Positions 1-64,000 of a stretch of DNA of 64,000 bases are shown here, one piece after another. The position numbers and the translations under genes are program-made. The notes under the pieces are model-generated. The model saw only the letters and a program-made list of their open reading frames with translations. It ran no database searches and was not told the origin of the DNA. Position 1 is the first letter of the stretch, and each line of letters opens with the position of its first letter. Source of the DNA: Candidatus Gastranaerophilales bacterium (GTDB lineage: Bacteria > Cyanobacteriota > Vampirovibrionia > Gastranaerophilales > CAJFVJ01); the NCBI GenBank assembly GCA_944323485.1, contig CALUSR010000003.1, positions 62,001 through 126,000 of the forward strand, read 5' to 3'.

Positions 1-240
1 TCCGCCGCCACCGTAATTATTCGGTCTGCGATTTTGATATCCGCCTTCTGGTCTTCTGAATCCGCCGCCACCGTAATTATTCGGTCTGCGATTTTGATAT
101 CCGCCTTCGGGTCTTCTGAACCCGCCGCCATAGTTGTTATTTGGACGTCTGTCCTGATAACCGCCGCCGTAATTATTCGGTCTGCGATCCTGATATCCGC
201 CATAGTTATTCGGACGTCTATCCTGATAATTGTTGTAACC
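1..240 (-). repeat. 60-nt in-frame direct repeats inside the Arg/Gly-rich gene
   Basis: Positions 1-60 and 61-120 differ at a single base, and shorter degenerate units continue to about 240. The unit length is a multiple of three, so each copy adds 20 residues without breaking the frame. The near identity points to recent duplication within the gene. Confidence 0.85.
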
Positions 241-459
241 TCTGTTTTGTCTTTCCTGATAAGGAGGTCTTTCTCCCATATCACCAGATGGCATATCATC
301 CATCGGTTGTTGAGATTGAGAAGGAACATCTCCTTCTTGAGGCATAACATCATTTAACAACGGTTTTCTATCCGGATAAAGACAATCCGGACAGATTACT
401 CTTTTTGGGTTTTTTGTTTCAAATTCTTTGCCGCATTTGGTACATTTATTTACATACAT
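1..459 (-). CDS. Zinc-ribbon protein with Arg/Gly/Asn/Tyr-rich repeats, C-terminus beyond the window
   Basis: The frame stays open from an ATG at 459 to the left edge, giving 153 codons with no stop, so the gene is partial. Residues 6-26 hold two CxxC pairs (C6, C9, C23, C26), a small zinc ribbon. Residues 38-70 are polar and acidic. From about residue 73 the protein is low complexity, with repeats built on QDRRPNNYGG and later GGFRRPEGGYQNRRPNNYGG. Arg-Gly-Tyr-Asn-rich tails of this kind are typical of RNA-binding or condensate-forming proteins, so an RNA-related role is an inference. The start has only a weak upstream AGAGG. The downstream partner lies outside the window. Confidence 0.75.
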   Translation of the reverse strand, partial: MYVNKCTKCGKEFETKNPKRVICPDCLYPDRKPLLNDVMPQEGDVPSQSQQPMDDMPSGDMGERPPYQERQNRGYNNYQDRRPNNYGGYQDRRPNNYGGGYQDRRPNNNYGGGFRRPEGGYQNRRPNNYGGGGFRRPEGGYQNRRPNNYGGGG

Positions 460-709
460 CCTCTTTAAGCCCCTTGCAAATAATTTTCTTTCTTTGCATT
501 TCTCTTTCTAATTTAATAACAAGCTGAAATATTTTTTCAATATTCTAATACTATCATAAAATGTCAAAAATTCATAATTTTTAACATTTATTTTTCAATC
601 AAATAATGTAGTTTTTACTGCCTGTTCAGGTATTTATTAAGACAATTAACTTTTCATCAGTTGTATCAATTCAATTTTACACAACCGCCATGCCCGATTG
701 AAGAAAAAA

Positions 710-1162
710 CTATTTCTCACTGCTCTCCTTTGAAAGCATAAATGTAACAGGTCCGTCGTTGACAAGGCTTATTTCCATCATTGCCTGGAAGCATCCTGTT
801 TCAACCCTCAAGCCTGATTTCTTAAGCTCTTCAACAAATTTTTCATAAAATAACTTTGCTTCAAGCGGATTTTTTGCATTATCAAAGCTCGGGCGATTTC
901 CCTTCCTGCAGTTTGCTGCAAGCGTAAACTGAGAAACAACGAGAATTTCTCCGCCTATATCTTTCAGAGAGAAATTCATCTTATCCTGTTCATCCTCAAA
1001 AATTCTGAGATTCACTACCTTATTCGCCAAAAATTCTATCTCTGAGCCGTTATCATTTTTCTCAACTCCGAGAAATATCAATATTCCCTTTTTTATCTCA
1101 GAATAAACCTTTCCGTCTATACTAACAGAAGCACTATTTACACGTTGAAGAAGAGCTTTCAT
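710..1162 (-). CDS. dtd: D-aminoacyl-tRNA deacylase
   Basis: Dtd hydrolyses D-amino acids wrongly attached to tRNA in the cytosol and acts as a chirality checkpoint. The start MKALLQRV is the family's usual beginning. The active-site motif SQFTL (about residues 77-81) and the cross-subunit NDGPVTF motif near residue 136 are both present. The 150-residue length is normal. I chose the ATG at 1162 over the TTG at 1165 because GGAG lies 7 nt upstream of the ATG. The gene starts inside the end of the Maf-like gene (29-base overlap), so the two are probably translationally coupled. Confidence 0.95.
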
Positions 1163-3092
1163 CAAATAACTCCTTTTGTTTTTTCAAAAAATCAATCCCC
1201 AACCCGAGCCATTGTCTGCCTGATGAGAAAAAGTCCTGCAAAATGTCAAGCAGTTCATCCATCTTTTCTTTATCCGTATAATCATTTGGCTCCTTGAGAA
1301 ACTCGTTCATCATATAATATTCTCTAATCAACAGAGAGAAAAATATCCTGTCTTTTGCAACATATTCTCTGATTATGTCACTGTAGATGTCAGAAATTTT
1401 TCCTATTCTATCTCTTATCTCGCCTGTCAAAATTTTTGCTCTCTGATAAGAATTTTTCAGTTTCTTAAATTCTCCCTCTCCTTTATCAAACAAATTCAGG
1501 CATTTTTCAAAAGATACAAGCAGTGTATTTGCCGTTGTTTTGAACTTTGCAAACTCTTTTGGAGAGACATAGTCTCTCAACGATGAGTCTATTATTTTCT
1601 CAACATCAATTTTTTCAGCTGCGTATTCTTCGAGAAAATCTTGCATTTTAATATTCTCAAATCCGTTTATCTGTGCGCCTCCGCTTTTGGTATTAAACAG
1701 CTTTGCATATGGAGCAATCTCAAGAGCTATGTTCTCAAAATGTTCTACAAACATTGCATACGCAGGCGATGTCAGAAGTTTATCTCCATTTTGTCCTACG
1801 ACAAAGCAAAGATTTTTTGAATTTTCTTCAAGTGTTTCTTGTATTTTTTTCATGCTCTCATCTTTATCTTTGAGTTTTGCAGCACCAAAATATTTATCAT
1901 AATCATCAACAAACAGCTCGAATTTTCCTGTAGAAACTTCTCTGTATTTAATATTATACGCACTGTTTGAAGCATAACACTGACCGTTTCTATATGCCAA
2001 ATCCTGACCTGTGAGAATAATAGGATTGCATCCGAGCAAATATGCACTCTCAAGAGCGCATATTGACACTGTTCCCCTGCTTTTGTATTTATCAGCTTTT
2101 ATACCGCTCAGATTCTCAAGCCATTCCGTAGTAATCATATTATCAGGATAGTAGTTGAATACACGATCCAAATCACATTCATAAACACCTTTAAATATAG
2201 ACGGATAAAATATAAAATTTATCCCCGATAAATCAACATCCAATATTTGAGTCAAACAATAACGTGACTCTATCATCGCCACAAAATCAGGTCTTACTCC
2301 GTTTTTCAAAAGTGTTTTCAGGGCTGTACCGACACAAAACACAACAACATTATCCCTGTATTGTTTTATATACTCAACATTCTCCGTCAACGACGGACCT
2401 GCTGATACAATTACAGCAGGCTTATCTTTGAATTTGCCGAGGAGTGCTTCAAGTTCCTCATTTTTATAAATTCTAAACAAATTATTCAAAACCGATACAG
2501 TCCAGTTTGCAGACTGTCTTTGCAGTTCTTTATACGCATTTGTATAAATACTCCCCAACATAACAAGCTTTTTTTTCAACTCTGAAACAACAGATGGATA
2601 TAACTGAACATAAGAAGTCAAAAAACTAAGCGTCATCTCACCCTTGAGGAAAAACAGCCGCCCCATTGCTATCTCAAATTTTTCTTCTTTATCGATGAGC
2701 ATAACCGTAGATTTTGAAAGCTCAGAAGACAAGTCAACAAACTCAAGTGCCGCCCTCAAAATCCCTATATCAGGCTCATAGAGGATTATTTTACCTTTTG
2801 AATTTTTACAAAAAGCCTGAAGAAGATGCCCCATCCCGAGCCCGAAAATAATATGTATTGTATCCTTTTCATCTCTGTATTTTGTTTTTGCGACTATCTG
2901 CTCTGCTTCATAAACAGCATCAACTTCATCATGAAGAGGATGACCGTCAACAACCAGATTCAAATCACCGCATGTTGTTTCCCTCAATTCCAAATTGTGA
3001 GTATATTCTTTGATTGAAGCAATAGACTTTGCAAGCGCAGCATCATAGCGGGCTATCTGTTCAAGATTTTTCTCTAATATACTCTTTTCCAC
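1134..3092 (-). CDS. Maf/DUF115 (MptE-like) family protein, putative motility-accessory glycosyltransferase
   Basis: This 652-residue protein matches the Maf/DUF115 family, which shares a fold with 6-hydroxymethylpterin diphosphokinase MptE. The core is visible around residues 225-370: [12 protein letters not shown], then [12 protein letters not shown] and [14 protein letters not shown]. In flagellated bacteria Maf proteins transfer nonulosonic acids to flagellin, but no flagellar gene lies nearby, so the acceptor here is unknown. The start is GTG at 3092 with AGGAG about 9 nt upstream. rlmN lies 26 nt upstream and dtd overlaps downstream, suggesting one transcript. The C-terminal 200 residues look helical and lack a recognised motif. 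Confidence 0.82.
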
Positions 3093-3118
3093 TCTGAAAA
3101 CTCCTATGGATTTAATTT

Positions 3119-4168
3119 CTATGTTCTTTTTTGTCCGCTAAGCTGACCGCAGGCAGCCATAATATCAGCGCCTCTTTCTAATCTCACCGTAACTTTTTTC
3201 CCTGACTGCTCAAGAATATATTTAAACTTATTTATTCTGTTTATATCAGGCTTTCTAAATTCATCATTCTCAACAGGATTGTAAGGAATAAGGTTTATAT
3301 TGCAATTCAACCCTTTAAGAAGCTTATTAACTTCTTTCGCATGTTCTATGGAGTCATTAACGTGGTCTATTACGGTATATTCAATTGTCACCCTGCGTCC
3401 TGTCTGTTCTGTCAGGTATCTCAAGGACTTTATCAGTTCATCAAGATGATAAATTGACTCAATCGGCATAAGTTTTTTCCTCAGCTCATGCTCAGGGGCA
3501 TGCAATGACAGAGCAAGCGTCAGCTGTCTGTTCAGCTTTGCAAGTTCATAAATTTTCGGAACAATACCGCTTGTAGAAACAGTGATTCGCCTTATACCTA
3601 TCTCAAATTCTTTGTTCAAAAAATCTATTGAAGAAACAACGTTCTCAAAGTTCAACAATGGCTCTCCCTGCCCCATATAAACAACATTTGTTATCTTCAA
3701 TCCAGTATCACGCTGGATGGTGAGTATTTGCTCTATTATTTCCTTTACCGTCAAATTTCTGATAAATCCGCGTTTGCCAGTTGCACAAAATTTGCACCCT
3801 ACAGCGCATCCTACCTGAGAGCTGATACAGGCTGTCAGGTTTGCTCTGTTATCAAAACGCATCAACACTGTTTCAACACAGTTTCCATCAGGGTATTCAA
3901 CAAGATATTTCACCGTGCCATCAGAACTGATTAGCCTCTGAGAAATTTTTACATCGGTAATCACTGCAATTTCACTGAGTGCCTCTCTAAATTTTTTTGA
4001 AAGATTTGTCATCTCATCAACAGAGGAAACAGACTTGGAATAAATCCAATTGTGAAGCTGTCTTGCCCGAAACTTTGACTCTCCCATACGAGTCATCAAA
4101 TCTTCAAGTTCTTCAAGACTCATCCCAGATAAAATAATTTTTTTGTCGCCGTGTTTTAAGGAATCCAT
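3119..4168 (-). CDS. rlmN: 23S rRNA (adenine-2503-C2)-methyltransferase / tRNA methyltransferase
   Basis: RlmN is a radical-SAM enzyme that methylates C2 of A2503 in 23S rRNA and A37 in some tRNAs. The cluster motif CAVGCKFC sits near residue 120, with GEPLLN further on as the SAM-binding region. The C-terminal catalytic Cys is in the AACGQL segment near residue 343. The 349-residue length is standard. The start MDSLKHGDKK is preceded by a weak GAG. It heads a probable rlmN-Maf-dtd operon behind a recognisable promoter. Confidence 0.96.
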   Translation of the reverse strand: MDSLKHGDKKIILSGMSLEELEDLMTRMGESKFRARQLHNWIYSKSVSSVDEMTNLSKKFREALSEIAVITDVKISQRLISSDGTVKYLVEYPDGNCVETVLMRFDNRANLTACISSQVGCAVGCKFCATGKRGFIRNLTVKEIIEQILTIQRDTGLKITNVVYMGQGEPLLNFENVVSSIDFLNKEFEIGIRRITVSTSGIVPKIYELAKLNRQLTLALSLHAPEHELRKKLMPIESIYHLDELIKSLRYLTEQTGRRVTIEYTVIDHVNDSIEHAKEVNKLLKGLNCNINLIPYNPVENDEFRKPDINRINKFKYILEQSGKKVTVRLERGADIMAACGQLSGQKRT

Positions 4169-4195
4169 ATCTCAAACCACCATATTTTCTCTAAA

Positions 4196-4224
4196 ATTTT
4201 AGCATGTGCGTTTTTTGCATACAA
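4196..4224 (-). promoter_or_regulatory. Promoter upstream of rlmN
   Basis: On the minus strand a -35 TTGTAT (4224-4219) lies 17 nt before a -10 TAAAAT (4201-4196), which is also preceded by TGC, an extended -10. The start codon follows 28 nt after the -10 box. Confidence 0.55.
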
Positions 4225-4340
4225 GTTAATACAATTATTTAGAAATGTAACAAAACATACTAAAAACCTAAAGTTTAAATAAAAACTCCCGATACTAATC
4301 ATATAAGTAAGGTTAGTTTTATTAATACGAGGTTTTTATT

Positions 4341-4496
4341 ATGGAAAATATCAGCAACAATCCCGAATTGATTTCTATTTCAGGAGAAATCAAAGAAGAA
4401 ACACTCAAGCAGGTAGAAAAAAACGAAAGACAACCGAAATCTTTCCTTGAAAGACTTTGCGAACAGAGATTTGAGTCAATAAAAGATTTACTCTAA
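4341..4496 (+). CDS. Small hypothetical protein, 51 residues
   Basis: I do not recognise this ORF. It encodes 51 residues starting MENISNNPEL and ending SIKDLL. It is rich in Glu and Lys, has no membrane segment and has one Cys. A GAGG eight bases before the ATG supports translation. It sits in the gap between rlmN and the repeat protein at 4580, on the same strand as the latter, and the two could share a transcript. Confidence 0.45.
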   Translation: MENISNNPELISISGEIKEETLKQVEKNERQPKSFLERLCEQRFESIKDLL

Positions 4497-4579
4497 TCAA
4501 TCTCAAAACAGTCTGCACGAAAAACAATTACAAAATACAGTCAATAAAAATATCTGATACTGTCGGCTAAGGAGCAAAA

Positions 4580-5440
4580 ATGCCTTTTGATATTCAAAAT
4601 TTTATATCAAACTTAATCAACCAAGAAAAAAGCGGAGTAAATAAATCTGCTGATATTAACACGCTTTTACAACAGGTTATTTCTGCTCAAAATCAACCGT
4701 CTTATGTACAAACAAGCGGTACAATCTTCCCGGTCAACAATCAAAATAATATTGTGCAGACTCTTTGTGACAGTGATGGAACGAGAACGGAAACCCGGTC
4801 TTATGACCAGAACGGCGAGCTTGATAAAGTCGTCAAAGATGTCTATGATGATTATGGAACGCTGAAAGAAAGACTAATCTATGACGAAGACGGTAAATAT
4901 ACAGGAAAAATGTCTTTTGAATCAGACCCGCTCACAGGTGTCAACAAAACTATATCAACAGATGCCTACGGAAATATCACAGACATCTTGGAATCAAAAC
5001 AAAACCCTGACGGTTCGAAAACAAGTATAACCAGAGATGCATCAGGAAATATTCTTTCGGCATCAAAATTGGAAGAAAGAAACGGTCAAACTATTATGAC
5101 CATATTTAATGCTCAGGGAAAACGTACCGGAAGACAAATCACGCAAAACGGAGAGGTAGTTCAGACGATAAATTATTCATATAATCAAGCAGGAAAACTT
5201 GAAAAATCCGTCTACAGAGATTCTGAAGGAGAATTACAACGTACCCTCTATTTCTCCTATAACAGTGATGGACAAATTGAAAAAACAACCAATCGAGATG
5301 CCTTCGGAAGAACCGTTGAAGTTCTTGAGTCAACATATAACGCTGATGGAACACGAACAACCGTAAGAAAAAACGCAGAAGGCGAAATCATCGAAACAAC
5401 AACTTTTGATAAATATGGCAATCAAATAGAAGAAATTTAA
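4580..5440 (+). CDS. YD/RHS-like repeat protein of unknown function
   Basis: The 286-residue protein has a short N-terminal region (1-55), then tandem degenerate repeats of about 20 residues with the pattern DG-T-x-x-Y-D-x-x-G, for example YDDYGTLKERLIYDEDGKYT. This resembles YD (RHS-type) beta repeats. There is no signal peptide and no C-terminal warhead domain. AAGGAG five bases before the ATG fixes the start. Similar DG-rich repeats occur in the proteins at 11382-13760 and 42421-43606, so this is one member of a family in this genome. Its function is unknown; surface or binding roles are known for such repeats elsewhere. Confidence 0.75.
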   Translation: MPFDIQNFISNLINQEKSGVNKSADINTLLQQVISAQNQPSYVQTSGTIFPVNNQNNIVQTLCDSDGTRTETRSYDQNGELDKVVKDVYDDYGTLKERLIYDEDGKYTGKMSFESDPLTGVNKTISTDAYGNITDILESKQNPDGSKTSITRDASGNILSASKLEERNGQTIMTIFNAQGKRTGRQITQNGEVVQTINYSYNQAGKLEKSVYRDSEGELQRTLYFSYNSDGQIEKTTNRDAFGRTVEVLESTYNADGTRTTVRKNAEGEIIETTTFDKYGNQIEEI

Positions 5441-5462
5441 ATAAAAACCTAACAACAAAATA

Positions 5463-5491
5463 AAAAAGCCGAACCTGATGTTCGGCTTTTT
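5463..5491. terminator. Bidirectional intrinsic terminator
   Basis: GCCGAAC and GTTCGGC flank a 5-nt loop, with A-runs on the left and T-runs on the right. It separates the convergent repeat gene and glnA and can serve both. Confidence 0.9.
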
Positions 5492-5506
5492 CTTTATCAA
5501 AGAGAA

Positions 5507-6871
5507 TTAGTATCTGTCGAGATATCTGTTCAGCTCCCAAGGAGTAACTGTTGTTCTGAAAGAGTCCCACTCCTGCTCTTTTGCTGAAACAAATTCACTG
5601 AAAATATGTTCACCAAGCGCATCTTTAGCGACATGAGATCTTTCCATCAAATAAATTGCCTCTGCCAAGCTGCCGGGAAGAGAATCTATCTTATGGCGTT
5701 TTCTTTCTCTTTCTGAGAGATGATATATATTGCTTTCAACAGGTGATGGCGGTTCTATTTTATTTCTGATACCGTCAAGCATAGCTTCAAGCAACACGGC
5801 AAAAGCAAGATAAGGATTGCAGGAAGGATCAGGAGAACGTAACTCAATTCTTGTAGCATTCCCGCGCTTTGCAGGAACTCTGATAAGAGCACTTCTGTTT
5901 GCTAAAGACCAAGCAAGATAAACAGGCGCTTCATATCCTGGAACCAAGCGCTTGTAACTGTTGACTGTCGGATTGAGTATTGCCGTAATTTTCTTGACAT
6001 GCTTCAAAACACCGCCGATTGCCCATAGTGCCTCCTGGCTCAGCTGGTATGGCATTGATTCATCAAGGAATGCATTCTTGCCGTTTTTGAACAATGACAG
6101 GTTACAATGCATGCCGGAACCGTTTATTCCGAAGATAGGCTTCGGCATAAATGAAGCATGAAGGCCGTATAATGCTGCAACAGCTTTAACAGCCACCTTG
6201 AACGTTGCAACATTATCTGCCGTTGTAAGCGCATCAGAATATTTGAAGTCAATCTCATGCTGACCGTCAGCTACCTCATGATGGCTGGCCTCAATTTCAA
6301 ACCCCATCTGCTGAAGAACCTGAACCATTTCTCCTCTTACATTCTCTCCTGAGTCATCAGGACCGACATCATAATAACCGGCTTTATCATGAACTTCTGT
6401 TGTTGCATTGCCGTCTTCGTCTTTTTTGAAAAGGAAAAATTCAGCCTCGGGACCTACATTCATTGTATACCCCATATCAGCGGCTTCTTTAAGCACTCTT
6501 TTTAAGTTAGCGCGAGGACACCCTTCAAACGGTGTTCCATCAGGATTGTAAATATCACAAATCAAACGGGCAACCTGTCTTTCATCTTTGTGCCTCCATG
6601 GCAGCAAAGAGAAAGTTCTTCTATCCGGAACAAAAAACATATCTGATGTTTCTATGCTCCTAAAGCCTTTTATTGAAGAGCCATCAAGCATTATCTCATT
6701 GTTCAAAATTTTATCAATCTGGCTTGCAGGCAAAGCAATATTTTTTACCTGACCGTTCAGGTCGACAAACTGCAGCCTTATAAACTGCACATCCAAATCT
6801 TTTACAAGTTTTTTAATCTCTTCTTTTGATAATTCCTTACCATGTTCAGGAATATAATCCAACTGCGTCAT
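5507..6871 (-). CDS. glnA: Type I glutamine synthetase
   Basis: This enzyme condenses glutamate and ammonia with ATP, the main ammonium assimilation step. The 454-residue length and the motifs DGSSIKGF (about 63-70), NGSGMHCNLSLF and RIELRSPDPSCNPYLA identify GSI. The region where adenylylated enzymes carry NLYDLP reads NIYHLS. Both this and the length suggest the shorter GSI-alpha type without the 25-residue insertion, so adenylylation control is unlikely. A GGGA eight bases upstream supports the ATG. It stands alone with its own promoter and terminator. Confidence 0.96.
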   Translation of the reverse strand: MTQLDYIPEHGKELSKEEIKKLVKDLDVQFIRLQFVDLNGQVKNIALPASQIDKILNNEIMLDGSSIKGFRSIETSDMFFVPDRRTFSLLPWRHKDERQVARLICDIYNPDGTPFEGCPRANLKRVLKEAADMGYTMNVGPEAEFFLFKKDEDGNATTEVHDKAGYYDVGPDDSGENVRGEMVQVLQQMGFEIEASHHEVADGQHEIDFKYSDALTTADNVATFKVAVKAVAALYGLHASFMPKPIFGINGSGMHCNLSLFKNGKNAFLDESMPYQLSQEALWAIGGVLKHVKKITAILNPTVNSYKRLVPGYEAPVYLAWSLANRSALIRVPAKRGNATRIELRSPDPSCNPYLAFAVLLEAMLDGIRNKIEPPSPVESNIYHLSERERKRHKIDSLPGSLAEAIYLMERSHVAKDALGEHIFSEFVSAKEQEWDSFRTTVTPWELNRYLDRY

Positions 6872-6905
6872 GTTTTTAATCCCTTTTCTTTAATAACACC
6901 TCATA

Positions 6906-6935
6906 ATTTTAATACTTATGCTTATTATTCGTCAA
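6906..6935 (-). promoter_or_regulatory. glnA promoter
   Basis: Minus strand -35 TTGACG (6935-6930), an 18-nt spacer, then -10 TAAAAT (6911-6906). Transcription would begin about 30 nt before the start codon. Confidence 0.6.
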
Positions 6936-7169
6936 GAAGAAAATTAATTTCTTTTTTTCAAAAATTATTTAATAAAAACCAAAATTTAAAATATTTTTAA
7001 CAAAAATGCAAAAATATTATATTTTATAGAACGATATTCAGGATAAGCATAGATTAATTCAATATTATTTTTGTAAATTATTTTTTAAAAAACAATTTTA
7101 TTTTTAATATTTTCAAAACAAATTGTAATATTTTCCAAAATCAAATATTATTTTTCGATTTTCCCACAT

Positions 7170-7197
7170 TTGAGATATAAAAAAAATGTTGTAAAAT
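7170..7197 (+). promoter_or_regulatory. Promoter of the zinc-ribbon / secreted-protein pair
   Basis: TTGAGA at 7170-7175 and TAAAAT at 7192-7197 are separated by 16 nt. The first ATG follows at 7235. Confidence 0.5.
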
Positions 7198-7234
7198 ATA
7201 TAAATAATCAATAAGCTTAGATAAGAAAAAAATA

Positions 7235-7453
7235 ATGTTTATCTGCAAACATTGCAAATCAAAAGACAAATTCGAACTTATGTTTTCACCTGATTACAAG
7301 GGAGAAAGAACTTTTACAAAAAAATTTGACAAAGACGGCAATCTGACCATAACCGTAGGAGATTATACGTTCACACCATCTTTAGAATTTATGAATGCTC
7401 ATGCGGTATGCAGTTTTTGCTCACACATAAACATATGGGGATTGGAAAAATGA
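7235..7453 (+). CDS. Small zinc-ribbon protein
   Basis: The 72-residue protein begins MFICKHCKSKDKF and ends with CSFCSHINIWG, giving two CxxC pairs that probably bind one zinc. I do not recognise the family. No Shine-Dalgarno sequence is obvious. Its stop overlaps the ATG of the secreted protein at 7450 (ATGA), so the two genes are translationally coupled. A structural or nucleic-acid-binding zinc ribbon is the simplest reading. Confidence 0.65.
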   Translation: MFICKHCKSKDKFELMFSPDYKGERTFTKKFDKDGNLTITVGDYTFTPSLEFMNAHAVCSFCSHINIWGLEK

Positions 7454-8091
7454 AAAAATTATTCTTATCACTTGCAATAATGTTCTTAACATCGGTTTAT
7501 GCCTTAGGCGCAAGCTATGAACCCAAATATTCGGAAAAAATAAACAGATACAGCACCGGTGTGTTTGCCGTAACAGAAAAAGTAACCGTATATGATGAAC
7601 CATCAGATACTTCACAGATTGTTGATGTGATTGAAATAGACAAAACAAAAGAAAAAGTTCACTCAACTACCGGAGAAACATCATTTCATAGTGTATTCAC
7701 AACATTCTCAACAGAAAAAAATCTTTACTTTATAACAGTAATCGATGAGGCCCAAGATTGGGTAAAGCTCTGTTATGATAACAAAACAGGCTGGGTAAAA
7801 GCCGGGACAAATTACTATATATGGAAAGATTTTTTGTTCCAATACGGAAAAGAAAACGGCTTATACTTTTTCAGAAATGCAAAACCTGAAAATATGGCAC
7901 TGTATCAAAAGCCTGATGAATCATCAAAAAAAATAGCCTCATTTGACTATGCAAGACCCGTATTTCTGAAACTTATACGTGGAAGCTGGGCATTAGCAAG
8001 TATGAGCGATTTTGGAGATGATTCTTATGTCATAGGGTGGATAAGATGGAGAAATCAGGACGGCTCCTTCATCTTATTCCCTCACATCTAA
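7450..8091 (+). CDS. Secreted SH3-like protein of unknown function
   Basis: The start at 7450 gives MKKLFLSLAIMFLTSVYALG, a clear signal peptide, with cleavage near residue 20. GGGGA precedes it. An upstream in-frame start at 7408 would bury this signal and was not used. The mature part has two stretches resembling bacterial SH3 segments, one around TVYDEPSDTSQIVDVIE and GWVKAG, the other around ALYQKPDESSKKIASF and GWIRWR. Such domains often bind peptidoglycan in the periplasm. The specific partner is not visible. Confidence 0.72.
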   Translation: MKKLFLSLAIMFLTSVYALGASYEPKYSEKINRYSTGVFAVTEKVTVYDEPSDTSQIVDVIEIDKTKEKVHSTTGETSFHSVFTTFSTEKNLYFITVIDEAQDWVKLCYDNKTGWVKAGTNYYIWKDFLFQYGKENGLYFFRNAKPENMALYQKPDESSKKIASFDYARPVFLKLIRGSWALASMSDFGDDSYVIGWIRWRNQDGSFILFPHI

Positions 8092-8105
8092 AATTTCCAA
8101 AAAGA

Positions 8106-8131
8106 AAAGAGCCTGCTCAGACAGGCTCTTT
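8106..8131. terminator. Bidirectional intrinsic terminator
   Basis: AAAGAGCCTG and CAGGCTCTTT form a 10-bp stem with a 6-nt loop, between the convergent secreted-protein gene and gatB. Confidence 0.9.
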
Positions 8132-8149
8132 TTGTGTATTTTCATATTT

Positions 8150-9610
8150 CTAGTTATCAAGAAGGTCATGCAGCAATTTATTCACAACCTGAGGATTGGC
8201 TCTTCCTTTAGTTTCTTTCATAACCTGACCGACGAAGAAACCAAAGAGTTTATCTCTTCCTCCTTTGTAAGCAGCAACCTGATCAGGATTTGCCTCAACA
8301 ATCTTCTTTGCAACAGCCTTGATAGAATCTTCATCAGATATAACGCTCAATCCTTTAGCCTCAACAACAGCCTGAGCAGAACCGCCTTCTTTGAGTAGAG
8401 TTTCAAGAACTTTCTTACCGATGTTATTGGAGATAGTTCCCTTATCAATCATAGAAACAAGTTCAGCAAGGTTATCAGGAGTAAGCTTTGTTTCATCAAG
8501 AGCCAATTTTGTTTCTTTCAAATAAGCTGTTACATCGCCCATCAGATAATTTACGGCTATTTTGACGTTGACTCCCTTTTCAACAACTTTATCAAAGAAT
8601 CTTGCAGTATCCATCTGTTCTACAATTACCGTAGCATCGTATTCAGACAGACCGAGTTGTTCTTCATATCTTTTTCTTTTTTGCTGAGGAAGTTCGGGCA
8701 TTTTCTTTGCCACTTCTTCAATCATCTCTTTTGTAACAGTAACAGGCATTACATCAGGCTCGGGGAAGTATCTGTAATCATGAGCTTCTTCTTTGCTTCT
8801 CATAGATTTTGTAACACCCTCTGCTTCGTTCCAGAGTCTGGTTTCCTGAACCACATGCCCGCCTGATTCAACAACATCTATTTGTCTGTCAACTTCAAAT
8901 TCTATAGCACGCTGCAGAGCTTTAAAGCTGTTCATATTTTTGATTTCGGCTTTTGTTCCGAACTCTTTCTGTCCGACAGGTCTGATAGAGATATTTGCAT
9001 CACAACGTAATGAACCTTCTTCAAGGTTACCGTCGCAAACGCCCAAATATCTGACAATATTTCTCAACTCTTCCATATAAGCTCTTGCTTCTTCGGCTGA
9101 GCGCATATCTGCTTCGCTGACGATTTCAAGAAGAGGAACGCCTGCTCTGTTGAGGTCAACAAGACTATATGCCGAGCCTGCGATACCATCGGCGCCTGCA
9201 TGAACCAGTTTACCTGCGTCTTCCTCCATATGGACACGGTTAATTCTGATTTTTTTGCCCTTAATCTCAATAAAACCGTTTGTAGCTATCGGTTTATCAA
9301 ATTGAGAAATTTGATAACCTTTTGGCAAATCAGCATAGAAATACTGTTTTCTATCAAATTTTGTATAAGGAGCAATCGAACAATTCAGAGCAAGACCTGT
9401 CAAAATAGCCATGTTTAGAACTTCTTTGTTCAAAACAGGCAAAACCCCCGGCAATCCGAGTGATACAGGTGAAGTCTGTTCATTTTGCTCAAGTCCGAAT
9501 TCAGTTCCGTCAGCACAAAATATTTTTGATTTTGTCTTCAGCTGAGCATGAACTTCAAGCCCGATTACTACTTCATATTTCAATCTTAAATCTTCCATCA
9601 AATTTTCCAT
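8150..9610 (-). CDS. gatB: Aspartyl/glutamyl-tRNA amidotransferase subunit B
   Basis: GatB, with GatA and GatC, converts Glu-tRNA(Gln) or Asp-tRNA(Asn) to the amidated form. The 486-residue length, the signature VIGLEVHAQL at the N-terminus and the YRYFPEPD motif near residue 275 identify it. The C-terminal tail domain (about 380-486) is the YqeY-like tRNA-binding part. The start at 9610 has GGGGCAG upstream; a second Met at residue 5 is possible. gatA and gatC are not in the window. Confidence 0.96.
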   Translation of the reverse strand: MENLMEDLRLKYEVVIGLEVHAQLKTKSKIFCADGTEFGLEQNEQTSPVSLGLPGVLPVLNKEVLNMAILTGLALNCSIAPYTKFDRKQYFYADLPKGYQISQFDKPIATNGFIEIKGKKIRINRVHMEEDAGKLVHAGADGIAGSAYSLVDLNRAGVPLLEIVSEADMRSAEEARAYMEELRNIVRYLGVCDGNLEEGSLRCDANISIRPVGQKEFGTKAEIKNMNSFKALQRAIEFEVDRQIDVVESGGHVVQETRLWNEAEGVTKSMRSKEEAHDYRYFPEPDVMPVTVTKEMIEEVAKKMPELPQQKRKRYEEQLGLSEYDATVIVEQMDTARFFDKVVEKGVNVKIAVNYLMGDVTAYLKETKLALDETKLTPDNLAELVSMIDKGTISNNIGKKVLETLLKEGGSAQAVVEAKGLSVISDEDSIKAVAKKIVEANPDQVAAYKGGRDKLFGFFVGQVMKETKGRANPQVVNKLLHDLLDN

Positions 9611-9648
9611 TAATACTGCCCCTATCAGAGTTACATTATCTTAGTGAA

Positions 9649-9657
9649 ATTATACCA
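9649..9657 (-). promoter_or_regulatory. gatB extended -10 promoter
   Basis: On the minus strand TGG directly precedes TATAAT (9654-9649), an extended -10 element. TTGACT is present but only 12 nt away, too close to be a standard -35. Confidence 0.5.
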
Positions 9658-9716
9658 TAAGCAAAAAGTCAACGGTTAAGTAATTTATTTACTCTATTTT
9701 TCAAAGATTGCCGATT

Positions 9717-9725
9717 TGATATAAT
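9717..9725 (+). promoter_or_regulatory. Extended -10 promoter of the TPR gene, leaving almost no leader
   Basis: TGA followed by TATAAT (9720-9725) forms an extended -10. The predicted start of transcription, about 7 nt later, falls at or next to the ATG at 9733, and no Shine-Dalgarno sequence is present. Confidence 0.5.
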
Positions 9726-9732
9726 AAAGCTT

Positions 9733-10662
9733 ATGAACGCAGAGTTGGAAAAAGTTATAGAAGATCTCAAAAAGAACCCGAAAGACCATGACCTGAGAAG
9801 AAAAATGGCATTTCTTCTTCATGACGGAGGGTATGAAAAAGAAGCATTGGAACAGCTGAAATATCTTTCTTCCATCTATGAAAAAGATGACGAAATTTAT
9901 TTCCGCCTTGGCATAATATACGAAAAATTCAGACAGCTCAATGAGGCTATAGCGAGTTATGAAAAGGCCGTTGAGCTGAATCCCAAAAATCCTGACTATA
10001 TGTATAATCTTGCATACTGCTACGACATTTCTGATATGACGGATAAGGCTATGGAATATTATCAAAAGACACTCAGTCTTGATCCGAATGATTCAAATGC
10101 CTATTTCAATCTGGCACTGCAATACATAAAAAAGAACGAAGCAGAAGAAGCCGAGAAAAACCTGCTAAAGACAATCGACTTAAACCCCAAAGACCCGTAT
10201 GCACATTTTTATCTTGCTTATGAATATCAAAAAAGAGGTTTGATTGATAAAGCAACAGAACATTATAATAAAGTTATAGAAGTATGTCCTGATTACAGCT
10301 GGGCGTATTATAACCTCGGATATATTTATTTCAAAAAGGGAGATAAGACAAAAGCAAAAAAATTCATAGAGCAAACCCTCATCCTCAACCCGAAAGATGT
10401 TGATGCAGCCAAAACACTTGCCATGATAGAAATTTCCGAGGGAAAACTAAACGATGCTTATAACACTATCAAAAATGCAATATCATTCAACAAAGAAAAC
10501 GGCGACCTGTATTTCAACCTTGCTCAAATACACAAAAAACTCGGAAACGAAGAGAAGATGATTTCATGTTTGAAATATGCAATCAAATACAGGGAGAATT
10601 TAACTTATTCTATTGATATAATAAAAGAAGAGCTGAAAAATTTTCAAAACAGAGGAAAATAA
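9733..10662 (+). CDS. Tetratricopeptide repeat protein
   Basis: The 309-residue protein is built from about eight 34-residue TPR units, for example DDEIYFRLGIIYEKFRQLNE, NPDYMYNLAYCYDISDMTDK and YSWAYYNLGYIYFKKGDKTK. There is no signal peptide or membrane segment, so it is probably a cytoplasmic scaffold for protein-protein contacts. The partner is not evident. The start may be leaderless (see the promoter at 9717). The next gene begins 1 nt after its stop, so they form a unit. Confidence 0.85.
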   Translation: MNAELEKVIEDLKKNPKDHDLRRKMAFLLHDGGYEKEALEQLKYLSSIYEKDDEIYFRLGIIYEKFRQLNEAIASYEKAVELNPKNPDYMYNLAYCYDISDMTDKAMEYYQKTLSLDPNDSNAYFNLALQYIKKNEAEEAEKNLLKTIDLNPKDPYAHFYLAYEYQKRGLIDKATEHYNKVIEVCPDYSWAYYNLGYIYFKKGDKTKAKKFIEQTLILNPKDVDAAKTLAMIEISEGKLNDAYNTIKNAISFNKENGDLYFNLAQIHKKLGNEEKMISCLKYAIKYRENLTYSIDIIKEELKNFQNRGK

Positions 10663-10663
10663 A

Positions 10664-10876
10664 TTGTACTGCGACAGAGGAAAAGTTTATATAGAAGAAG
10701 ATGATCAGTGCATCGACTGCGAAAATTTCACAAAACATGTTGACTGCCCGCTTATTCAGGCGCTTGCTTTAGGATATGTTTATATGGATGATATTCTGAA
10801 TGTTACAAACTGCAATTTCTACAAACACTATGAAAGGCATCTCAAACTCGTAAAAGATTTGAAAAAAGAAGATTAA
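10664..10876 (+). CDS. Small cysteine-rich protein
   Basis: A 70-residue protein starting at TTG (10664) with AGAGGA seven bases upstream. Cysteines at residues 3, 16, 19, 28 and 50 could bind a metal, with C16 and C19 forming a CxxC. The family is unknown to me. It follows the TPR gene by 1 nt and its end overlaps the convergent gene at 10873 by 4 bases. Confidence 0.6.
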   Translation: MYCDRGKVYIEEDDQCIDCENFTKHVDCPLIQALALGYVYMDDILNVTNCNFYKHYERHLKLVKDLKKED

Positions 10877-11307
10877 CCCTCATAATGCTCATCAACAGAT
10901 TGAGAAAGCTCTTTAACATATTTTTCAAGCTCGTCTATATCAGGTGATTTCAGATAGTCCATAATTTCCTTTTTCGTGCCGTATAAAATATGATTTGACA
11001 CAAGACGGCTTGTTCCGTTTCGCCTTACTCCAAGTTTGAGAATACGTCCGTCTTTTGGGTTTGAGGCATCATAATCTATTTTTAAAGAAGCTTCATTGCT
11101 GGTTTGAGGGATGTCAAAAGCAATAGATAAGGGTTTGAACTTTCCGTTTTCAGGAACTTCCCGTTCTCGTTCCAACAATCTGTTGCAACATTTATCCAAA
11201 AACTGATGAGTGTTGAGTGCTGCTTCATCCATATCCCGAGTTGATTTGCTTCTTGTTGTGTTTGAACAAAAATTTGTATAAAGAGAAAAGTTATTGTTAA
11301 TATTCAT
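10873..11307 (-). CDS. Hypothetical protein in the immunity position behind the toxin-like gene
   Basis: The 144-residue protein is soluble and mixed alpha/beta by eye, with a polar, Asn-rich N-terminus and an acidic C-terminus (DIDELEKYVKELSQSVDEHYEG is its tail, split here as DIDELEKYVK and ELSQSVDEHYEG). I recognise no family. It lies 74 nt downstream of the 792-residue RelA/SpoT-domain protein on the same strand, where immunity genes of polymorphic toxins normally sit. That role is inferred from position and size only. A GGTG about 7 nt upstream supports the ATG. Confidence 0.6.
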   Translation of the reverse strand: MNINNNFSLYTNFCSNTTRSKSTRDMDEAALNTHQFLDKCCNRLLEREREVPENGKFKPLSIAFDIPQTSNEASLKIDYDASNPKDGRILKLGVRRNGTSRLVSNHILYGTKKEIMDYLKSPDIDELEKYVKELSQSVDEHYEG

Positions 11308-11381
11308 CTTAAATCACCATTAATTGTTATATTTTATATAAAAATTGTCAAGAAAAAAATTGCCACAAAATATACAACAGC

Positions 11382-13760
11382 TTAATGTAATTTTATAAGT
11401 CCTTCAAAGGTCAGTTTATCAACAATTTCCTGAGGAATATATTCGCTAACTCCGCCTGCCTCAGTTTGCAGTCGATAAGTAAGACGGGGTGTTTGAGAAG
11501 ATATTCCGAGTTCGTTGAGCCTCAGCCATCTGTAAGTATCCGTAAGATATTCGTTATATGCGTCAAAACTTTTGTCATCCATCTTCTTTATGGCATCCAT
11601 TATGTCTTTATATTTAGCATAATCTTTATGATCAGGAGTAATTTTACCCTGTCTTATATCATATGGAATGTGCTCTACTTCAGCAAACTCATGAACCATA
11701 GTGCCCCGAACCTGCAGCTCGCCGTTTCCTGTTGTTCCGTCTGCAAAAGTATGTTCAACATTCATCTGAGAAGATGTATACCCTGAAGCTTTTATTGCGC
11801 CATCATCAGTTGCCTTCTCAAAGATAGTTCCTTTTGATCCGAATTTTTCTCCCGACTCTTCTGTTGCTTGAGTGACAAGCTTCAAAGGACTGCCTGTTTT
11901 TTCTTTATATATCCGTGCTATTTCATCTATCTGAGCCCTTGTGAAATATGAAGAATACTCATCTCCGTAGTTATTCAGCTCGGTAATTTTTATCTTTTTA
12001 TTATTTTGTATAGCATCAATCAATGCATCAAAAACTTCTTTGTTTTGAGCTTCTTTCAGAGGGTCAAGTATATTAGAAATATTGTGCTCTATCGTAGCTG
12101 AGAGTTCAGGAGAGAGATTTGAGCCTCCTTCAAAATAGTTTTGTATATCAGCATAAGTAATCCCCGCTTTTTGGAAAACATCATTGTGCGCAATAATATC
12201 TTCAACTATTGCTTGTGTTTCTTCCGGATTAAGATTTTTCATCCTGAGTCTTGTACCGTAGGCATCTCCTATTGCCCCACGGCAATCATCAATATCGGTT
12301 GTTTTTAATTTACCTTTTTCAAATTTCGATTTCAATTTTGATTTTATTGAACTTTCACCTTTTGAACGGGCGCCGACTCTATGTGTTTTAGCATCATCGG
12401 CAAAAGCTACAGAATCTTTTGAACCGAACACTTCTTCTATTTGTTTCTGAGCCTCGCTGACTTTACCAGAATATTCTTTTGCCAAAGACTCTGCCCTGTT
12501 GTCCAACACTTTATTGGTATCAGCATCAAGGTATATTTCTCTTTTCAATGAGCCATCATCATTATAATGAAACTTTCTTGCCGAACCGTTTGCATAATCA
12601 ATGCTGTCAACTTTTCCGTTGGCTTTATGAGTATGAGTTTCAAGAATGCGTCCTTGCGCATCATTTATGGTATCAAGACGTCCGTTTCCGTCATAGTTTT
12701 TGACAACAGTAACTTTTCCGTCTTTTGAAATCGTACTTCTCTTTATTTTGCCGTTAGGATAATATTCTATATCTGCATAAGAGCCGTCTTTCAACTGTTT
12801 ATGAAGAAAGCTTTTATCTTCTAATCCGAGAACTTCTGTTTGTTCAAGAGTATTTGATTCTTGATATGTTTTTGCAGACTTATCTGCAGGAAGAACTTCT
12901 ATGCCGTCTTTTCTAAATTTTACGCCATAAGTAACACCGCCAAGAGCGCCTCCCATTACAGCCCCTCCGACAGCTCCTGACACTGCCGATGATGCAAGTC
13001 CTGCAGCACTAAATTCTTTGTCTTCTTCAAAGGCACATTCAATTGCATAATCCGCTGAATTCGATACGGCACCGTCTATTGCTCCGGCTTTTGCCCCTGT
13101 GATAACACCCTGTTTTACGGCTTCTTTTGTTGAAGAGGCAACAATTGTTCCAGCATTTGTAACACCGCCAAATGTTACAACTGACAGAACACCGTTTACA
13201 GCACCTGAAGCAGCGTCTTTGAGCCCGTCTTTCAATGTGTAATCGCCATCTATATCGTTGGTTGCTTTTTCCCCGCCTTCTATACCGACTTTTACTGCTG
13301 CACCAACTCCTGCTGCCGCCAAAAAGCCGAGGCCTCCTGTTGCCACACCTACTGCGGCAACTGTTATTCCTGATGCAATATTTGAAACAAGGCTCACCAT
13401 TGAATCCTGTTTTGTTCTGTATTTATCTATAGCCTCTTCTGCTTCAGAAAGACTTATTTCTCCTTTTTCTGCTTTTTCTATAGTTTCTTCTATAGCGTCA
13501 GAACCATTTTTATGCCCGAAAAAGTTCTTTATGCCATCCCAGGCTTTTCCCAAAAATCCCTGTTCTTTTTTTGCATTTTCAAATTCTTCTCTCAAAGTTT
13601 CAACTGATGAAGCTCCATTTGTAGAACCAAACGTTTCCGTATTCTCAAATACAGATACATCTTCATTTAAGCTTTCACCTTTTCCTTGTATGCTATTTGA
13701 AGAAAAAGCTGTTTGCTTAAGTTCATAGTCAGAAGAATTTAGTGATAGATAGTTGGACAT
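11382..13760 (-). CDS. Polymorphic-toxin-like protein with a C-terminal RelA/SpoT-type synthetase domain
   Basis: This 792-residue protein has a polar N-terminus (1-118), Gly/Ala-rich hydrophobic stretches (about 122-160 and 184-278) that could cross or insert into a membrane, and YD-like repeats (about 322-412). The C-terminal domain (about 455-790) carries the RelA/SpoT synthetase motifs in order: RSKGESSIKSKL (465-476), D499-x-x-G-x-R504, G660-Y661 and E681-L-Q-V-R685, then AEVEH (693-697). The Mg-binding Asp and Glu and the base-stacking Tyr are therefore kept. The D-to-Y spacing is 162 residues against 44 in RelSeq, so there is an insertion of over 100 residues. A (p)ppNpp-making or tRNA-pyrophosphorylating toxin is the inference; no secretion gene is nearby. 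Confidence 0.72.
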   Translation of the reverse strand: MSNYLSLNSSDYELKQTAFSSNSIQGKGESLNEDVSVFENTETFGSTNGASSVETLREEFENAKKEQGFLGKAWDGIKNFFGHKNGSDAIEETIEKAEKGEISLSEAEEAIDKYRTKQDSMVSLVSNIASGITVAAVGVATGGLGFLAAAGVGAAVKVGIEGGEKATNDIDGDYTLKDGLKDAASGAVNGVLSVVTFGGVTNAGTIVASSTKEAVKQGVITGAKAGAIDGAVSNSADYAIECAFEEDKEFSAAGLASSAVSGAVGGAVMGGALGGVTYGVKFRKDGIEVLPADKSAKTYQESNTLEQTEVLGLEDKSFLHKQLKDGSYADIEYYPNGKIKRSTISKDGKVTVVKNYDGNGRLDTINDAQGRILETHTHKANGKVDSIDYANGSARKFHYNDDGSLKREIYLDADTNKVLDNRAESLAKEYSGKVSEAQKQIEEVFGSKDSVAFADDAKTHRVGARSKGESSIKSKLKSKFEKGKLKTTDIDDCRGAIGDAYGTRLRMKNLNPEETQAIVEDIIAHNDVFQKAGITYADIQNYFEGGSNLSPELSATIEHNISNILDPLKEAQNKEVFDALIDAIQNNKKIKITELNNYGDEYSSYFTRAQIDEIARIYKEKTGSPLKLVTQATEESGEKFGSKGTIFEKATDDGAIKASGYTSSQMNVEHTFADGTTGNGELQVRGTMVHEFAEVEHIPYDIRQGKITPDHKDYAKYKDIMDAIKKMDDKSFDAYNEYLTDTYRWLRLNELGISSQTPRLTYRLQTEAGGVSEYIPQEIVDKLTFEGLIKLH

Positions 13761-13765
13761 AAAAG

Positions 13766-13807
13766 TTCTCTCTATATACTTTATATATATAAAGTATATA
13801 GAGAGAA
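13766..13807. repeat. Perfect 42-bp palindrome before the toxin-like gene
   Basis: Two 21-base arms are exact reverse complements with no loop, beginning TTCTCTCTATATAC and ending in the mirror GTATATAGAGAGAA. It lies five bases upstream of the start codon. In RNA it would fold into a hairpin that includes the GAGAGAA that could serve as ribosome-binding site. It could also be an operator. No T-run follows on the minus strand, so a terminator is unlikely. Confidence 0.9.
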
Positions 13808-13842
13808 ATAAATTGCCTTAAATTTTTTATTTTGTCTGTATA

Positions 13843-14634
13843 TTATCGTCTATTATTAAGATTTATAAACGGAATGCTCTCCCCCATCATATATTGAGGA
13901 AGAATACCGTTCCATTTTTGAACAGCTTCATATTCAACGAGAGCTTTATTTTTTGAAAGTGCATTTGCTCTTATAGCCATAGATTTTGCTTCCGCTTCAG
14001 CAGAAATAATTTGTTGTTTTGCTTCTTCTTCAATTTGAACAGTTTTATTTTTTGCTTTCAGTGCATCCTGTTCTGCTGTAACCTTAGCTTCAATAGCTCT
14101 TTCAAATACATCCGAATAATCGATTGCCACCATCTGAAAATCAGTAATATTTATATAGTTCCTATCAAGATGTGTTTGGAGTTTTGAGAGAATTTCGCGA
14201 GTCGCTTTTTCTCTGTTTGCGACAAGATCCTGAGCATTCCATTTTCCTATTACATCTTTCAAAGTCCCTTCTACAACAGGGAGGAGAATTTTCTCACGAT
14301 AATCAGTACCGACTTCTCTATACATTTTATGAGCGTTCTCAGGCTGCAAGTTGTAGTTGATGACATAAGATATGACAGCCTGTTGAATGTCCTTTGTATA
14401 AACAGGTGTCTGCATTGTGTCTTTTTGTGTTTTTACATCCATTGTTTTGATGTGTGATATGAACGGAGTAATCAGGTGAATACCTTCAGTATAACTTTCA
14501 GGAGAAACTTTACCGAGAGTAACCTTTACCCCTCTTTCACCGACACCGACCATGGCAATAGGATTGCATAATAAAAGAAATATAATTATTCCGAAAATTG
14601 TTAAAATCGTTGCAATATTTTTTGTAGTATTCAT
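13843..14634 (-). CDS. SPFH/prohibitin-family membrane protein
   Basis: SPFH proteins form membrane-attached oligomeric rings, often working with proteases. Residues 9-28 are a single N-terminal membrane segment. The band-7 domain follows (about 30-200), including GERGVKVTLGKV. A long charged helix rich in Ala/Glu/Lys (about 185-235) leads to the conserved ILPQYMMG near the end. I chose the ATG at 14634 because AAGGA lies nine bases upstream, whereas the ATG at 14652 has none. It resembles prohibitin-type HflC homologues. The small membrane protein upstream is probably co-transcribed. Confidence 0.85.
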   Translation of the reverse strand: MNTTKNIATILTIFGIIIFLLLCNPIAMVGVGERGVKVTLGKVSPESYTEGIHLITPFISHIKTMDVKTQKDTMQTPVYTKDIQQAVISYVINYNLQPENAHKMYREVGTDYREKILLPVVEGTLKDVIGKWNAQDLVANREKATREILSKLQTHLDRNYINITDFQMVAIDYSDVFERAIEAKVTAEQDALKAKNKTVQIEEEAKQQIISAEAEAKSMAIRANALSKNKALVEYEAVQKWNGILPQYMMGESIPFINLNNRR

Positions 14635-14663
14635 AAAAATGTATCCTTTCATTTTTTATCAGG

Positions 14664-14855
14664 TTAATGAAGTGCAAACAAAGATAACGCAACATAAACT
14701 GCAATAATAAAAATAAAAAATACGGCAAACCACTTAAATATTTTGCTGCCATATTTTCCGTAAATATTTATATTAAGAACAGCTCCGGCGATAACCAGAA
14801 TAAGATTTATTGCAAGAATCAATGCAAGAATAATCATTATCAGCCGAATTGCCAT
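14664..14855 (-). CDS. Small two-helix membrane protein
   Basis: The 63-residue product has two hydrophobic helices (about 5-27 and 39-60) separated by a short basic and aromatic loop (NIYGKYGSKIFK). AAGG lies nine bases before the ATG. It is 29 nt upstream of the SPFH gene on the same strand, so it may be a partner of that ring complex. I do not recognise the family. Confidence 0.55.
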   Translation of the reverse strand: MAIRLIMIILALILAINLILVIAGAVLNINIYGKYGSKIFKWFAVFFIFIIAVYVALSLFALH

Positions 14856-14943
14856 GTTGAAAAACCTTCATTTATTTTTAATATCGAAATAATATCATGT
14901 TTAAGAAAATTTCTTATCATCCGTTCTTTGGAATTTCAACACA

Positions 14944-14968
14944 AAAAGCGGGCTTATTGCCCGCTTTT
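14944..14968. terminator. Terminator ending the ribosomal protein operon
   Basis: AAAAGCGGGC and GCCCGCTTTT form a 10-bp stem around TTATT. It is symmetrical in A/T runs and lies 22 bases after the rplR stop on the minus strand. Confidence 0.92.
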
Positions 14969-14989
14969 GATTTTATTATTTTATTAAAA

Positions 14990-15355
14990 TTACAGATAAA
15001 TACCAGCTTCACGAACAGCATCTGCAAGAGCTGCTATTTTCCCGTGGTAGACAAATCCGCCTCTGTCAAATACAACACATTCGATTTTGGCTTTTTTAAG
15101 TTTTGAAGCAATCAAAGCTCCTACTTTTTTTGCAGCGTCAATATTGTTAGATTTTACTTCTTCTTTCAGCTCCGGAGATAGCGTGGAAGCTGAAGCGAGA
15201 GTAACTCTTTTTTCATCATCAATAGCCTGAACATAAATATGTTTTCCGCTTTTGAAAACTGCAAGTCTCGGACGATCAGCGCATCCGAAAACATTTTTTC
15301 TGATACTTCTGTGTTTTTTCTGTATATGTGCTTTTTTATTTCTTGTTTTAATCAT
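14990..15355 (-). CDS. rplR: 50S ribosomal protein L18 (uL18)
   Basis: uL18 binds 5S rRNA in the central protuberance. The 121-residue protein has the basic N-terminus and the segments RPRLAVFKSGKHIYVQAIDD and VVFDRGGFVYHGKIAALADA that mark the family. AGGTG lies before the ATG. It is the last gene of the operon: a terminator follows at 14944-14968, and rpsE, rpmD, rplO and secY, which normally follow, are absent here. Confidence 0.97.
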   Translation of the reverse strand: MIKTRNKKAHIQKKHRSIRKNVFGCADRPRLAVFKSGKHIYVQAIDDEKRVTLASASTLSPELKEEVKSNNIDAAKKVGALIASKLKKAKIECVVFDRGGFVYHGKIAALADAVREAGIYL

Positions 15356-15441
15356 TTTTTCACCTAAGCCTTTTCATTTAACAATATCTTTTTATAAAAT
15401 GATGACTTTAAATATGGGCTACTCATTTTATAATTTACTTA

Positions 15442-15996
15442 TTATTTTTTACCTTTAGCGCCTTTACCAGATTTACCGGCTTTTCTTCTGATATATTCGC
15501 CTTCATATCTGATACCCTTGCCTTTATAAACTTCAGGAGGACGTTTGTCTCTGATTTCAGCGGCAACATCGCCTACTGTTTGTTTATTGGAACCTTTAAC
15601 AGTAATTTTTGTATTACCTTCAACAGTAATCTCTATACCTTTAGGCGGTTCTATTTTTACAGGGTGAGAATAACCGAGCTGCAAGTTCAGGTTGTTTCCT
15701 TCTTTTGCTGCTCTATAACCAACACCTTGTATTTCGAGTTTTTTAGTGAAGCCTTCTTTAACACCAACTACTGCGTTGTGAACGAGAGCTCTGCTCAAAC
15801 CGTGCAATGCTCTAATTTTGCGGTCATCACTTGATCTTCTCAGAACAACATGATTATCTTCAACAGCAACTGAGATTTCAGGAACAACAGTTACTACTTC
15901 TGTTCCGAGAGGTCCTTTTGCTGTGACCACGTTGTTTTCGATTTTTATTTCAACACCGGATGGGATTTCTACCGGCAATTTACCAATTCTGGACAT
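15442..15996 (-). CDS. rplF: 50S ribosomal protein L6 (uL6)
   Basis: uL6 sits near the factor-binding site of the large subunit. The start [15 protein letters not shown] is canonical, and the C-terminal signature [16 protein letters not shown] is intact. I used the ATG at 15996, nine bases after GGAG; an in-frame TTG at 16011 would add five residues and overlaps that GGAG. The lysine-rich tail ends GAKGKK. Confidence 0.97.
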
Positions 15997-16030
15997 TTCA
16001 AGTGTCTCCAAGTTTTTCTTTATCTACCAA

Positions 16031-16426
16031 CTACCATACGTAGCAAAGAATTTCGCCGCCGACTTTTTCTTTTCTGGCTTTTCTGTCAGTCAACAAGCCT
16101 TTGCTAGTGCTAACTATAGCAATTCCCATTCCATCATAAACTTTCGGAAGCTTTTTGGATTTGCAATAGTTTCTCAAACCGGGTCTGCTTACTCTTCTCA
16201 AGTTAGTAATAATCGGTTTGTCATTCTCATCATATTTCAATGTAACTTTCAAAGTGTTGAACTTGCCGTTTTCAACAACTTCGTAATCAGAGATGTAACC
16301 TTCATTCTTCAATAATTTTGCAAGAGCAATTTTCAATTTTGAAGACGGCATCTCAACATCAGCATGCTTAACTAAGTTTGCATTTCTGATTCTGGTTAAC
16401 ATATCTGCTATCGGATCTGTATTCAT
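16031..16426 (-). CDS. rpsH: 30S ribosomal protein S8 (uS8)
   Basis: uS8 binds 16S rRNA early in small-subunit assembly and is the autoregulator of the spc operon in E. coli. The start [16 protein letters not shown] and the C-terminal block [20 protein letters not shown] are family signatures. The length of 131 residues is standard. Confidence 0.97.
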
Positions 16427-16465
16427 GTATTTTTCCCCTTAGGAAATTTAACTAACTAACAATAA

Positions 16466-16672
16466 TTACCAGGATGATTTAGTTACACCCGGCAAAAGTC
16501 CTCGATGAGCCATTTCTCTCAAATGGACTCTGCAAAGACCAAAATCCCTGTGGACTCCTCTTGGTCTGCCGCAAATGCTGCATCTGTTGTGAAGTCTTAC
16601 TTTCGGGTATTTACCTTGAAGAGCGAGTTGTTCTCTCTTTTCTTCTTTTATTATCATTGCTTTTTTAGCCAA
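16466..16672 (-). CDS. rpsN: 30S ribosomal protein S14, zinc type (uS14)
   Basis: uS14 is in the head of the 30S subunit. The core [20 protein letters not shown] followed by [18 protein letters not shown] is the short zinc-binding type. The usual ligand set is CxxC-x12-CxxC; here the last ligand is His (C31, C34, C47, H50), a CCCH site. At 68 residues it is a few residues longer at the N-terminus than the usual 61. It sits in its normal place between rplE and rpsH. Confidence 0.95.
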
Positions 16673-16695
16673 TGCTCTATCTCCTATAGATTAGC

Positions 16696-17250
16696 TTATT
16701 TCTTTTTGAAAGGCATACCGAGTTCGCTCAGTAATGCTTTTGCTTCTTCATCCGTTTGAGCTGTTGTGATGATTGATATATTCATACCTTTTACCACATC
16801 AACTTCATCATATTCGATTTCCGGGAACAGGATTTGTTCTTTAATACCTAAAGAGTAGTTTCCTCTTCCATCAAAACTTTTTGCGCTGATTCCTCTGAAG
16901 TCACGAATTCTCGGAAGAGTTACGCATATGAGTTTTTGCAAGAAATCATACATTTTTTGACCGCGGAGTGTAACCATACATCCAATCGGCATACCAGTTC
17001 TTACTTTGTAAGTAGATATTGATTTTTTTGCTTTTGTTACAACAGCTTTTTGACCTGCTATTTTGGTCAAATCGTTTACACCTGAGTCCAATAATTTATG
17101 GTTTTGGACAGCTTCGCCAAGTCCCATGTTCAAAACGATTTTGACCAGCTTCGGTACTTGATGAGCGTTTGTGTAATTGAACTGTTTTGTTAAAGCAGGT
17201 ACAACATCTTCGGTATATCTTTTTTTAAGATCTTTTGTGATTGTTGCCAT
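16696..17250 (-). CDS. rplE: 50S ribosomal protein L5 (uL5)
   Basis: uL5 contacts 5S rRNA and the P-site tRNA. Residues 38-52 (VLNMGLGEA) and the [20 protein letters not shown] stretch near residue 80 are typical. The 184-residue length is standard for bacteria. The rpsN gene follows after 23 bases. Confidence 0.97.
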
Positions 17251-17261
17251 TTTTGTTTTCC

Positions 17262-17612
17262 TTAAATATCGAGTTGTTCACCACATTTTTTACAAATACG
17301 TGTTTTTCGACCGTCTGCTAATGTTTCGTATTTGATCCTTGTCGGTTTTTCGCATTTCGGGCAGTAAAGCATAACTTTTGAAGAATAAAGCGGAGCTTCA
17401 TATTTTACCAATCCGCCCTGAAGTCCGAGCATCGGATTTGGTTTTTGAGCTTTAGTTATTATATTTACGCCTTCTACAACGACTTTGTTCTCTTGAGGCA
17501 AAGATTTTTTGACATTAGCAACTTTTCCCTGATCTTTACCTGAGAGGACAACTACTCTGTCGCCTGTTTTAATATGCATTTTGTTGTTTCGTCTTGAATT
17601 GAATTTACTCAT
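17262..17612 (-). CDS. rplX: 50S ribosomal protein L24 (uL24)
   Basis: uL24 nucleates large-subunit assembly. The KOW motif lies at residues 15-40 ([18 protein letters not shown]). The C-terminus carries two CxxC pairs (CPKC and CKKC), so this copy probably binds zinc, as in many non-proteobacterial L24 proteins. GGAG lies nine bases before the ATG, which keeps the N-terminal extension [11 protein letters not shown]. Confidence 0.96.
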
Positions 17613-17624
17613 TAATGACTTCTC

Positions 17625-17993
17625 CTAAATAACTTCTGGAGCTAGTGAAACTATTTTCATATAGTTCTTTTCTCTAAGTTCCCTTGCGACCGGACCGAAT
17701 ACACGGGTTCCGACCGGATTACCATCTTTGTTGATAATAACAGCAGCATTTTCGTCAAATCTTATGACGGTTCCATCTGGTCTTTTCATACTTGCTTTTG
17801 TACGAACAACAACTGCTTTCACAATATCAGACTTCTTGACAGGCATGTTTGGCACTGCATCTTTCACAGCGCATACAATAACATCACCTATACCCGCATA
17901 TTTTCTGCCTGAGCTGCCAAGAACTCTGATACAAAGAAGTTCTTTAGCCCCTGTGTTATCTGCCACTTTTAATCGTGTTTCTTGTTGTATCAT
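17625..17993 (-). CDS. rplN: 50S ribosomal protein L14 (uL14)
   Basis: uL14 lies at the subunit interface and is bound by the silencing factor RsfS. The start [18 protein letters not shown] and the tail [13 protein letters not shown] are canonical. The 122-residue length matches the family exactly. Confidence 0.97.
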
Positions 17994-18021
17994 TGTTTTT
18001 GTATCCTTTTTTTTAGAAGAA

Positions 18022-18267
18022 CTATTTAGCTCTTTCTATTACTTCTGCTACTGTCCAGCGTTTTGTTTTGCTCACTGGTTTTGATTCGACGATTCTAACT
18101 GTATCGCCTTCATTGCATTCATTTTTTACATCACTGGCAACATAATTTTTTGTTTCTGTCATGATTTTTTTGTATTTAGGATGCGGTTCATAATCATTAA
18201 CAGCTACAACAACTGTTTTTTCCATTTTATTACTGATTACCAGCCCTGTTTTTTCCTTCTTAGGCAT
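18022..18267 (-). CDS. rpsQ: 30S ribosomal protein S17 (uS17)
   Basis: uS17 is a primary 16S rRNA binder. The segment [20 protein letters not shown], then [20 protein letters not shown], are family hallmarks of its OB fold. It has 81 residues. rplN follows after 28 bases. Confidence 0.96.
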
Positions 18268-18281
18268 TTTTTACCTCTTTT

Positions 18282-18476
18282 TTAGTTTGCTAACTCTTTT
18301 TCTCTGATAACTGTTTTGATTTGAGCCACTTGATGTCTGAGTTTTGAAAATTCAGTCAATGATTCAAGTTTTTGATTAGCCTTAGCTATTTTAAGTTCAA
18401 AAAGTTTTTTCTTTGACTCAATCAATTTATCTTTTAGTTCATCAAGAGTAAGCTCTTTAATTTCTGTAATTTTCAT
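18282..18476 (-). CDS. rpmC: 50S ribosomal protein L29 (uL29)
   Basis: uL29 lies at the exit tunnel and helps dock trigger factor and SRP. The 64-residue helical hairpin reads MKITEIKELTLDELKDKL and later FSKLRHQVAQIKTVIREKE. I used the ATG at 18476 because GGTGG lies five bases upstream. Earlier in-frame starts (18479, 18488, 18503) would extend it by one to nine residues, and the longest would overlap rplP. Confidence 0.93.
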   Translation of the reverse strand: MKITEIKELTLDELKDKLIESKKKLFELKIAKANQKLESLTEFSKLRHQVAQIKTVIREKELAN

Positions 18477-18492
18477 CATTACCACCATTGTG

Positions 18493-18897
18493 TTATTTTT
18501 CAACTATTCTGGTCTTAATCGGAAGTTTTTGAGCAGCGAGTTCGAGAGCTCTTTTTGAAATATCACGGGAAACCCCGGCCATTTCAAACAAAAGTCTTCC
18601 AGGTTTTACTACAGCTACCCAGTATTCCGGATTACCTTTACCTTTACCCATACGAGTTTCAGCAGGTTTTTTGGTAATAGGTTTATCAGGGAAAATCTTA
18701 ATCCAAACCTGACCGCCTCTTTTGATGTAACGTGTCAGGGCTCTTCTTGCTGCTTCTATTTGACGGCTTGTAATCCAAGCAGGTTCGGTTGTTTGAAGAC
18801 CGAATTCGCCAAATTCCAACTCTGTTCCGCGAGTTTCAGAACCAGTCATTCTCCCTTTCATTTTTTTACGATATTTTGTTTTTTTAGGCATTAACAT
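18493..18897 (-). CDS. rplP: 50S ribosomal protein L16 (uL16)
   Basis: uL16 helps place tRNA in the A site. The sequence [16 protein letters not shown] at the start and [19 protein letters not shown] near the C-terminus are characteristic. The ATG at 18897 lies ten bases after GGAG; the second in-frame ATG (18891) gives the more usual start MPKKTKYRK. Confidence 0.96.
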
Positions 18898-18914
18898 TTT
18901 TATAGTGCTCCTAA

Positions 18915-19637
18915 TTATTTAGCTTTTCTTTTACGTGCTCTTGCCAGTTGAGCATTATCGCCCTGAGAGACTTTTTTGGATTTGATGTTCATATCAACCT
19001 GTTCTCCCGGCAAAATTTCTGATTTAAATATCCAGACTTTTACGCCAATGAGACCCATAATTGTGTCTGCTTCTGCAAATCCGTAGTCGATATCGGCTCT
19101 TAGGGTTTGAAGAGGAATTCTTCCTTCTTTAGACCATTCAGTCCTTGCAATTTCAGCACCGCCTAAACGACCTGAAACGGCAACCTTAATACCTAAGATA
19201 CCGGCTCTCATAGATCTTTGAATAGCCTGTTTCATTGCTCTTCTGAAAACAACTCTCTTTTCGAGCTGTTGAGCAATTGATTCCGCTACCAGTTGAGCAT
19301 CAGCATCTGTTCTTGCTACTTCAACAACGTCAATCTGCACGTTTTTCTTAATATATGCTGATACTGCTTTTTTCAAATCATCGATTCCCTGACCGCCTCT
19401 TCCGACGATAACACCGGGTTTTGCAGTTACAACTGTTATATTAATATTTTGTGCTTTTCTGTCGATAACTATTCTGCTGATTCCTGCTGAATAGAGTTTC
19501 TTTTTGATATATTTTCTGATTTTTGCATCTTCGGCAAGATTAAGAGCATACTCATTACCCTTATCAGCAAACCAGTTGCTTACCCAAGGTTTAATTACTC
19601 CTAATCTGAATCCGTTTGGATGTACTTTTTGTCCCAA
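18915..19637 (-). CDS. rpsC: 30S ribosomal protein S3 (uS3)
   Basis: uS3 forms part of the mRNA entry channel and its helicase activity. [14 protein letters not shown] is the family start. The KH domain with [14 protein letters not shown] lies near residue 77-90, and the C-terminal domain contains [12 protein letters not shown]. The basic tail ends ARARKRKAK. It has 240 residues. Confidence 0.97.
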
Positions 19638-19649
19638 GGTTATGCCTCC

Positions 19650-19982
19650 TTATTTCGCTTTTACTTTGAGTGTTAGATGTGATGTACGCTTAAGTCTTTT
19701 GTAAATACGACCTTGAGCTCTGGGTTTAGCTCTTTTGTATGTTGCGCCTTCATCTGCAAAAATTTCTGATACTACAAGAGTATCTGCAGTGGCACCCCAT
19801 TTTTCAGAAGCATTTGCAATTGCACAGTTTAAGTTCTTTAACACCACTTTAGCTGCGATATAAGGCATAAAGCGAAGGATTTTAACTGCTTCGCCGGCAC
19901 CCTTGCCGCGTACTTCGTTAATTACCCTGCGGAGTTTTCTTGCAGGCATTTTTATATTAGTTTGTTTAGCCTTAGCTTCCAT
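19650..19982 (-). CDS. rplV: 50S ribosomal protein L22 (uL22)
   Basis: uL22 lines the exit tunnel, and its beta hairpin is the site of macrolide-resistance changes. The protein is 110 residues, with KMPARKLRRVINEVRGK near the start and the hairpin region EGATYKRAKPRAQGRIYKR near residue 78. No deletion or duplication is apparent in the hairpin. Confidence 0.96.
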   Translation of the reverse strand: MEAKAKQTNIKMPARKLRRVINEVRGKGAGEAVKILRFMPYIAAKVVLKNLNCAIANASEKWGATADTLVVSEIFADEGATYKRAKPRAQGRIYKRLKRTSHLTLKVKAK

Positions 19983-19984
19983 GA

Positions 19985-20266
19985 CTATTTCCTCTTTGCT
20001 GATTTATCTTGTCCGGCGTGACCGCGGAAAAATCTTGTCGGAGCGAATTCGCCCAACTTGTGACCAACCATCTGCTCTGTTACATATACCGGAACATGTG
20101 TCTTGCCGTTGTGAACCGCTATGGTATGCCCCAGCATTGAAGGCACTATCATAGACGCTCTTGACCAGGTTTTTATTACCTTTTTTTCATTACTTTCGTT
20201 CATTTTATTAATCTTTTTTTCCAAAGATTCTTCAACAAACGGACCCTTTTTCAGTGAACGTGACAT
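19985..20266 (-). CDS. rpsS: 30S ribosomal protein S19 (uS19)
   Basis: uS19 is in the 30S head and contacts the large subunit. [19 protein letters not shown] and the central [20 protein letters not shown] are diagnostic. The ATG at 20266 is used; the preceding TTG is in frame but adds only one residue. rplV begins two bases after its stop. Confidence 0.97.
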
Positions 20267-20277
20267 CAACTGTCTCC

Positions 20278-21102
20278 TTACTTCTTACGTTTTCTTACTA
20301 TGTACTTATCAGACGGTTTAGCTTTTCTTGTCTTATAACCCATTGCCGGTTTACCCCATGGAGTTTGCGGTTTACCACCAATAGGAGATTTTCCTTCTCC
20401 ACCGCCGTGAGGGTGGTCAACAGGGTTCATTACAACACCTCTGACAGTTGGTTTTACGCCCAACCAACGTTTTCTTCCTGCTTTACCCAAGCTGATGTTT
20501 TTGAATTCAGAGTTGCCGAGAACGCCGATTGTAGCGTAGCAATCTTTGTGAATCATTCTCATCTCTGAGCTTGGCATCTTAACAGTTACATAGTTTCCTT
20601 CTTTTGCCATCAGTTGAGCAGAACCGCCAGCTGTTCTAACCAATTGTGCACCATTTCCAGGAACCATTTCTATGTTATGAACAACGGTACCTAAAGGAAT
20701 GTTGAACAAAGGAAGGGCATTTCCTACTTTAATTTCTGCGTCAGGACCGCTTACAACACTATCGCCGACATGCAAGTCCTGCGGAGTTAAAATATAACGT
20801 TTTTCACCATCGGCATATACTACCAATGAGATATAAACATTTCTGTTCGGGTCATATTCAACTGTTTTTACAACTGCAGGAACTCCGATTTTGTTGCGTT
20901 TAAAATCGATTGTTCTGTAAAGACGTTTATGTCCGCCGCCTTTATGTCTGCAGGTTATTCTTCCTGTATTATTTCTTCCGGTATTTTTCTTTAATCTTTT
21001 TACCAAAGATTTTTCCGGTTTGTCAGTTGTGATTTCTGAATAATCACTCTTTGACATTCCTCTTTGTCCCGGAGAAGTTGGATTTATTTTACGGATACCC
21101 AT
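20278..21102 (-). CDS. rplB: 50S ribosomal protein L2 (uL2)
   Basis: uL2 is needed for subunit joining and peptidyl transferase structure. The conserved [15 protein letters not shown] near residue 228 contains the histidine implicated in activity. The length of 274 residues is normal. It lies two bases after rplW. Confidence 0.98.
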
Positions 21103-21104
21103 AA

Positions 21105-21413
21105 TTATGCTCCTACTAAATCTTCAATAGGCTCACCGATTACTGTAACGATAGCCTTTTTACTTGATTGTGTTCTTCCTTGTTTCAGACCGACTCTTTT
21201 TTCATGACTCGGCATATAAACTGTTTTGACGCTTTTAACTTTTCTTCCCGGGAAAAGCAGCTCTACAGCCTGTTTAATTTCAACTTTTGTTGCGTTCATC
21301 AGAACTTCAAAAGTATATTTGTTGCCTTCCAGTGCAGTAGTTGACTTTTCTGTGATAAGAGGTCTTTTAATTACGTCATAAAGTCTTTCGTTTTTTACTT
21401 TTATATGGCTCAT
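21105..21413 (-). CDS. rplW: 50S ribosomal protein L23 (uL23)
   Basis: uL23 forms the docking site for trigger factor and SRP at the tunnel exit. The segment [19 protein letters not shown] is typical. It has 102 residues. Its ATG overlaps the rplD stop by four bases (ATGA), so the two are coupled. Confidence 0.97.
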
Positions 21414-22048
21414 TTTTTCAATAACCTCTCTGTTATTTCTTTTACAGATGATTCAGTCATTAAAATTTTATCGGCTTCCAACAAGTCTTTTACGTTAATG
21501 TTAGACGGTAAAATTAATTTTACATTAGGAAGGTTTCTTGAAGAGAGTTGCAAATGTTGGTTTTCAGGTTGTTTATAATCAGCAACAACCAAAATTTTCC
21601 CCTCTACTTCCAGAGCTTTTAAAATTTTGCTGAATTCTTTTGTTTTCGGAGCACTGATTGTTGAAAAATCTTGCACCAAAATAATATCTGCAGATCTTGC
21701 GGATAAAGCTGATCTCAAAGCAAGTTTTCTTGCTTTTTGAGGCATAGAAAAACTGTAATCTCTTGGTTTTGGTCCGAATATTACACCACCACCAACAAAT
21801 AATGGACTTCTAATGCTGCCTGCGCGAGCTCTTCCTGTACCTTTTTGTTTCCAAGGTTTCTTTCCGCCTCCGCGGACTTCGCCTTTTGTTTTAGTACAAG
21901 CAGTTCCTGCTCTTGAATTATTCAGCTGTCTTCTCAGGGCAAGATGCATAACATGTATATTCGGTTCGATACCGAATACATCATCGTTAAGATCTATTTG
22001 TCCTATAGAACTTCCGCTTCCGCTATGTATTGTTAACTGCTTTGACAT
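21410..22048 (-). CDS. rplD: 50S ribosomal protein L4 (uL4)
   Basis: uL4 lines the exit tunnel and represses the S10 operon in E. coli. The loop region RGGGKKPWKQKGTGRARAGS near residues 62-81 is conserved. The ATG at 22048 lies nine bases after GAGG and gives MSKQLTIHSG. An in-frame TTG at 22063 is less likely. Confidence 0.96.
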   Translation of the reverse strand: MSKQLTIHSGSGSSIGQIDLNDDVFGIEPNIHVMHLALRRQLNNSRAGTACTKTKGEVRGGGKKPWKQKGTGRARAGSIRSPLFVGGGVIFGPKPRDYSFSMPQKARKLALRSALSARSADIILVQDFSTISAPKTKEFSKILKALEVEGKILVVADYKQPENQHLQLSSRNLPNVKLILPSNINVKDLLEADKILMTESSVKEITERLLKK

Positions 22049-22072
22049 TTTTATTTTCCTCAACTAGAATTA

Positions 22073-22708
22073 TTAGTTCCATTTAATTCTTGATGGCTTA
22101 ATAGTAACCAATTTACCTTCAGGTCCCGGAACAGAACCCTTAAGCAATATCAGATTTTTATCGCTATCAATTTTAACTATTTTCAACTTAGCAACGGTAA
22201 CCATCTCATTACCCATGTTTCCAGCCATTCTTTTGCCTTTGAAAACACGGCTCGGAGATGTACCTGCACCAATAGAACCCGGTTCGCGATGGTTTTTTGA
22301 ACCATGCCCCATAGGTCCTCTGCTGAAGTTATGTCTTTTTACCGTACCTTGAAAACCTTTACCGATTGATTTGCCGGTTACGTCAACTTTTTCAACAGAA
22401 GACAACACTGATAAATCAATGGTTTGACCGATTTTATACTCGGAAGGATTTTCTACCCTGAACTCTTTAAGTGTTCGATAGGCAGAAATTTCATTTTTCT
22501 TTAAGTGCCCGATTTGAGCTTTTGTTAAATGTTTTTCCTTACATGGCGTAGTAGCTACCTGAATAGCATTATAACCGTCTGTTTCAACAGTTTTAACCTG
22601 AGTTACTACTAAAGGATCAACTTTAATTACTGTTACAGGAACACATGTTCCGTTATCATCGAAAACTTGGGTCATGCCAAGTTTTTCACCGATTACTCCT
22701 AGAGTCAT
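22073..22708 (-). CDS. rplC: 50S ribosomal protein L3 (uL3)
   Basis: uL3 is one of two assembly initiators of the large subunit. MTLGVIGEKLGMTQVFDDNG opens the protein, and the loop reaching the peptidyl-transferase centre (GSIGAGTSPSRVFKGKRMAG) is intact. It has 211 residues. A 92-base gap with an inverted repeat separates it from rpsJ, the widest gap in the ribosomal part of the operon. Confidence 0.97.
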   Translation of the reverse strand: MTLGVIGEKLGMTQVFDDNGTCVPVTVIKVDPLVVTQVKTVETDGYNAIQVATTPCKEKHLTKAQIGHLKKNEISAYRTLKEFRVENPSEYKIGQTIDLSVLSSVEKVDVTGKSIGKGFQGTVKRHNFSRGPMGHGSKNHREPGSIGAGTSPSRVFKGKRMAGNMGNEMVTVAKLKIVKIDSDKNLILLKGSVPGPEGKLVTIKPSRIKWN

Positions 22709-22800
22709 TTTTTACCTCTCTTTTGTGAGCGCTACGTTCGAAGAGCTTCGTAGATCACATTCATTTACTAACCGATATATTCAATTGTCAAATTATCTTA
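22709..22800 (-). promoter_or_regulatory. rpsJ-rplC spacer with an inverted repeat
   Basis: On the minus strand CTACG and CGTAG bracket GAAG and CTTC, which can form one of two small hairpins just before rplC. This may be a processing or regulatory element, but no known leader is recognised. Confidence 0.25.
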
Positions 22801-23121
22801 TTACAACTTAACTTCGATGTCAACACCGGCCGGCAAATCCATTCTGCTCAACTCTTCAGTGGTTTGTTGTGTAGGATCGAGAATATCAATTATTCTCTTG
22901 TGTGTACGTATTTCGAAATGTTCTCTTGATTTTTTATCAACATGAGGTGATCTCAAAACACAGTATACACGACGTTTAGTAGGAAGCGGAATGGGTCCTG
23001 CAACCTTAGCATCTGTTCTTTGTGCAGTCTCAACAATTTTCTTTGCTGATAAATCAATTAATCTATGATCATATGCCTTTAAACAAACTCTAATTCTTTG
23101 TCTTTGTTGTTGCTTACTCAT
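22801..23121 (-). CDS. rpsJ: 30S ribosomal protein S10 (uS10)
   Basis: uS10 is a 30S head protein and also the NusE transcription antitermination factor. [20 protein letters not shown] and the [13 protein letters not shown] stretch are diagnostic. The ATG at 23121 was chosen because AGG lies nine bases upstream; an in-frame GTG at 23127 is possible. It follows tuf by 49 bases. Confidence 0.97.
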
Positions 23122-23170
23122 TTCCACTTACCTACTTACTTACGCCTTTCTTTTATTTTTTATTAATTAA

Positions 23171-24379
23171 CTATGCTATGATTTTGTCTACAACGCCAGC
23201 ACCAACTGTACGTCCGCCTTCTCTGATAGCGAATCTCATACCGGCTTCGATAGCTACAGGAGCAATCAATTCAACTTCCATAACTACGTTATCACCAGGC
23301 ATTACCATTTCGCCGTCAAATTTGATAGATCCGGTTACGTCTGTTGTTCTGATGTAGAACTGAGGTCTGTATCCCGGGAAGAATGGAGTGTGACGACCAC
23401 CTTCATCTTTTGTCAATACATAAACGTTTGCTGTGAATTTTGTATGAGGATGTATTGAACCAGGTTTTGCAAGAACTTGACCTCTTTCAACGTCTTCTTT
23501 ACCGATACCTCTAAGCAAAGCACCGATGTTGTCACCTGCGATACCTTCATCCAATTGTTTTCTGAACATTTCGATACCGGTAACAACTGTTTTCTTAGTT
23601 TCGCCAAAGCCAACGATTTCAACTTCTTCACCGACTTTAACTTTTCCTCTTTCAACTCTACCAGTTGCTACAGTACCTCTACCGGTGATAGAGAATACGT
23701 CTTCAACAGGCATAAGGAACGGTTGGTCAACATCACGTTCAGGAGTCGGGATGTATTCATCAACTGCATCCATAAGTTCCCAAATTTTGTCAACCCATTT
23801 GTCTTCGCCTCTAGCTATTTTCGGATTAGCTTGAACAGCTTCCAAAGCCTTGAGAGCTGAACCTCTGATGAACGGAATGTTATCGCCGTCGAATTCATAT
23901 GAAGTCAACAGATCTCTAGCTTCCATTTCAACGAGTTCTAACAATTCTTCGTCATCAACCATGTCACATTTGTTCAAGAAAACAACCAATCTAGGAACAC
24001 CAACCTGACGAGCGAGGAGGATGTGTTCTCTTGTTTGAGGCATAGGACCGTCTGCTGCAGATATTACAAGAATACCGCCATCCATTTGAGCTGCACCAGT
24101 GATCATGTTTTTAACATAGTCAGCGTGTCCCGGGCAGTCAACGTGTGCATAGTGTCTTTTTTCTGTTTCATATTCAACGTGAGCTGTTGAAATTGTTATA
24201 CCTCTTGCTTTTTCTTCAGGAGCAGCATCGATTTCATCAAATCTTTTTGCTTCTGCTTGTCCTGCTGCAGCCAATGTAGCTGTAATAGCAGCTGTTAAAG
24301 TTGTTTTACCGTGGTCTACGTGTCCTACGGTACCAATGTTAACGTGAGGTTTTGTACGTTCAAATTTAGCACGTGCCAT
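23171..24379 (-). CDS. tuf: Elongation factor Tu
   Basis: EF-Tu delivers aminoacyl-tRNA to the ribosome in a GTP-dependent way. Domain I has GHVDHGKT (about 19-26), DCPGH with the catalytic histidine, and NKCD. Domains II and III follow with [12 protein letters not shown] and the C-terminus [11 protein letters not shown]. It has 402 residues. Its context is mixed: tRNA genes lie upstream, as for E. coli tufB, and rpsJ lies downstream, as for tufA. Confidence 0.98.
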
Positions 24380-24474
24380 TGTGAATCTCCTTTTATCAGT
24401 ATCTCTACAATACTTTTTTCGTACTTACATTATTTTTAAAAGAATTACTTGTAATCTTTTTTGAGTTCTTAGTC

Positions 24475-24546
24475 AGCTCATGACGGGATTTGAACCCGTG
24501 GCCTCTCCCTTACCAAGGGAGTGCGCTACCCCTGCGCCACATGAGC
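24475..24546 (-). tRNA. tRNA-Thr (anticodon GGT)
   Basis: The 72-nt cloverleaf has acceptor strands GCTCATG and CATGAGC and the anticodon loop TTGGTAA. The T-arm contains GGGTTCAAATCCC. The discriminator is T and CCA is not encoded. It reads ACC codons. Confidence 0.95.
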
Positions 24547-24565
24547 ACATATGGTTTGGGAGATT

Positions 24566-24648
24566 TGGGCAGGGCTGGATTCGAACCAGCGTAGTCAGCC
24601 GACGACGGATTTACAGTCCGTTCCCTTTAGCCACTCGGGCACCTACCC
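24566..24648 (-). tRNA. tRNA-Tyr (anticodon GTA)
   Basis: The 83-nt tRNA has a long variable arm as expected of bacterial tRNA-Tyr. The acceptor strands GGGTAGG and CCTGCCC contain one T-G pair. The anticodon loop is CTGTAAA between ACGGA and TCCGT. Confidence 0.95.
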
Positions 24649-24690
24649 TCATTTTTTTGATTTTTAATGTACAAGTTTGCTTTTAAAAAA

Positions 24691-24762
24691 AGCCGGTGAT
24701 AAGAATCGAACTTACAACCTACGGTTTACAAAACCGTTGCTCTACCGTTGAGCTACACCGGC
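24691..24762 (-). tRNA. tRNA-Thr (anticodon TGT)
   Basis: The 72-nt tRNA has acceptor strands GCCGGTG and CACCGGC and anticodon loop TTTGTAA between ACGGT and ACCGT. CCA is not encoded. It is the first gene of the tRNA-tuf-ribosomal operon, 14 nt from the predicted transcription start. Confidence 0.95.
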
Positions 24763-24782
24763 ACACGTCATGTGTAAAACTT

Positions 24783-24811
24783 AATATATAAAGGACAAAC
24801 ATCAATGTCAA
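24783..24811 (-). promoter_or_regulatory. Strong promoter of the tRNA-tuf-S10 operon
   Basis: The -35 is a perfect TTGACA (24811-24806), followed by a 17-nt spacer and -10 TATATT (24788-24783). It is the best sigma-70-type promoter in the window, as expected for tRNA and EF-Tu genes. Confidence 0.8.
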
Positions 24812-24930
24812 GAGAAAAGTTTCACACTTCCGTAATATACAGAAAAACATGAAAATATTTTTGTAGCAAGCATATTTTTAAAAATTATTATTTTTATCAA
24901 ATATATGTAAAGTTTTGTAAAAGGAGGGAA

Positions 24931-24972
24931 GTGAAAAAGCAATTTACAACTTTCACTAATTTTTTTTATTAG
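24931..24972 (+). CDS. Possible 13-residue leader peptide
   Basis: A GTG is preceded by an almost perfect AAGGAGG at four bases and opens a 13-codon frame (VKKQFTTFTNFFY) ending in TAG. It lies upstream of the ankyrin gene on the same strand. The same bases also form a 6-bp inverted repeat (GTGAAA / TTTCAC), so the region may instead be structural. Confidence 0.25.
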   Translation: MKKQFTTFTNFFY

Positions 24973-25019
24973 CAACAAAAGGTTAGTGATTATAAATATT
25001 TAGAGAAAGGAATTAGAAA

Positions 25020-26364
25020 ATGTTTATTACTCCTCTGAGCCTTGCTGACTTTAAGGCAGGAAACGCTTCAGGATACAGATGAAAACGGAATAACCCCTGC
25101 AGAAGCTGCGTTGAGAAGAGGGGACATTGATCTTCTAAAAGCGCTGGTATCTCTAGTTGATGATGAAACAAAACCAAAACTTATCCATTATCATACATAT
25201 GAAGAGCTTGGTGAGAAATTTGATTTAATAAAGAAAACCGGTGATATAAATCTTATACTGGATTTAGGTTACCCGGAGAGAGTAGAATGGATGCTAAAAG
25301 ATCCCGGCTATTTGGAAGAAGCAATCAGAGAACATGATTCAAAAGTGGCTGAACATATTATAGATAAAACTAAACGCGGCTATCTTTCAGGCTTTTTTAT
25401 AGACGATAAATTTTGTGAACCTAAAGATGCTGAATTAAGTTTAAGAGATGCAGTATCTTTGTTAAAACCTATGACAAATGAGGAAGATGCAAAAATATTA
25501 AATAGCATTCTTCAAAAAACAGGAATACCGGCAAAGGAAAATATATTCTTGACAGCTGTTGAAAATAATTCAACAGAAATAGCAAAATTCATGATGGATA
25601 ATATTGAAAATGATGAAAAGAAAAAAATTCTGACAACCACCAATGCGTTAGGACTCGCTGTTAGAAACAACCATGAAGAAATAACAAAAGTTCTTCTTGA
25701 ATCGGCTGAAGAAATTGGAGAAGAAACAAAACAAAAACTTATACAAGGACCCGGTGATACATCATTATTTGCAGATGTAGATGACTATGTTGACTCAATA
25801 GAATCTGTTTCTCCCGAGGTATTATCCTTGGTATTTGATAATGCGGATGAAAACACCTATTATAAACTAAGAGATAGTTCTAAAGGTTATGGTGGACCTA
25901 CAATATTATCATCTGCTATTGGCTCAGGCCGATTTGATTTAGTACCAATTATTGTGCAAAAAGGTCCTAATTACCTGACGAGTCAAGAAGTAAAATCGTT
26001 GAAAAGACATTTTTACCATATGGATGAAAAAGCACTTGAAGAAGCACTCTCCATACCGACAATTCGCAAAAATATTGGAGAAATAAGCAGAAAGGCGATA
26101 CCGGATGTTTCAGAATCAATAATTCGCCATGCAGAAAAAAACGGAAACAATCAATTGATGGTTGATGTATTATTGAACAGCAATGATGATTATCATTTAA
26201 AACCCCAGATGTATGACAAGGCTCGCAGATTGGCGTTAGATTCTGATGACATAAGTATCGAAGATAGTATCAGATTATTAGAAAAATATGGTTCAGAAAA
26301 AGATAAACCTGCTATTAAATATCTGAAATCCATGCTTCCTGAAGAAAAAACCGAACAGCAATAA
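25020..26364 (+). pseudogene. Ankyrin-repeat protein with an N-terminal frameshift
   Basis: The good start is the ATG at 25020, nine bases after AAAGG, giving MFITPLSLADFKAGN and stopping at TGA 25080. The remaining 430-odd residues lie in the next frame, entering with DTDENGITPAEAALRRGDID at about 25074. The only in-frame start for that long part is a TTG at 25042 without a ribosome-binding site. One missing or extra base near 25055-25078 would join them. Ankyrin-like repeats are visible around ITPAEAALRRGDIDLLKALV, LGLAVRNNHEEITKVLLESA and ILSSAIGSGRFDLVPIIVQK. No signal peptide is seen. A sequencing error is as likely as a true mutation. Confidence 0.7.
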
Positions 26365-26367
26365 ATT

Positions 26368-27318
26368 TTATTCATACAAAAAACAATTTACTGAATGATT
26401 GTCTGACAAAAAATACCTTTCTGGGTATTTTTTGTTGCATTTATCCATCACAAACTCACATCTCGGGTGGAACCTGCACCCCGAAATAATCTCTCCGACC
26501 TGCGGTGGCTGACCTTCTATAATTTTTAATCTTTCTTTGCCTCCTCTCGGCAAAGACCCGAGCAAGCCTTTTGTATAAGGATGAGAAGGATTAAGAAACA
26601 ACTCTTTTACCGATGCATATTCAACAACCGCTCCTGCATACATAACAGCGACATCATCAACATTCTCGGAGATAAGTCCCAAATCATGCGTAATCAAAAT
26701 TAAAGAGGTTTTTCTCTTCTGTCTTATCTCTGAAAATAATTCCATAATCTGTGCCTGAACAGTTACATCAAGAGCTGTCGTCGGCTCATCTGCGATTATC
26801 AAATCAGGCTCAGACGCAAGCGCCATGGCAATAATCACACGCTGGCACATGCCTCCTGAAAACTGGTAAGGATAATCATCAAAACGCTTTGAAGCATCAG
26901 GAATTTTTACCATATTGAGAGATTCAAGAGCTATCTCTTTCGCCTCTTTTTTGGTAACCTCCTGATGGAGCAATATCACCTCCATAAGCTGGTCGCCTAT
27001 GGTATAAAGAGGATTCAGCGATGTAAGAGGGTCCTGAGGAATGAGGGCTATTTTATTTCCTCTTATCATCCTCATTTCTTTTTCGCTGAGGCTCAAAATA
27101 TCCAAACCGTTATAAACTATCTCACCCTCTGTTATCACGGCAGTTGAAGGCAGCAAGCGCATAACAGACATTGCGCTTAATGTTTTTCCGCAGCCTGACT
27201 CACCGACAATCCCGAGAGCCCTGCCATCTCCAAGTGAAAAACTCACACCATGAACAGCCTCAAACAAAGTATTAGCCCGGCGAAAACTTATTCTCAAATT
27301 TTTTATCTCTAAACTCAT
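26368..27318 (-). CDS. Peptide/nickel ABC transporter ATPase, OppD/DppD type
   Basis: This is an ATP-binding subunit of an oligopeptide-type importer. Walker A is GESGCGKT (about 39-46), the signature is FSGGMCQR (about 158-165) and Walker B is LIIADEPT. The C-terminal oligopeptide-transporter extension is present, with the [12 protein letters not shown] motif and a Cys-rich end ([14 protein letters not shown]). The permeases, the binding protein and the OppF partner are not in the window. No clear ribosome-binding site precedes the ATG. Its end lies three bases from the ankyrin gene's stop. Confidence 0.93.
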
Positions 27319-27360
27319 AACTATATTTTAACTTAATTCATACTAAAAAAACTACACAAG

Positions 27361-27389
27361 TTGTTAATTCTCATTTATAGATTTATAAT
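27361..27389 (+). promoter_or_regulatory. Promoter of sucC-sucD-ispG
   Basis: TTGTTA (27361-27366), a 17-nt spacer and a perfect TATAAT (27384-27389), 35 nt before the sucC ATG. Confidence 0.65.
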
Positions 27390-27424
27390 TTTTTACGTGA
27401 AGATTTAGAAGGCAGAGAAGAACA

Positions 27425-28585
27425 ATGAAAATCCATGAATATCAGGCAAAACAACTCTTCAGACAGTATGGAATAAAAACTCCGGAAGGCATTCTTGCCT
27501 CATCAGAGGAGGAAGCTATCAAAGCCTCCGAAAAAACAAATTTTCCATGTGTGATAAAAGCGCAGGTTCACTCAGGAGCCAGAGGAAAAGCCGGAGGCAT
27601 AAAACTCGCAAAAAATATCGATGAACTAAAAACTTTTTCCTCTCAAATTATCGGCATGGAGCTGAAGAGTGTCCAAACAGGAGCTGAATCAAAAAAAGTA
27701 AGAAAAGTTCTCATTGAGCAGGGAATTGATATATCAAAAGAATTGTACCTCAGCATTACCCTCGACCGAGCCTCTGAAGCAGCAGTCATAATAGCAAGCA
27801 CCGAAGGCGGAATGGACATAGAAAAAGTAGCTTCAGAAACTCCTGAAAAAATAATCAAAGAACACATCAATCCTGTCTTTGGCATTCAGGATTATAACCT
27901 TAAAAATATAGCATATGCTCTCGATGTTGAAAACAAAAAAGACTTCTGCATACTCTTAAAGAACTTATACAAATTATTCATCGATAAAGACTGCTCTCTA
28001 GTTGAAATCAACCCTCTTGTCATAACAAAGCAAAATGAACTTATTGCTCTTGATGCAAAAATAAACTTCGATGACAATGCACTTTTTAAACATCCTGATA
28101 TTGTCGAAATGCGTGACCCTGACGAAGAAAATCCTCTCGAAGTCGAAGCATCAAAATACAGTCTGAACTATATCAAACTAGATGGAACTATCGGATGTAT
28201 GGTTAATGGAGCGGGGCTTGCCATGACAACAATGGATATTATCAAACTTGCAGGATTTGAGCCTGCCAATTTTCTTGATGTAGGAGGCGGCGCAAGTTCT
28301 GAAAATATTGAAAACGCTTTCAAACTTCTGCTCAAAGATAAAAATGTCAAAGCTGTTTTTATCAACATCTTCGGAGGTATCCTCAGGTGTGATGTGCTTG
28401 CTGAAGGTATAAAACATGCAATATCAAAACTTGATATAACTATACCGATAATTGTCAGAATGGAAGGTACAAACAAAGAACAGGGCGCAGAAATTCTTAA
28501 AACATCAGGTCTGAAGTTTAGTGTTGCAAACAATCTGAACGAAGCAATAATCCTGTTGAAAAATCTGAAAACAACAGTTCACTAA
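27425..28585 (+). CDS. sucC: Succinyl-CoA synthetase beta subunit
   Basis: With SucD this converts succinyl-CoA, ADP or GDP and phosphate to succinate and NTP, or the reverse. The ATP-grasp domain opens with [17 protein letters not shown] and has [15 protein letters not shown] near residue 45. The C-terminal CoA-ligase domain contains [11 protein letters not shown] near residue 318. The 386-residue length is standard. It starts the sucC-sucD-ispG operon. No other TCA-cycle gene is in the window, so the direction of use is unknown. Confidence 0.97.
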
Positions 28586-28613
28586 AGTTTTATTTTTTAA
28601 AGGAAAAACAAAT

Positions 28614-29483
28614 ATGACAATTTTTTTGAATAAAAATACAAAAATAATAGTACAGGGTATAACCGGCAAAGAAGGTTCTTTCCACACCGAAAAATGCCTT
28701 GAGTACGGAACAAAAATAGTCGGAGGGGTTACCCCCGGGAAAGAAGGTTTAACAATATTAAACCTCCCTGTGTTCAACACGGTAAAAAATGCGGCACAAG
28801 CGCTGAGTCCTGATGCCTCTCTTATATTTGTTCCTCCAAAATTCGCAAAAGATGCCATAATGGAAGCAGCCGATGCAGGGATAAAACTGATTGTATGCAT
28901 AACTGAAGGCATACCGGTTCTTGATATGCTCAGCGCAAAAAAATATGTGAAAGAAAAAGGCGCAAGACTCATAGGACCTAATTGCCCCGGAATTATTTCT
29001 CCAGAAGAAGCAAAAATGGGTATTATGCCAGGACATATCCACAAAAAAGGTCCGGTAGGAATTATATCAAGAAGCGGTACTCTGACTTATGAAGCTGTCT
29101 ACCAGCTTACACAACTTGGAATAGGTCAATCAACATGTGTCGGTATCGGAGGAGACCCAATAATCGGAACAACTTTTATAGACTGCCTCGCTGCATTTGA
29201 GAAAGATTCCGAAACAAAAGCTATCTGTATGGTAGGAGAAATCGGCGGTTCTGCAGAAGAAGAAGCTGCCGAGTTTATCAGACAAAATGTTACCAAACCC
29301 GTCGTAAGCTTTATCGCAGGAATGTCAGCTCCCCCGGGAAAAAGAATGGGGCATGCCGGTGCAATTATATCAGGAGGAAAAGGAACAGCTCAAAGCAAAA
29401 CAGCTGTCCTTGAAAAATGCGGAATTACTGTTTGCAAAAATCCTGCAGAACTGGGTATAACAATAAAAAGTGTGATGAAATGA
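28614..29483 (+). CDS. sucD: Succinyl-CoA synthetase alpha subunit
   Basis: SucD binds CoA and carries the phosphohistidine. The CoA-binding fold starts with [29 protein letters not shown] and the catalytic histidine in [10 protein letters not shown] (near residue 245) are intact. It has 289 residues. AAAGGAA precedes the ATG. The ispG start overlaps its stop by four bases. Confidence 0.97.
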
Positions 29484-30526
29484 TTAAAAGAAAAAAAACA
29501 AAACAAATTTTTGTAGGCAATGTGCCCATAGGAGGAAATGCAGATATAGCAGTCCAATCAATGTGCAACACTCCGACATGGGATGTAGAAAAAACGGTAA
29601 ATCAGATAAAAGAACTGGAAGCTGCAGGCTGCGAAATAATCAGAGTAGCTGTACCCGATAAAAAATCAGCAGACGCACTGAAAGAAATAAAACAAAATAT
29701 CTCAATTCCTCTCATTGCCGATATTCATTTTGATTACCGTCTTGCTCTGGCAGCAATTGAAAATGGAGTGGATGCCCTGCGCATAAACCCCGGCAACATC
29801 GGAAAAGAAGATTTTATCAGGCAGGTTGTTGAGGCCGCCAGAAAAAAACATATCCCGATAAGAATAGGAGTAAACTCAGGCTCTCTTGAAAAAGAATTTT
29901 CTCACCTCGGAAAAGTTGATGCGATGGTCGCCAGTGCATTGAAAAATGTTTCAATACTTGAGAAATACGACTTCGATATGATAAAAATATCTCTCAAAGC
30001 AAGCGACGTATTGACAACAATCGAAGCCTACGAAAAAATCTCAGAAAAAACAGACTACCCTCTGCATGTCGGCATAACAGAAGCCGGCACCTTGAAATCA
30101 GGCTTAATAAAATCATCAATAGGTATAGGTGCTCTCCTGCTAAAAGGTATAGGTGATACAATAAGAGTTTCTCTGACAGCACCTCCGAAAGAAGAAGTCT
30201 TTGCAGCATATGAACTGTTGAAATCTCTGCAACTCAGACACAGAGGAGTCAACCTTATCAGCTGTCCGACCTGCGGAAGAACAAAAATAAACCTCATAGA
30301 ACTGGCGCATAAGGTAGAAGAAATTGTTGCTTCCGTTGATAAACCTTTAACTATAGCAGTAATGGGGTGTCCTGTGAACGGACCCGGCGAAGCAAAAGGA
30401 GCTGACCTCGGAATAGCTGGAGGCATAGGAGAAGGGTATATTTTCAAAAAAGGAGAAATAATCAAAAAAGTTCCAGAACAACAGCTCCTGGAAGAGTTCA
30501 AAAAAGAACTCAGCTCAATGATTTAG
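29480..30526 (+). CDS. ispG: 4-hydroxy-3-methylbut-2-enyl diphosphate synthase (GcpE)
   Basis: IspG makes HMBPP in the MEP pathway of isoprenoid synthesis, using a [4Fe-4S] cluster. The TIM-barrel part begins [18 protein letters not shown], with VQSMCNTPT nearby. The C-terminal cluster cysteines are in CPTC and [10 protein letters not shown]. The ATG at 29480 overlaps the sucD stop (ATGA), which fixes the start at 348 residues; an upstream in-frame ATG at 29417 lies inside sucD. Coupling of isoprenoid and succinyl-CoA genes has no obvious biochemical link. Confidence 0.96.
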
Positions 30527-30581
30527 GTGACTTATTTCAAAAAAGCTGGCTTTTCTTGCAGATAAAACTTAATATAATAAT

Positions 30582-31463
30582 ATGAAATTACAAAAGTTTT
30601 TACTGCTTGTAATATGCGCCTTATTAAATACCTCCTGCACATTGAGTACAGGAGATTTTGACTGGAAAAATATTTATTCCTTTGACTTCGACAATCTGAA
30701 TTTCGCTCAGACAACACCACGGGATATGACAAATGAATGTCCGAAGTTTGTTCCTGTGAATACTCAAACCGACTACTTCCTAATGTCATCAAATCCTCAA
30801 AGAAATTTCTCAGCAATAAGAGCCGGCTTCAGTACAGATACATCAACTCTTGAGTGGATTGAATTCATTCTTAAAGAAGAAAAAACTCTTAATGACTTTA
30901 TCAGTATCTACGGAACCCCGGTAAGTGTTGATACAACTTATGATACAAATGTTGATTACTACGAATTTGAAAACTTCAAACTCTGCACTGATAAAGGCGG
31001 CGAAAAAGTTTACAGCATGATATTCTATTCCAAGCCTGAAATACCTGAAAAAATCCAAAATCTTTATAAGATTCTTCCAACACTCAATAATCTTAATATC
31101 TCACCGAATCTACGACCCGGCACAACGCTTGAAACAGAATTCACCAATTCTTTCCCTAACATAATCGCAGATAAAGTTCATGGAGAAACAAGAGTTTATA
31201 CCATCAGGGAAAATCTTGCCAAAGATTACAAAAAAGTCGAGCTGATTTTTGGTAACGGAATATTGAGTTTTATAAACCTCTTTCCTAAAGATATGCAACT
31301 GACTTCCATAACCGAAATTTACGGACAACCAAAGGTTATAGAGGATACTCCCACCCTGAAATTTTACGAATACGCAAACTTCATAGTTACACTTGACGAA
31401 AAAAATAATATAATAAGTATAGGGATTTTTGATTCTTGGGCAAATTATGCAACAAATAAATGA
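30582..31463 (+). CDS. Putative lipoprotein of unknown function
   Basis: The 293-residue product starts MKLQKFLLLVICALLNTSC, a lipoprotein-type signal with a probable lipidated Cys at residue 19. The lipobox is not ideal because Asn is at -3. The body repeats a pattern twice (FISIYGTPVSVDTT and SITEIYGQPKVIEDTP, each followed by YYEF or FYEYANF), suggesting two similar domains of a SmpA/BamE-like kind. No ribosome-binding site is visible, and a TATAAT lies only three bases before the ATG. It may be an envelope protein. Confidence 0.65.
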   Translation: MKLQKFLLLVICALLNTSCTLSTGDFDWKNIYSFDFDNLNFAQTTPRDMTNECPKFVPVNTQTDYFLMSSNPQRNFSAIRAGFSTDTSTLEWIEFILKEEKTLNDFISIYGTPVSVDTTYDTNVDYYEFENFKLCTDKGGEKVYSMIFYSKPEIPEKIQNLYKILPTLNNLNISPNLRPGTTLETEFTNSFPNIIADKVHGETRVYTIRENLAKDYKKVELIFGNGILSFINLFPKDMQLTSITEIYGQPKVIEDTPTLKFYEYANFIVTLDEKNNIISIGIFDSWANYATNK

Positions 31464-31511
31464 TGTTAAAACCATAAATTGATTTTAAAATTAAACAAAA
31501 AGGATATAACT

Positions 31512-31919
31512 ATGAACATGAAAACAAAATTGATGATTTCGCTGATGACAGTTCTCACTGTTTCAACAATTGCTCAGGCAGCTGTTTCAAGGTCAGAAAT
31601 AAGCACCGGTGAATTTCTGATAAATAATGGATTTTCTCAAGAAACAGCAAGACTTGTAGAAATTAAAAATAAAAAATACCATGACCTGACCCCTGCAAGC
31701 GACAGCAAGTTTATCAACACAATGTGGAAAATAGACAAATACTTTGACCCTATGTATGATGACCCTACATTCGGTATTACTCAAAATATCAAATTTGATA
31801 ACAATGAACTCAAAGAGTTCCCGGGTTATGAAAGACGTCGAGCCAAAAAGAAAATGAAACAACAGCAAAAACAACTCGAAGAACAAATGAAAAATGAGGG
31901 TACAACAGAATCTCTTTAA
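31512..31919 (+). CDS. Small secreted protein
   Basis: The ATG at 31512, six bases after AAAGGAT, gives a signal peptide ending near ISLMTVLTVSTIAQA. The mature part is about 110 residues with no recognised domain. It ends in a basic, Gln-rich helix (RRRAKKKMKQQQKQLEEQMK). An upstream ATG at 31479 would hide the signal. Its end overlaps the nuoN stop by four bases. Confidence 0.65.
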   Translation: MNMKTKLMISLMTVLTVSTIAQAAVSRSEISTGEFLINNGFSQETARLVEIKNKKYHDLTPASDSKFINTMWKIDKYFDPMYDDPTFGITQNIKFDNNELKEFPGYERRRAKKKMKQQQKQLEEQMKNEGTTESL

Positions 31920-33373
31920 TAATTTTCTGATGTCACTATTCCTGACATATATTCCATAGAGATTTCTTGAGAGTATTCAATAAACAAAAAAGAAAAGAAT
32001 CCTGAAAACAAAATAAAGATTGCGGCAAATAAAGTCGCAATCTTTATTTTTATGCCGTTTTTCTGCGATAACTGATTATAACCAGGCAAAACTATCTGCC
32101 TTACTAACGAAAAATAATAATAAAAACTCAGAAATACATTTATCAAAATAATAAATAAAAACGGCAGCAGCACAAATCCGGCAAATGCTACAGACTGAAA
32201 AACATAAAACTTGCTGAAAAATCCTATGCTGAAAGGTAAACCTGAAAGAGCCAGAACAGAAATTATCAAACAAACAGAGGCAAAAGGCTTGCTATAAACA
32301 GCCCCCCTAACACTATCAAAAGTCACATGCCTGTCTTCTGACAACAGCCCAATTCCACCCCATGCACAGAAGTTCATAAAAATATACGCAATCAAATAAA
32401 ATAACGCCGCAGATATACTCAACGCAGACCCGAGAGATATCACACAGAGAACATACCCGCCCTGAGCAATAGAACTGTAAGCCATCAAGCTTCTCAAATT
32501 TTTCTCTCTAAAAGCAAGCAAGTTACCAACAAACATCGTAAATACAGCAATAATTGCCACAAATGGATAAATAATCCATACATTATTAAACACAACAGTC
32601 AAAAGTCTTATCAATAACCCGAAAGCTGCAACCTTAGGAACCACGGATAAAAAAGCAGCAACAGGAAAAGATGCCCCTCTATAAACATCTGATGCCCAGC
32701 TGTAAAAAGGAACAGCCGCCAGTTTGAAACATAACCCGCTTACAACAAAAACTCCTCCAAGGACAGCTATATAACTACCGGAGGTTATGTTCTTGGCAAC
32801 AGCTTCAAACTGAAACGACCCGCTCAAACCATACAAAAGAGATATCCCGTACAATACAATACACGAAGCAACGGAGCCGACAACAAAATACTTCATCATT
32901 GCAACAACAGAGAACCTATCATCACTGGAAAATCCGCACAGCAAATAACTCGATATCCCGAGCAGCTCAAGAGCAACTGTCATCATCAAAAAATTGTCAG
33001 AACAACTCAACAACATAGCCCCCAAAATTGCAGACAACAACAAAGCATAATACTCTCCGGCATATTTTTCCATAGACAAAACATACCTCTCTGATAATAA
33101 AACAGCAAAAATTCCTCCGACAAGAATCATCTGCTTGAACAAAAAGCTTAGAGAACAAACAGATGTCATACCGCTAAAAATATAGTTGCTGAATGAAAAA
33201 TCAGGAGACAATGTCGCAAAAAATGCTGCCAGCAAAACAACGATATTGAATATAAACAGAAACCTCTTATTCAACCTCCTGCCGAGAATACAAAAAATAA
33301 ACACTCCCACAAATCCTGCTGCAACAATCACTTCTGGCAATATTGTATTTTTTATATCAAAAAATAATTCCAT
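31916..33373 (-). CDS. nuoN: NADH-quinone oxidoreductase subunit N homologue
   Basis: NuoN is one of three antiporter-like proton-pumping subunits of complex I. The protein has 485 residues and about 14 hydrophobic helices. The conserved SYLLCGF region (near 140) and the central AFLSVVPKVAAFGLLIRL block hold the pumping Glu and Lys. It is the last gene of the nuo operon. Confidence 0.94.
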   Translation of the reverse strand: MELFFDIKNTILPEVIVAAGFVGVFIFCILGRRLNKRFLFIFNIVVLLAAFFATLSPDFSFSNYIFSGMTSVCSLSFLFKQMILVGGIFAVLLSERYVLSMEKYAGEYYALLLSAILGAMLLSCSDNFLMMTVALELLGISSYLLCGFSSDDRFSVVAMMKYFVVGSVASCIVLYGISLLYGLSGSFQFEAVAKNITSGSYIAVLGGVFVVSGLCFKLAAVPFYSWASDVYRGASFPVAAFLSVVPKVAAFGLLIRLLTVVFNNVWIIYPFVAIIAVFTMFVGNLLAFREKNLRSLMAYSSIAQGGYVLCVISLGSALSISAALFYLIAYIFMNFCAWGGIGLLSEDRHVTFDSVRGAVYSKPFASVCLIISVLALSGLPFSIGFFSKFYVFQSVAFAGFVLLPFLFIILINVFLSFYYYFSLVRQIVLPGYNQLSQKNGIKIKIATLFAAIFILFSGFFSFLFIEYSQEISMEYMSGIVTSENY

Positions 33374-33381
33374 AACAACTC

Positions 33382-34866
33382 CTAAATACTAAAAAAATTC
33401 TCAATCATCGGTGCAAAAATTTTCATAATCGACCCCGGATAAACTCCTGTTAAAACTATTAAAAATACTATCGAAATCATCACAACAGCCTCATGAACAT
33501 GCATTCTTTCAATTTTTTTAAATTTCTCAAACAAAACTCCGCCGAAAACACCTCTCACCATATTTAACATATAAACGGGAGTCAAAATAACACCTGCCAT
33601 CCCGGCAAATACAAAATGTCTTACAAGCTCGTTCTCGGAAATAAATGCACCGAAAAATGACATCATCTCCCCTGGAAAACCGGATAATAAAGGTATGCCT
33701 ATGGAGGCAAAAACAACAACCAGCGTCAAATAGTATATTCCCGGCAAAACTTTTCCCAAGCCTCCGAGAAGACTTATATCCCTTGTATGAGTCCTCAAAT
33801 AAATCATCCCTATCACCATGAACAATCCTGAACTGATTAACCCATGCGACACCATCTGGAATACAGCACCGCACATACCAACGGCGTTCAAAGCCCCCAA
33901 ACCTACAAGAAAAATCCCCATATGAGAAATACTGCTGTAAGCTACCTGCCTCTTTATATCACTCTGGACAAATGCTACACACGAAGCATAAACTATATTA
34001 ATTATTCCCAAAACAAATACGGCAAATGCGAATTTCACAAATATATCAGGGAAAAAGAATAAATTTACACGAATAAGACCATATCCTCCAAGCTTCAACA
34101 ATACTCCGGCAAGCATCATACTGACAGGAGCAGGAGCATCAACATGCGCTGATGGAAGCCAGCTGTGCAGAGGAACAACAGGCAGTTTTACGCCAAAAGC
34201 AACAAAAAATCCGACAAAAGCCAAATACTTCACTATCTCGGGATAATCATTATACAACCCTATATAATCCATATCCATCGTAAGCATGCCTGTCTGAACA
34301 TAATGGCAATAATATAACCCAAGAATAGACATAAGCATAAATATACTTCCGCCGAAAGTGTACAATAAAAACTTCATTGCAGAAGCCTCTTTCTTTCCGC
34401 TTCCCCAAATAGATATCAAAAAATACATAGGAATCAACTCAAGTTCCCAAAACATGAAGAACAAAAACATATCATGAGCAAAAAATACCCCCAAGACAGC
34501 CGCCTGCAAAAGAAAAACCATCGAATAGTAAAATCTCTGGTGCTCTTTTATATGGTGTTTGCTCGCAACAATCGCCATCAAAAACACAAATGATGTCAAA
34601 ACAGCACAAATCAAAGATATCCCATCAAGAGATAACGAAAAACTTATTCCCAAAGGCTCTATCCATTTATAAACCTCACTGAGTGCTGACTCTGGCGAAA
34701 ACGGATTGTACATTGCCAAAAACAATAACATATATAGAAAATGTATACTGGCACTAATCTGTGCAAAACATCTTATCTTGCGTATCGTGTTGAAAAAAGG
34801 AAAAAATAACATCCCTGATGAAATCAGAGGCAGCAAAATTAATGCACTTAAAGACAAAATTTTCAT
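33382..34866 (-). CDS. nuoM: NADH-quinone oxidoreductase subunit M homologue
   Basis: NuoM is an antiporter-like membrane subunit. It shows MFWELELIPMYFLISIWG (near residue 138), the conserved glutamate region, and later PVVPLHSWLPSAHVDAPAPV, the hallmark shared by NuoL and NuoM. It has 494 residues and ends only nine bases from nuoN. Confidence 0.96.
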   Translation of the reverse strand: MKILSLSALILLPLISSGMLFFPFFNTIRKIRCFAQISASIHFLYMLLFLAMYNPFSPESALSEVYKWIEPLGISFSLSLDGISLICAVLTSFVFLMAIVASKHHIKEHQRFYYSMVFLLQAAVLGVFFAHDMFLFFMFWELELIPMYFLISIWGSGKKEASAMKFLLYTFGGSIFMLMSILGLYYCHYVQTGMLTMDMDYIGLYNDYPEIVKYLAFVGFFVAFGVKLPVVPLHSWLPSAHVDAPAPVSMMLAGVLLKLGGYGLIRVNLFFFPDIFVKFAFAVFVLGIINIVYASCVAFVQSDIKRQVAYSSISHMGIFLVGLGALNAVGMCGAVFQMVSHGLISSGLFMVIGMIYLRTHTRDISLLGGLGKVLPGIYYLTLVVVFASIGIPLLSGFPGEMMSFFGAFISENELVRHFVFAGMAGVILTPVYMLNMVRGVFGGVLFEKFKKIERMHVHEAVVMISIVFLIVLTGVYPGSIMKIFAPMIENFFSI

Positions 34867-34882
34867 AACAACACCTCATCTC

Positions 34883-36769
34883 TCATACAAACAACTCCTT
34901 GAAACCATACAACACAATAAACAGCAAAATTAACCACCCCATTGATAAAACAACATACACCCCGATATTTTTTGAAGATAAACTCCTCAACAACAAACTG
35001 AACAAATTGACCAATAAACCGCAAATATAAACAACTCCATAAACTATATATCTGTCAACAAAATCAAATAGTTTCGATACAATACAAAAAACTCTAGAAA
35101 CTACATTCTCATAAAACCAATCAACAACAAATCTCAAATTTTCAAACAAATAAACTCTTTTCCCTGCCTTACTCAACAAATATGCACCAATTACACCGCT
35201 TAATGATAAACAAACAGACAAAATCACAAGCAAAAAACTCGGACGGTACCCCTCTTTGAAAGAATAATATATAAGCTCATCAAAACTCTTTATCCCAAAA
35301 TGTCCTCCAAGCAAAAAACCAAACAATACACTCACAACAACTAAAGTACAAACAGAAAATATCATCGAAAAAGGTATGGAACGAACTTCTCCAACACTCC
35401 TATTCTCTTCTCCTTCAAATACAAGAAAATAAACCCTGAACAAATAAAACGCCGTCAAAATTCCAATAGCACAAAACAAAACACTCAACCAAATATTTCC
35501 TGATTCAAAAACAGCCTGAAAGATACACTCCTTTGAATAAAACCCGCTGAAAAATAAACCTGATAAAGAAATAACCCCTGCAAGAAAAGAATAAGCAACA
35601 ACTGGCATTCTCTTTCTTAAACCGCCCATCTCAAAAATATCCTGCCTTCCTCCAAGAGCAAATACAACACACCCTGCCGCAAGAAATAATAAAGCCTTTG
35701 CAAAAGAATGAGTAAACATATGAAATATCCCGGCACTATAAGCCCCCAACCCTATTGCAAAAAACATATACCCGAGCTGAGAACATGTTGAATAAGCAAG
35801 CACCCGCTTTAAATCTCTCTCAAATAAAGCAAATACCCCGCACAACAATGCGGTGAATATACCGATAACAACAACAGCACCCATCAATAAAGACGAAACT
35901 TCAAACAAAGGATACATCCTTGCAAGCAAAAATACACCTGCAACAACCATCGTAGCGGCATGTATCAATGCACTGACAGGAGTAGGAGCTTCCATCGCAT
36001 CAGGCAGCCAGACATAAAGAGGAAACTGCGCACTCTTTGCACATGACGCCAGCAAAAATAATAACCCGATAATAACAACCGAATACCCTCCGAAAACATC
36101 TTTCAAATAAAACACAGCCATATTCAAATCTGAAAAACTCAAAAAAGATAAATCTGAATTTATCCAGTAGTTGAATGTAAATATCCCAAATGCAACCATT
36201 CCGAGCAAAAAGCCAAAATCTCCGACACGGTTTACAATAAATGCCTTATACGCCGCTTTCGATGCGCTATTCTTCCAATACCAGAAACCAATCAGCAAAT
36301 AACTGCATAACCCCACCATCTCCCAGAATATATAAGCTTGAAACAAATTGGGACTCAAAACTAAAAAACACATGGCAAAATTGAACAACGCCAAATATCC
36401 GAAAAATTTGCTGTACTCTGGATCCTCTTTCATATATCCCATCGAAAAAATCTGCACAAGCAAACTTATAAAACACACCATTACAACCATCGTCGCAGAA
36501 AGGTTATCAACCATAAACCCGAAATCAAACGACAACGCATCAACGCTTATCCAGCTGAAGGTTCGCTCAAACCAGATATTCTCTGAAATATAACAATAAA
36601 TAAAAGCAAGAACTCCGAAAACTAACCCCAAAAAACTGGAACTGAGAGTCAAATAAGCAGAAATACGACTGTTTCTGTGCAAAACAAACATGTTGCCTGT
36701 TGATATAATCAAAAAAGCAATCAGCGAGAATAATGGAACAAGCCATATATAATCAACAAAAAAACTCAC
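34883..36769 (-). CDS. nuoL: NADH-quinone oxidoreductase subunit L homologue
   Basis: NuoL is the distal antiporter-like subunit and carries the long lateral helix. The signatures are WEMVGLCSYLLIGFWY (near residue 150) and AQFPLYVWLPDAMEAPTPVS (near 250). It has 628 residues and its C-terminal helices extend past the core as expected. It overlaps nuoK by one base. Confidence 0.96.
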   Translation of the reverse strand: MSFFVDYIWLVPLFSLIAFLIISTGNMFVLHRNSRISAYLTLSSSFLGLVFGVLAFIYCYISENIWFERTFSWISVDALSFDFGFMVDNLSATMVVMVCFISLLVQIFSMGYMKEDPEYSKFFGYLALFNFAMCFLVLSPNLFQAYIFWEMVGLCSYLLIGFWYWKNSASKAAYKAFIVNRVGDFGFLLGMVAFGIFTFNYWINSDLSFLSFSDLNMAVFYLKDVFGGYSVVIIGLLFLLASCAKSAQFPLYVWLPDAMEAPTPVSALIHAATMVVAGVFLLARMYPLFEVSSLLMGAVVVIGIFTALLCGVFALFERDLKRVLAYSTCSQLGYMFFAIGLGAYSAGIFHMFTHSFAKALLFLAAGCVVFALGGRQDIFEMGGLRKRMPVVAYSFLAGVISLSGLFFSGFYSKECIFQAVFESGNIWLSVLFCAIGILTAFYLFRVYFLVFEGEENRSVGEVRSIPFSMIFSVCTLVVVSVLFGFLLGGHFGIKSFDELIYYSFKEGYRPSFLLVILSVCLSLSGVIGAYLLSKAGKRVYLFENLRFVVDWFYENVVSRVFCIVSKLFDFVDRYIVYGVVYICGLLVNLFSLLLRSLSSKNIGVYVVLSMGWLILLFIVLYGFKELFV

Positions 36770-37089
36770 TATTGCTTATCCTCCAAAACATCCTGACTGT
36801 TCACATCTATATTCTCTGAATGCCTGCTCAATGCAACAACAATAACCAAGCCTATCGCCATTTCACATACGGATATTGCCATCACAAATAAGATAAAAAC
36901 CTGCCCGCCCAACACCATCCCGTCACAAAAATAAGCAAATGCAGCCAGATTAATATTCACTGCGTTCAACATAAGCTCTATGCCCATAAAAATCCTCAAA
37001 AGATTCCTTGACACCATCACGCAACACAACCCTATGCAGAATAGCAGTGCAGATAAAATAATATAATGAACCAAACTTACCTCAAGCAT
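36769..37089 (-). CDS. nuoK: NADH-quinone oxidoreductase subunit K homologue
   Basis: NuoK is a three-helix membrane subunit. The conserved glutamate in MGIELMLNAVNINL and the second in the third helix (ISVCEMAIGLVIVVAL) are present. It has 106 residues. NuoJ lies directly upstream. Confidence 0.96.
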   Translation of the reverse strand: MLEVSLVHYIILSALLFCIGLCCVMVSRNLLRIFMGIELMLNAVNINLAAFAYFCDGMVLGGQVFILFVMAISVCEMAIGLVIVVALSRHSENIDVNSQDVLEDKQ

Positions 37090-37091
37090 TT

Positions 37092-37613
37092 CTATCTCCT
37101 CTCTTTACCTGCTATAACTGCAGCCCCTAAAAGAATAATAAGCAAAATCAGCGATAACACCTCAAACGGTAAAATATAAGAAGAAAATAACTCTGATGCT
37201 GTCTTAAACGTCGAAGAAAAAGCCTCAGGATGAATACTCTTCTTCAAAACTGCCGGCAATCCTCTGCCTCCATCGCTCATAGTAAAAAATAAAATCATCA
37301 AAATTCCAAAACAACATATCCCTCCTATCAATGAACGCCAAGAAAAAGATACCCCTAAAACTCTGTCATCTTTCTTCGAAACCAGCATAATCGCAAAAGA
37401 CATAAGAATCGCAACAGATACTCCATACAAAATTATCTGCGACGCACCTGCAAAATCAGCACCTAACGAAAAAAATACTCCGCTGACACCGAGAAAACAC
37501 ACCATCATACACACCAAGGATACAGATATTGACCTGGCAGCAACAACCCCTAAAGCTGATATGAGAATTAAACAAAACAAAAAAGCAAAAATCAAAAAAT
37601 TCAAAATTCCCAT
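37092..37613 (-). CDS. nuoJ: NADH-quinone oxidoreductase subunit J homologue
   Basis: NuoJ is a five-helix subunit linking quinone reduction to pumping. The helix with ASQIILYGVSVAILMSFAIM (near residue 57) is the conserved pi-bulge region. GAGGG precedes the ATG. It has 173 residues. Confidence 0.93.
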   Translation of the reverse strand: MGILNFLIFAFLFCLILISALGVVAARSISVSLVCMMVCFLGVSGVFFSLGADFAGASQIILYGVSVAILMSFAIMLVSKKDDRVLGVSFSWRSLIGGICCFGILMILFFTMSDGGRGLPAVLKKSIHPEAFSSTFKTASELFSSYILPFEVLSLILLIILLGAAVIAGKERR

Positions 37614-37615
37614 AT

Positions 37616-38044
37616 CTAACCCTCTTCCTCTTCAAATCTTGACATCTCATCAATTCCTCTTATAAAAACAGTCTTGTCACTATCAGCCATCTCATACTCA
37701 GGCGTCATTTTCAAGACTCCCTTCGGGCAAACAAAAACACAATTCCCGCATAAAATACATTTACCTGAATCTATCTCAAATTTGTTTATAATAACACTGC
37801 CATCGATTCTCTCAGCTTCAATCTTTATGGCATCAATACATGGACAAACTCTGATACAACTGCGGCAGCCTACACAATCGATTTTCCCGTTCTTATCAAC
37901 ATTTATTGCCAAACAACCTCGTAATCTGCTGCTGAATTTATCTCTCTTCTCCGGATACTTCACTGTAACGGCAGGACGAAACAGATGAATCGCAACCATC
38001 TTCATCCCTTCAAACAATGCAAATATTCCCTTCAAAAATCTCAT
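37616..38044 (-). CDS. nuoI: NADH-quinone oxidoreductase subunit I homologue
   Basis: NuoI carries the two [4Fe-4S] clusters N6a and N6b. Both motifs are intact: CVGCRSCIRVCP and CILCGNCVFVCP. The ATG at 38044 lies eight bases after GGGAT; the in-frame TTG at 38050 is less likely. In the absence of NuoEFG this subunit is the nearest visible site for electron entry from an unknown donor. It has about 142 residues. Confidence 0.95.
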   Translation of the reverse strand: MRFLKGIFALFEGMKMVAIHLFRPAVTVKYPEKRDKFSSRLRGCLAINVDKNGKIDCVGCRSCIRVCPCIDAIKIEAERIDGSVIINKFEIDSGKCILCGNCVFVCPKGVLKMTPEYEMADSDKTVFIRGIDEMSRFEEEEG

Positions 38045-38050
38045 ATACAA

Positions 38051-39127
38051 CTATCCCGCAAAATATCCAAATAAAGCCAACAAAAGAAGATTAACAACAG
38101 ATATCGGAAACAAAAATTTCCAACAGAAAAAAATCAACGAATTCATCTTCATACGTGGAAACGTAGCCCGAATCCATATCACCATAAATATAACAAAAAA
38201 TACTTTTGCAAACATCCAAAAAATTTGTTCAAAAAACACAAAAAATTGTCCCCAAAAAGACTCTTCAGAAAACACCCAAAAAGATACATAATTCCCAAAA
38301 ATAGACGTGTATCCCCCTAAAAATAAGACAACAAATAAACAGCTTAAAATAAATAACAAAGAATACTCGGCTAAAAAAAACAACGCAAATTTCATCCCGG
38401 AATACTCTGTATTATACCCGCTCACAAGCTCGCTTTCCGCTTCCGGCAAATCAAACGGACACCGGTTCAGCTCTGCAAGCATACATACAAAAAAGATTAA
38501 GCAACTCACAAACCCTACGATTATATTCCAGTGAAATACACCGCCTGACTGACTCTCTGCAATCACCAAAGGATTCATGCTTCCGCATAACAAAACAACC
38601 CCGCATACACTCAACAAAAGAGGCACCTCATAACTTATTACCTGAGATACCGCCCTCACGGCACCGAGTAAAGAATACTTATTATCACTGCTCCATCCTG
38701 CAAACAAAATTCCGACAACGCTCACAGACAATACGGCAAAAAACAAATATAATCCGACTGACGACTCAACCCCTATCAGCCATTGATTGAACGGCATAAG
38801 AGAATAAACAGCCATAACAGGAACAAAGAAAATCACGGGTGCTAAAGAAAACAACAACCTGTCAGCACCGGAGTTTATTATATCTTCTTTGAATAAAAGC
38901 TTTATAGCATCTGCCGTTGTCTGCAGCACTCCCCATGGCCCAACCCTGTTAGGACCTAATCTGACGGTAAAATACCCTAAAAGCTTTCTTTCCCACAGCA
39001 CAAGAGCAAGCACACTTCCTATCAAAAGCGCTGCGCAAAAACAAAATACAACAACACACCAGCTCATTATAATAAACACCCGGGGTATCGAAAAATACTC
39101 AAAAATTGATACATAAATATCAAACAT
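38051..39127 (-). CDS. nuoH: NADH-quinone oxidoreductase subunit H homologue
   Basis: NuoH forms much of the quinone cavity. The segments RLGPNRVGPWGVLQTTADAI (near 56) and LNRCPFDLPEAESELVSGYN (near 215) are the family signatures. It has 358 residues and about eight membrane helices. Confidence 0.97.
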   Translation of the reverse strand: MFDIYVSIFEYFSIPRVFIIMSWCVVVFCFCAALLIGSVLALVLWERKLLGYFTVRLGPNRVGPWGVLQTTADAIKLLFKEDIINSGADRLLFSLAPVIFFVPVMAVYSLMPFNQWLIGVESSVGLYLFFAVLSVSVVGILFAGWSSDNKYSLLGAVRAVSQVISYEVPLLLSVCGVVLLCGSMNPLVIAESQSGGVFHWNIIVGFVSCLIFFVCMLAELNRCPFDLPEAESELVSGYNTEYSGMKFALFFLAEYSLLFILSCLFVVLFLGGYTSIFGNYVSFWVFSEESFWGQFFVFFEQIFWMFAKVFFVIFMVIWIRATFPRMKMNSLIFFCWKFLFPISVVNLLLLALFGYFAG

Positions 39128-40240
39128 CTACCTGTCTACCTCCGGTAAAACTATATCAAAGCTCCCTAAAATAGCAATCAAATCGGCATACAATACTCCC
39201 CGCATTACCTCCGGCATTACCTGCACCGCATTAAATGAAGGTGTACGCCATTTTATGCGTGTCGGTTTGCCTCCCCCCTCAGACTTAAGATAAATCATAG
39301 CAGCCCCTCTCGGCGCTTCAACGCAAACATGCAAATCTCCCTCGGGCACCTTCAACGTAAGAGGGTTAACCTTCGTAAAATAAATCTTGCCTGCTTCGGT
39401 ATCTTTGATATTCTTTAAGCCCTGCAAAATTATCCTGACTGACTCTCTCATCTCTTTCAAACGAATCATATAACGTGCATAACAGTCCCCATCGACATCA
39501 GAAGGAACATCAAAGTTTATCTCATCATAGACCCCGTAAGGCATATCCTTCCTCACATCAAATTTAACCCCGCTCGCTCTTAGGTTTGCTCCGCTGATAG
39601 CATATTCAACAGCCGTCTCCTTTCTCAAAACACCAATACCCTTAGTCCTGTCAAGAAAAATAGGGTTTGAGGTGATTATCTTCTCATATTCATCAAACAT
39701 AAACGGCAGTTTTTCACACAACCTCTTCACATCGTCAAACCATCCATCGGGAACATCATATCTGACCCCGCCGAAGAAATAATAATTATACATCATCCTC
39801 TGACCCGTCAAATTTTCAAGCAGCTTGAGTATATCCTCCCGCTCCCTGAAACAATAAAATAAAGGCGATGTAGCTCCCAAATCAAGCAAAAATGTACCTA
39901 ACCATAAGACATGAGAAGCAATACGATTCAACTCCATCGTAATAAGCCTCAAATATTCGGCATATTCAGGCACTTCTATCCTTGCCGCTCTTTCAACTGC
40001 ATAGCACATCAAAGCTGAATAGAAAAATCCCGACAAATAATCAACTCTGTCAACCATCGGCAGATATTGCGCATAAGTCCTTGACTCGGCAAGCTTCTCC
40101 ATACCTCGATGAAGATAACCTATCACGGGTTTTACATCTTTGATATACTCTCCATCAAGTGAAACATACAACCTGAGCACTCCATGAGTACTCGGGTGCT
40201 GCGGTCCTATATTCAAGTTCAAAATCTCGGTCTTATTCAT
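39128..40240 (-). CDS. nuoD: NADH-quinone oxidoreductase subunit D homologue
   Basis: NuoD is the 49-kDa quinone-binding subunit. The N-terminal NIGPQHPSTHGVLRL and the C-terminal DLIAILGSFDIVLPEVDR are standard for complex I. It lacks the CxxC pairs that bind NiFe in group 4 hydrogenases, so this is not a hydrogenase. It has 370 residues. Confidence 0.97.
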   Translation of the reverse strand: MNKTEILNLNIGPQHPSTHGVLRLYVSLDGEYIKDVKPVIGYLHRGMEKLAESRTYAQYLPMVDRVDYLSGFFYSALMCYAVERAARIEVPEYAEYLRLITMELNRIASHVLWLGTFLLDLGATSPLFYCFREREDILKLLENLTGQRMMYNYYFFGGVRYDVPDGWFDDVKRLCEKLPFMFDEYEKIITSNPIFLDRTKGIGVLRKETAVEYAISGANLRASGVKFDVRKDMPYGVYDEINFDVPSDVDGDCYARYMIRLKEMRESVRIILQGLKNIKDTEAGKIYFTKVNPLTLKVPEGDLHVCVEAPRGAAMIYLKSEGGGKPTRIKWRTPSFNAVQVMPEVMRGVLYADLIAILGSFDIVLPEVDR

Positions 40241-40680
40241 CTCCGCTCATTCCACCTCAAACGGGAATCTTTTGGAGCATAATCCTTCCTGAGAGGATAC
40301 CCCATCCACCCCTCAGGCATAAGTAATCTCTGCAAATCAGGATGGTTTGCAAAAATAACTCCGAATAAATCAAAAACTTCCCTCTCATACCAATTTGCAC
40401 AGGGATAAACAGAAGAAACAGATACAACCTCAGGGTATTCCCTATCCAGTTTAATCTTCACCGTCAGTGACTTCTTTTTGAAAGTTGAATAAAAATTATA
40501 AACAATCTCAAAACAATCACTGCAATCAACGCAGCTTAGGCAGAGCAGCATATCATACCCCTCTTGTTTTAAAACGGAAACAACCTCAAGAATTTTCAAT
40601 TTATCAACTTCAACAACAGGACCGGATGATGCATCAAGAGTCTTGTTATCGGTAATCTCCAAAAACTCATCTCTATTCAT
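40237..40680 (-). CDS. nuoC: NADH-quinone oxidoreductase subunit C homologue
   Basis: NuoC is the 30-kDa hydrophilic subunit. The signature [20 protein letters not shown] (near residue 100) and the end [10 protein letters not shown] are visible. It is separate from NuoD, unlike the E. coli fusion. GGGG lies eight bases before the ATG at 40680. It overlaps nuoD by four bases and nuoB by eight. Confidence 0.95.
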
Positions 40681-41236
40681 CACTTACACCCCACAAATAA
40701 ACCTCTGCTTCATCGGAAATCATCAGCTCTGATTTTTCATCAAATCTCACAAACGGCCTGTGAGCAGCCATAAACTTCTTCCTATCCTTCAAAGACTCCG
40801 TTCTGATTTTCTTCTGCAATTTCATAATCCCATCTAACAAAGCCTCAGGACGGGGGGGACACCCGGGGATATAAATATCAACGGGAATTAGCCTGTCAAC
40901 ACCTCTGACAACAGAATAAGAATCAGCCTCAAACATTCCCCCGTCTATCGTGCAGGCACCCATTGCAATCACATACTTCGGCTCTGGCATCTGCTCATAA
41001 AGCCTGATGAGAACAGGTGCCATCTTGTGAGTAATAGTTCCGGCGGTAATTAACACATCAGCCTGTCTCGGAGTCGCTCTGAAGACTTCTGAGCCGAAAC
41101 GTGCAATGTCATACTTTGAGAGAGAAGTGGAAATCATCTCTATCCCGCAGCAAGAAGTTGCAAAAGTCAACGGCCAGACAGAATTTGACCTTGCCCAGTT
41201 ATACAAAAAATCAACCGCTGATAATATAATCTGCAA
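40673..41236 (-). CDS. nuoB: NADH-quinone oxidoreductase subunit B homologue
   Basis: NuoB carries the N2 [4Fe-4S] cluster. The adjacent cysteines in [11 protein letters not shown], then GACTIDGG and [10 protein letters not shown] give the four ligands. The start is TTG at 41236, six bases after AGGGGG. It has 187 residues. nuoA lies 12 bases upstream. Confidence 0.97.
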
Positions 41237-41248
41237 CTACATCCCCCT

Positions 41249-41623
41249 TTATTTTTTGTAATCAAAAAAATCTCTCTTCATGGCATATCCCCATCCGAGA
41301 AAGAGAATAAAAACAAAAACTACCCCTGATACAAACGCAGCAAGCCCGAGTTTTTTGAAATATACTGCCCACGGCAAAATGAACACCGCCTCAACTTCGA
41401 AGACAATAAACAAAATAGCCGTCATATAATATTTTATCGGAAACTTTATCTGAGCATCTCCATCAGGACGCACCCCGCATTCATAAGTCGAATTTTTCTC
41501 TTTATACGGCGCCTTTGCACGAACAAGAAATGACGTAAAAATTGCTGCAAAAGCAAATATTACCGATAAGAGAACAAATCCCCCGAAAACTCCATATTCC
41601 TCTATATACATTTGTTTTACCAT
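41249..41623 (-). CDS. nuoA: NADH-quinone oxidoreductase subunit A homologue
   Basis: NuoA is a three-helix subunit at the quinone site. The conserved YECGVRPDGDAQIKFPIKYY and FIVFEVEAVFILPWAVYF are present. It has 124 residues and is the first gene of the 11-gene operon nuoABCDHIJKLMN. The 147-base gap upstream is shared with the divergent DUF2023-like gene. Confidence 0.96.
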   Translation of the reverse strand: MVKQMYIEEYGVFGGFVLLSVIFAFAAIFTSFLVRAKAPYKEKNSTYECGVRPDGDAQIKFPIKYYMTAILFIVFEVEAVFILPWAVYFKKLGLAAFVSGVVFVFILFLGWGYAMKRDFFDYKK

Positions 41624-41770
41624 TAATAACTCTTTATTTAATTCTATATCATCGAGGGGTAATAAATACTTATTTGTTAATTAATTTAAAGACATTTTAG
41701 CAAATATTATATTGACTGGATTTCTCAAAAAAAATAGTCCAAAATATTATCAAAAGGAGGGCATGAGGAA

Positions 41771-42082
41771 ATGCAGCTATTTAAACACAGCCTGTATGAA
41801 CTGTCAAAAGGCGTAAGAGGACTTGTTCTGCTGACAGATGAAATTGACAAAACGGATAAAATGGTTGAACGCCTTGAAAGGGAGCAAATCCCCTATGAAT
41901 ATCAAAAAATCAACAACAACAAAGCAAACCTTTATTTCGGAAAGCAGGAATGTGTCGATATCATCAAAAAATTCAATACAAAAGAACTCAACAAGCTCTC
42001 AAAAGAGCAGGATTTTATCCTCGGGACAATGCTCGGATACAACCTCTGCGACCAGTGCAAAAGATACCTGAGCAAAAAATAG
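41771..42082 (+). CDS. DUF2023-like protein
   Basis: The 103-residue protein begins MQLFKHSLYELSKGVRGLVL and ends QDFILGTMLGYNLCDQCKRY, plus four residues, which I take to be the DUF2023 pattern. This is from memory. A GGAGGG nine to ten bases before the ATG supports the start. A competing ATG at 41763 gives only 17 codons. No catalytic motif is known. The neighbouring ferredoxin is on the same strand 94 nt downstream, so they may be one transcript, divergent from nuoA. Confidence 0.68.
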   Translation: MQLFKHSLYELSKGVRGLVLLTDEIDKTDKMVERLEREQIPYEYQKINNNKANLYFGKQECVDIIKKFNTKELNKLSKEQDFILGTMLGYNLCDQCKRYLSKK

Positions 42083-42176
42083 GACTCACAGACAAACGGG
42101 TGATTACACTTACCGCCGATGAAAAAAAGGAAATATTCCATCATTATGAAAAAGGATATAATGATAGGAGAAATAT

Positions 42177-42359
42177 ATGAAAGTAAGTATCCTCGACGGT
42201 TGTATAGTCTGCGGCGTCTGCTCATCAATCAACTCTGATGTGTTCGAATTTGATGAAGACCATATCAACGTCCATGAAGAATATGTCAAAGGCAACGAAA
42301 TCGACTGCATCGACGCAGCTGTCAACTGCCCCGTGAATGTAATCCAAATCGAAGAATAA
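42177..42359 (+). CDS. Single-cluster [4Fe-4S] ferredoxin
   Basis: The 60-residue protein has CIVCGVC near the start and CPVNVI near the end, a monocluster ferredoxin pattern with C9, C12, C15 and C51. It is acidic (EFDEDHINVHEEYV). AGGAG precedes the ATG. As a small electron carrier beside a complex I without NADH module, it is a candidate donor, but that is only an inference. Confidence 0.85.
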   Translation: MKVSILDGCIVCGVCSSINSDVFEFDEDHINVHEEYVKGNEIDCIDAAVNCPVNVIQIEE

Positions 42360-42361
42360 AA

Positions 42362-42396
42362 TTCAAAAGCCTCCTTCTTTCAGGAGGCTTTTTGAA
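42362..42396. terminator. Terminator after the ferredoxin gene
   Basis: AAAAGCCTCCT and AGGAGGCTTTTT form a stem, and outer TTC and GAA can extend it. The gene on the other strand also ends here, so it may serve both. Confidence 0.9.
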
Positions 42397-42420
42397 TCAA
42401 CAATTTTTGCAGATACAAAT

Positions 42421-43606
42421 TTAGTTTTGTTTCACCCATTTTCCATTTATGAGTTTGATTGATGATTTTTCTGTAGTCGTAATATCTCCATCTCTAAAAT
42501 GTATTTTAACTCCCTCTGCGTAAGAAGAAGGAGAGCCGTTCTCAAACTCAAGTTCTTTCGCTATCTTTTCTGCTGCCATCTGCTAATTCTTCAAAGCCTT
42601 CCTGGTAGTAATCAGGCTTTCCTTCGATAAAGTTTATTCTTTTTGCACACTTACTGCCTCCACCTGCTAATTTTTCATAGCCTTCCTGGTAGACATTAGG
42701 CTTTCCTTCGGTAAAGTTTATTCTTTTTGCACACTTACTGCCTCCACCTGCTAATTTTTCATAGCCTTCCTGATAGTAATCAGGCTTTCCTTCAGAGAGC
42801 ACAAGATTTTTTGCATACTTCCAGCCGCCACTTGCTAATTGTTCATAGCCTTCTTGGTAGACATTAGGCTTTCCTTCGGTAAAGTTTATTCTTTTTGCAC
42901 ACTTACTGCCTCCACCTGCTAATTTTTCATAGCCTTCCTGGTAGAAATCAGGATTTCCTTCGGTGAACACAAGACTTTTTGCATGCTTCCTGACTCCATC
43001 CGCTAATTCTTCAAAACCTTCCCGGTAGTAAGACGGTTTTCCATCCTCAAAATCCATATCTGTATTTCCGGTTATATCTTCTATTCTAGATGGTTGTAAA
43101 GAGTCAATTTCTGTTTTTCTGATAATGGTAGAACCATCTTCTCCATATTCTATCAGTTTTTTAGGTTTTCCATTCTCAAGTTCAAATTTTCTCAAAAGTT
43201 TTCCATTTTCTCCGACTACATCACGATATCCGTTTTTGGAGCCGTTATCAATGAAGGAGATGACCTCATCAAATGTTTTCTTCATTTTTTCAACTGTTGT
43301 CGAAACAATATCATCCCCCATTTTTTTGACATCTTCTGCTGTATTATTTGCCTTTTGTGCAAACTCTTCAGCTGATTGAATGGTTTTTTGCACTTCTTCT
43401 GGTATTTTTCCTTTTCTCAGCATTGATATTCCAGCAAATGCAATTGCTGCAAGCCCTGTCGCTGCAGCAGCGCCAATGAGTGCTTTGTTTACTTTTTTCT
43501 TTCCTTCAGGTTTTTCAGGTGTCTGAGCTATTTCTGTCTGTTGTGGTGCCGAGGCTCTTCTCGTGAGAAAATCATTGAGAATTGGGGATGGATTTATATT
43601 TGTCAT
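42421..43606 (-). pseudogene. 28-residue-repeat membrane protein with a frameshift near its C-terminus
   Basis: The intact frame from 43606 runs to a TGA at 42548 (352 residues). The protein has a polar N-terminus, one membrane helix (about 42-63), a helical region, and six repeats of 28 residues like YQEGYEKLAGGGSKCAKRIN then FTEGKPNV. In the sixth copy the match stops at ADGSRK. In the next frame it continues as IAKELEFENG-SPSSYAEGV and ends at TAA 42421. Removing one A from the AAAA run at about 42570 restores the frame. AAAGG supports the ATG at 43606. A homopolymer error in assembly is likely, but a true switch is possible. Function unknown. Confidence 0.7.
42581..43084 (-). repeat. Six 84-nt in-frame direct repeats
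   Basis: Units begin at 42581, 42665, 42749, 42833, 42917 and 43001, exactly 84 nt apart. The units at 42665 and 42833 differ at only two bases. This is a coding repeat (28 residues), not a CRISPR. Confidence 0.92.
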
Positions 43607-43690
43607 AAGAACATACCTTTATTTTTTATATATGTTTATTAAACCTGTATGAAAAAATAAAATTGATATTATATTAATTTTATTTAAGAA

Positions 43691-43715
43691 AAAAACGGCG
43701 ATATACGCCGTTTTT
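43691..43715. terminator. Terminator of the hybrid-cluster-like gene
   Basis: AAAAACGGCG and CGCCGTTTTT form a 10-bp stem around ATATA, five bases after the stop at 43720. Confidence 0.92.
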
Positions 43716-43719
43716 CTAT

Positions 43720-45375
43720 CTACTCCATACCTAATAAATTGGTCAGCTCTTCATCCTCAGGAGAGGGATTTTTAATTTTTATACCGAATTTTTTCATAAA
43801 CGTTTCATAAACCCCTGGAGATATATTATAAGGGAGGATATTTCCTATTTTATAATTTCTTATTCCCAAAGAATAGAAAGATAACAAAACAGGCAGCAGG
43901 TTATCCTGACCTGAATAGACAACAACAGATATAAGATTTTTCTCTTCATCCTTAGTTAAAAACTCCCTGAAAAAAGATATGAACCTCAGCATAGAATAAA
44001 AATTTTCATAGATACCTGCTTCTATAAACCTTGGTATTCCTTCAATTGTTCCAAGTTCTTTTTCTTCAGGAAGATATCCGAATCCTGAAAATTTTATTAC
44101 TATAGAATCTTCAGGCAGAGTTTTGAGCAAATTTTGCATATATTCTCCGAAAGACGGCATCAGAAGACTTCCGCTCACAAGAAATATATGTTTGAGTTTC
44201 CCTTTTTTGAAAAGAGTTTTCATCTTTTCGATATAAGATGATAAAATCCCTTTTGTACAGTCTATATCAACAAATTTTTCAGACGGAGTTTCTATAAATC
44301 CCTCGGAATCCATAGCTGATGTCACAACTTTTGAAAAATTATCTTCGCTGACATAATCAACGCCTCTCCAAAACGGGATACTTGTCGTAAACATCCTTCC
44401 TCTATAGACTTCAGGCGGGTCATAAGAGCAGTCAGAGTTTATCATAACAGGTCCAGGAAAGCTCTCGATATCCATCTGCTGATCAAGCAGGATATCTCCA
44501 TAGTTTCCGACTAAATTCGAAAACTGACGCAGCTCAGGATAGCAAAAGGCAAGCATCATTTCTCCATGGGTGTAGACATCTATATTTTTACTCTGTGTGG
44601 TTTTCAAGATAGCTTCTAAATCTCTGATGTTATTCCCTGAAACAAGGATGGCTTTCCCTTTTCTCGGAGTAATTCTTACTCTTGATGGAGATGGTTCACC
44701 GTATCTGGAAATAAGCGCATCATCAAAGAGGTGCATAGAATCATAATATATTTCCCCTGAATCAATCAAAATTGCAGAAAGTCTCTCCTCAGATACATAG
44801 TCTATGCTTAAAGAATATAGTGTTTCAAGGAAAAAGTCATAAATTTTTTCGCTTTCAAAACCAAGATTTTTTGAATGCCGGGCATATTTTGCTATTCCTT
44901 TGAGGGCAATTATCACAAGTTCTCGAAGATTGTATATATATTCATCACTGAATATCTCACGCTTTTTTCGAAGAAGTCTTTCGCCTTCTTTGAGGATATC
45001 AGATATTTTATACTTTGCATGCCAGTGATAACCATCAGGCATTATATCAATCGAGAACCCTCTGTCCTTTGATATTTGCACATACTTTGCCTTTATTGCG
45101 TCTTTTGCCTGTTCCAGTTCTTTTACAAGCTCCAATATAACCCTATCATCAATAAGTATGTTATTGATTGTCACATAGAAAACTTTTATTGCTATATGGT
45201 TAAATTCATCAATATTTCCGCTAAAGTGTTTTATTTTATTTGCATATACGCTTATATATTGAACGCCTCTCATCAAATATTCTTCAATAGCGCTGCCGGT
45301 TGGACTTTTTGCACAAATTGATTTTATACGGCACGCTCTTGTATAAGAATCAAAGTTATCGCCATAAGAAAACAT
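43720..45375 (-). CDS. Hybrid-cluster-protein homologue lacking most metal ligands
   Basis: The 551-residue protein aligns by eye with Hcp (hydroxylamine / NO reductase): IDVYTHGEMMLAFCYPELRQ, NYGDILLDQQ, and GTIEGIPRFIEAG all have direct counterparts. Of the seven hybrid-cluster ligands known from Desulfovibrio Hcp (H244, E268, C312, C406, C434, C459, E494), only the Glu (E272) and one Cys (C316) survive. The others read N248, S403, S430, Y456 and Q490. In the N-terminal cluster region two of four Cys are gone (S3, D6; C15 and C21 remain). It is probably not an Hcp-type redox enzyme. The role is unknown. GAGAGA precedes the ATG. Confidence 0.82.
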   Translation of the reverse strand: MFSYGDNFDSYTRACRIKSICAKSPTGSAIEEYLMRGVQYISVYANKIKHFSGNIDEFNHIAIKVFYVTINNILIDDRVILELVKELEQAKDAIKAKYVQISKDRGFSIDIMPDGYHWHAKYKISDILKEGERLLRKKREIFSDEYIYNLRELVIIALKGIAKYARHSKNLGFESEKIYDFFLETLYSLSIDYVSEERLSAILIDSGEIYYDSMHLFDDALISRYGEPSPSRVRITPRKGKAILVSGNNIRDLEAILKTTQSKNIDVYTHGEMMLAFCYPELRQFSNLVGNYGDILLDQQMDIESFPGPVMINSDCSYDPPEVYRGRMFTTSIPFWRGVDYVSEDNFSKVVTSAMDSEGFIETPSEKFVDIDCTKGILSSYIEKMKTLFKKGKLKHIFLVSGSLLMPSFGEYMQNLLKTLPEDSIVIKFSGFGYLPEEKELGTIEGIPRFIEAGIYENFYSMLRFISFFREFLTKDEEKNLISVVVYSGQDNLLPVLLSFYSLGIRNYKIGNILPYNISPGVYETFMKKFGIKIKNPSPEDEELTNLLGME

Positions 45376-45510
45376 ATTTTATCTCTCATAATCTCTTCTT
45401 TTGTATTTTAAATCTTTTAAAAATGTTTTAAATGCACAAAAAGTATAAAAAATATCTTCTTAAGATAGCCCTTTCTCATGTATTTTTGAGGATAAAAATT
45501 TTATACAAAG

Positions 45511-45536
45511 ATGCTTCGCTTACGCTCAGCATGACG
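45511..45536. repeat. Dispersed intergenic repeat, copy 1
   Basis: The core CTTCGCTTACGCTCAGCATG resembles the copy at 56056-56077. Read on the minus strand it is the GTCATGCTGAGC type of element often scattered between genes in bacteria. Confidence 0.6.
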
Positions 45537-45602
45537 TTTTTCCCCGTCACTCCGATGCAACGCCGAAGAGTCTTGTTTCCGGTTTTCTCTTCAACCGAAA
45601 TG

Positions 45603-45641
45603 AAAAAAGAGAGAGAAAAGAATCTTTTCTCTCTCTTTTTT
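45603..45641. terminator. Terminator of the rpo operon
   Basis: A perfect 18-bp stem of A/G (AAAAAAGAGAGAG...) against its complement, with a 3-nt loop, lies 17 bases after the rpoC2 stop. Confidence 0.9.
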
Positions 45642-45657
45642 TAAAGTATATTTCAGC

Positions 45658-48600
45658 TTATTCTATTGTAAAATCAGGAGAACCGAACATACCCTCGATT
45701 TCTTCCAAAATCGCAGACGGTTTTCTTGCATTACCTTTAGCTGAACGCTGCTGCTGCAGGTCATCTTCTTCAGATGAATGAGTGAGGTGATAGAAACCTG
45801 TACCTGCCGGTATCAATCTACCGATGATAACGTTTTCTTTCAAGCCTCTCAGGTAATCTTTCTTACCTTCTACTGCAACTTCAGTCAATATTCTTGTTGT
45901 TTCCTGGAAGCTGGCTGCTGATATGAAGCTTTCCGTATTCAAAGAAGCCTTTGTAATACCGAGCAATACATATTCATATGTAGCAGGAGTACCTTCTGTT
46001 TTTGCAACTTCAGCATTCTCAGCTTCAATAGTTGCAAGTTCAACCAACTCACCAGGCAGAAGTTTCGTATCGCCGGAGTCAACAACTTTAACTTTCTTGG
46101 TCATCTGACGTACGATAATTTCGATGTGCTTATCGGCAATTTCTACACCCTGTGAGCGGTAAACTCTTTGAACTTCATCAACGAGATATTCCTGAACAGC
46201 TTCTTTTCCGCTCAATCTTATAACATCATGAGGGTTAAGAGGACCGCTTGTCAAAGGCTGACCTTTTTTAATTTCCTGTTTATCGGATACAACAATGTTT
46301 GCGTCGATAGGATATTTAATTTCCTTACGTCCTGCTTCAGTTACAAAGAACAATCTTGCAGAATCTTCGTCATATTCGATTTCAACAGTACCGTCTTCTT
46401 CTGAAAGAATAGCACTTTCTTTCGGCTTTCTTGCTTCAAGAAGTTCTTCTACTCTCGGAAGACCTTGGACGATATCACCCGTTTTTTGACGTTCAAAAAT
46501 CAAAGTACCAATCATATCACCACGGAGTACGAGGTCATTCTGGTCAACCTGCAAAAGAGCACCGGCACTGACCAAATAAGGTCTGCCTTTTCTTATAACA
46601 AGTTCTTTTGAAGTTACATCAACTACGACACCTGATACCGGAGAAATCTGTCCTTTTTCTGAAATCGTCTGGTCAATTGTGACAAAGTCACCTTTTTTTA
46701 CTACAGCTTTTGAATCAAGAGCTATTTTTTCTTTCGCTTCATCAGAAATCAAAAGCAGACGACGCAGTTCAGCACCTTCTTCATAATTTTTCAGGCTTGC
46801 CACTGCATCATTTGCAGCAAGGACCTGAGTTTTTGAAACAGGTGATTTAGGTTCGATTATCTGACCGTTTTTGACCAGCAGTTCTATTTGCATAGAGTTT
46901 TTCTGCTGCAGGTTTTCAACTTCTCTTCTGATAATCAGGTTCTCAAGAACGACTATTCTCAAGTTGTTATCATGTTTTTCAACAAGCCCTTTCAGGTGGC
47001 TCAAATAGCCCTGCATTTGGATAACAAGGCTTGTTCTGACAAGAGCGGCACCTTCAAGATTTCTGATTACGCTTCCATCTTTATATTGAAGTTGTGTAAC
47101 AGGAACTATATCGATGATTCCGTTTTCTGTTGAAGAGAACTTAATAGATACTTCCTTAGGAGTCATATCATATTCCTGAACAGGTCTGATAAGAATCTGT
47201 ACAGGAACATCATCCATCACAACTTCTTCTTCCTCAGATGATTCTTCCATGATGGTTTCTTCTTCCATCATTTCTTCTTCATCATCGATATCGCCTACTT
47301 CTTCATCGATAAACAAAGAAGTTGCATTATCCTGAGAAAGAACCGTAATTAAAGATTTTTCCTTAACCTTTATACCTTTTGCAATCTCAGTTCCTGCTTC
47401 AACTATATCACCATCTTCAACTTTCAACTCATTGATGCTGTCGATGGTTTTGATTTCACCGGAGCGGATTACAACTTCGTGGATAATATTGTTGAATTCA
47501 CGAATTTCAACAATACCGTCGATGTGAGTGTAAACATCTTTAACTACTTCGGTACCTGCTGTTACATAAGTGCCTGATTCTACCATCTTCAAAGAAGCAT
47601 CTTTGCTCATTTGGTGCGTTTCTTCAGGAATGAACAAAATCTTACCGGGTTTTGTAATTATTTGATGTTCATCAACTTCTATTCCTTCGTATCTGATTTC
47701 ACCGCTTGATGTAACAACATTCTCTTCATCAATCAGCTCGGCGATAATCATACCGTTTTCAACAACCGTTCCTTCAGGCGATTTAATAATATATTTCTCA
47801 CCTGTTGATTCAACATTCCAGATAAGTTCTTTCTTTGTATCCTCAAGAACAGCGTTTTCAGGTTTAATTGAAGCGATTACGATTGTAAGTTCTTTACCTC
47901 CCACAACCTTTGTGATTTTTCCTTCTTTTTGAAGTTCCAGTCCTTCGCTGAATCTAACTTCACCGCCATGTTCGCTGACTATTGATGTTTCAGCTAAGAT
48001 ATCGCCCTGTTTAACATTCTGACCGTCTTTAACAAGTATTTTAGAACCGAACGGAAGGTTATAAACATCTCCGCCCAATACCCATATAATACCGTTTTTA
48101 TTCGCAGTTCTTGAAATGTTTCCGTGTCTGTCACGTTTTTCATCGGCGACAAGACCATCATAAACAATTTCACCGCTTACGTCAGAGTTGATATCTTTTG
48201 TTGCTTTCTCTGTCAGACGGCTTCCTTCACCTTGTGTTGCAGGTTCAAATACAGCAAGGATATCTCCTTTATTAACTTCAGAACCTTTTTTAACGTATAC
48301 AACAGCATTGTAAGGAATATGATATTTATGTTTTCTACCTTTTTTATCTTCAAGTTCGACATCTATTTCTCTGATGCTTACCTGCACCATATCACCATGA
48401 CGTGTTCTGAAATCACGAGTAGGAATATCTGAAGCGATAACACCGTCAAAATCAGATGTAATCTGGCGCATAGAACCTGAACCACGGAATACACCGCCTG
48501 TGTGGAATGTTCTCATGGTAAGCTGAGTACCTGGTTCACCGATACTCTGCGCAGCGATAATACCGATTGCTTCACCGACGTCTACCAGACTGTTTTGAGT

Positions 48601-49533
48601 CAATGCCCAACCATAGCACTTCTGGCAAACACCGTATTCAAGACCACAGGTAAGAGGAGATCTGACTTTTGCTGATTGGAGATGCAATGTTTTGATTTTT
48701 GCCAAGTCTTCTCTTGATATTGTTGTGTTTTTCTCAACAACGACATTACCTTCGGCATCTTTAATGTCTTCGGCGATTGTTCTGCCTAAAAGACGTTCTT
48801 CCAAAGAAACAATATCTCTATCACCGTCTTTGATAGCAGTCATAATAATGCCATCATCAGTTCCGCAGTCTTTATCTCTGATAATAACATCCTGTGCAAC
48901 GTCAACAAGTCTTCTTGTCAGATATCCTGAGTCAGCTGTTTTCAAAGCTGTATCAACAAGACCTTTTCTTGCACCGTAGCTTGAAATGATGTATTCTGTA
49001 ACGCTCAAACCTTCTTTGAAGTTTGACTTAATCGGCAAGTCGATAATCTGTCCCTGAGAGTCAGCCATCAAACCACGCATACCGACAAGCTGGCTAACCT
49101 GAGAAACGTTACCTCTTGCGCCTGAGAATGCCATCATATATACAGGATTCAATCTATCAAAGTTATCAACAACACTCTTTGTTAACTTTTCTGTTGTTTC
49201 ACTCCAAGTATCGATAACTTTTGTATAACGTTCAACTTCGGTAATTTCACCTTTGATATAACGTTGTGTTGATTTTTCGATTTCCAATTCGGCTTCTTTA
49301 AGCAAATCTTTTTTTACAACAGGAACGTCCAAGTCTTCGATAGAAATTGTTGTGCCTGCTTTTGTTGCATATCTGAAGCCAAGGTTTTTCAGAGTGTTCG
49401 CAAGATAAGCCGTCTTAGCTCCGCCGAATTCCAGATAAATTTGAGCCAGAAGGTTTTTCAAACCTTTTTTATCGACTGTTGTATTTATGAATTCAACACT
49501 CTTTTTTGTATGTTTTGGTATTAAAGTACTCAT
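45658..49533 (-). CDS. rpoC2: RNA polymerase beta-prime subunit, C-terminal part (RpoC2)
   Basis: This is the second half of the split beta-prime subunit. Its N-terminus corresponds to the cyanobacterial RpoC2 start (FINTTVDKKGLKNLLAQIY). The bridge helix is in VYMMAFSGARGNVSQVSQLV and the trigger loop in IGEPGTQLTMRTFHTGG (near 345). A long insertion of about 670 residues (roughly 350-1015), the SI3 type, then separates it from DIVQGLPRVEELLEARKP. An acidic stretch lies at about 743-773. The ending GRLIPAGTG is conserved. It has its own GAGG, 31 bases after rpoC1. It is the last gene of the operon. Confidence 0.96.
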   Translation of the reverse strand: MSTLIPKHTKKSVEFINTTVDKKGLKNLLAQIYLEFGGAKTAYLANTLKNLGFRYATKAGTTISIEDLDVPVVKKDLLKEAELEIEKSTQRYIKGEITEVERYTKVIDTWSETTEKLTKSVVDNFDRLNPVYMMAFSGARGNVSQVSQLVGMRGLMADSQGQIIDLPIKSNFKEGLSVTEYIISSYGARKGLVDTALKTADSGYLTRRLVDVAQDVIIRDKDCGTDDGIIMTAIKDGDRDIVSLEERLLGRTIAEDIKDAEGNVVVEKNTTISREDLAKIKTLHLQSAKVRSPLTCGLEYGVCQKCYGWALTQNSLVDVGEAIGIIAAQSIGEPGTQLTMRTFHTGGVFRGSGSMRQITSDFDGVIASDIPTRDFRTRHGDMVQVSIREIDVELEDKKGRKHKYHIPYNAVVYVKKGSEVNKGDILAVFEPATQGEGSRLTEKATKDINSDVSGEIVYDGLVADEKRDRHGNISRTANKNGIIWVLGGDVYNLPFGSKILVKDGQNVKQGDILAETSIVSEHGGEVRFSEGLELQKEGKITKVVGGKELTIVIASIKPENAVLEDTKKELIWNVESTGEKYIIKSPEGTVVENGMIIAELIDEENVVTSSGEIRYEGIEVDEHQIITKPGKILFIPEETHQMSKDASLKMVESGTYVTAGTEVVKDVYTHIDGIVEIREFNNIIHEVVIRSGEIKTIDSINELKVEDGDIVEAGTEIAKGIKVKEKSLITVLSQDNATSLFIDEEVGDIDDEEEMMEEETIMEESSEEEEVVMDDVPVQILIRPVQEYDMTPKEVSIKFSSTENGIIDIVPVTQLQYKDGSVIRNLEGAALVRTSLVIQMQGYLSHLKGLVEKHDNNLRIVVLENLIIRREVENLQQKNSMQIELLVKNGQIIEPKSPVSKTQVLAANDAVASLKNYEEGAELRRLLLISDEAKEKIALDSKAVVKKGDFVTIDQTISEKGQISPVSGVVVDVTSKELVIRKGRPYLVSAGALLQVDQNDLVLRGDMIGTLIFERQKTGDIVQGLPRVEELLEARKPKESAILSEEDGTVEIEYDEDSARLFFVTEAGRKEIKYPIDANIVVSDKQEIKKGQPLTSGPLNPHDVIRLSGKEAVQEYLVDEVQRVYRSQGVEIADKHIEIIVRQMTKKVKVVDSGDTKLLPGELVELATIEAENAEVAKTEGTPATYEYVLLGITKASLNTESFISAASFQETTRILTEVAVEGKKDYLRGLKENVIIGRLIPAGTGFYHLTHSSEEDDLQQQRSAKGNARKPSAILEEIEGMFGSPDFTIE

Positions 49534-49564
49534 CTAATTATTACCTCAATCTGTTCAACTATTC

Positions 49565-51280
49565 TTAAGAGCTCAAAACAGCGCTTCTTACCGCTTCGTT
49601 GAAAATAATTCTGCCCACTGTAGTTTCGATTTTCGCACCGTGTTCATCTCTTACTATAATCTTGTCATGGAGTTTCAATATTCCTGCTTCATGAGCGGAG
49701 ATTGCATCGTCATAAGAGAAGAAAGTGCCTTTTATCTGAGCATCTTTATCTTTCAATATGGTCAGATAATAAATACCAAGAACCATATCTTGTGAAGGAG
49801 TAATTATCGGCTGCCCTGTTGCAGGAGCTAAGATGTTATTTGTAGCAAGCATAAGCATTCTTGCTTCTGTCTGAGCTTCTATTGACAGTGGTACGTGAAC
49901 AGCCATTTGGTCACCGTCGAAGTCAGCGTTAAAAGCCGTACATACAAGCGGGTGAAGTTGGATTGCACGACCTTCCACAAGTACAGGTATAAATGCCTGA
50001 ATACCAAGTCTGTGCAGTGTAGGAGCTCGGTTCAGAAGAACCGGATGCCCGTCAATTACTTCTTCCAATATATCCCATACAACGTTCTCGGAACGTTCTA
50101 TTTTCTTTTTAGCTGATTTAATATTTTGAACGATACCTCGTTCTATCAATTTGTTTACAACAAAAGGCTTGAACAGTTCGATTGCCATCTCTTTAGGCAA
50201 ACCGCATTGATGCAGCTGAAGCTGAGGACCGACAACAATAACGGAACGACCTGAGTAGTCAACACGTTTACCGAGAAGGTTCTGTCTGAAACGACCCTGT
50301 TTACCTTCGATGATATCGCTCAATGACTTAAGAGGTCTGTTATTCGGACCGAGAACGGTTCTTCCTCTTCTGCCGTTATCCATCAGGGCATCGACAGCTT
50401 CCTGAAGCATTCTTTTTTCGTTTCTTACGATAATTTCAGGAGCTCCCATCTCAAGCAATCTTAACAAACGGTTATTTCTGTTGATAACTCTTCTGTATAA
50501 ATCGTTCAAATCGCTTGTTGCAAAACGTCCGCCGTCTAACTGAACCATAGGTCTTAAGTCAGGCGGAGTAACAGGAAGAACATCCATAATCATCCATGAA
50601 GGATTTGTGTTGCTGGCAGAAAGAGCTTCAGCAAGTCTTAATCTTTTGATTAATTTTGCTTTCTTCTGCACTGATGAACCGACATGAGCAAGTTCTTCCC
50701 TGATTTGTTCAGCCATATCAGCCATGTTTATTTCTTCGAGCAGAGTTTTTATTGCCTCGGCACCGATACTGACTTTCAGCTGAGTATCTTCATGTTCAAG
50801 AACATAATCTTCATATTCTTCTTCCGTCAACAACTGGCATTTTTTGAATTCTGTTTCACCCGGATCAAGAACAATGTAGTTATTAAAATAGATAACCTGT
50901 TCCAAATCCTTCAAAGACATATCCAAAAGCAAACCAAGGTAACTCGGAATACCTTTCAAAAACCAGATATGGCTTACAGGTGCAGCAAGTTTTATATGAC
51001 CGATACGGTGTCTTCTTACTTTGCTGTCAGTAACTTCTACGCCGCAGCGTTCACATATAATCCCTTTGTGACGAACTCTTTTGTATTTACCGCAATAGCA
51101 TTCCCAGTCTTTTGATGGTCCGAAAATTCTTTCGCAGAACAGACCGTCTCTTTCCGGTTTCAATGTACGGTAGTTAATGGTTTCAGGTTTGGTAACCTCA
51201 CCGTGCGACCATTTCAGAATACGCTCAGGAGAAGCGATTCCGATTTTTATATAATCAAAATAATCAATACTAGTAGACAA
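49565..51280 (-). CDS. rpoC1: RNA polymerase beta-prime subunit, N-terminal part (RpoC1, gamma)
   Basis: The 571-residue protein has the zinc-binding N-terminus ([20 protein letters not shown]) and the catalytic [12 protein letters not shown] motif (near 450). It ends at [17 protein letters not shown], the same boundary as in cyanobacteria. The start is TTG at 51280 with GGAG eight bases upstream. The split from rpoC2 is real: both genes have their own ribosome-binding site, and the reading frame is not merely interrupted. Confidence 0.97.
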
Positions 51281-51317
51281 TGGTCTTTCTCCCTTTATTT
51301 AAATTCTTTATTAATTT

Positions 51318-54300
51318 CTAATCCGTAATCACACCAGGTGATTCAAAGAAGTTTATATTCAACAGCTCTGAATCAATATCACTTATTGTTCTTTTTGGAG
51401 CTGACTTTCTGATATCATCCGTATCACTCATAAGGTCAATTTCCTGACCGCCGCGTTTTGCAACGGTGATATCCAAGCCCATACTCTGTAATTCTCTTAC
51501 AAGAACTTTGAATGATTCAGGGATACCGGGTCTCGGGATATTTTCACCCTTGACAATTGCTTCGTAAGCTCTGCTTCTGCCGTTTACATCGTCTGATTTG
51601 ATTGTAAGCATTTCTTGCAATGTATAAGCAGCACCATAAGCTTCCAAAGCCCAAACTTCCATCTCACCGAATCTTTGACCGCCGAATTGAGCTTTACCGC
51701 CCAATGGTTGTTGTGTGACAAGTGAGTAAGGACCGGTACTTCTTGCGTGAATTTTATCATCTACTAGGTGAACTAACTTGAGGAAGTAAGTTAAACCGAC
51801 AGAAACAGGCTGGTCAAATTCTTCACCAGTTCTTCCATCTCTCAATATAACTTTTCCTCCCGGTTGTACCCAGGTGTTTCCGGTTTTTTCTATAGCTTTT
51901 TGCAGCTCGAGAGCCGTAGAATGAGCTGATGCATATTCTTCTCCATACATTTCATCAAATGGAGGAGCTTCATAATAACAGTCATTCATATAAGCTATGA
52001 AACCTAAGAGAGCTTCATATGTTTGTCCTACATTCATACGGGATGGAACACCGAGCGGATTCAATACGATATCAACAGGTGTACCATCAGGGAGGAACGG
52101 CATATCTTCTCTTGGAAGAATTCTTGAAACAATACCTTTGTTTCCATGACGTCCGGATAATTTATCTCCTACCGATACTTTACGTTTTTGAGCAATGTAG
52201 ACTCGAATTACCGTATTTGCTCCCGGTGGAAGTTCATCGCCTTTTTCTCTGTCAAATACTTTGACATCGACAACACGACCTCCCTCACCATGAGGAACTC
52301 TCAAGCTGTTATCTTTTACATCTCTTGCTTTTTCTGCAAAGATAGCTCTCAATAGTTTTTCTTCAGGCGGGTGTTCTGATTCTCCTTTCGGAGTAATTTT
52401 TCCTACAAGGATATCATCTGCATAAACTCTCGCACCGATACGAACAATACCTCTTTCATCCAAGTGTCTTAAACTGTCTTCCGAAACATTCGGAATTTCA
52501 CGGGTAATTTCTTCAGGTCCGAGTTTTGTTTGTCTTGCATCTATTTCCAATTTTTCAATGTGAATACTTGTGAAGACATCTTCGATTACCAATCTTTCAT
52601 TCAGCAAGATAGCATCTTCGTAGTTATAGCCTTCCCAAGGCATATATGCAACAAGGATATTTTTACCGAGTGAAAGCTCACCGAATTTGGTAGCTGCACC
52701 GTCAGCTATTACATCACCTTTTTTAATCTTCTGACCTTCTTTTACAATAGGTCTTTGGTTAATGCAGGTATCCTGGTTGCTTCTTACGTATTTCATCAAA
52801 GAATAAGTTGTCTTTCTTCCCTGATTATCTACAACAAGAACTTCTTCACCTGTAACTCTTTCAACAGTACCATCCTGTTGAGCAACAACAACCATACCGG
52901 AGTCTTGAGCAGCTCTTCTTTCTAAACCTGTACCGACTCTTGGTCTGTCAGTACAAAGAAGAGGAACAGCCTGACGTTGCATGTTTGATCCCATCAAAGC
53001 ACGGTTAGCATCATCGTGCTCGATAAACGGTATCAATGATGTTGCAACAGAGATAATCTGAATAGGTGAAACACCGACATAGTCAACTTTTGATGACAAG
53101 CCCATTGTAAATTCACTTCGGTAACGAACAGGAACATATTCAGAAACTATTCTTCTGTCCTTATCAAGAGTGATGTCACTCGGAGCTACACGGAAGTTTT
53201 CTTCTTCATCGGCGCTGAGGTATTCGACTTCTTCCGTTACCACACCGTTTTCAACTTTGAAATAAGGTGTTTCAATAAATCCATAATCATTGACTCTTGC
53301 GTGAGTAGCGAGAGAACCTATCAAACCAGCGTTCGGACCTTCAGGTGTTTCTACAGGACAAATTCTTCCGTAGTGTGAAGGGTGAATATCACGAACGGCA
53401 AATCCGGCTCTTTCTCTTGCAAGACCGCCAGGTCCGAGAGCTGAAATTCTTCTTTTGTGAGTTAACTCAGCAAGAGGATTCGTCTGATCCATAAACTGTG
53501 ATAACTGAGAAGAACCAAAGAATTCTTTAATCGCAGCTATCAGAGGTTTTGTATTCAATAAGTTCAGAGGAGTCAAAGACTCTGTATCCTGAAGAGTCAT
53601 TCTTTCTTTTACAATTCTCTCAAGTCTTGAAAGACCGATTCTGAATTGGTTTTGAAGCAACTCTCCGACTGAACGTATACGTCTGTTGCCCAAGTGGTCG
53701 ATATCATCCAAACTTCCTTCATCATAAGTCAGATTGATAAGATATTCAATTGAAGCAACTATATCCTGGATTGTAAGAGTTCTGACTGTTTCAGGAACGC
53801 TCAATCCGAGTTTTTTGTTCATCTTGTAACGACCGACTTTACCAAGGTCATATTTTTTGTCATCGAAGAATCTGCTTTCAATAATAGCCTTACCGCCGCT
53901 GACACTTGCAGGGTCACCCGGACGGAGCTTTTTGTAAACTTCAATAAGCGCTTCTTCAATTGTAGAAGTCGGGTCTTTTTCAAGTGTTTTTTTCAAAAAT
54001 TCACTGTGAGTGAACAATGAATCCATCTCCTGCTCGCTGATACCGAGAGCTTTCAGCAATGTTGTCGCAGGAATTTTTCTGTTTTTATCAATTTTAACAG
54101 AGATAACGTCATTTGAATCCGTTTCGATTTTCAACCATGCCCCTCTGTTTGGAATAAGAGTTGCATTGAACAGACGTTTACCTGTCGGTGAAATTTCTCT
54201 CTTATAATATATACCGGGAGATCTTACAATCTGTGATACAACAACACGTTCGGCACCGTTGATGATAAAGGTACCTTTATCCGTCATTGTCGGAATATCT

Positions 54301-54635
54301 CCGATATAAACTTCTTGTTCTTTTATTTCACCTGTATCACGGTTAACAAGACGCATCATAACTCTCAGCTGTTTTGAATAACTTGCATCATGAATACGAG
54401 CTTCTTCTTCCGTATATTTCGGACTGTCAAACGTATAAGACGGCAAAAAATGCAACTCCAATCTTCCTGTATAGTCCTTAATAGGTGAAAAAGATAATAA
54501 TTCTTCCTTTAATCCTTCCTTTAAAAACCATTCAAAAGATTTCTTTTGAACTTCAATTAAGTCTGGCAAATCGTCCAATCGGGTATTAGGGATACCCATT
54601 GGCGTAACTCTTTGTACATATTCTTTTGTCGACAT
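51318..54635 (-). CDS. rpoB: RNA polymerase beta subunit
   Basis: The 1105-residue subunit forms half of the active site. The rifampicin region [20 protein letters not shown] and then [18 protein letters not shown] shows no common resistance change. The C-terminal [19 protein letters not shown] is typical. GAGG precedes the ATG. Spacing to rplL is 255 bases with a hairpin and promoter; to rpoC1, 37 bases. Confidence 0.98.
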
Positions 54636-54707
54636 TACAAACCTCGCCTATATGTGGTGTCTAAAAATTTCATCAGCAAGACACACTATCCCACCAATTA
54701 TATAAAT

Positions 54708-54716
54708 AGTATAGCA
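54708..54716 (-). promoter_or_regulatory. Internal extended -10 promoter before rpoB
   Basis: TGC immediately before TATACT (54713-54708) forms an extended -10. It lies about 70 bases before the rpoB ATG and just after the hairpin at 54727-54767. TTGACT is 14 nt upstream, too close for an optimal -35. Confidence 0.4.
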
Positions 54717-54726
54717 AAAAACAAGA

Positions 54727-54767
54727 TAGTCAAGTTCCCGAAAAAATTTTTCGGGAACTTTGACTAT
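54727..54767 (-). terminator. Hairpin between rplL and rpoB, probable attenuator
   Basis: GTTCCCGAAAAA and its complement form an almost perfect stem. The outer ATAGTCAA arms extend it to about 15 bp with a single-base bulge. On the minus strand a T-rich stretch follows, so it should stop part of the transcription. This fits the known need for more L12 than RNA polymerase. Confidence 0.75.
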
Positions 54768-54890
54768 TTTTATTAATAATTGTTAAGTTGTATTTTGTTC
54801 ATAGTCTTTCTTTACTTTAATTGTATGCTATCTCAAAAGTCAATTTCAAATTAAGATCCGAGATATCCTAACCTTAAGTTAAAGAAGAAA

Positions 54891-55271
54891 CTATTTAAGT
54901 TCGATAGTAGCACCAGCTTCTTCGAGTTTTTTCTTGATTTCTTCAGCTTCTTTCTTTTCAATGCCTTCTTTGATAGCTTTAGGAGCATTATCAACCAAGT
55001 CTTTTGCTTCTTTCAAACCAAGACCTGTGATAGCTCTTACTTCTTTCAATACAGCGATTTTATTAGCACCTGCGCTAGCCAATACTACGTTTACTGTGCT
55101 TGCTTCTTCTTCAGCTGCTGCACCGGCTGCTGCTGCAGGGCCAGCTGCGGCTACTGCTACTGGAGCTGCTGCTGATACGCCAAATTTTTCTTCCATAGCT
55201 TTTACTAATTCAGCTGCTTCCAACAATGTTAAAGCTTCTATTTTTTCCAAAATTTCAGTTACGTTACTCAT
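54891..55271 (-). CDS. rplL: 50S ribosomal protein L7/L12 (bL12)
   Basis: bL12 forms the stalk that recruits translation factors. The start [20 protein letters not shown] and the C-terminal [17 protein letters not shown] are diagnostic, with an Ala-rich hinge between. GGAG eight bases before the ATG at 55271 decides the start; an upstream frame to 55316 has no support. It follows rplJ by 46 bases. Confidence 0.97.
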
Positions 55272-55317
55272 TTGTTTTTCTCCTTTTATTTTTAAAATTA
55301 TTCTCTGACTATTCAAA

Positions 55318-55839
55318 CTATGCAGACTTTTTCTGTCTTACCTGATCCATAGCATAAACCAGTGATCTCATAACAGCATTTACTGAATTTGCGATACCGG
55401 ATGCCGGTGAGTTTATGCTGCCAAGAATTTTTGCATAGAGTTCTTCTTTGCTCGGTAATTTTGCCAAAGCTTCTACTTCTTTCGGGCTCAAAAGAACACC
55501 GTCAACAGCTCCGCCTTTGATTTCACCTTTTTTTGAATCTTTCATAAATTTTGTGAAAACTTTAGCGGGAGAAACTTCGTCACCAAAGCCCATAGCAATT
55601 GCAACAGGTCCTTCGAGCAAATCTGACATACACTCAAATGGAGTACCCTTGATTGCAATTTTAGCCAATGTATTTTTAACTACTGTATAATCACCGTCTT
55701 CTTTTTGCAAACGACGTCTTACGTCTGTGATTTCTGCAACAGAAAGACCTTTGTATTCAGTAACTATCATTACCTTTGCTTTTGCTACATGTTCTTTTAT
55801 AGCTTCAATTTTTTCATTCTTAAAGGCCTTTGTAGCCAT
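55318..55839 (-). CDS. rplJ: 50S ribosomal protein L10 (uL10)
   Basis: uL10 is the base of the L12 stalk and represses its own operon through its leader. The N-terminal [20 protein letters not shown] and [20 protein letters not shown] are typical, and the C-terminal helix binds L12. GGGG lies about ten bases before the ATG. It has 173 residues. rplK and rplA, normally just upstream, are not here; prfB is. Confidence 0.97.
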
Positions 55840-55861
55840 ACTGTTTCACCCCTTTCGGCAT

Positions 55862-55887
55862 AAAAAAATTCTGCACATCACGCAGAA
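55862..55887 (-). terminator. Intrinsic terminator inside the rplJ leader
   Basis: On the minus strand TTCTGC and GCAGAA form a 6-bp stem with a 7-nt loop, followed by seven T. It lies between the L10-binding leader and rplJ, an attenuator position. Confidence 0.8.
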
Positions 55888-55920
55888 CTTCATAATCAAA
55901 AATATTTAATTTATTTGATT

Positions 55921-55981
55921 ACCTCGGTCGGCGATTGCTCATTAGGTCTTTTCAGACACCGACTGTCTGCGGTTGTAGAGG
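55921..55981 (-). ncRNA. L10 ribosomal protein leader
   Basis: The minus strand carries the pattern of the L10 leader: ACCGCAGACAGTCGGTGTC early and CGCCGACCGAGGT late, with internal pairing between CGGTGTC/GACA and GTCGG/CCGAC types. L10(L12)4 binds this structure in other bacteria to stop its own synthesis. The identification is from memory of the family. Confidence 0.82.
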
Positions 55982-55984
55982 TAT

Positions 55985-56011
55985 ATTATATTAAACATTT
56001 TTGAAAATCAA
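55985..56011 (-). promoter_or_regulatory. rplJ promoter
   Basis: TATAAT (55990-55985) is preceded by TTGATT (56011-56006) with a short 15-nt spacer. Transcription would start just before the L10 leader. Confidence 0.5.
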
Positions 56012-56055
56012 CCATAAATTTACTTTTTGTTAACAACAACTATATATGATGGATT

Positions 56056-56077
56056 CTTCACTTACGCTCAGAATGAC
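56056..56077. repeat. Dispersed intergenic repeat, copy 2
   Basis: CTTCACTTACGCTCAGAATG matches the copy at 45511-45536 at all but two or three bases. Confidence 0.6.
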
Positions 56078-56164
56078 AAAATCATAAATTTTTGAATGAA
56101 AAAAAGAAAAAATTTTTTTTAAGTTCCATTCCAATATAAATAAAAATTAAAGTTCTCAGAAAAC

Positions 56165-57266
56165 TTACTTCTTCAAATAACTCTCAATAAAACCGTCGAT
56201 ATCACCGTCCATCACGGCGTCAACATTGCCCATTTCATAACCGGTGCGAAGGTCTTTTACCATTTTATAGGGATGGAAGACATATGAACGAATTTGCGAC
56301 CCGAAGTTAACATCCATAACTTCGCCCTTCAGCTCGGAAACCTTTTGCTCATGCTCCTGTTGTTTCATTTCCAGAAGTTTTGATGCGAGAAGCTGCATGG
56401 CAATCTCTTTATTCTTAAGCTGAGAACGTTCCTGCTGGCATTTTATAACTATGCCTGTCGGTTTATGAAACAATCTTACTGCTGTTTCGACCTTATTCAC
56501 ATTTTGCCCGCCGGCACCGCCTGAGCGCATGGTTTCAAATTCAACCTCATCAGGGGGAATTACTATTTTCTTCTCGCAATCTTCTATTACAGGGCTGACT
56601 TCGAGAGATGCAAAACTCGTCTGGCGTTTACCGTTCGCATTAAAAGGAGAAATCCTGACAAGACGATGAACTCCTTTTTCAGCCTTTGCATAACCATAGG
56701 CATACTTTCCTGACACTCTGAAAGTACAGCTTTTTATACCTGCTTCATCCCCCTCTGAAGTATCAATTATGTCAACATGCCAGCCTTTTCTCTCAGCCCA
56801 GCGGATATACATACGGAGAAGCATCTGAGCCCAATCCTGTGCATCCGTTCCGCCGGCACCAGCGTTAACGGTTAAAAGAGCATCGGACTCATCATATTCA
56901 CCTGACAACATCTTTTGAAATTCCCATTTTTCAAGCTCATCAGATAATTTCTTCAAAGATTCGGAAGCCTCATCAAGGAGAGAAGCATCGGATTCCTCTT
57001 CAAAGAGTTCGACTAATGTATTTGAGTCATCAAGAAGGGTATCCCAATTTTTAATTTTTTCAAGGGAAGACTTTGCGTCATTGAGTTTTTTCGACACTGA
57101 CGCAGCTTTATTCTGGTCATTCCATATATCAGGATTTTCAAGTTGTTTTTCAAGAGAGGTTATTTGATTTTGAAGACCGTTCGGGTCAAAGACACTCCTT
57201 TGCTTGAAGGAGTCTTTTCTCAAGCTCTTTAGACTGTCTCTTCAAGTCAGTTATATCAACACTCAT
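56165..57266 (-). CDS. prfB: Peptide chain release factor 2, with programmed +1 frameshift
   Basis: RF2 ends translation at UGA and UAA. The frame from the ATG at 57266 (GGAG at six bases) encodes 26 residues, [17 protein letters not shown] then RLLQAKECL, and meets TGA at 57188-57186. The slippery CTT TGA C with the internal ribosome-binding-like AAGGAG three bases before CTT matches the classical site. After a +1 shift the frame continues with DPNGLQNQ and 340 residues, total about 366. The SPF anticodon-like motif (RISPFNANG) and GGQ ([10 protein letters not shown]) are intact. It follows secA by 12 bases. Confidence 0.96.
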
Positions 57267-57278
57267 AAAATTCTCCGA

Positions 57279-60074
57279 CTACTGTTTTCCGCAGCATTTT
57301 TTGTATTTTAACCCGCTTCCGCATGGGCACATATCATTTCTCCCGATTTTTTCTTTTGAAACAGGGGAGTTATCACTGTCTTCTTCCGGTGATACGCCGT
57401 ATTTTTCGGCAGCCTCTGATAGAGATGTTTTGATAGGCTCATCAGGTTCCGGCATGCCCATAATTTCAAAATGGAACTGCATTCTGAATAAATGCGTAAC
57501 TGTTTCAGCTTGAATCTGGTGCATCATATCATTAAACATCTCAAATGCTTCACGTTTGTATTCAATGAGAGGATCTTTCTGACCGTAAGCACGAAGCCCG
57601 ATGCCCTCTCTCAGCATATCTATGTTGTGAAGATGGTCAATCCATTTATTATCAACGACTCTAAGAAGAATATCCTTTTCCGCAACTCTCATAATATTAT
57701 CGGGAGCACCGTATTCTTGAGGAACATAAGCTCCTTCTCCTTCGGTAAGACGCATCAGTTCATTGTATCCTTCAACAGCCTGCTCTTCGTTATTTTTGTA
57801 AGCTTCTTTTGCCATTTCGGTAATTTTATCGCACATCTGCGCAAAAGTGAGAGAAGAAATATCCTCTTTCTTAAGCTCCGATAACTGAGGGAATACAGAA
57901 CGCACAGAGTTGAGCAAAGCATTCAGGTCTTCTTCTGTGTAATCCTGAACAGCCATCTCAGGATTGAAATATGTTCCGACAAGTCTTTCAACTTCTTTTT
58001 CTATCATATAAAGAATATCTTCGTAGATATTTTCTCCTTCGAGAACACGACGACGCTGCTTGTAGAACAGCTCTCTTTGCTGATTCATAACATCATCATA
58101 TTCAAGAACACTTTTTCTTATATCAAAGTGATATGTTTCAACTTTCTTTTGAGCTGATTGTATTGTCTTGCTGATGATTGACGATTCAATAGCCATAGAT
58201 TCATCAATATTCATTGTTTCCATCAAAGAAGAAACTTTATCGCCGCCGAATATTCTCATCAAATTATCCTGCAAAGATAAGAAGAATCTGCTTGACCCCG
58301 GGTCTCCCTGACGGCCTGCACGACCTCGCAGCTGGTTATCAATACGGCGTGATTCATGTCGTTCAGTACCGATAACATGCAGCCCTCCTGCAGCCCTTAC
58401 TATTTCCTGTTCTTCCTGAGTAATTTTGAATGCCTCTTCAAGAATTTCTTCTCTTTTTTGAGCATAATCTTCCGGAGTCATCTCTTCTTTTTTAATACCC
58501 CGTTGAGCCATCAAATCTCTTGCAAGAAACTCGGGATTACCGCCGAGAAGAATATCCGTACCACGACCTGCCATATTGGTAGCGATTGTAACAGCTCCCG
58601 CGCGACCTGCCTGTGCGATTATTTGGGCTTCTTTCTCATGGTGTTTTGCATTCAAAACATTATGAGGAATGCCTCGTTTTTTCAACAATGATGAAAGATA
58701 CTCTGATTTTTCAATGCTTATTGTACCCACAAGAACAGGTGCTTTCTTTTCGTGATATTCGATTATTTCATCAACAACCGCCAAAAACTTCTGTTTTTCA
58801 GTCTTGTACACAACATCTGACATATCTATTCTTATATCAGGTTTGTTTGTCGGTATTGTCGTTACTTCAAGGTTATAAATCTTTCCGAATTCAGCTTCTT
58901 CGGTCATAGCGGTACCTGTCATGCCGGAGAGTTTCGGGTATAGTCTGAAAAGGTTCTGGAAGGTAATGCTAGCAAGAGTTTGAGTTTCGTCCTGAATCTT
59001 TACGCCTTCTTTTGCCTCGATTGCCTGATGAAGTCCGTCACTCCAGCGGCGTCCCGGCATAAGTCTTCCGGTAAACTCATCTACAATTACGATTTCACCG
59101 TCTTTAAGAACATAATCGGTATCTCTTATAAATAATTCTTTCGCTCTCAAAGCCTGTATAAGATGGTGAGCATACTGAGTTGAGGGATCGAAGAGGTCTT
59201 TGATTTCGAGCATTTCTTGCGCTCTGTCAATCCCTTCTTCGTTCAGGATAACATTTTTATTCTTCTCATCTACAGTGTAGTCAACATCTTTTTCAAGTTT
59301 TGGCGCAATCTTAGACATAATCACATATGTATCGGCAGATTTATCAAGCCTTCCGCTTATAATCAACGGTGTTCTCGCCTCATCAATCAAAATACTGTCA
59401 ACTTCATCGACAATAGCATAATTGTATGGTCTTTGAACGCATTGCTCAAGACTTCCGGCCATATTATCTCTCAGATAATCAAATCCGTACTCATTGTTTG
59501 TTCCATAAGTAATATCAGCGGCATAAGCCTCTTTTTTACGGGCAAAGTCATGGTCATTTGACAAAACAAGTCCGACGCTCATTCCCAAAAATTTGTAAAT
59601 CTGTCCCATCCATTCACTATCACGTTTTGCAAGATAGTCGTTAACGGTTACAACATGAGCGCCTTTGCCTGTCAGAGCATTCAAATAAACAGGAAGCGTA
59701 GCGACAAGTGTCTTACCTTCACCTGTTCTCATTTCTGCTATCTGCCCTTTATTCAATACCATGCCGCCTATTAACTGAACATCATAGTGGCGCATATTCA
59801 AAACTCTCTTTCCTGCTTCTCTTACTGTTGCAAAAGCTTCAGGGAGAATCAAATCAAGAGCTTCATTCTGGAGAATCAAATCTTGTTTTTTATCTTCAAC
59901 TTTTCGTCTGTTATCGAGCTTATTTTTGAACTCAACCGTTTTTGCCCGGAGTTCATCATCAGATAATTTTGAAAAATCTTCTTCCAGTATATTTATATGT
60001 TCAACTATCGGTAAAAGAGTTTTAACCTTTCTTTCATTCGGGTCCCCCAATAGTTTTGCCAATAACTTCATCAT
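57279..60074 (-). CDS. secA: Preprotein translocase ATPase SecA
   Basis: SecA drives protein export through SecYEG. Walker A MRTGEGKT (near 116), [13 protein letters not shown], and the preprotein cross-linking and helical domains are in order. The C-terminal zinc domain ([13 protein letters not shown]) binds SecB or the ribosome. It has 931 residues. GAGG lies nine to eleven bases before the two ATGs. The leader region upstream is structured (see 60130-60344). Confidence 0.97.
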
Positions 60075-60129
60075 AATTTTAAATTCCTCTTCCCTCAGGA
60101 TAAAAATTCCTCAAATATAATTTTATCAC

Positions 60130-60158
60130 AAAAAAAAGAGGGTTAATAAATTACCCTC
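60130..60158 (-). terminator. Intrinsic terminator upstream of secA
   Basis: On the minus strand GAGGGT and ACCCTC pair, and eight T follow at once. It is 60 bases before the secA start, so it must be read through for secA expression from the upstream promoter. Confidence 0.8.
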
Positions 60159-60305
60159 ATATTAAACTTTAAGTGCCACAATGGGTTACGCTTTTATTAA
60201 ACTTTTTAGAGAAAGATAAGCCGCAAAAGAATTTCTTACTTTGCTCTTGGCTGAAAGAAGTACCACCTGTTGTTCTATTTACGGCTTATCATCAGGTTCA
60301 GCTAT
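60159..60305 (-). ncRNA. Candidate structured leader RNA of secA
   Basis: A 9-bp perfect stem, GATAAGCCG (60290-60282) with CGGCTTATC (60223-60215), closes a 58-nt apical region that contains further short pairings (TACTT / AAGTA and AAGAA / TTCTT). TAACCC at 60189-60184 repeats the right arm of the terminator and could compete for its left arm. No known riboswitch family is recognised. It could instead be an independent small RNA of about 175 nt. Confidence 0.45.
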
Positions 60306-60311
60306 CACGCA

Positions 60312-60344
60312 TATATATTAATAAAAACATTTGTTGTTCAACAA
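60312..60344 (-). promoter_or_regulatory. Promoter of the secA leader
   Basis: TTGTTG (60344-60339) and TAATAT (60320-60315) are 18 nt apart; TTGAAC with TATATA is an alternative reading in the same place. Confidence 0.4.
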
Positions 60345-60420
60345 TTGCATGATATAACTAAAAACTTAACAATAATTAATATGTTCAATAAAAAATTTCT
60401 GTTAACACCATGCCAAATTT

Positions 60421-62244
60421 TTACAAATTTTGGAGCGCATCAAAAATTTTCTCACCTGTTTTCAGCCCGAACATATCCTGCAGTTCTTCTTTGTTTGCAG
60501 CGAGAATGCCCTCTATCGTTTCAAAACGTTCGAACAATTGTTTCTTCTTCTTTTCTGACACTCCTGGGATTTCATCCAACGAAGACTCTACCGCAGTTTT
60601 TGAACGCAGCTTTCTATGATAAGTTATTGCAAATCTGTGCGCTTCATCCCTGACTTTCTGGAATAAGAACAATGCCTTCGAGTTGAGAGGAAACAAAATT
60701 GAATTTTTCTGATGAGGCAAGAATACCTCTTCTTCACGCTTTGCAAGAGATACAATATCTGATGAAATTCCGCCGAGTTCCTCAAGAACTCCGACAGCTG
60801 ATGATAATTGCCCTTTGCCGCCGTCTATAATAATCAAATCAGGCATGGGCAGATTTTCTTTTTTTAGACGTGAGTATCGGCGCCTTATTACCTCCCGCAT
60901 AGACTGGAAGTCATCCACCTGAGTATCTTTCAGCGTACGAATTTTAAATCTTTTGTACATGGATTTTTTAGGTCTGCCGTTCTCAAAATAGACCATTGAA
61001 GCAACAGTGTTTGTTCCCTGAATATGCGATATATCGAAACATTCTATTGTATGAGGGAAATTTTTTAGTTTTAGTTTTTCCTGAATATAAGCGCCAACCT
61101 CATTCCACTCATCAACCATCTGTGTCGAAAGAGCAAGTTTCAAACGGTCAAAGCTGATAGAGGCGTTCTTGTTTGCGAGGTCTATCATCTCTTTTTTTCT
61201 GCCGATTTTTGGTACCGCAACATCAACCTTTTTGCCTTTCTTTATTTTCAGCCACCGTGATATCAAATCTTTTTCTTCTTCTGAAATTTCGAGCGGCAAA
61301 AAGATTTCTGACGCTATATCATCAGTTGAAATATAATAATCCTTCAAAAATCTCTCCAAATATTCTTCTGTTGTGTTTTCAGGAGAAATTTCATAATCAA
61401 AATCCTGTTTATCAATCAACCTGCCATGCCTGATTTTCATGACAACAAAGCACAGGCGGTTGCTCTCACGATAAAACCCGATAATATCCTGAAAGATATT
61501 TGTATTTTCTGAAACAACCTTCTGGCGCTCCATAACTTTTTTTACGTCAAAATAGCTGTCACGGTATCTGGCTGCCTTTTCATACTGCTGTTTCTCTGCA
61601 TAAACTTCCATCTGATGTTTAAGCTGTTCGAGAAGTTCCCCCTGATTACCGGATAAAAACATCTCAACCTGTTTTACAAGAGCCTTATACTCCTCTGATG
61701 AAACAAGTTTCTGGCATGGTCCGAGGCATTTGCCTATTTGATAATAGATGCATGGACGGTCTTTAAATCTGGGAGTTTTGCACTGTTTGAGAGGGAAAAT
61801 TTTCTTTATCAACTCGAGAGTAGAATACATCGCCCTTGAGTTTGTATATGGACCGTAGTATCTTCCCTTTGCCATATTTTTATTGGCTCGTCTTGTAACA
61901 ATTATGCGAGGATAGTCCTCATCGGTAATCAAAAACCATGGAAACTTCTTATCATCCTTCAAAAGAACATTATACTTAGGCTTATGCTTTTTAATCATGT
62001 GAGATTCAAGAATCAGCGCTTCTACCTCTGTATCTGTCACTATATATTTGAAACTCACAATCTGAGGCACCATCACTCTCAGCTTCGGAGAGTCATGATT
62101 TTTGTTAAAATAGCTTCTGACACGATTTTTGAGAATCTTTGCCTTGCCGACATAGATAATTTCACCGTTTTTATCAAGCATAAAATATACTCCGGGCATA
62201 TCCGGAAGTAAATTCAGCTGTTCTTTTAAAGGAATGTTTGTCAT
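60421..62244 (-). CDS. uvrC: Excinuclease ABC subunit C
   Basis: UvrC makes both incisions in nucleotide excision repair. The GIY-YIG domain ([19 protein letters not shown]) is at the start, the UVR domain lies near residues 200-235, and the RNase H-like nuclease has [20 protein letters not shown] and [14 protein letters not shown]. The helix-hairpin-helix end ([20 protein letters not shown]) is intact. It has 607 residues and overlaps the panD stop by four bases. Confidence 0.97.
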
Positions 62245-62594
62245 ACCTTTATTATATTATTTTTTTCATCAACGTGAACAATCTTTGGAACGAGTTTATC
62301 GGCTTCCTCGGGTGTGCACTGAGCAAATGCTACAATAATAACTTTATCACCGATAGCAACTTTTCTTGCAGCTGCACCATTCAAACAAATATCACGGTTT
62401 CCCCGTTTTCCTGTTATGACATAAGTTGAAAAACGCTCGCCGTTATTTATATCAAGGATATCAACTTTCTGACCTTCTCTTATTCCGGATGCCTGTATAA
62501 GCTCTTCATCTATGGTGATAGAGCCGACATAATTCAAATTTGCATCTGTTACCGTTGCACGATGAATTTTTGAGTACAACATCTCTATTAACAT
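62241..62594 (-). CDS. panD: Aspartate 1-decarboxylase proenzyme
   Basis: PanD makes beta-alanine for pantothenate and CoA. The self-cleavage site G24-S25 in [10 protein letters not shown] is in the canonical place. The end of the protein includes [22 protein letters not shown] lies nine bases before the ATG. It has 117 residues. It is between proS and uvrC in one operon. Confidence 0.96.
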
Positions 62595-62605
62595 AATTCT
62601 AACCT

Positions 62606-64000
62606 CTATGAAATGGTTTTCACCACTTCTATCATTTTTTCAACTGCCTCATCAGGAGTAAGTTTCATAACTTCTCCGGTTTCTCTAATCTTAAATTCAA
62701 CCAAACCTTCAGAAAGAGTTTTTCCTGCGGTAATTCTATAAGGGAATCCGATTAAATCGGCATCCTTAAATTTTACGCCTGCTCTTTCCGGTCTGTCATC
62801 AAGAACAACCTCAACACCTGCTTTTTGAAGTTTTTCATAAATATCTGAAGCAACGCTCATCTGCTGCTCATCCTGGTCACTGACAGGAACCACAACAACA
62901 TGATATGGAGCAATCTGTACCGGCCATTTGATGCCATGCTCATCATGATATCTCTCAACGGCAGCAGCAGCCGTCCTAGAAATTCCTATACCGTAACATC
63001 CCATTATGAAGGGTTTTTCTTTTCCATCTTCAGCTGTAAATGTTGCATTCATTGCCTTTGAATATTTTGTACCGAGTTTGAAAATATTACCGACTTCAAT
63101 ACCTTTCGTAATCATCAGATGTCCGTCGCACTCAGGACACCCTTCTCCGACCTGTGCAAGTCTGATATCAAACAGTTCAGGCAAATCAATATCAACGCCC
63201 CAGTTTGCGCCGACAAGGTGCTTATCGGTCTGGTTTATGCCGACTACGAAATTTTTCAAATCTTTAACACTAAAATCTGCAACAATTCTTACATTTTTCA
63301 TTCCCTTCGGACCGATAAATCCAGGTTCTGCACTGAATCCGTTTTTGTTCATCAGTTCAAGAATTTCTTCTGATGTAGCAATTCTGATTTCATTTGCACC
63401 AAGTGCATTTTGAAGTTTAATTTCTTCTACATTCTGATCACCTCTGATGAGGGCTATTGCCGGTTTGCTGTCTGCTATATAAACAAGAGCTTTACAAATA
63501 ATTGTTGAAGGAATTTTTAAAAATTCTGCAAGTTCTTCAATTGTTCTTGTATGCGGAGTATCCACTATCTCAGCTTTTTCAAAACGCCCCGTCAGCTCAG
63601 CAGGCAGCATCTTTGATGTTGCATTGTTTGAGTTTGCGGCATAAGAGCACTTATCACAGTACAAAACATCATTCTCCCCGCTGTCAGTCTTTGTCAACAC
63701 CATAAACTCATGGCTGACGCTTCCGCCGATTGCACCTGAGTCACTTCTTACCATACGTGTTTCAAGCCCGCATCTAAGGAATATCTTGGTATAAGCTCTT
63801 GCCATCTTTTCATAAGCAACGTCAAGCCCTGCTTCATCAACATCAAAGCTGTAAGCGTCTTTCATAATAAACTCACGTCCTCTTAAAAGCCCGAACCGAG
63901 GACGAATTTCATCTCTGAATTTATTTTGAATTTGGTATAAGTTGACAGGCAGCTGGCGGTAAGAACGAATCTCATCACGTGCAAGCGCAGTAATCACTTC
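62606..64000 (-). CDS. proS: Prolyl-tRNA synthetase, bacterial type, N-terminus beyond the window
   Basis: The frame is open to the right edge, so about 100 N-terminal residues are missing. Motif 2 ([20 protein letters not shown]) opens the visible part. The editing insertion of the bacterial type follows (about 120-300 of the visible sequence, including [20 protein letters not shown]). Motif 3 ([16 protein letters not shown]) and the anticodon domain ([14 protein letters not shown]) complete it. panD follows after 11 bases. Confidence 0.96.

Follow-up and report, generated by a model that had tools for sequence, protein, structure and literature searches.

We found that a 64,000-nucleotide stretch of DNA from a Candidatus Gastranaerophilales bacterium (hereafter the window) encodes a homologue of the hybrid cluster protein (Hcp) that has lost most of its hybrid-cluster ligands, that belongs to a ligand-poor clade with a single origin, and that is under purifying selection. 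We are highly confident that this protein, which we will call pseudo-Hcp, is a maintained Hcp paralogue without the cluster: the ligand loss, the origin and the selection are observed, and the loss of the cluster is what we infer from them. Pseudo-Hcp has probably taken on a new role. Our best explanation as a whole, that it is a maintained pseudoenzyme that would now act as a thiol redox protein, is offered tentatively, as nearly an even call.

The sister species, Candidatus Adamsella avium, was assembled from a chicken metagenome and is part of the Melainabacteria group; we take it to belong to the order Gastranaerophilales. Its pseudo-Hcp is 95% identical to that of the window and was the sole match when genome contigs were queried with the single protein, a query that reaches close relatives only. 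The gene and its surroundings are as follows.

42548..43606 (-), downstream gene for a repeat protein of 352 amino acids; also adjoins pseudo-Hcp in A. avium; dN/dS 0.38
43691..43717 (-), perfect inverted repeat that resembles a terminator, right after the stop codon of pseudo-Hcp, found by inspection; kept in A. avium
43720..45375 (-), putative cluster-less Hcp paralogue (pseudo-Hcp) of 551 amino acids, identified from its open reading frame, profile and PDB matches, ligand read-out and structural model
45603..45641 (-), hairpin that resembles a terminator, located between rpoC2 and pseudo-Hcp, from a terminator scan
45658..49533 (-), upstream gene for an rpoC2-like RNA polymerase subunit (named by eye); same neighbour in A. 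avium and in the sister genus (G002)

A reading of this DNA from sequence only had described a clean frame, a ribosome-binding site and a terminator, and the sequence agrees: the open reading frame (43720-45375 (-)) starts with ATG and has no internal stop, a purine-rich stretch that is also present in the sister species lies before the ATG, and an inverted repeat (AAAAACGGCG-TATAT-CGCCGTTTTT) follows the stop codon. The automatic terminator scan missed this repeat, probably because the run of T residues forms part of the stem. The hairpin at 45603..45641 suggests that pseudo-Hcp is a transcription unit separate from rpoC2. As for the neighbours themselves, RNA polymerase beta-prime appears by eye to be split into genes of 571 and 1291 amino acids (45658-51280 (-)); a split into rpoC1 and rpoC2 is the arrangement of Cyanobacteria. 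The repeat protein (42548-43606 (-)) is built of YYxEGFEELADG-type units with a weak match to DUF2963 and adjoins pseudo-Hcp in both Adamsella genomes. It is present in A. avium as two tandem copies (L004 7770-8831 and the next open reading frame) and is evolving faster (dN/dS 0.38).

The protein aligns with Hcp over its whole length, as had been claimed. The Pfam Prismane family (PF03063) matches residues 13-532 with 206.7 bits (8e-61; the gathering score is 27), and the top PDB match is Hcp from E. coli (7de4; residues 18-541, 1e-66). The NCBIfam model for hydroxylamine reductase (TIGR01703) gives 335.5 bits, which is below its cut-off of 360.8, and relatives in the family f2 (our numbering) score about 150-203 bits. 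Pseudo-Hcp has just five cysteines in total. It is the sole Hcp homologue in the window's genome (99.5% complete), which has no canonical Hcp.

We read out each ligand position from the numbering of Desulfovibrio vulgaris Hcp and checked the codons.

45367..45369 (-), Ser3, replaces Cys3 of the N-terminal cluster
45358..45360 (-), Asp6, replaces Cys6 of the N-terminal cluster
45331..45333 (-), Cys15, N-terminal cluster cysteine, kept here and in 92% of the degenerate set
45313..45315 (-), Cys21, N-terminal cluster cysteine, kept here and in 89% of the degenerate set
44632..44634 (-), Asn248, replaces hybrid-cluster His244
44560..44562 (-), Glu272, corresponds to hybrid-cluster Glu268, kept
44428..44430 (-), Cys316, corresponds to hybrid-cluster Cys312, kept
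44167..44169 (-), Ser403, replaces the persulfide ligand Cys406
44083..44085 (-), Gly431, replaces Cys434
44008..44010 (-), Tyr456, replaces Cys459
43906..43908 (-), Gln490, replaces Glu494
43837..43839 (-), Ile513, the site of the second new invariant cysteine in f2 relatives

In this alignment, 2 of 7 hybrid-cluster ligands are kept and 5 are replaced, and 2 of the 4 cysteines of the N-terminal [4Fe-4S] cluster are kept. The earlier count of five replaced hybrid ligands stands, as do the replacements by Asn, Ser, Tyr and Gln; the second serine does not, since Cys434 corresponds to Gly431 and the claimed Ser sits one residue before it. The two missing N-terminal cysteines (Cys3 to Ser3 and Cys6 to Asp6) were correctly described. 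A lysine beside Glu494 that is conserved in Hcp (WYEQK) is also gone and is Asn492 in the window protein, and Gly489, one residue before Gln490, is the site of the first new invariant cysteine in f2 relatives. Judging from these residues, one would not expect pseudo-Hcp to bind the known hybrid cluster in the way that Hcp does. Because the protein falls short of the TIGR01703 cut-off and lacks both defining ligand sets, the window gene should not be labelled as a hydroxylamine reductase.

An AlphaFold2 model of the window protein (from 64 homologues) has a mean pLDDT of 85.1 and a pTM of 0.89, with values below 50 only at residues 1-8 and 11-14. In Foldseek, Hcp crystal structures are its top matches (1e1d and 7de4, TM 0.79), while structures of carbon monoxide dehydrogenase (CODH) reach only about 0.47; the alignments behind the models included canonical Hcps, so that an Hcp fold was expected, and the occupant of the pocket is outside the models' reach. 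The model of an f2 member (L058) is similar, with a pLDDT of 88.0, residues 1-23 below 50, and a TM of 0.81 to 1e1d. The predicted match to 1e1d and the placement in the tree (see below) point to an Hcp fold and common descent with Hcp. Structure prediction had been proposed as a check on the first reading, and its outcome agrees with that reading.

We found an Hcp-type match in 357 of 383 genomes of the order. A profile of the degenerate type matches 122 of 124 f2 genomes, as counted from the table and with canonical copies included, and direct reading of 71 f2 proteins showed the degenerate type. Ligand counts among 114 distinct proteins are bimodal, with the full set of seven hybrid ligands in 38 and 0-3 in 76. 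The ligand-poor paralogues occur in three families of the order (f1, f2 and f7) and are near-universal in the largest, f2. Genomes of the class beyond the order are mostly without a match, and the matching proteins that were read are canonical. Two genomes, G001 and G002, each hold a degenerate and a canonical Hcp at separate loci. The degenerate protein of G002 keeps 4 of 4 N-terminal cysteines and 3 of 7 hybrid ligands and is an intermediate within the degenerate clade.

In the families f3, f4 and f5, the canonical hcp is mostly in an operon with genes for an Rrf2 regulator and a ferredoxin (L047-L049, L009-L017), which is likely a nitric oxide (NO) response unit in the order. No canonical Hcp was found at the pseudo-Hcp locus among the relatives' loci that were read; in G001 and G002 the canonical copy lies elsewhere, and in f3/f4/f5 it is mostly in the operon just described, so that the all-ligand relative at the same locus, which had been named as counter-evidence to a re-purposed protein, did not turn up. 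Other neighbours of pseudo-Hcp (response regulator-MinD, MatE, PFK and repeat proteins) have no consistent theme. In genus g29 (L042-L044; 2457-3605 (-) in L042), a fusion of a response regulator and a MinD-type ATPase follows pseudo-Hcp after a gap of 27-92 bp.

In a tree of 37 proteins, built with the ligand columns and one column on either side masked, a single clade unites the degenerate proteins (support 100/99) and was present in 200 of the 200 bootstrap trees counted. This clade is nested inside Hcp and adjoins the canonical Hcps of f3/f4/f5 (88/87). A different clade (97/92) contains the canonical Hcps of G001, of G002 and of most f2 genomes that were read. A separate degeneration of the window's lineage was rejected by the AU test (p-AU = 0.0017), and the grouping is not an artefact of the ligand columns, as it persists when they and their neighbours are masked. 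The ligand-poor clade has a single origin; due to long branches, exactly where it attaches within Hcp is less certain than that it is one clade.

Between the window and A. avium, pseudo-Hcp has a dN of 0.027 and a dS of 0.268, for a dN/dS of 0.10. Of the neighbouring genes, rpoC2 has 0.02, three nuo genes have 0.07-0.09, a fourth nuo gene has 0.25, and the repeat protein is at the high end. Among five other close pairs of pseudo-Hcps, four have a dN/dS of 0.04-0.07 and the fifth has 0.13. The value of 0.10, near those of the nuo genes, is what had been predicted for a maintained gene, and it fits with the open frame and with retention across the clade. The idea that the window gene is a pseudogene in early decay could draw on the branches, which are longer than in canonical Hcp, and on an internal stop that was read in a few relatives' loci. 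We consider it extremely improbable, and it is ruled out by the dN/dS and the near-universal retention, along with the open frame and the one ancient origin. From its sequence, the window protein qualifies as a putative pseudoenzyme, with lost catalytic residues and purifying selection. The selection, the model and the lack of an all-ligand relative at the locus together support the earlier proposal of a re-purposed Hcp fold, in which the new function itself is a suggestion. Beyond that proposal, the degeneration is clade-wide with a single origin, and large groups of relatives have new invariant cysteines, many with a linked glutaredoxin.

Two cysteines (positions 477 and 501 of L034) are present in 71 of 71 degenerate f2 proteins and in 0 of 38 canonical ones. 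Cys477 directly precedes the position of the Glu494 ligand, and each of the two lies just past the end of one of two successive strands, so that they may be close together in the predicted structure. A third cysteine (position 105 of L034) is shared by 87% of the degenerate set, about 90% of which retain the old pair Cys15/Cys21. Neither cysteine of the new pair occurs in the window protein, which has Gly489 and Ile513 at these sites and Ser102 at the third.

Furthermore, a glutaredoxin gene is directly upstream of pseudo-Hcp in 40 of 71 f2 loci and in 12 of 24 genera, with spacing from a 23 bp overlap to a 27 bp gap; none is directly upstream of canonical Hcp (0 of 38 loci). There are two types of linked glutaredoxin: a GST_N_3/glutaredoxin-type protein of 76 amino acids, in a conserved block beside rpsG-rpsL, and a classical glutaredoxin of 88 amino acids, at another locus in genera g35 and g40. 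These types are unrelated, and the linkage represents two independent events rather than forty. The rpsG-locus block counts as one event because general gene order may have kept it together. The active sites (n = 29) are CPYC in 22, CPFC in 1 and CPYS in 6, so that a monothiol (deglutathionylation) mechanism would suffice. A GshB-type protein (PF02955) is encoded in the window's genome and in 51 of 60 genomes of the order. No linked glutaredoxin was found at any f1 or f7 locus, in several f2 lineages, or at the window's locus, although the window's genome has two glutaredoxin-family genes elsewhere. The glutaredoxin-linked proteins of L113, L114 and L117 have lost the N-terminal cysteine pair.

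These observations suggest the following scenario. Once, in an ancestor of f1, f2 and f7, a duplicate of the order's Hcp lost the ligands of the Fe-S-O hybrid cluster and half of the [4Fe-4S] site while the Hcp fold stayed. Purifying selection has since maintained it for a role that is unlikely to be the reduction of NO or hydroxylamine at a hybrid cluster, and the fold would now carry out redox chemistry through its cysteines. In f2, the new pair beside the old cluster pocket might be oxidised, nitrosylated or glutathionylated and then reset by the upstream-encoded glutaredoxin with glutathione. In the window's genus, only Cys15/Cys21 and Cys316 are left of the old ligand cysteines; either these thiols would work with a glutaredoxin encoded elsewhere, or the protein would be a scaffold that binds a protein or a ligand. 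A thiol role served by glutaredoxin is the best-supported proposal for the family's present function, and we hold this mechanism tentatively, at somewhat less than an even call. It applies to the family and is no more than a possibility for the window member, whose lineage has neither the new cysteines nor a linked glutaredoxin. We are more doubtful that the family amounts to an order-specific class of Hcp fold in which the Fe-S-O cluster was swapped for an invariant cysteine pair and a dedicated glutaredoxin.

The lack of new thiols in the window's lineage, despite its dN/dS of 0.10, also fits a scaffold or sensor without redox chemistry, in which the cysteines would have a structural role and the emptied pocket would be a binding site for a partner protein or small molecule. 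The conserved FPG, YRGR and THG motifs fit this too, as does the absence of a glutaredoxin neighbour in f1, f7 and several f2 genera. We think this rather unlikely, as structural need would not account for two added cysteines that are invariant across highly divergent f2 proteins, or for a glutaredoxin that was linked twice independently. Another cofactor could also sit in the emptied pocket, which counts against the thiol mechanism. A different metal centre, such as a simpler Fe-S or Zn site, might use Cys15/21, Glu272 and Cys316 in the window protein or C17/C23/C105/C477/C501 in relatives. The retention of Cys15/Cys21 in about 90% of the set, the three further cysteines that are near-invariant in f2, and the G002 protein with its four N-terminal cysteines and three hybrid ligands are consistent with such a site. 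But there are only five cysteines in the window protein, model confidence is very low at residues 1-14 (1-23 in L058), and f7 and L113/L114/L117 have lost Cys15/21, which together make a metal centre improbable.

The presence of both genes in G001, G002 and many f2 genomes might suggest that pseudo-Hcp is a regulator or partner of canonical Hcp. However, the degenerate gene is alone in the window's nearly complete genome and in many f2 genomes, and it never adjoins canonical Hcp in the loci that were read. Because the window's genome has no canonical Hcp, pseudo-Hcp cannot be an Hcp helper there, and we consider this role very improbable for the family.

Pseudo-Hcp resembles class I/II Hcp (TIGR01703, PF03063; 7de4 from E. 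coli and 1e1d from D. vulgaris) in its full-length homology and predicted fold. It differs in having lost 5 of the 7 hybrid-cluster ligands and half of the four N-terminal cysteines, in its sub-threshold TIGR01703 score, and in lying outside any Rrf2-ferredoxin-hcp operon. Class III Hcp and Ni,Fe-CODH share its Pfam family and superfamily fold, but class III Hcp retains all seven ligands (PMC10502027) and lacks about 100 amino acids of the class I/II middle region, which pseudo-Hcp has. Some groups of CODH also have altered ligand sets (PMC6344411), but CODH structures match the pseudo-Hcp model poorly (TM of about 0.47). RefSeq names the product of E. coli hcp a protein S-nitrosylase. Pseudo-Hcp shares its fold and possibly a thiol-directed role; however, the cluster of E. 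coli Hcp is regarded as the source of the nitrosyl group (PMC10210160), and most of the cluster ligands are gone from pseudo-Hcp.

The metallocluster ligands have been described as conserved across the three classes of Hcp (PMC10502027). In the literature that we searched, with partial coverage, we found no description of a ligand-less Hcp or of Hcp in Melainabacteria/Gastranaerophilales. A near-universal family with a single origin of ligand loss, along with the half-way form in G002, shows how a complex metalloenzyme can be put to other use; if the proposed mechanism is true, a metalloenzyme was converted to a thiol redox protein. In these gut bacteria, annotating pseudo-Hcp as "hydroxylamine reductase" would be incorrect. 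The new cysteine pair and the glutaredoxin link make its function directly testable.

Elsewhere in the window, a prohibitin/SPFH-like protein (13843-14652 (-), by eye) is encoded close to ribosomal protein genes. It is about 80% identical (over 237 amino acids) to a gene at the f2 pseudo-Hcp locus L034, as compared to only 24% for the Hcp-like proteins. Nearby, 11382-13760 (-) encodes a protein of 792 amino acids that contains YD-like repeats; its C-terminal region appears, by eye, to resemble RelA/SpoT.
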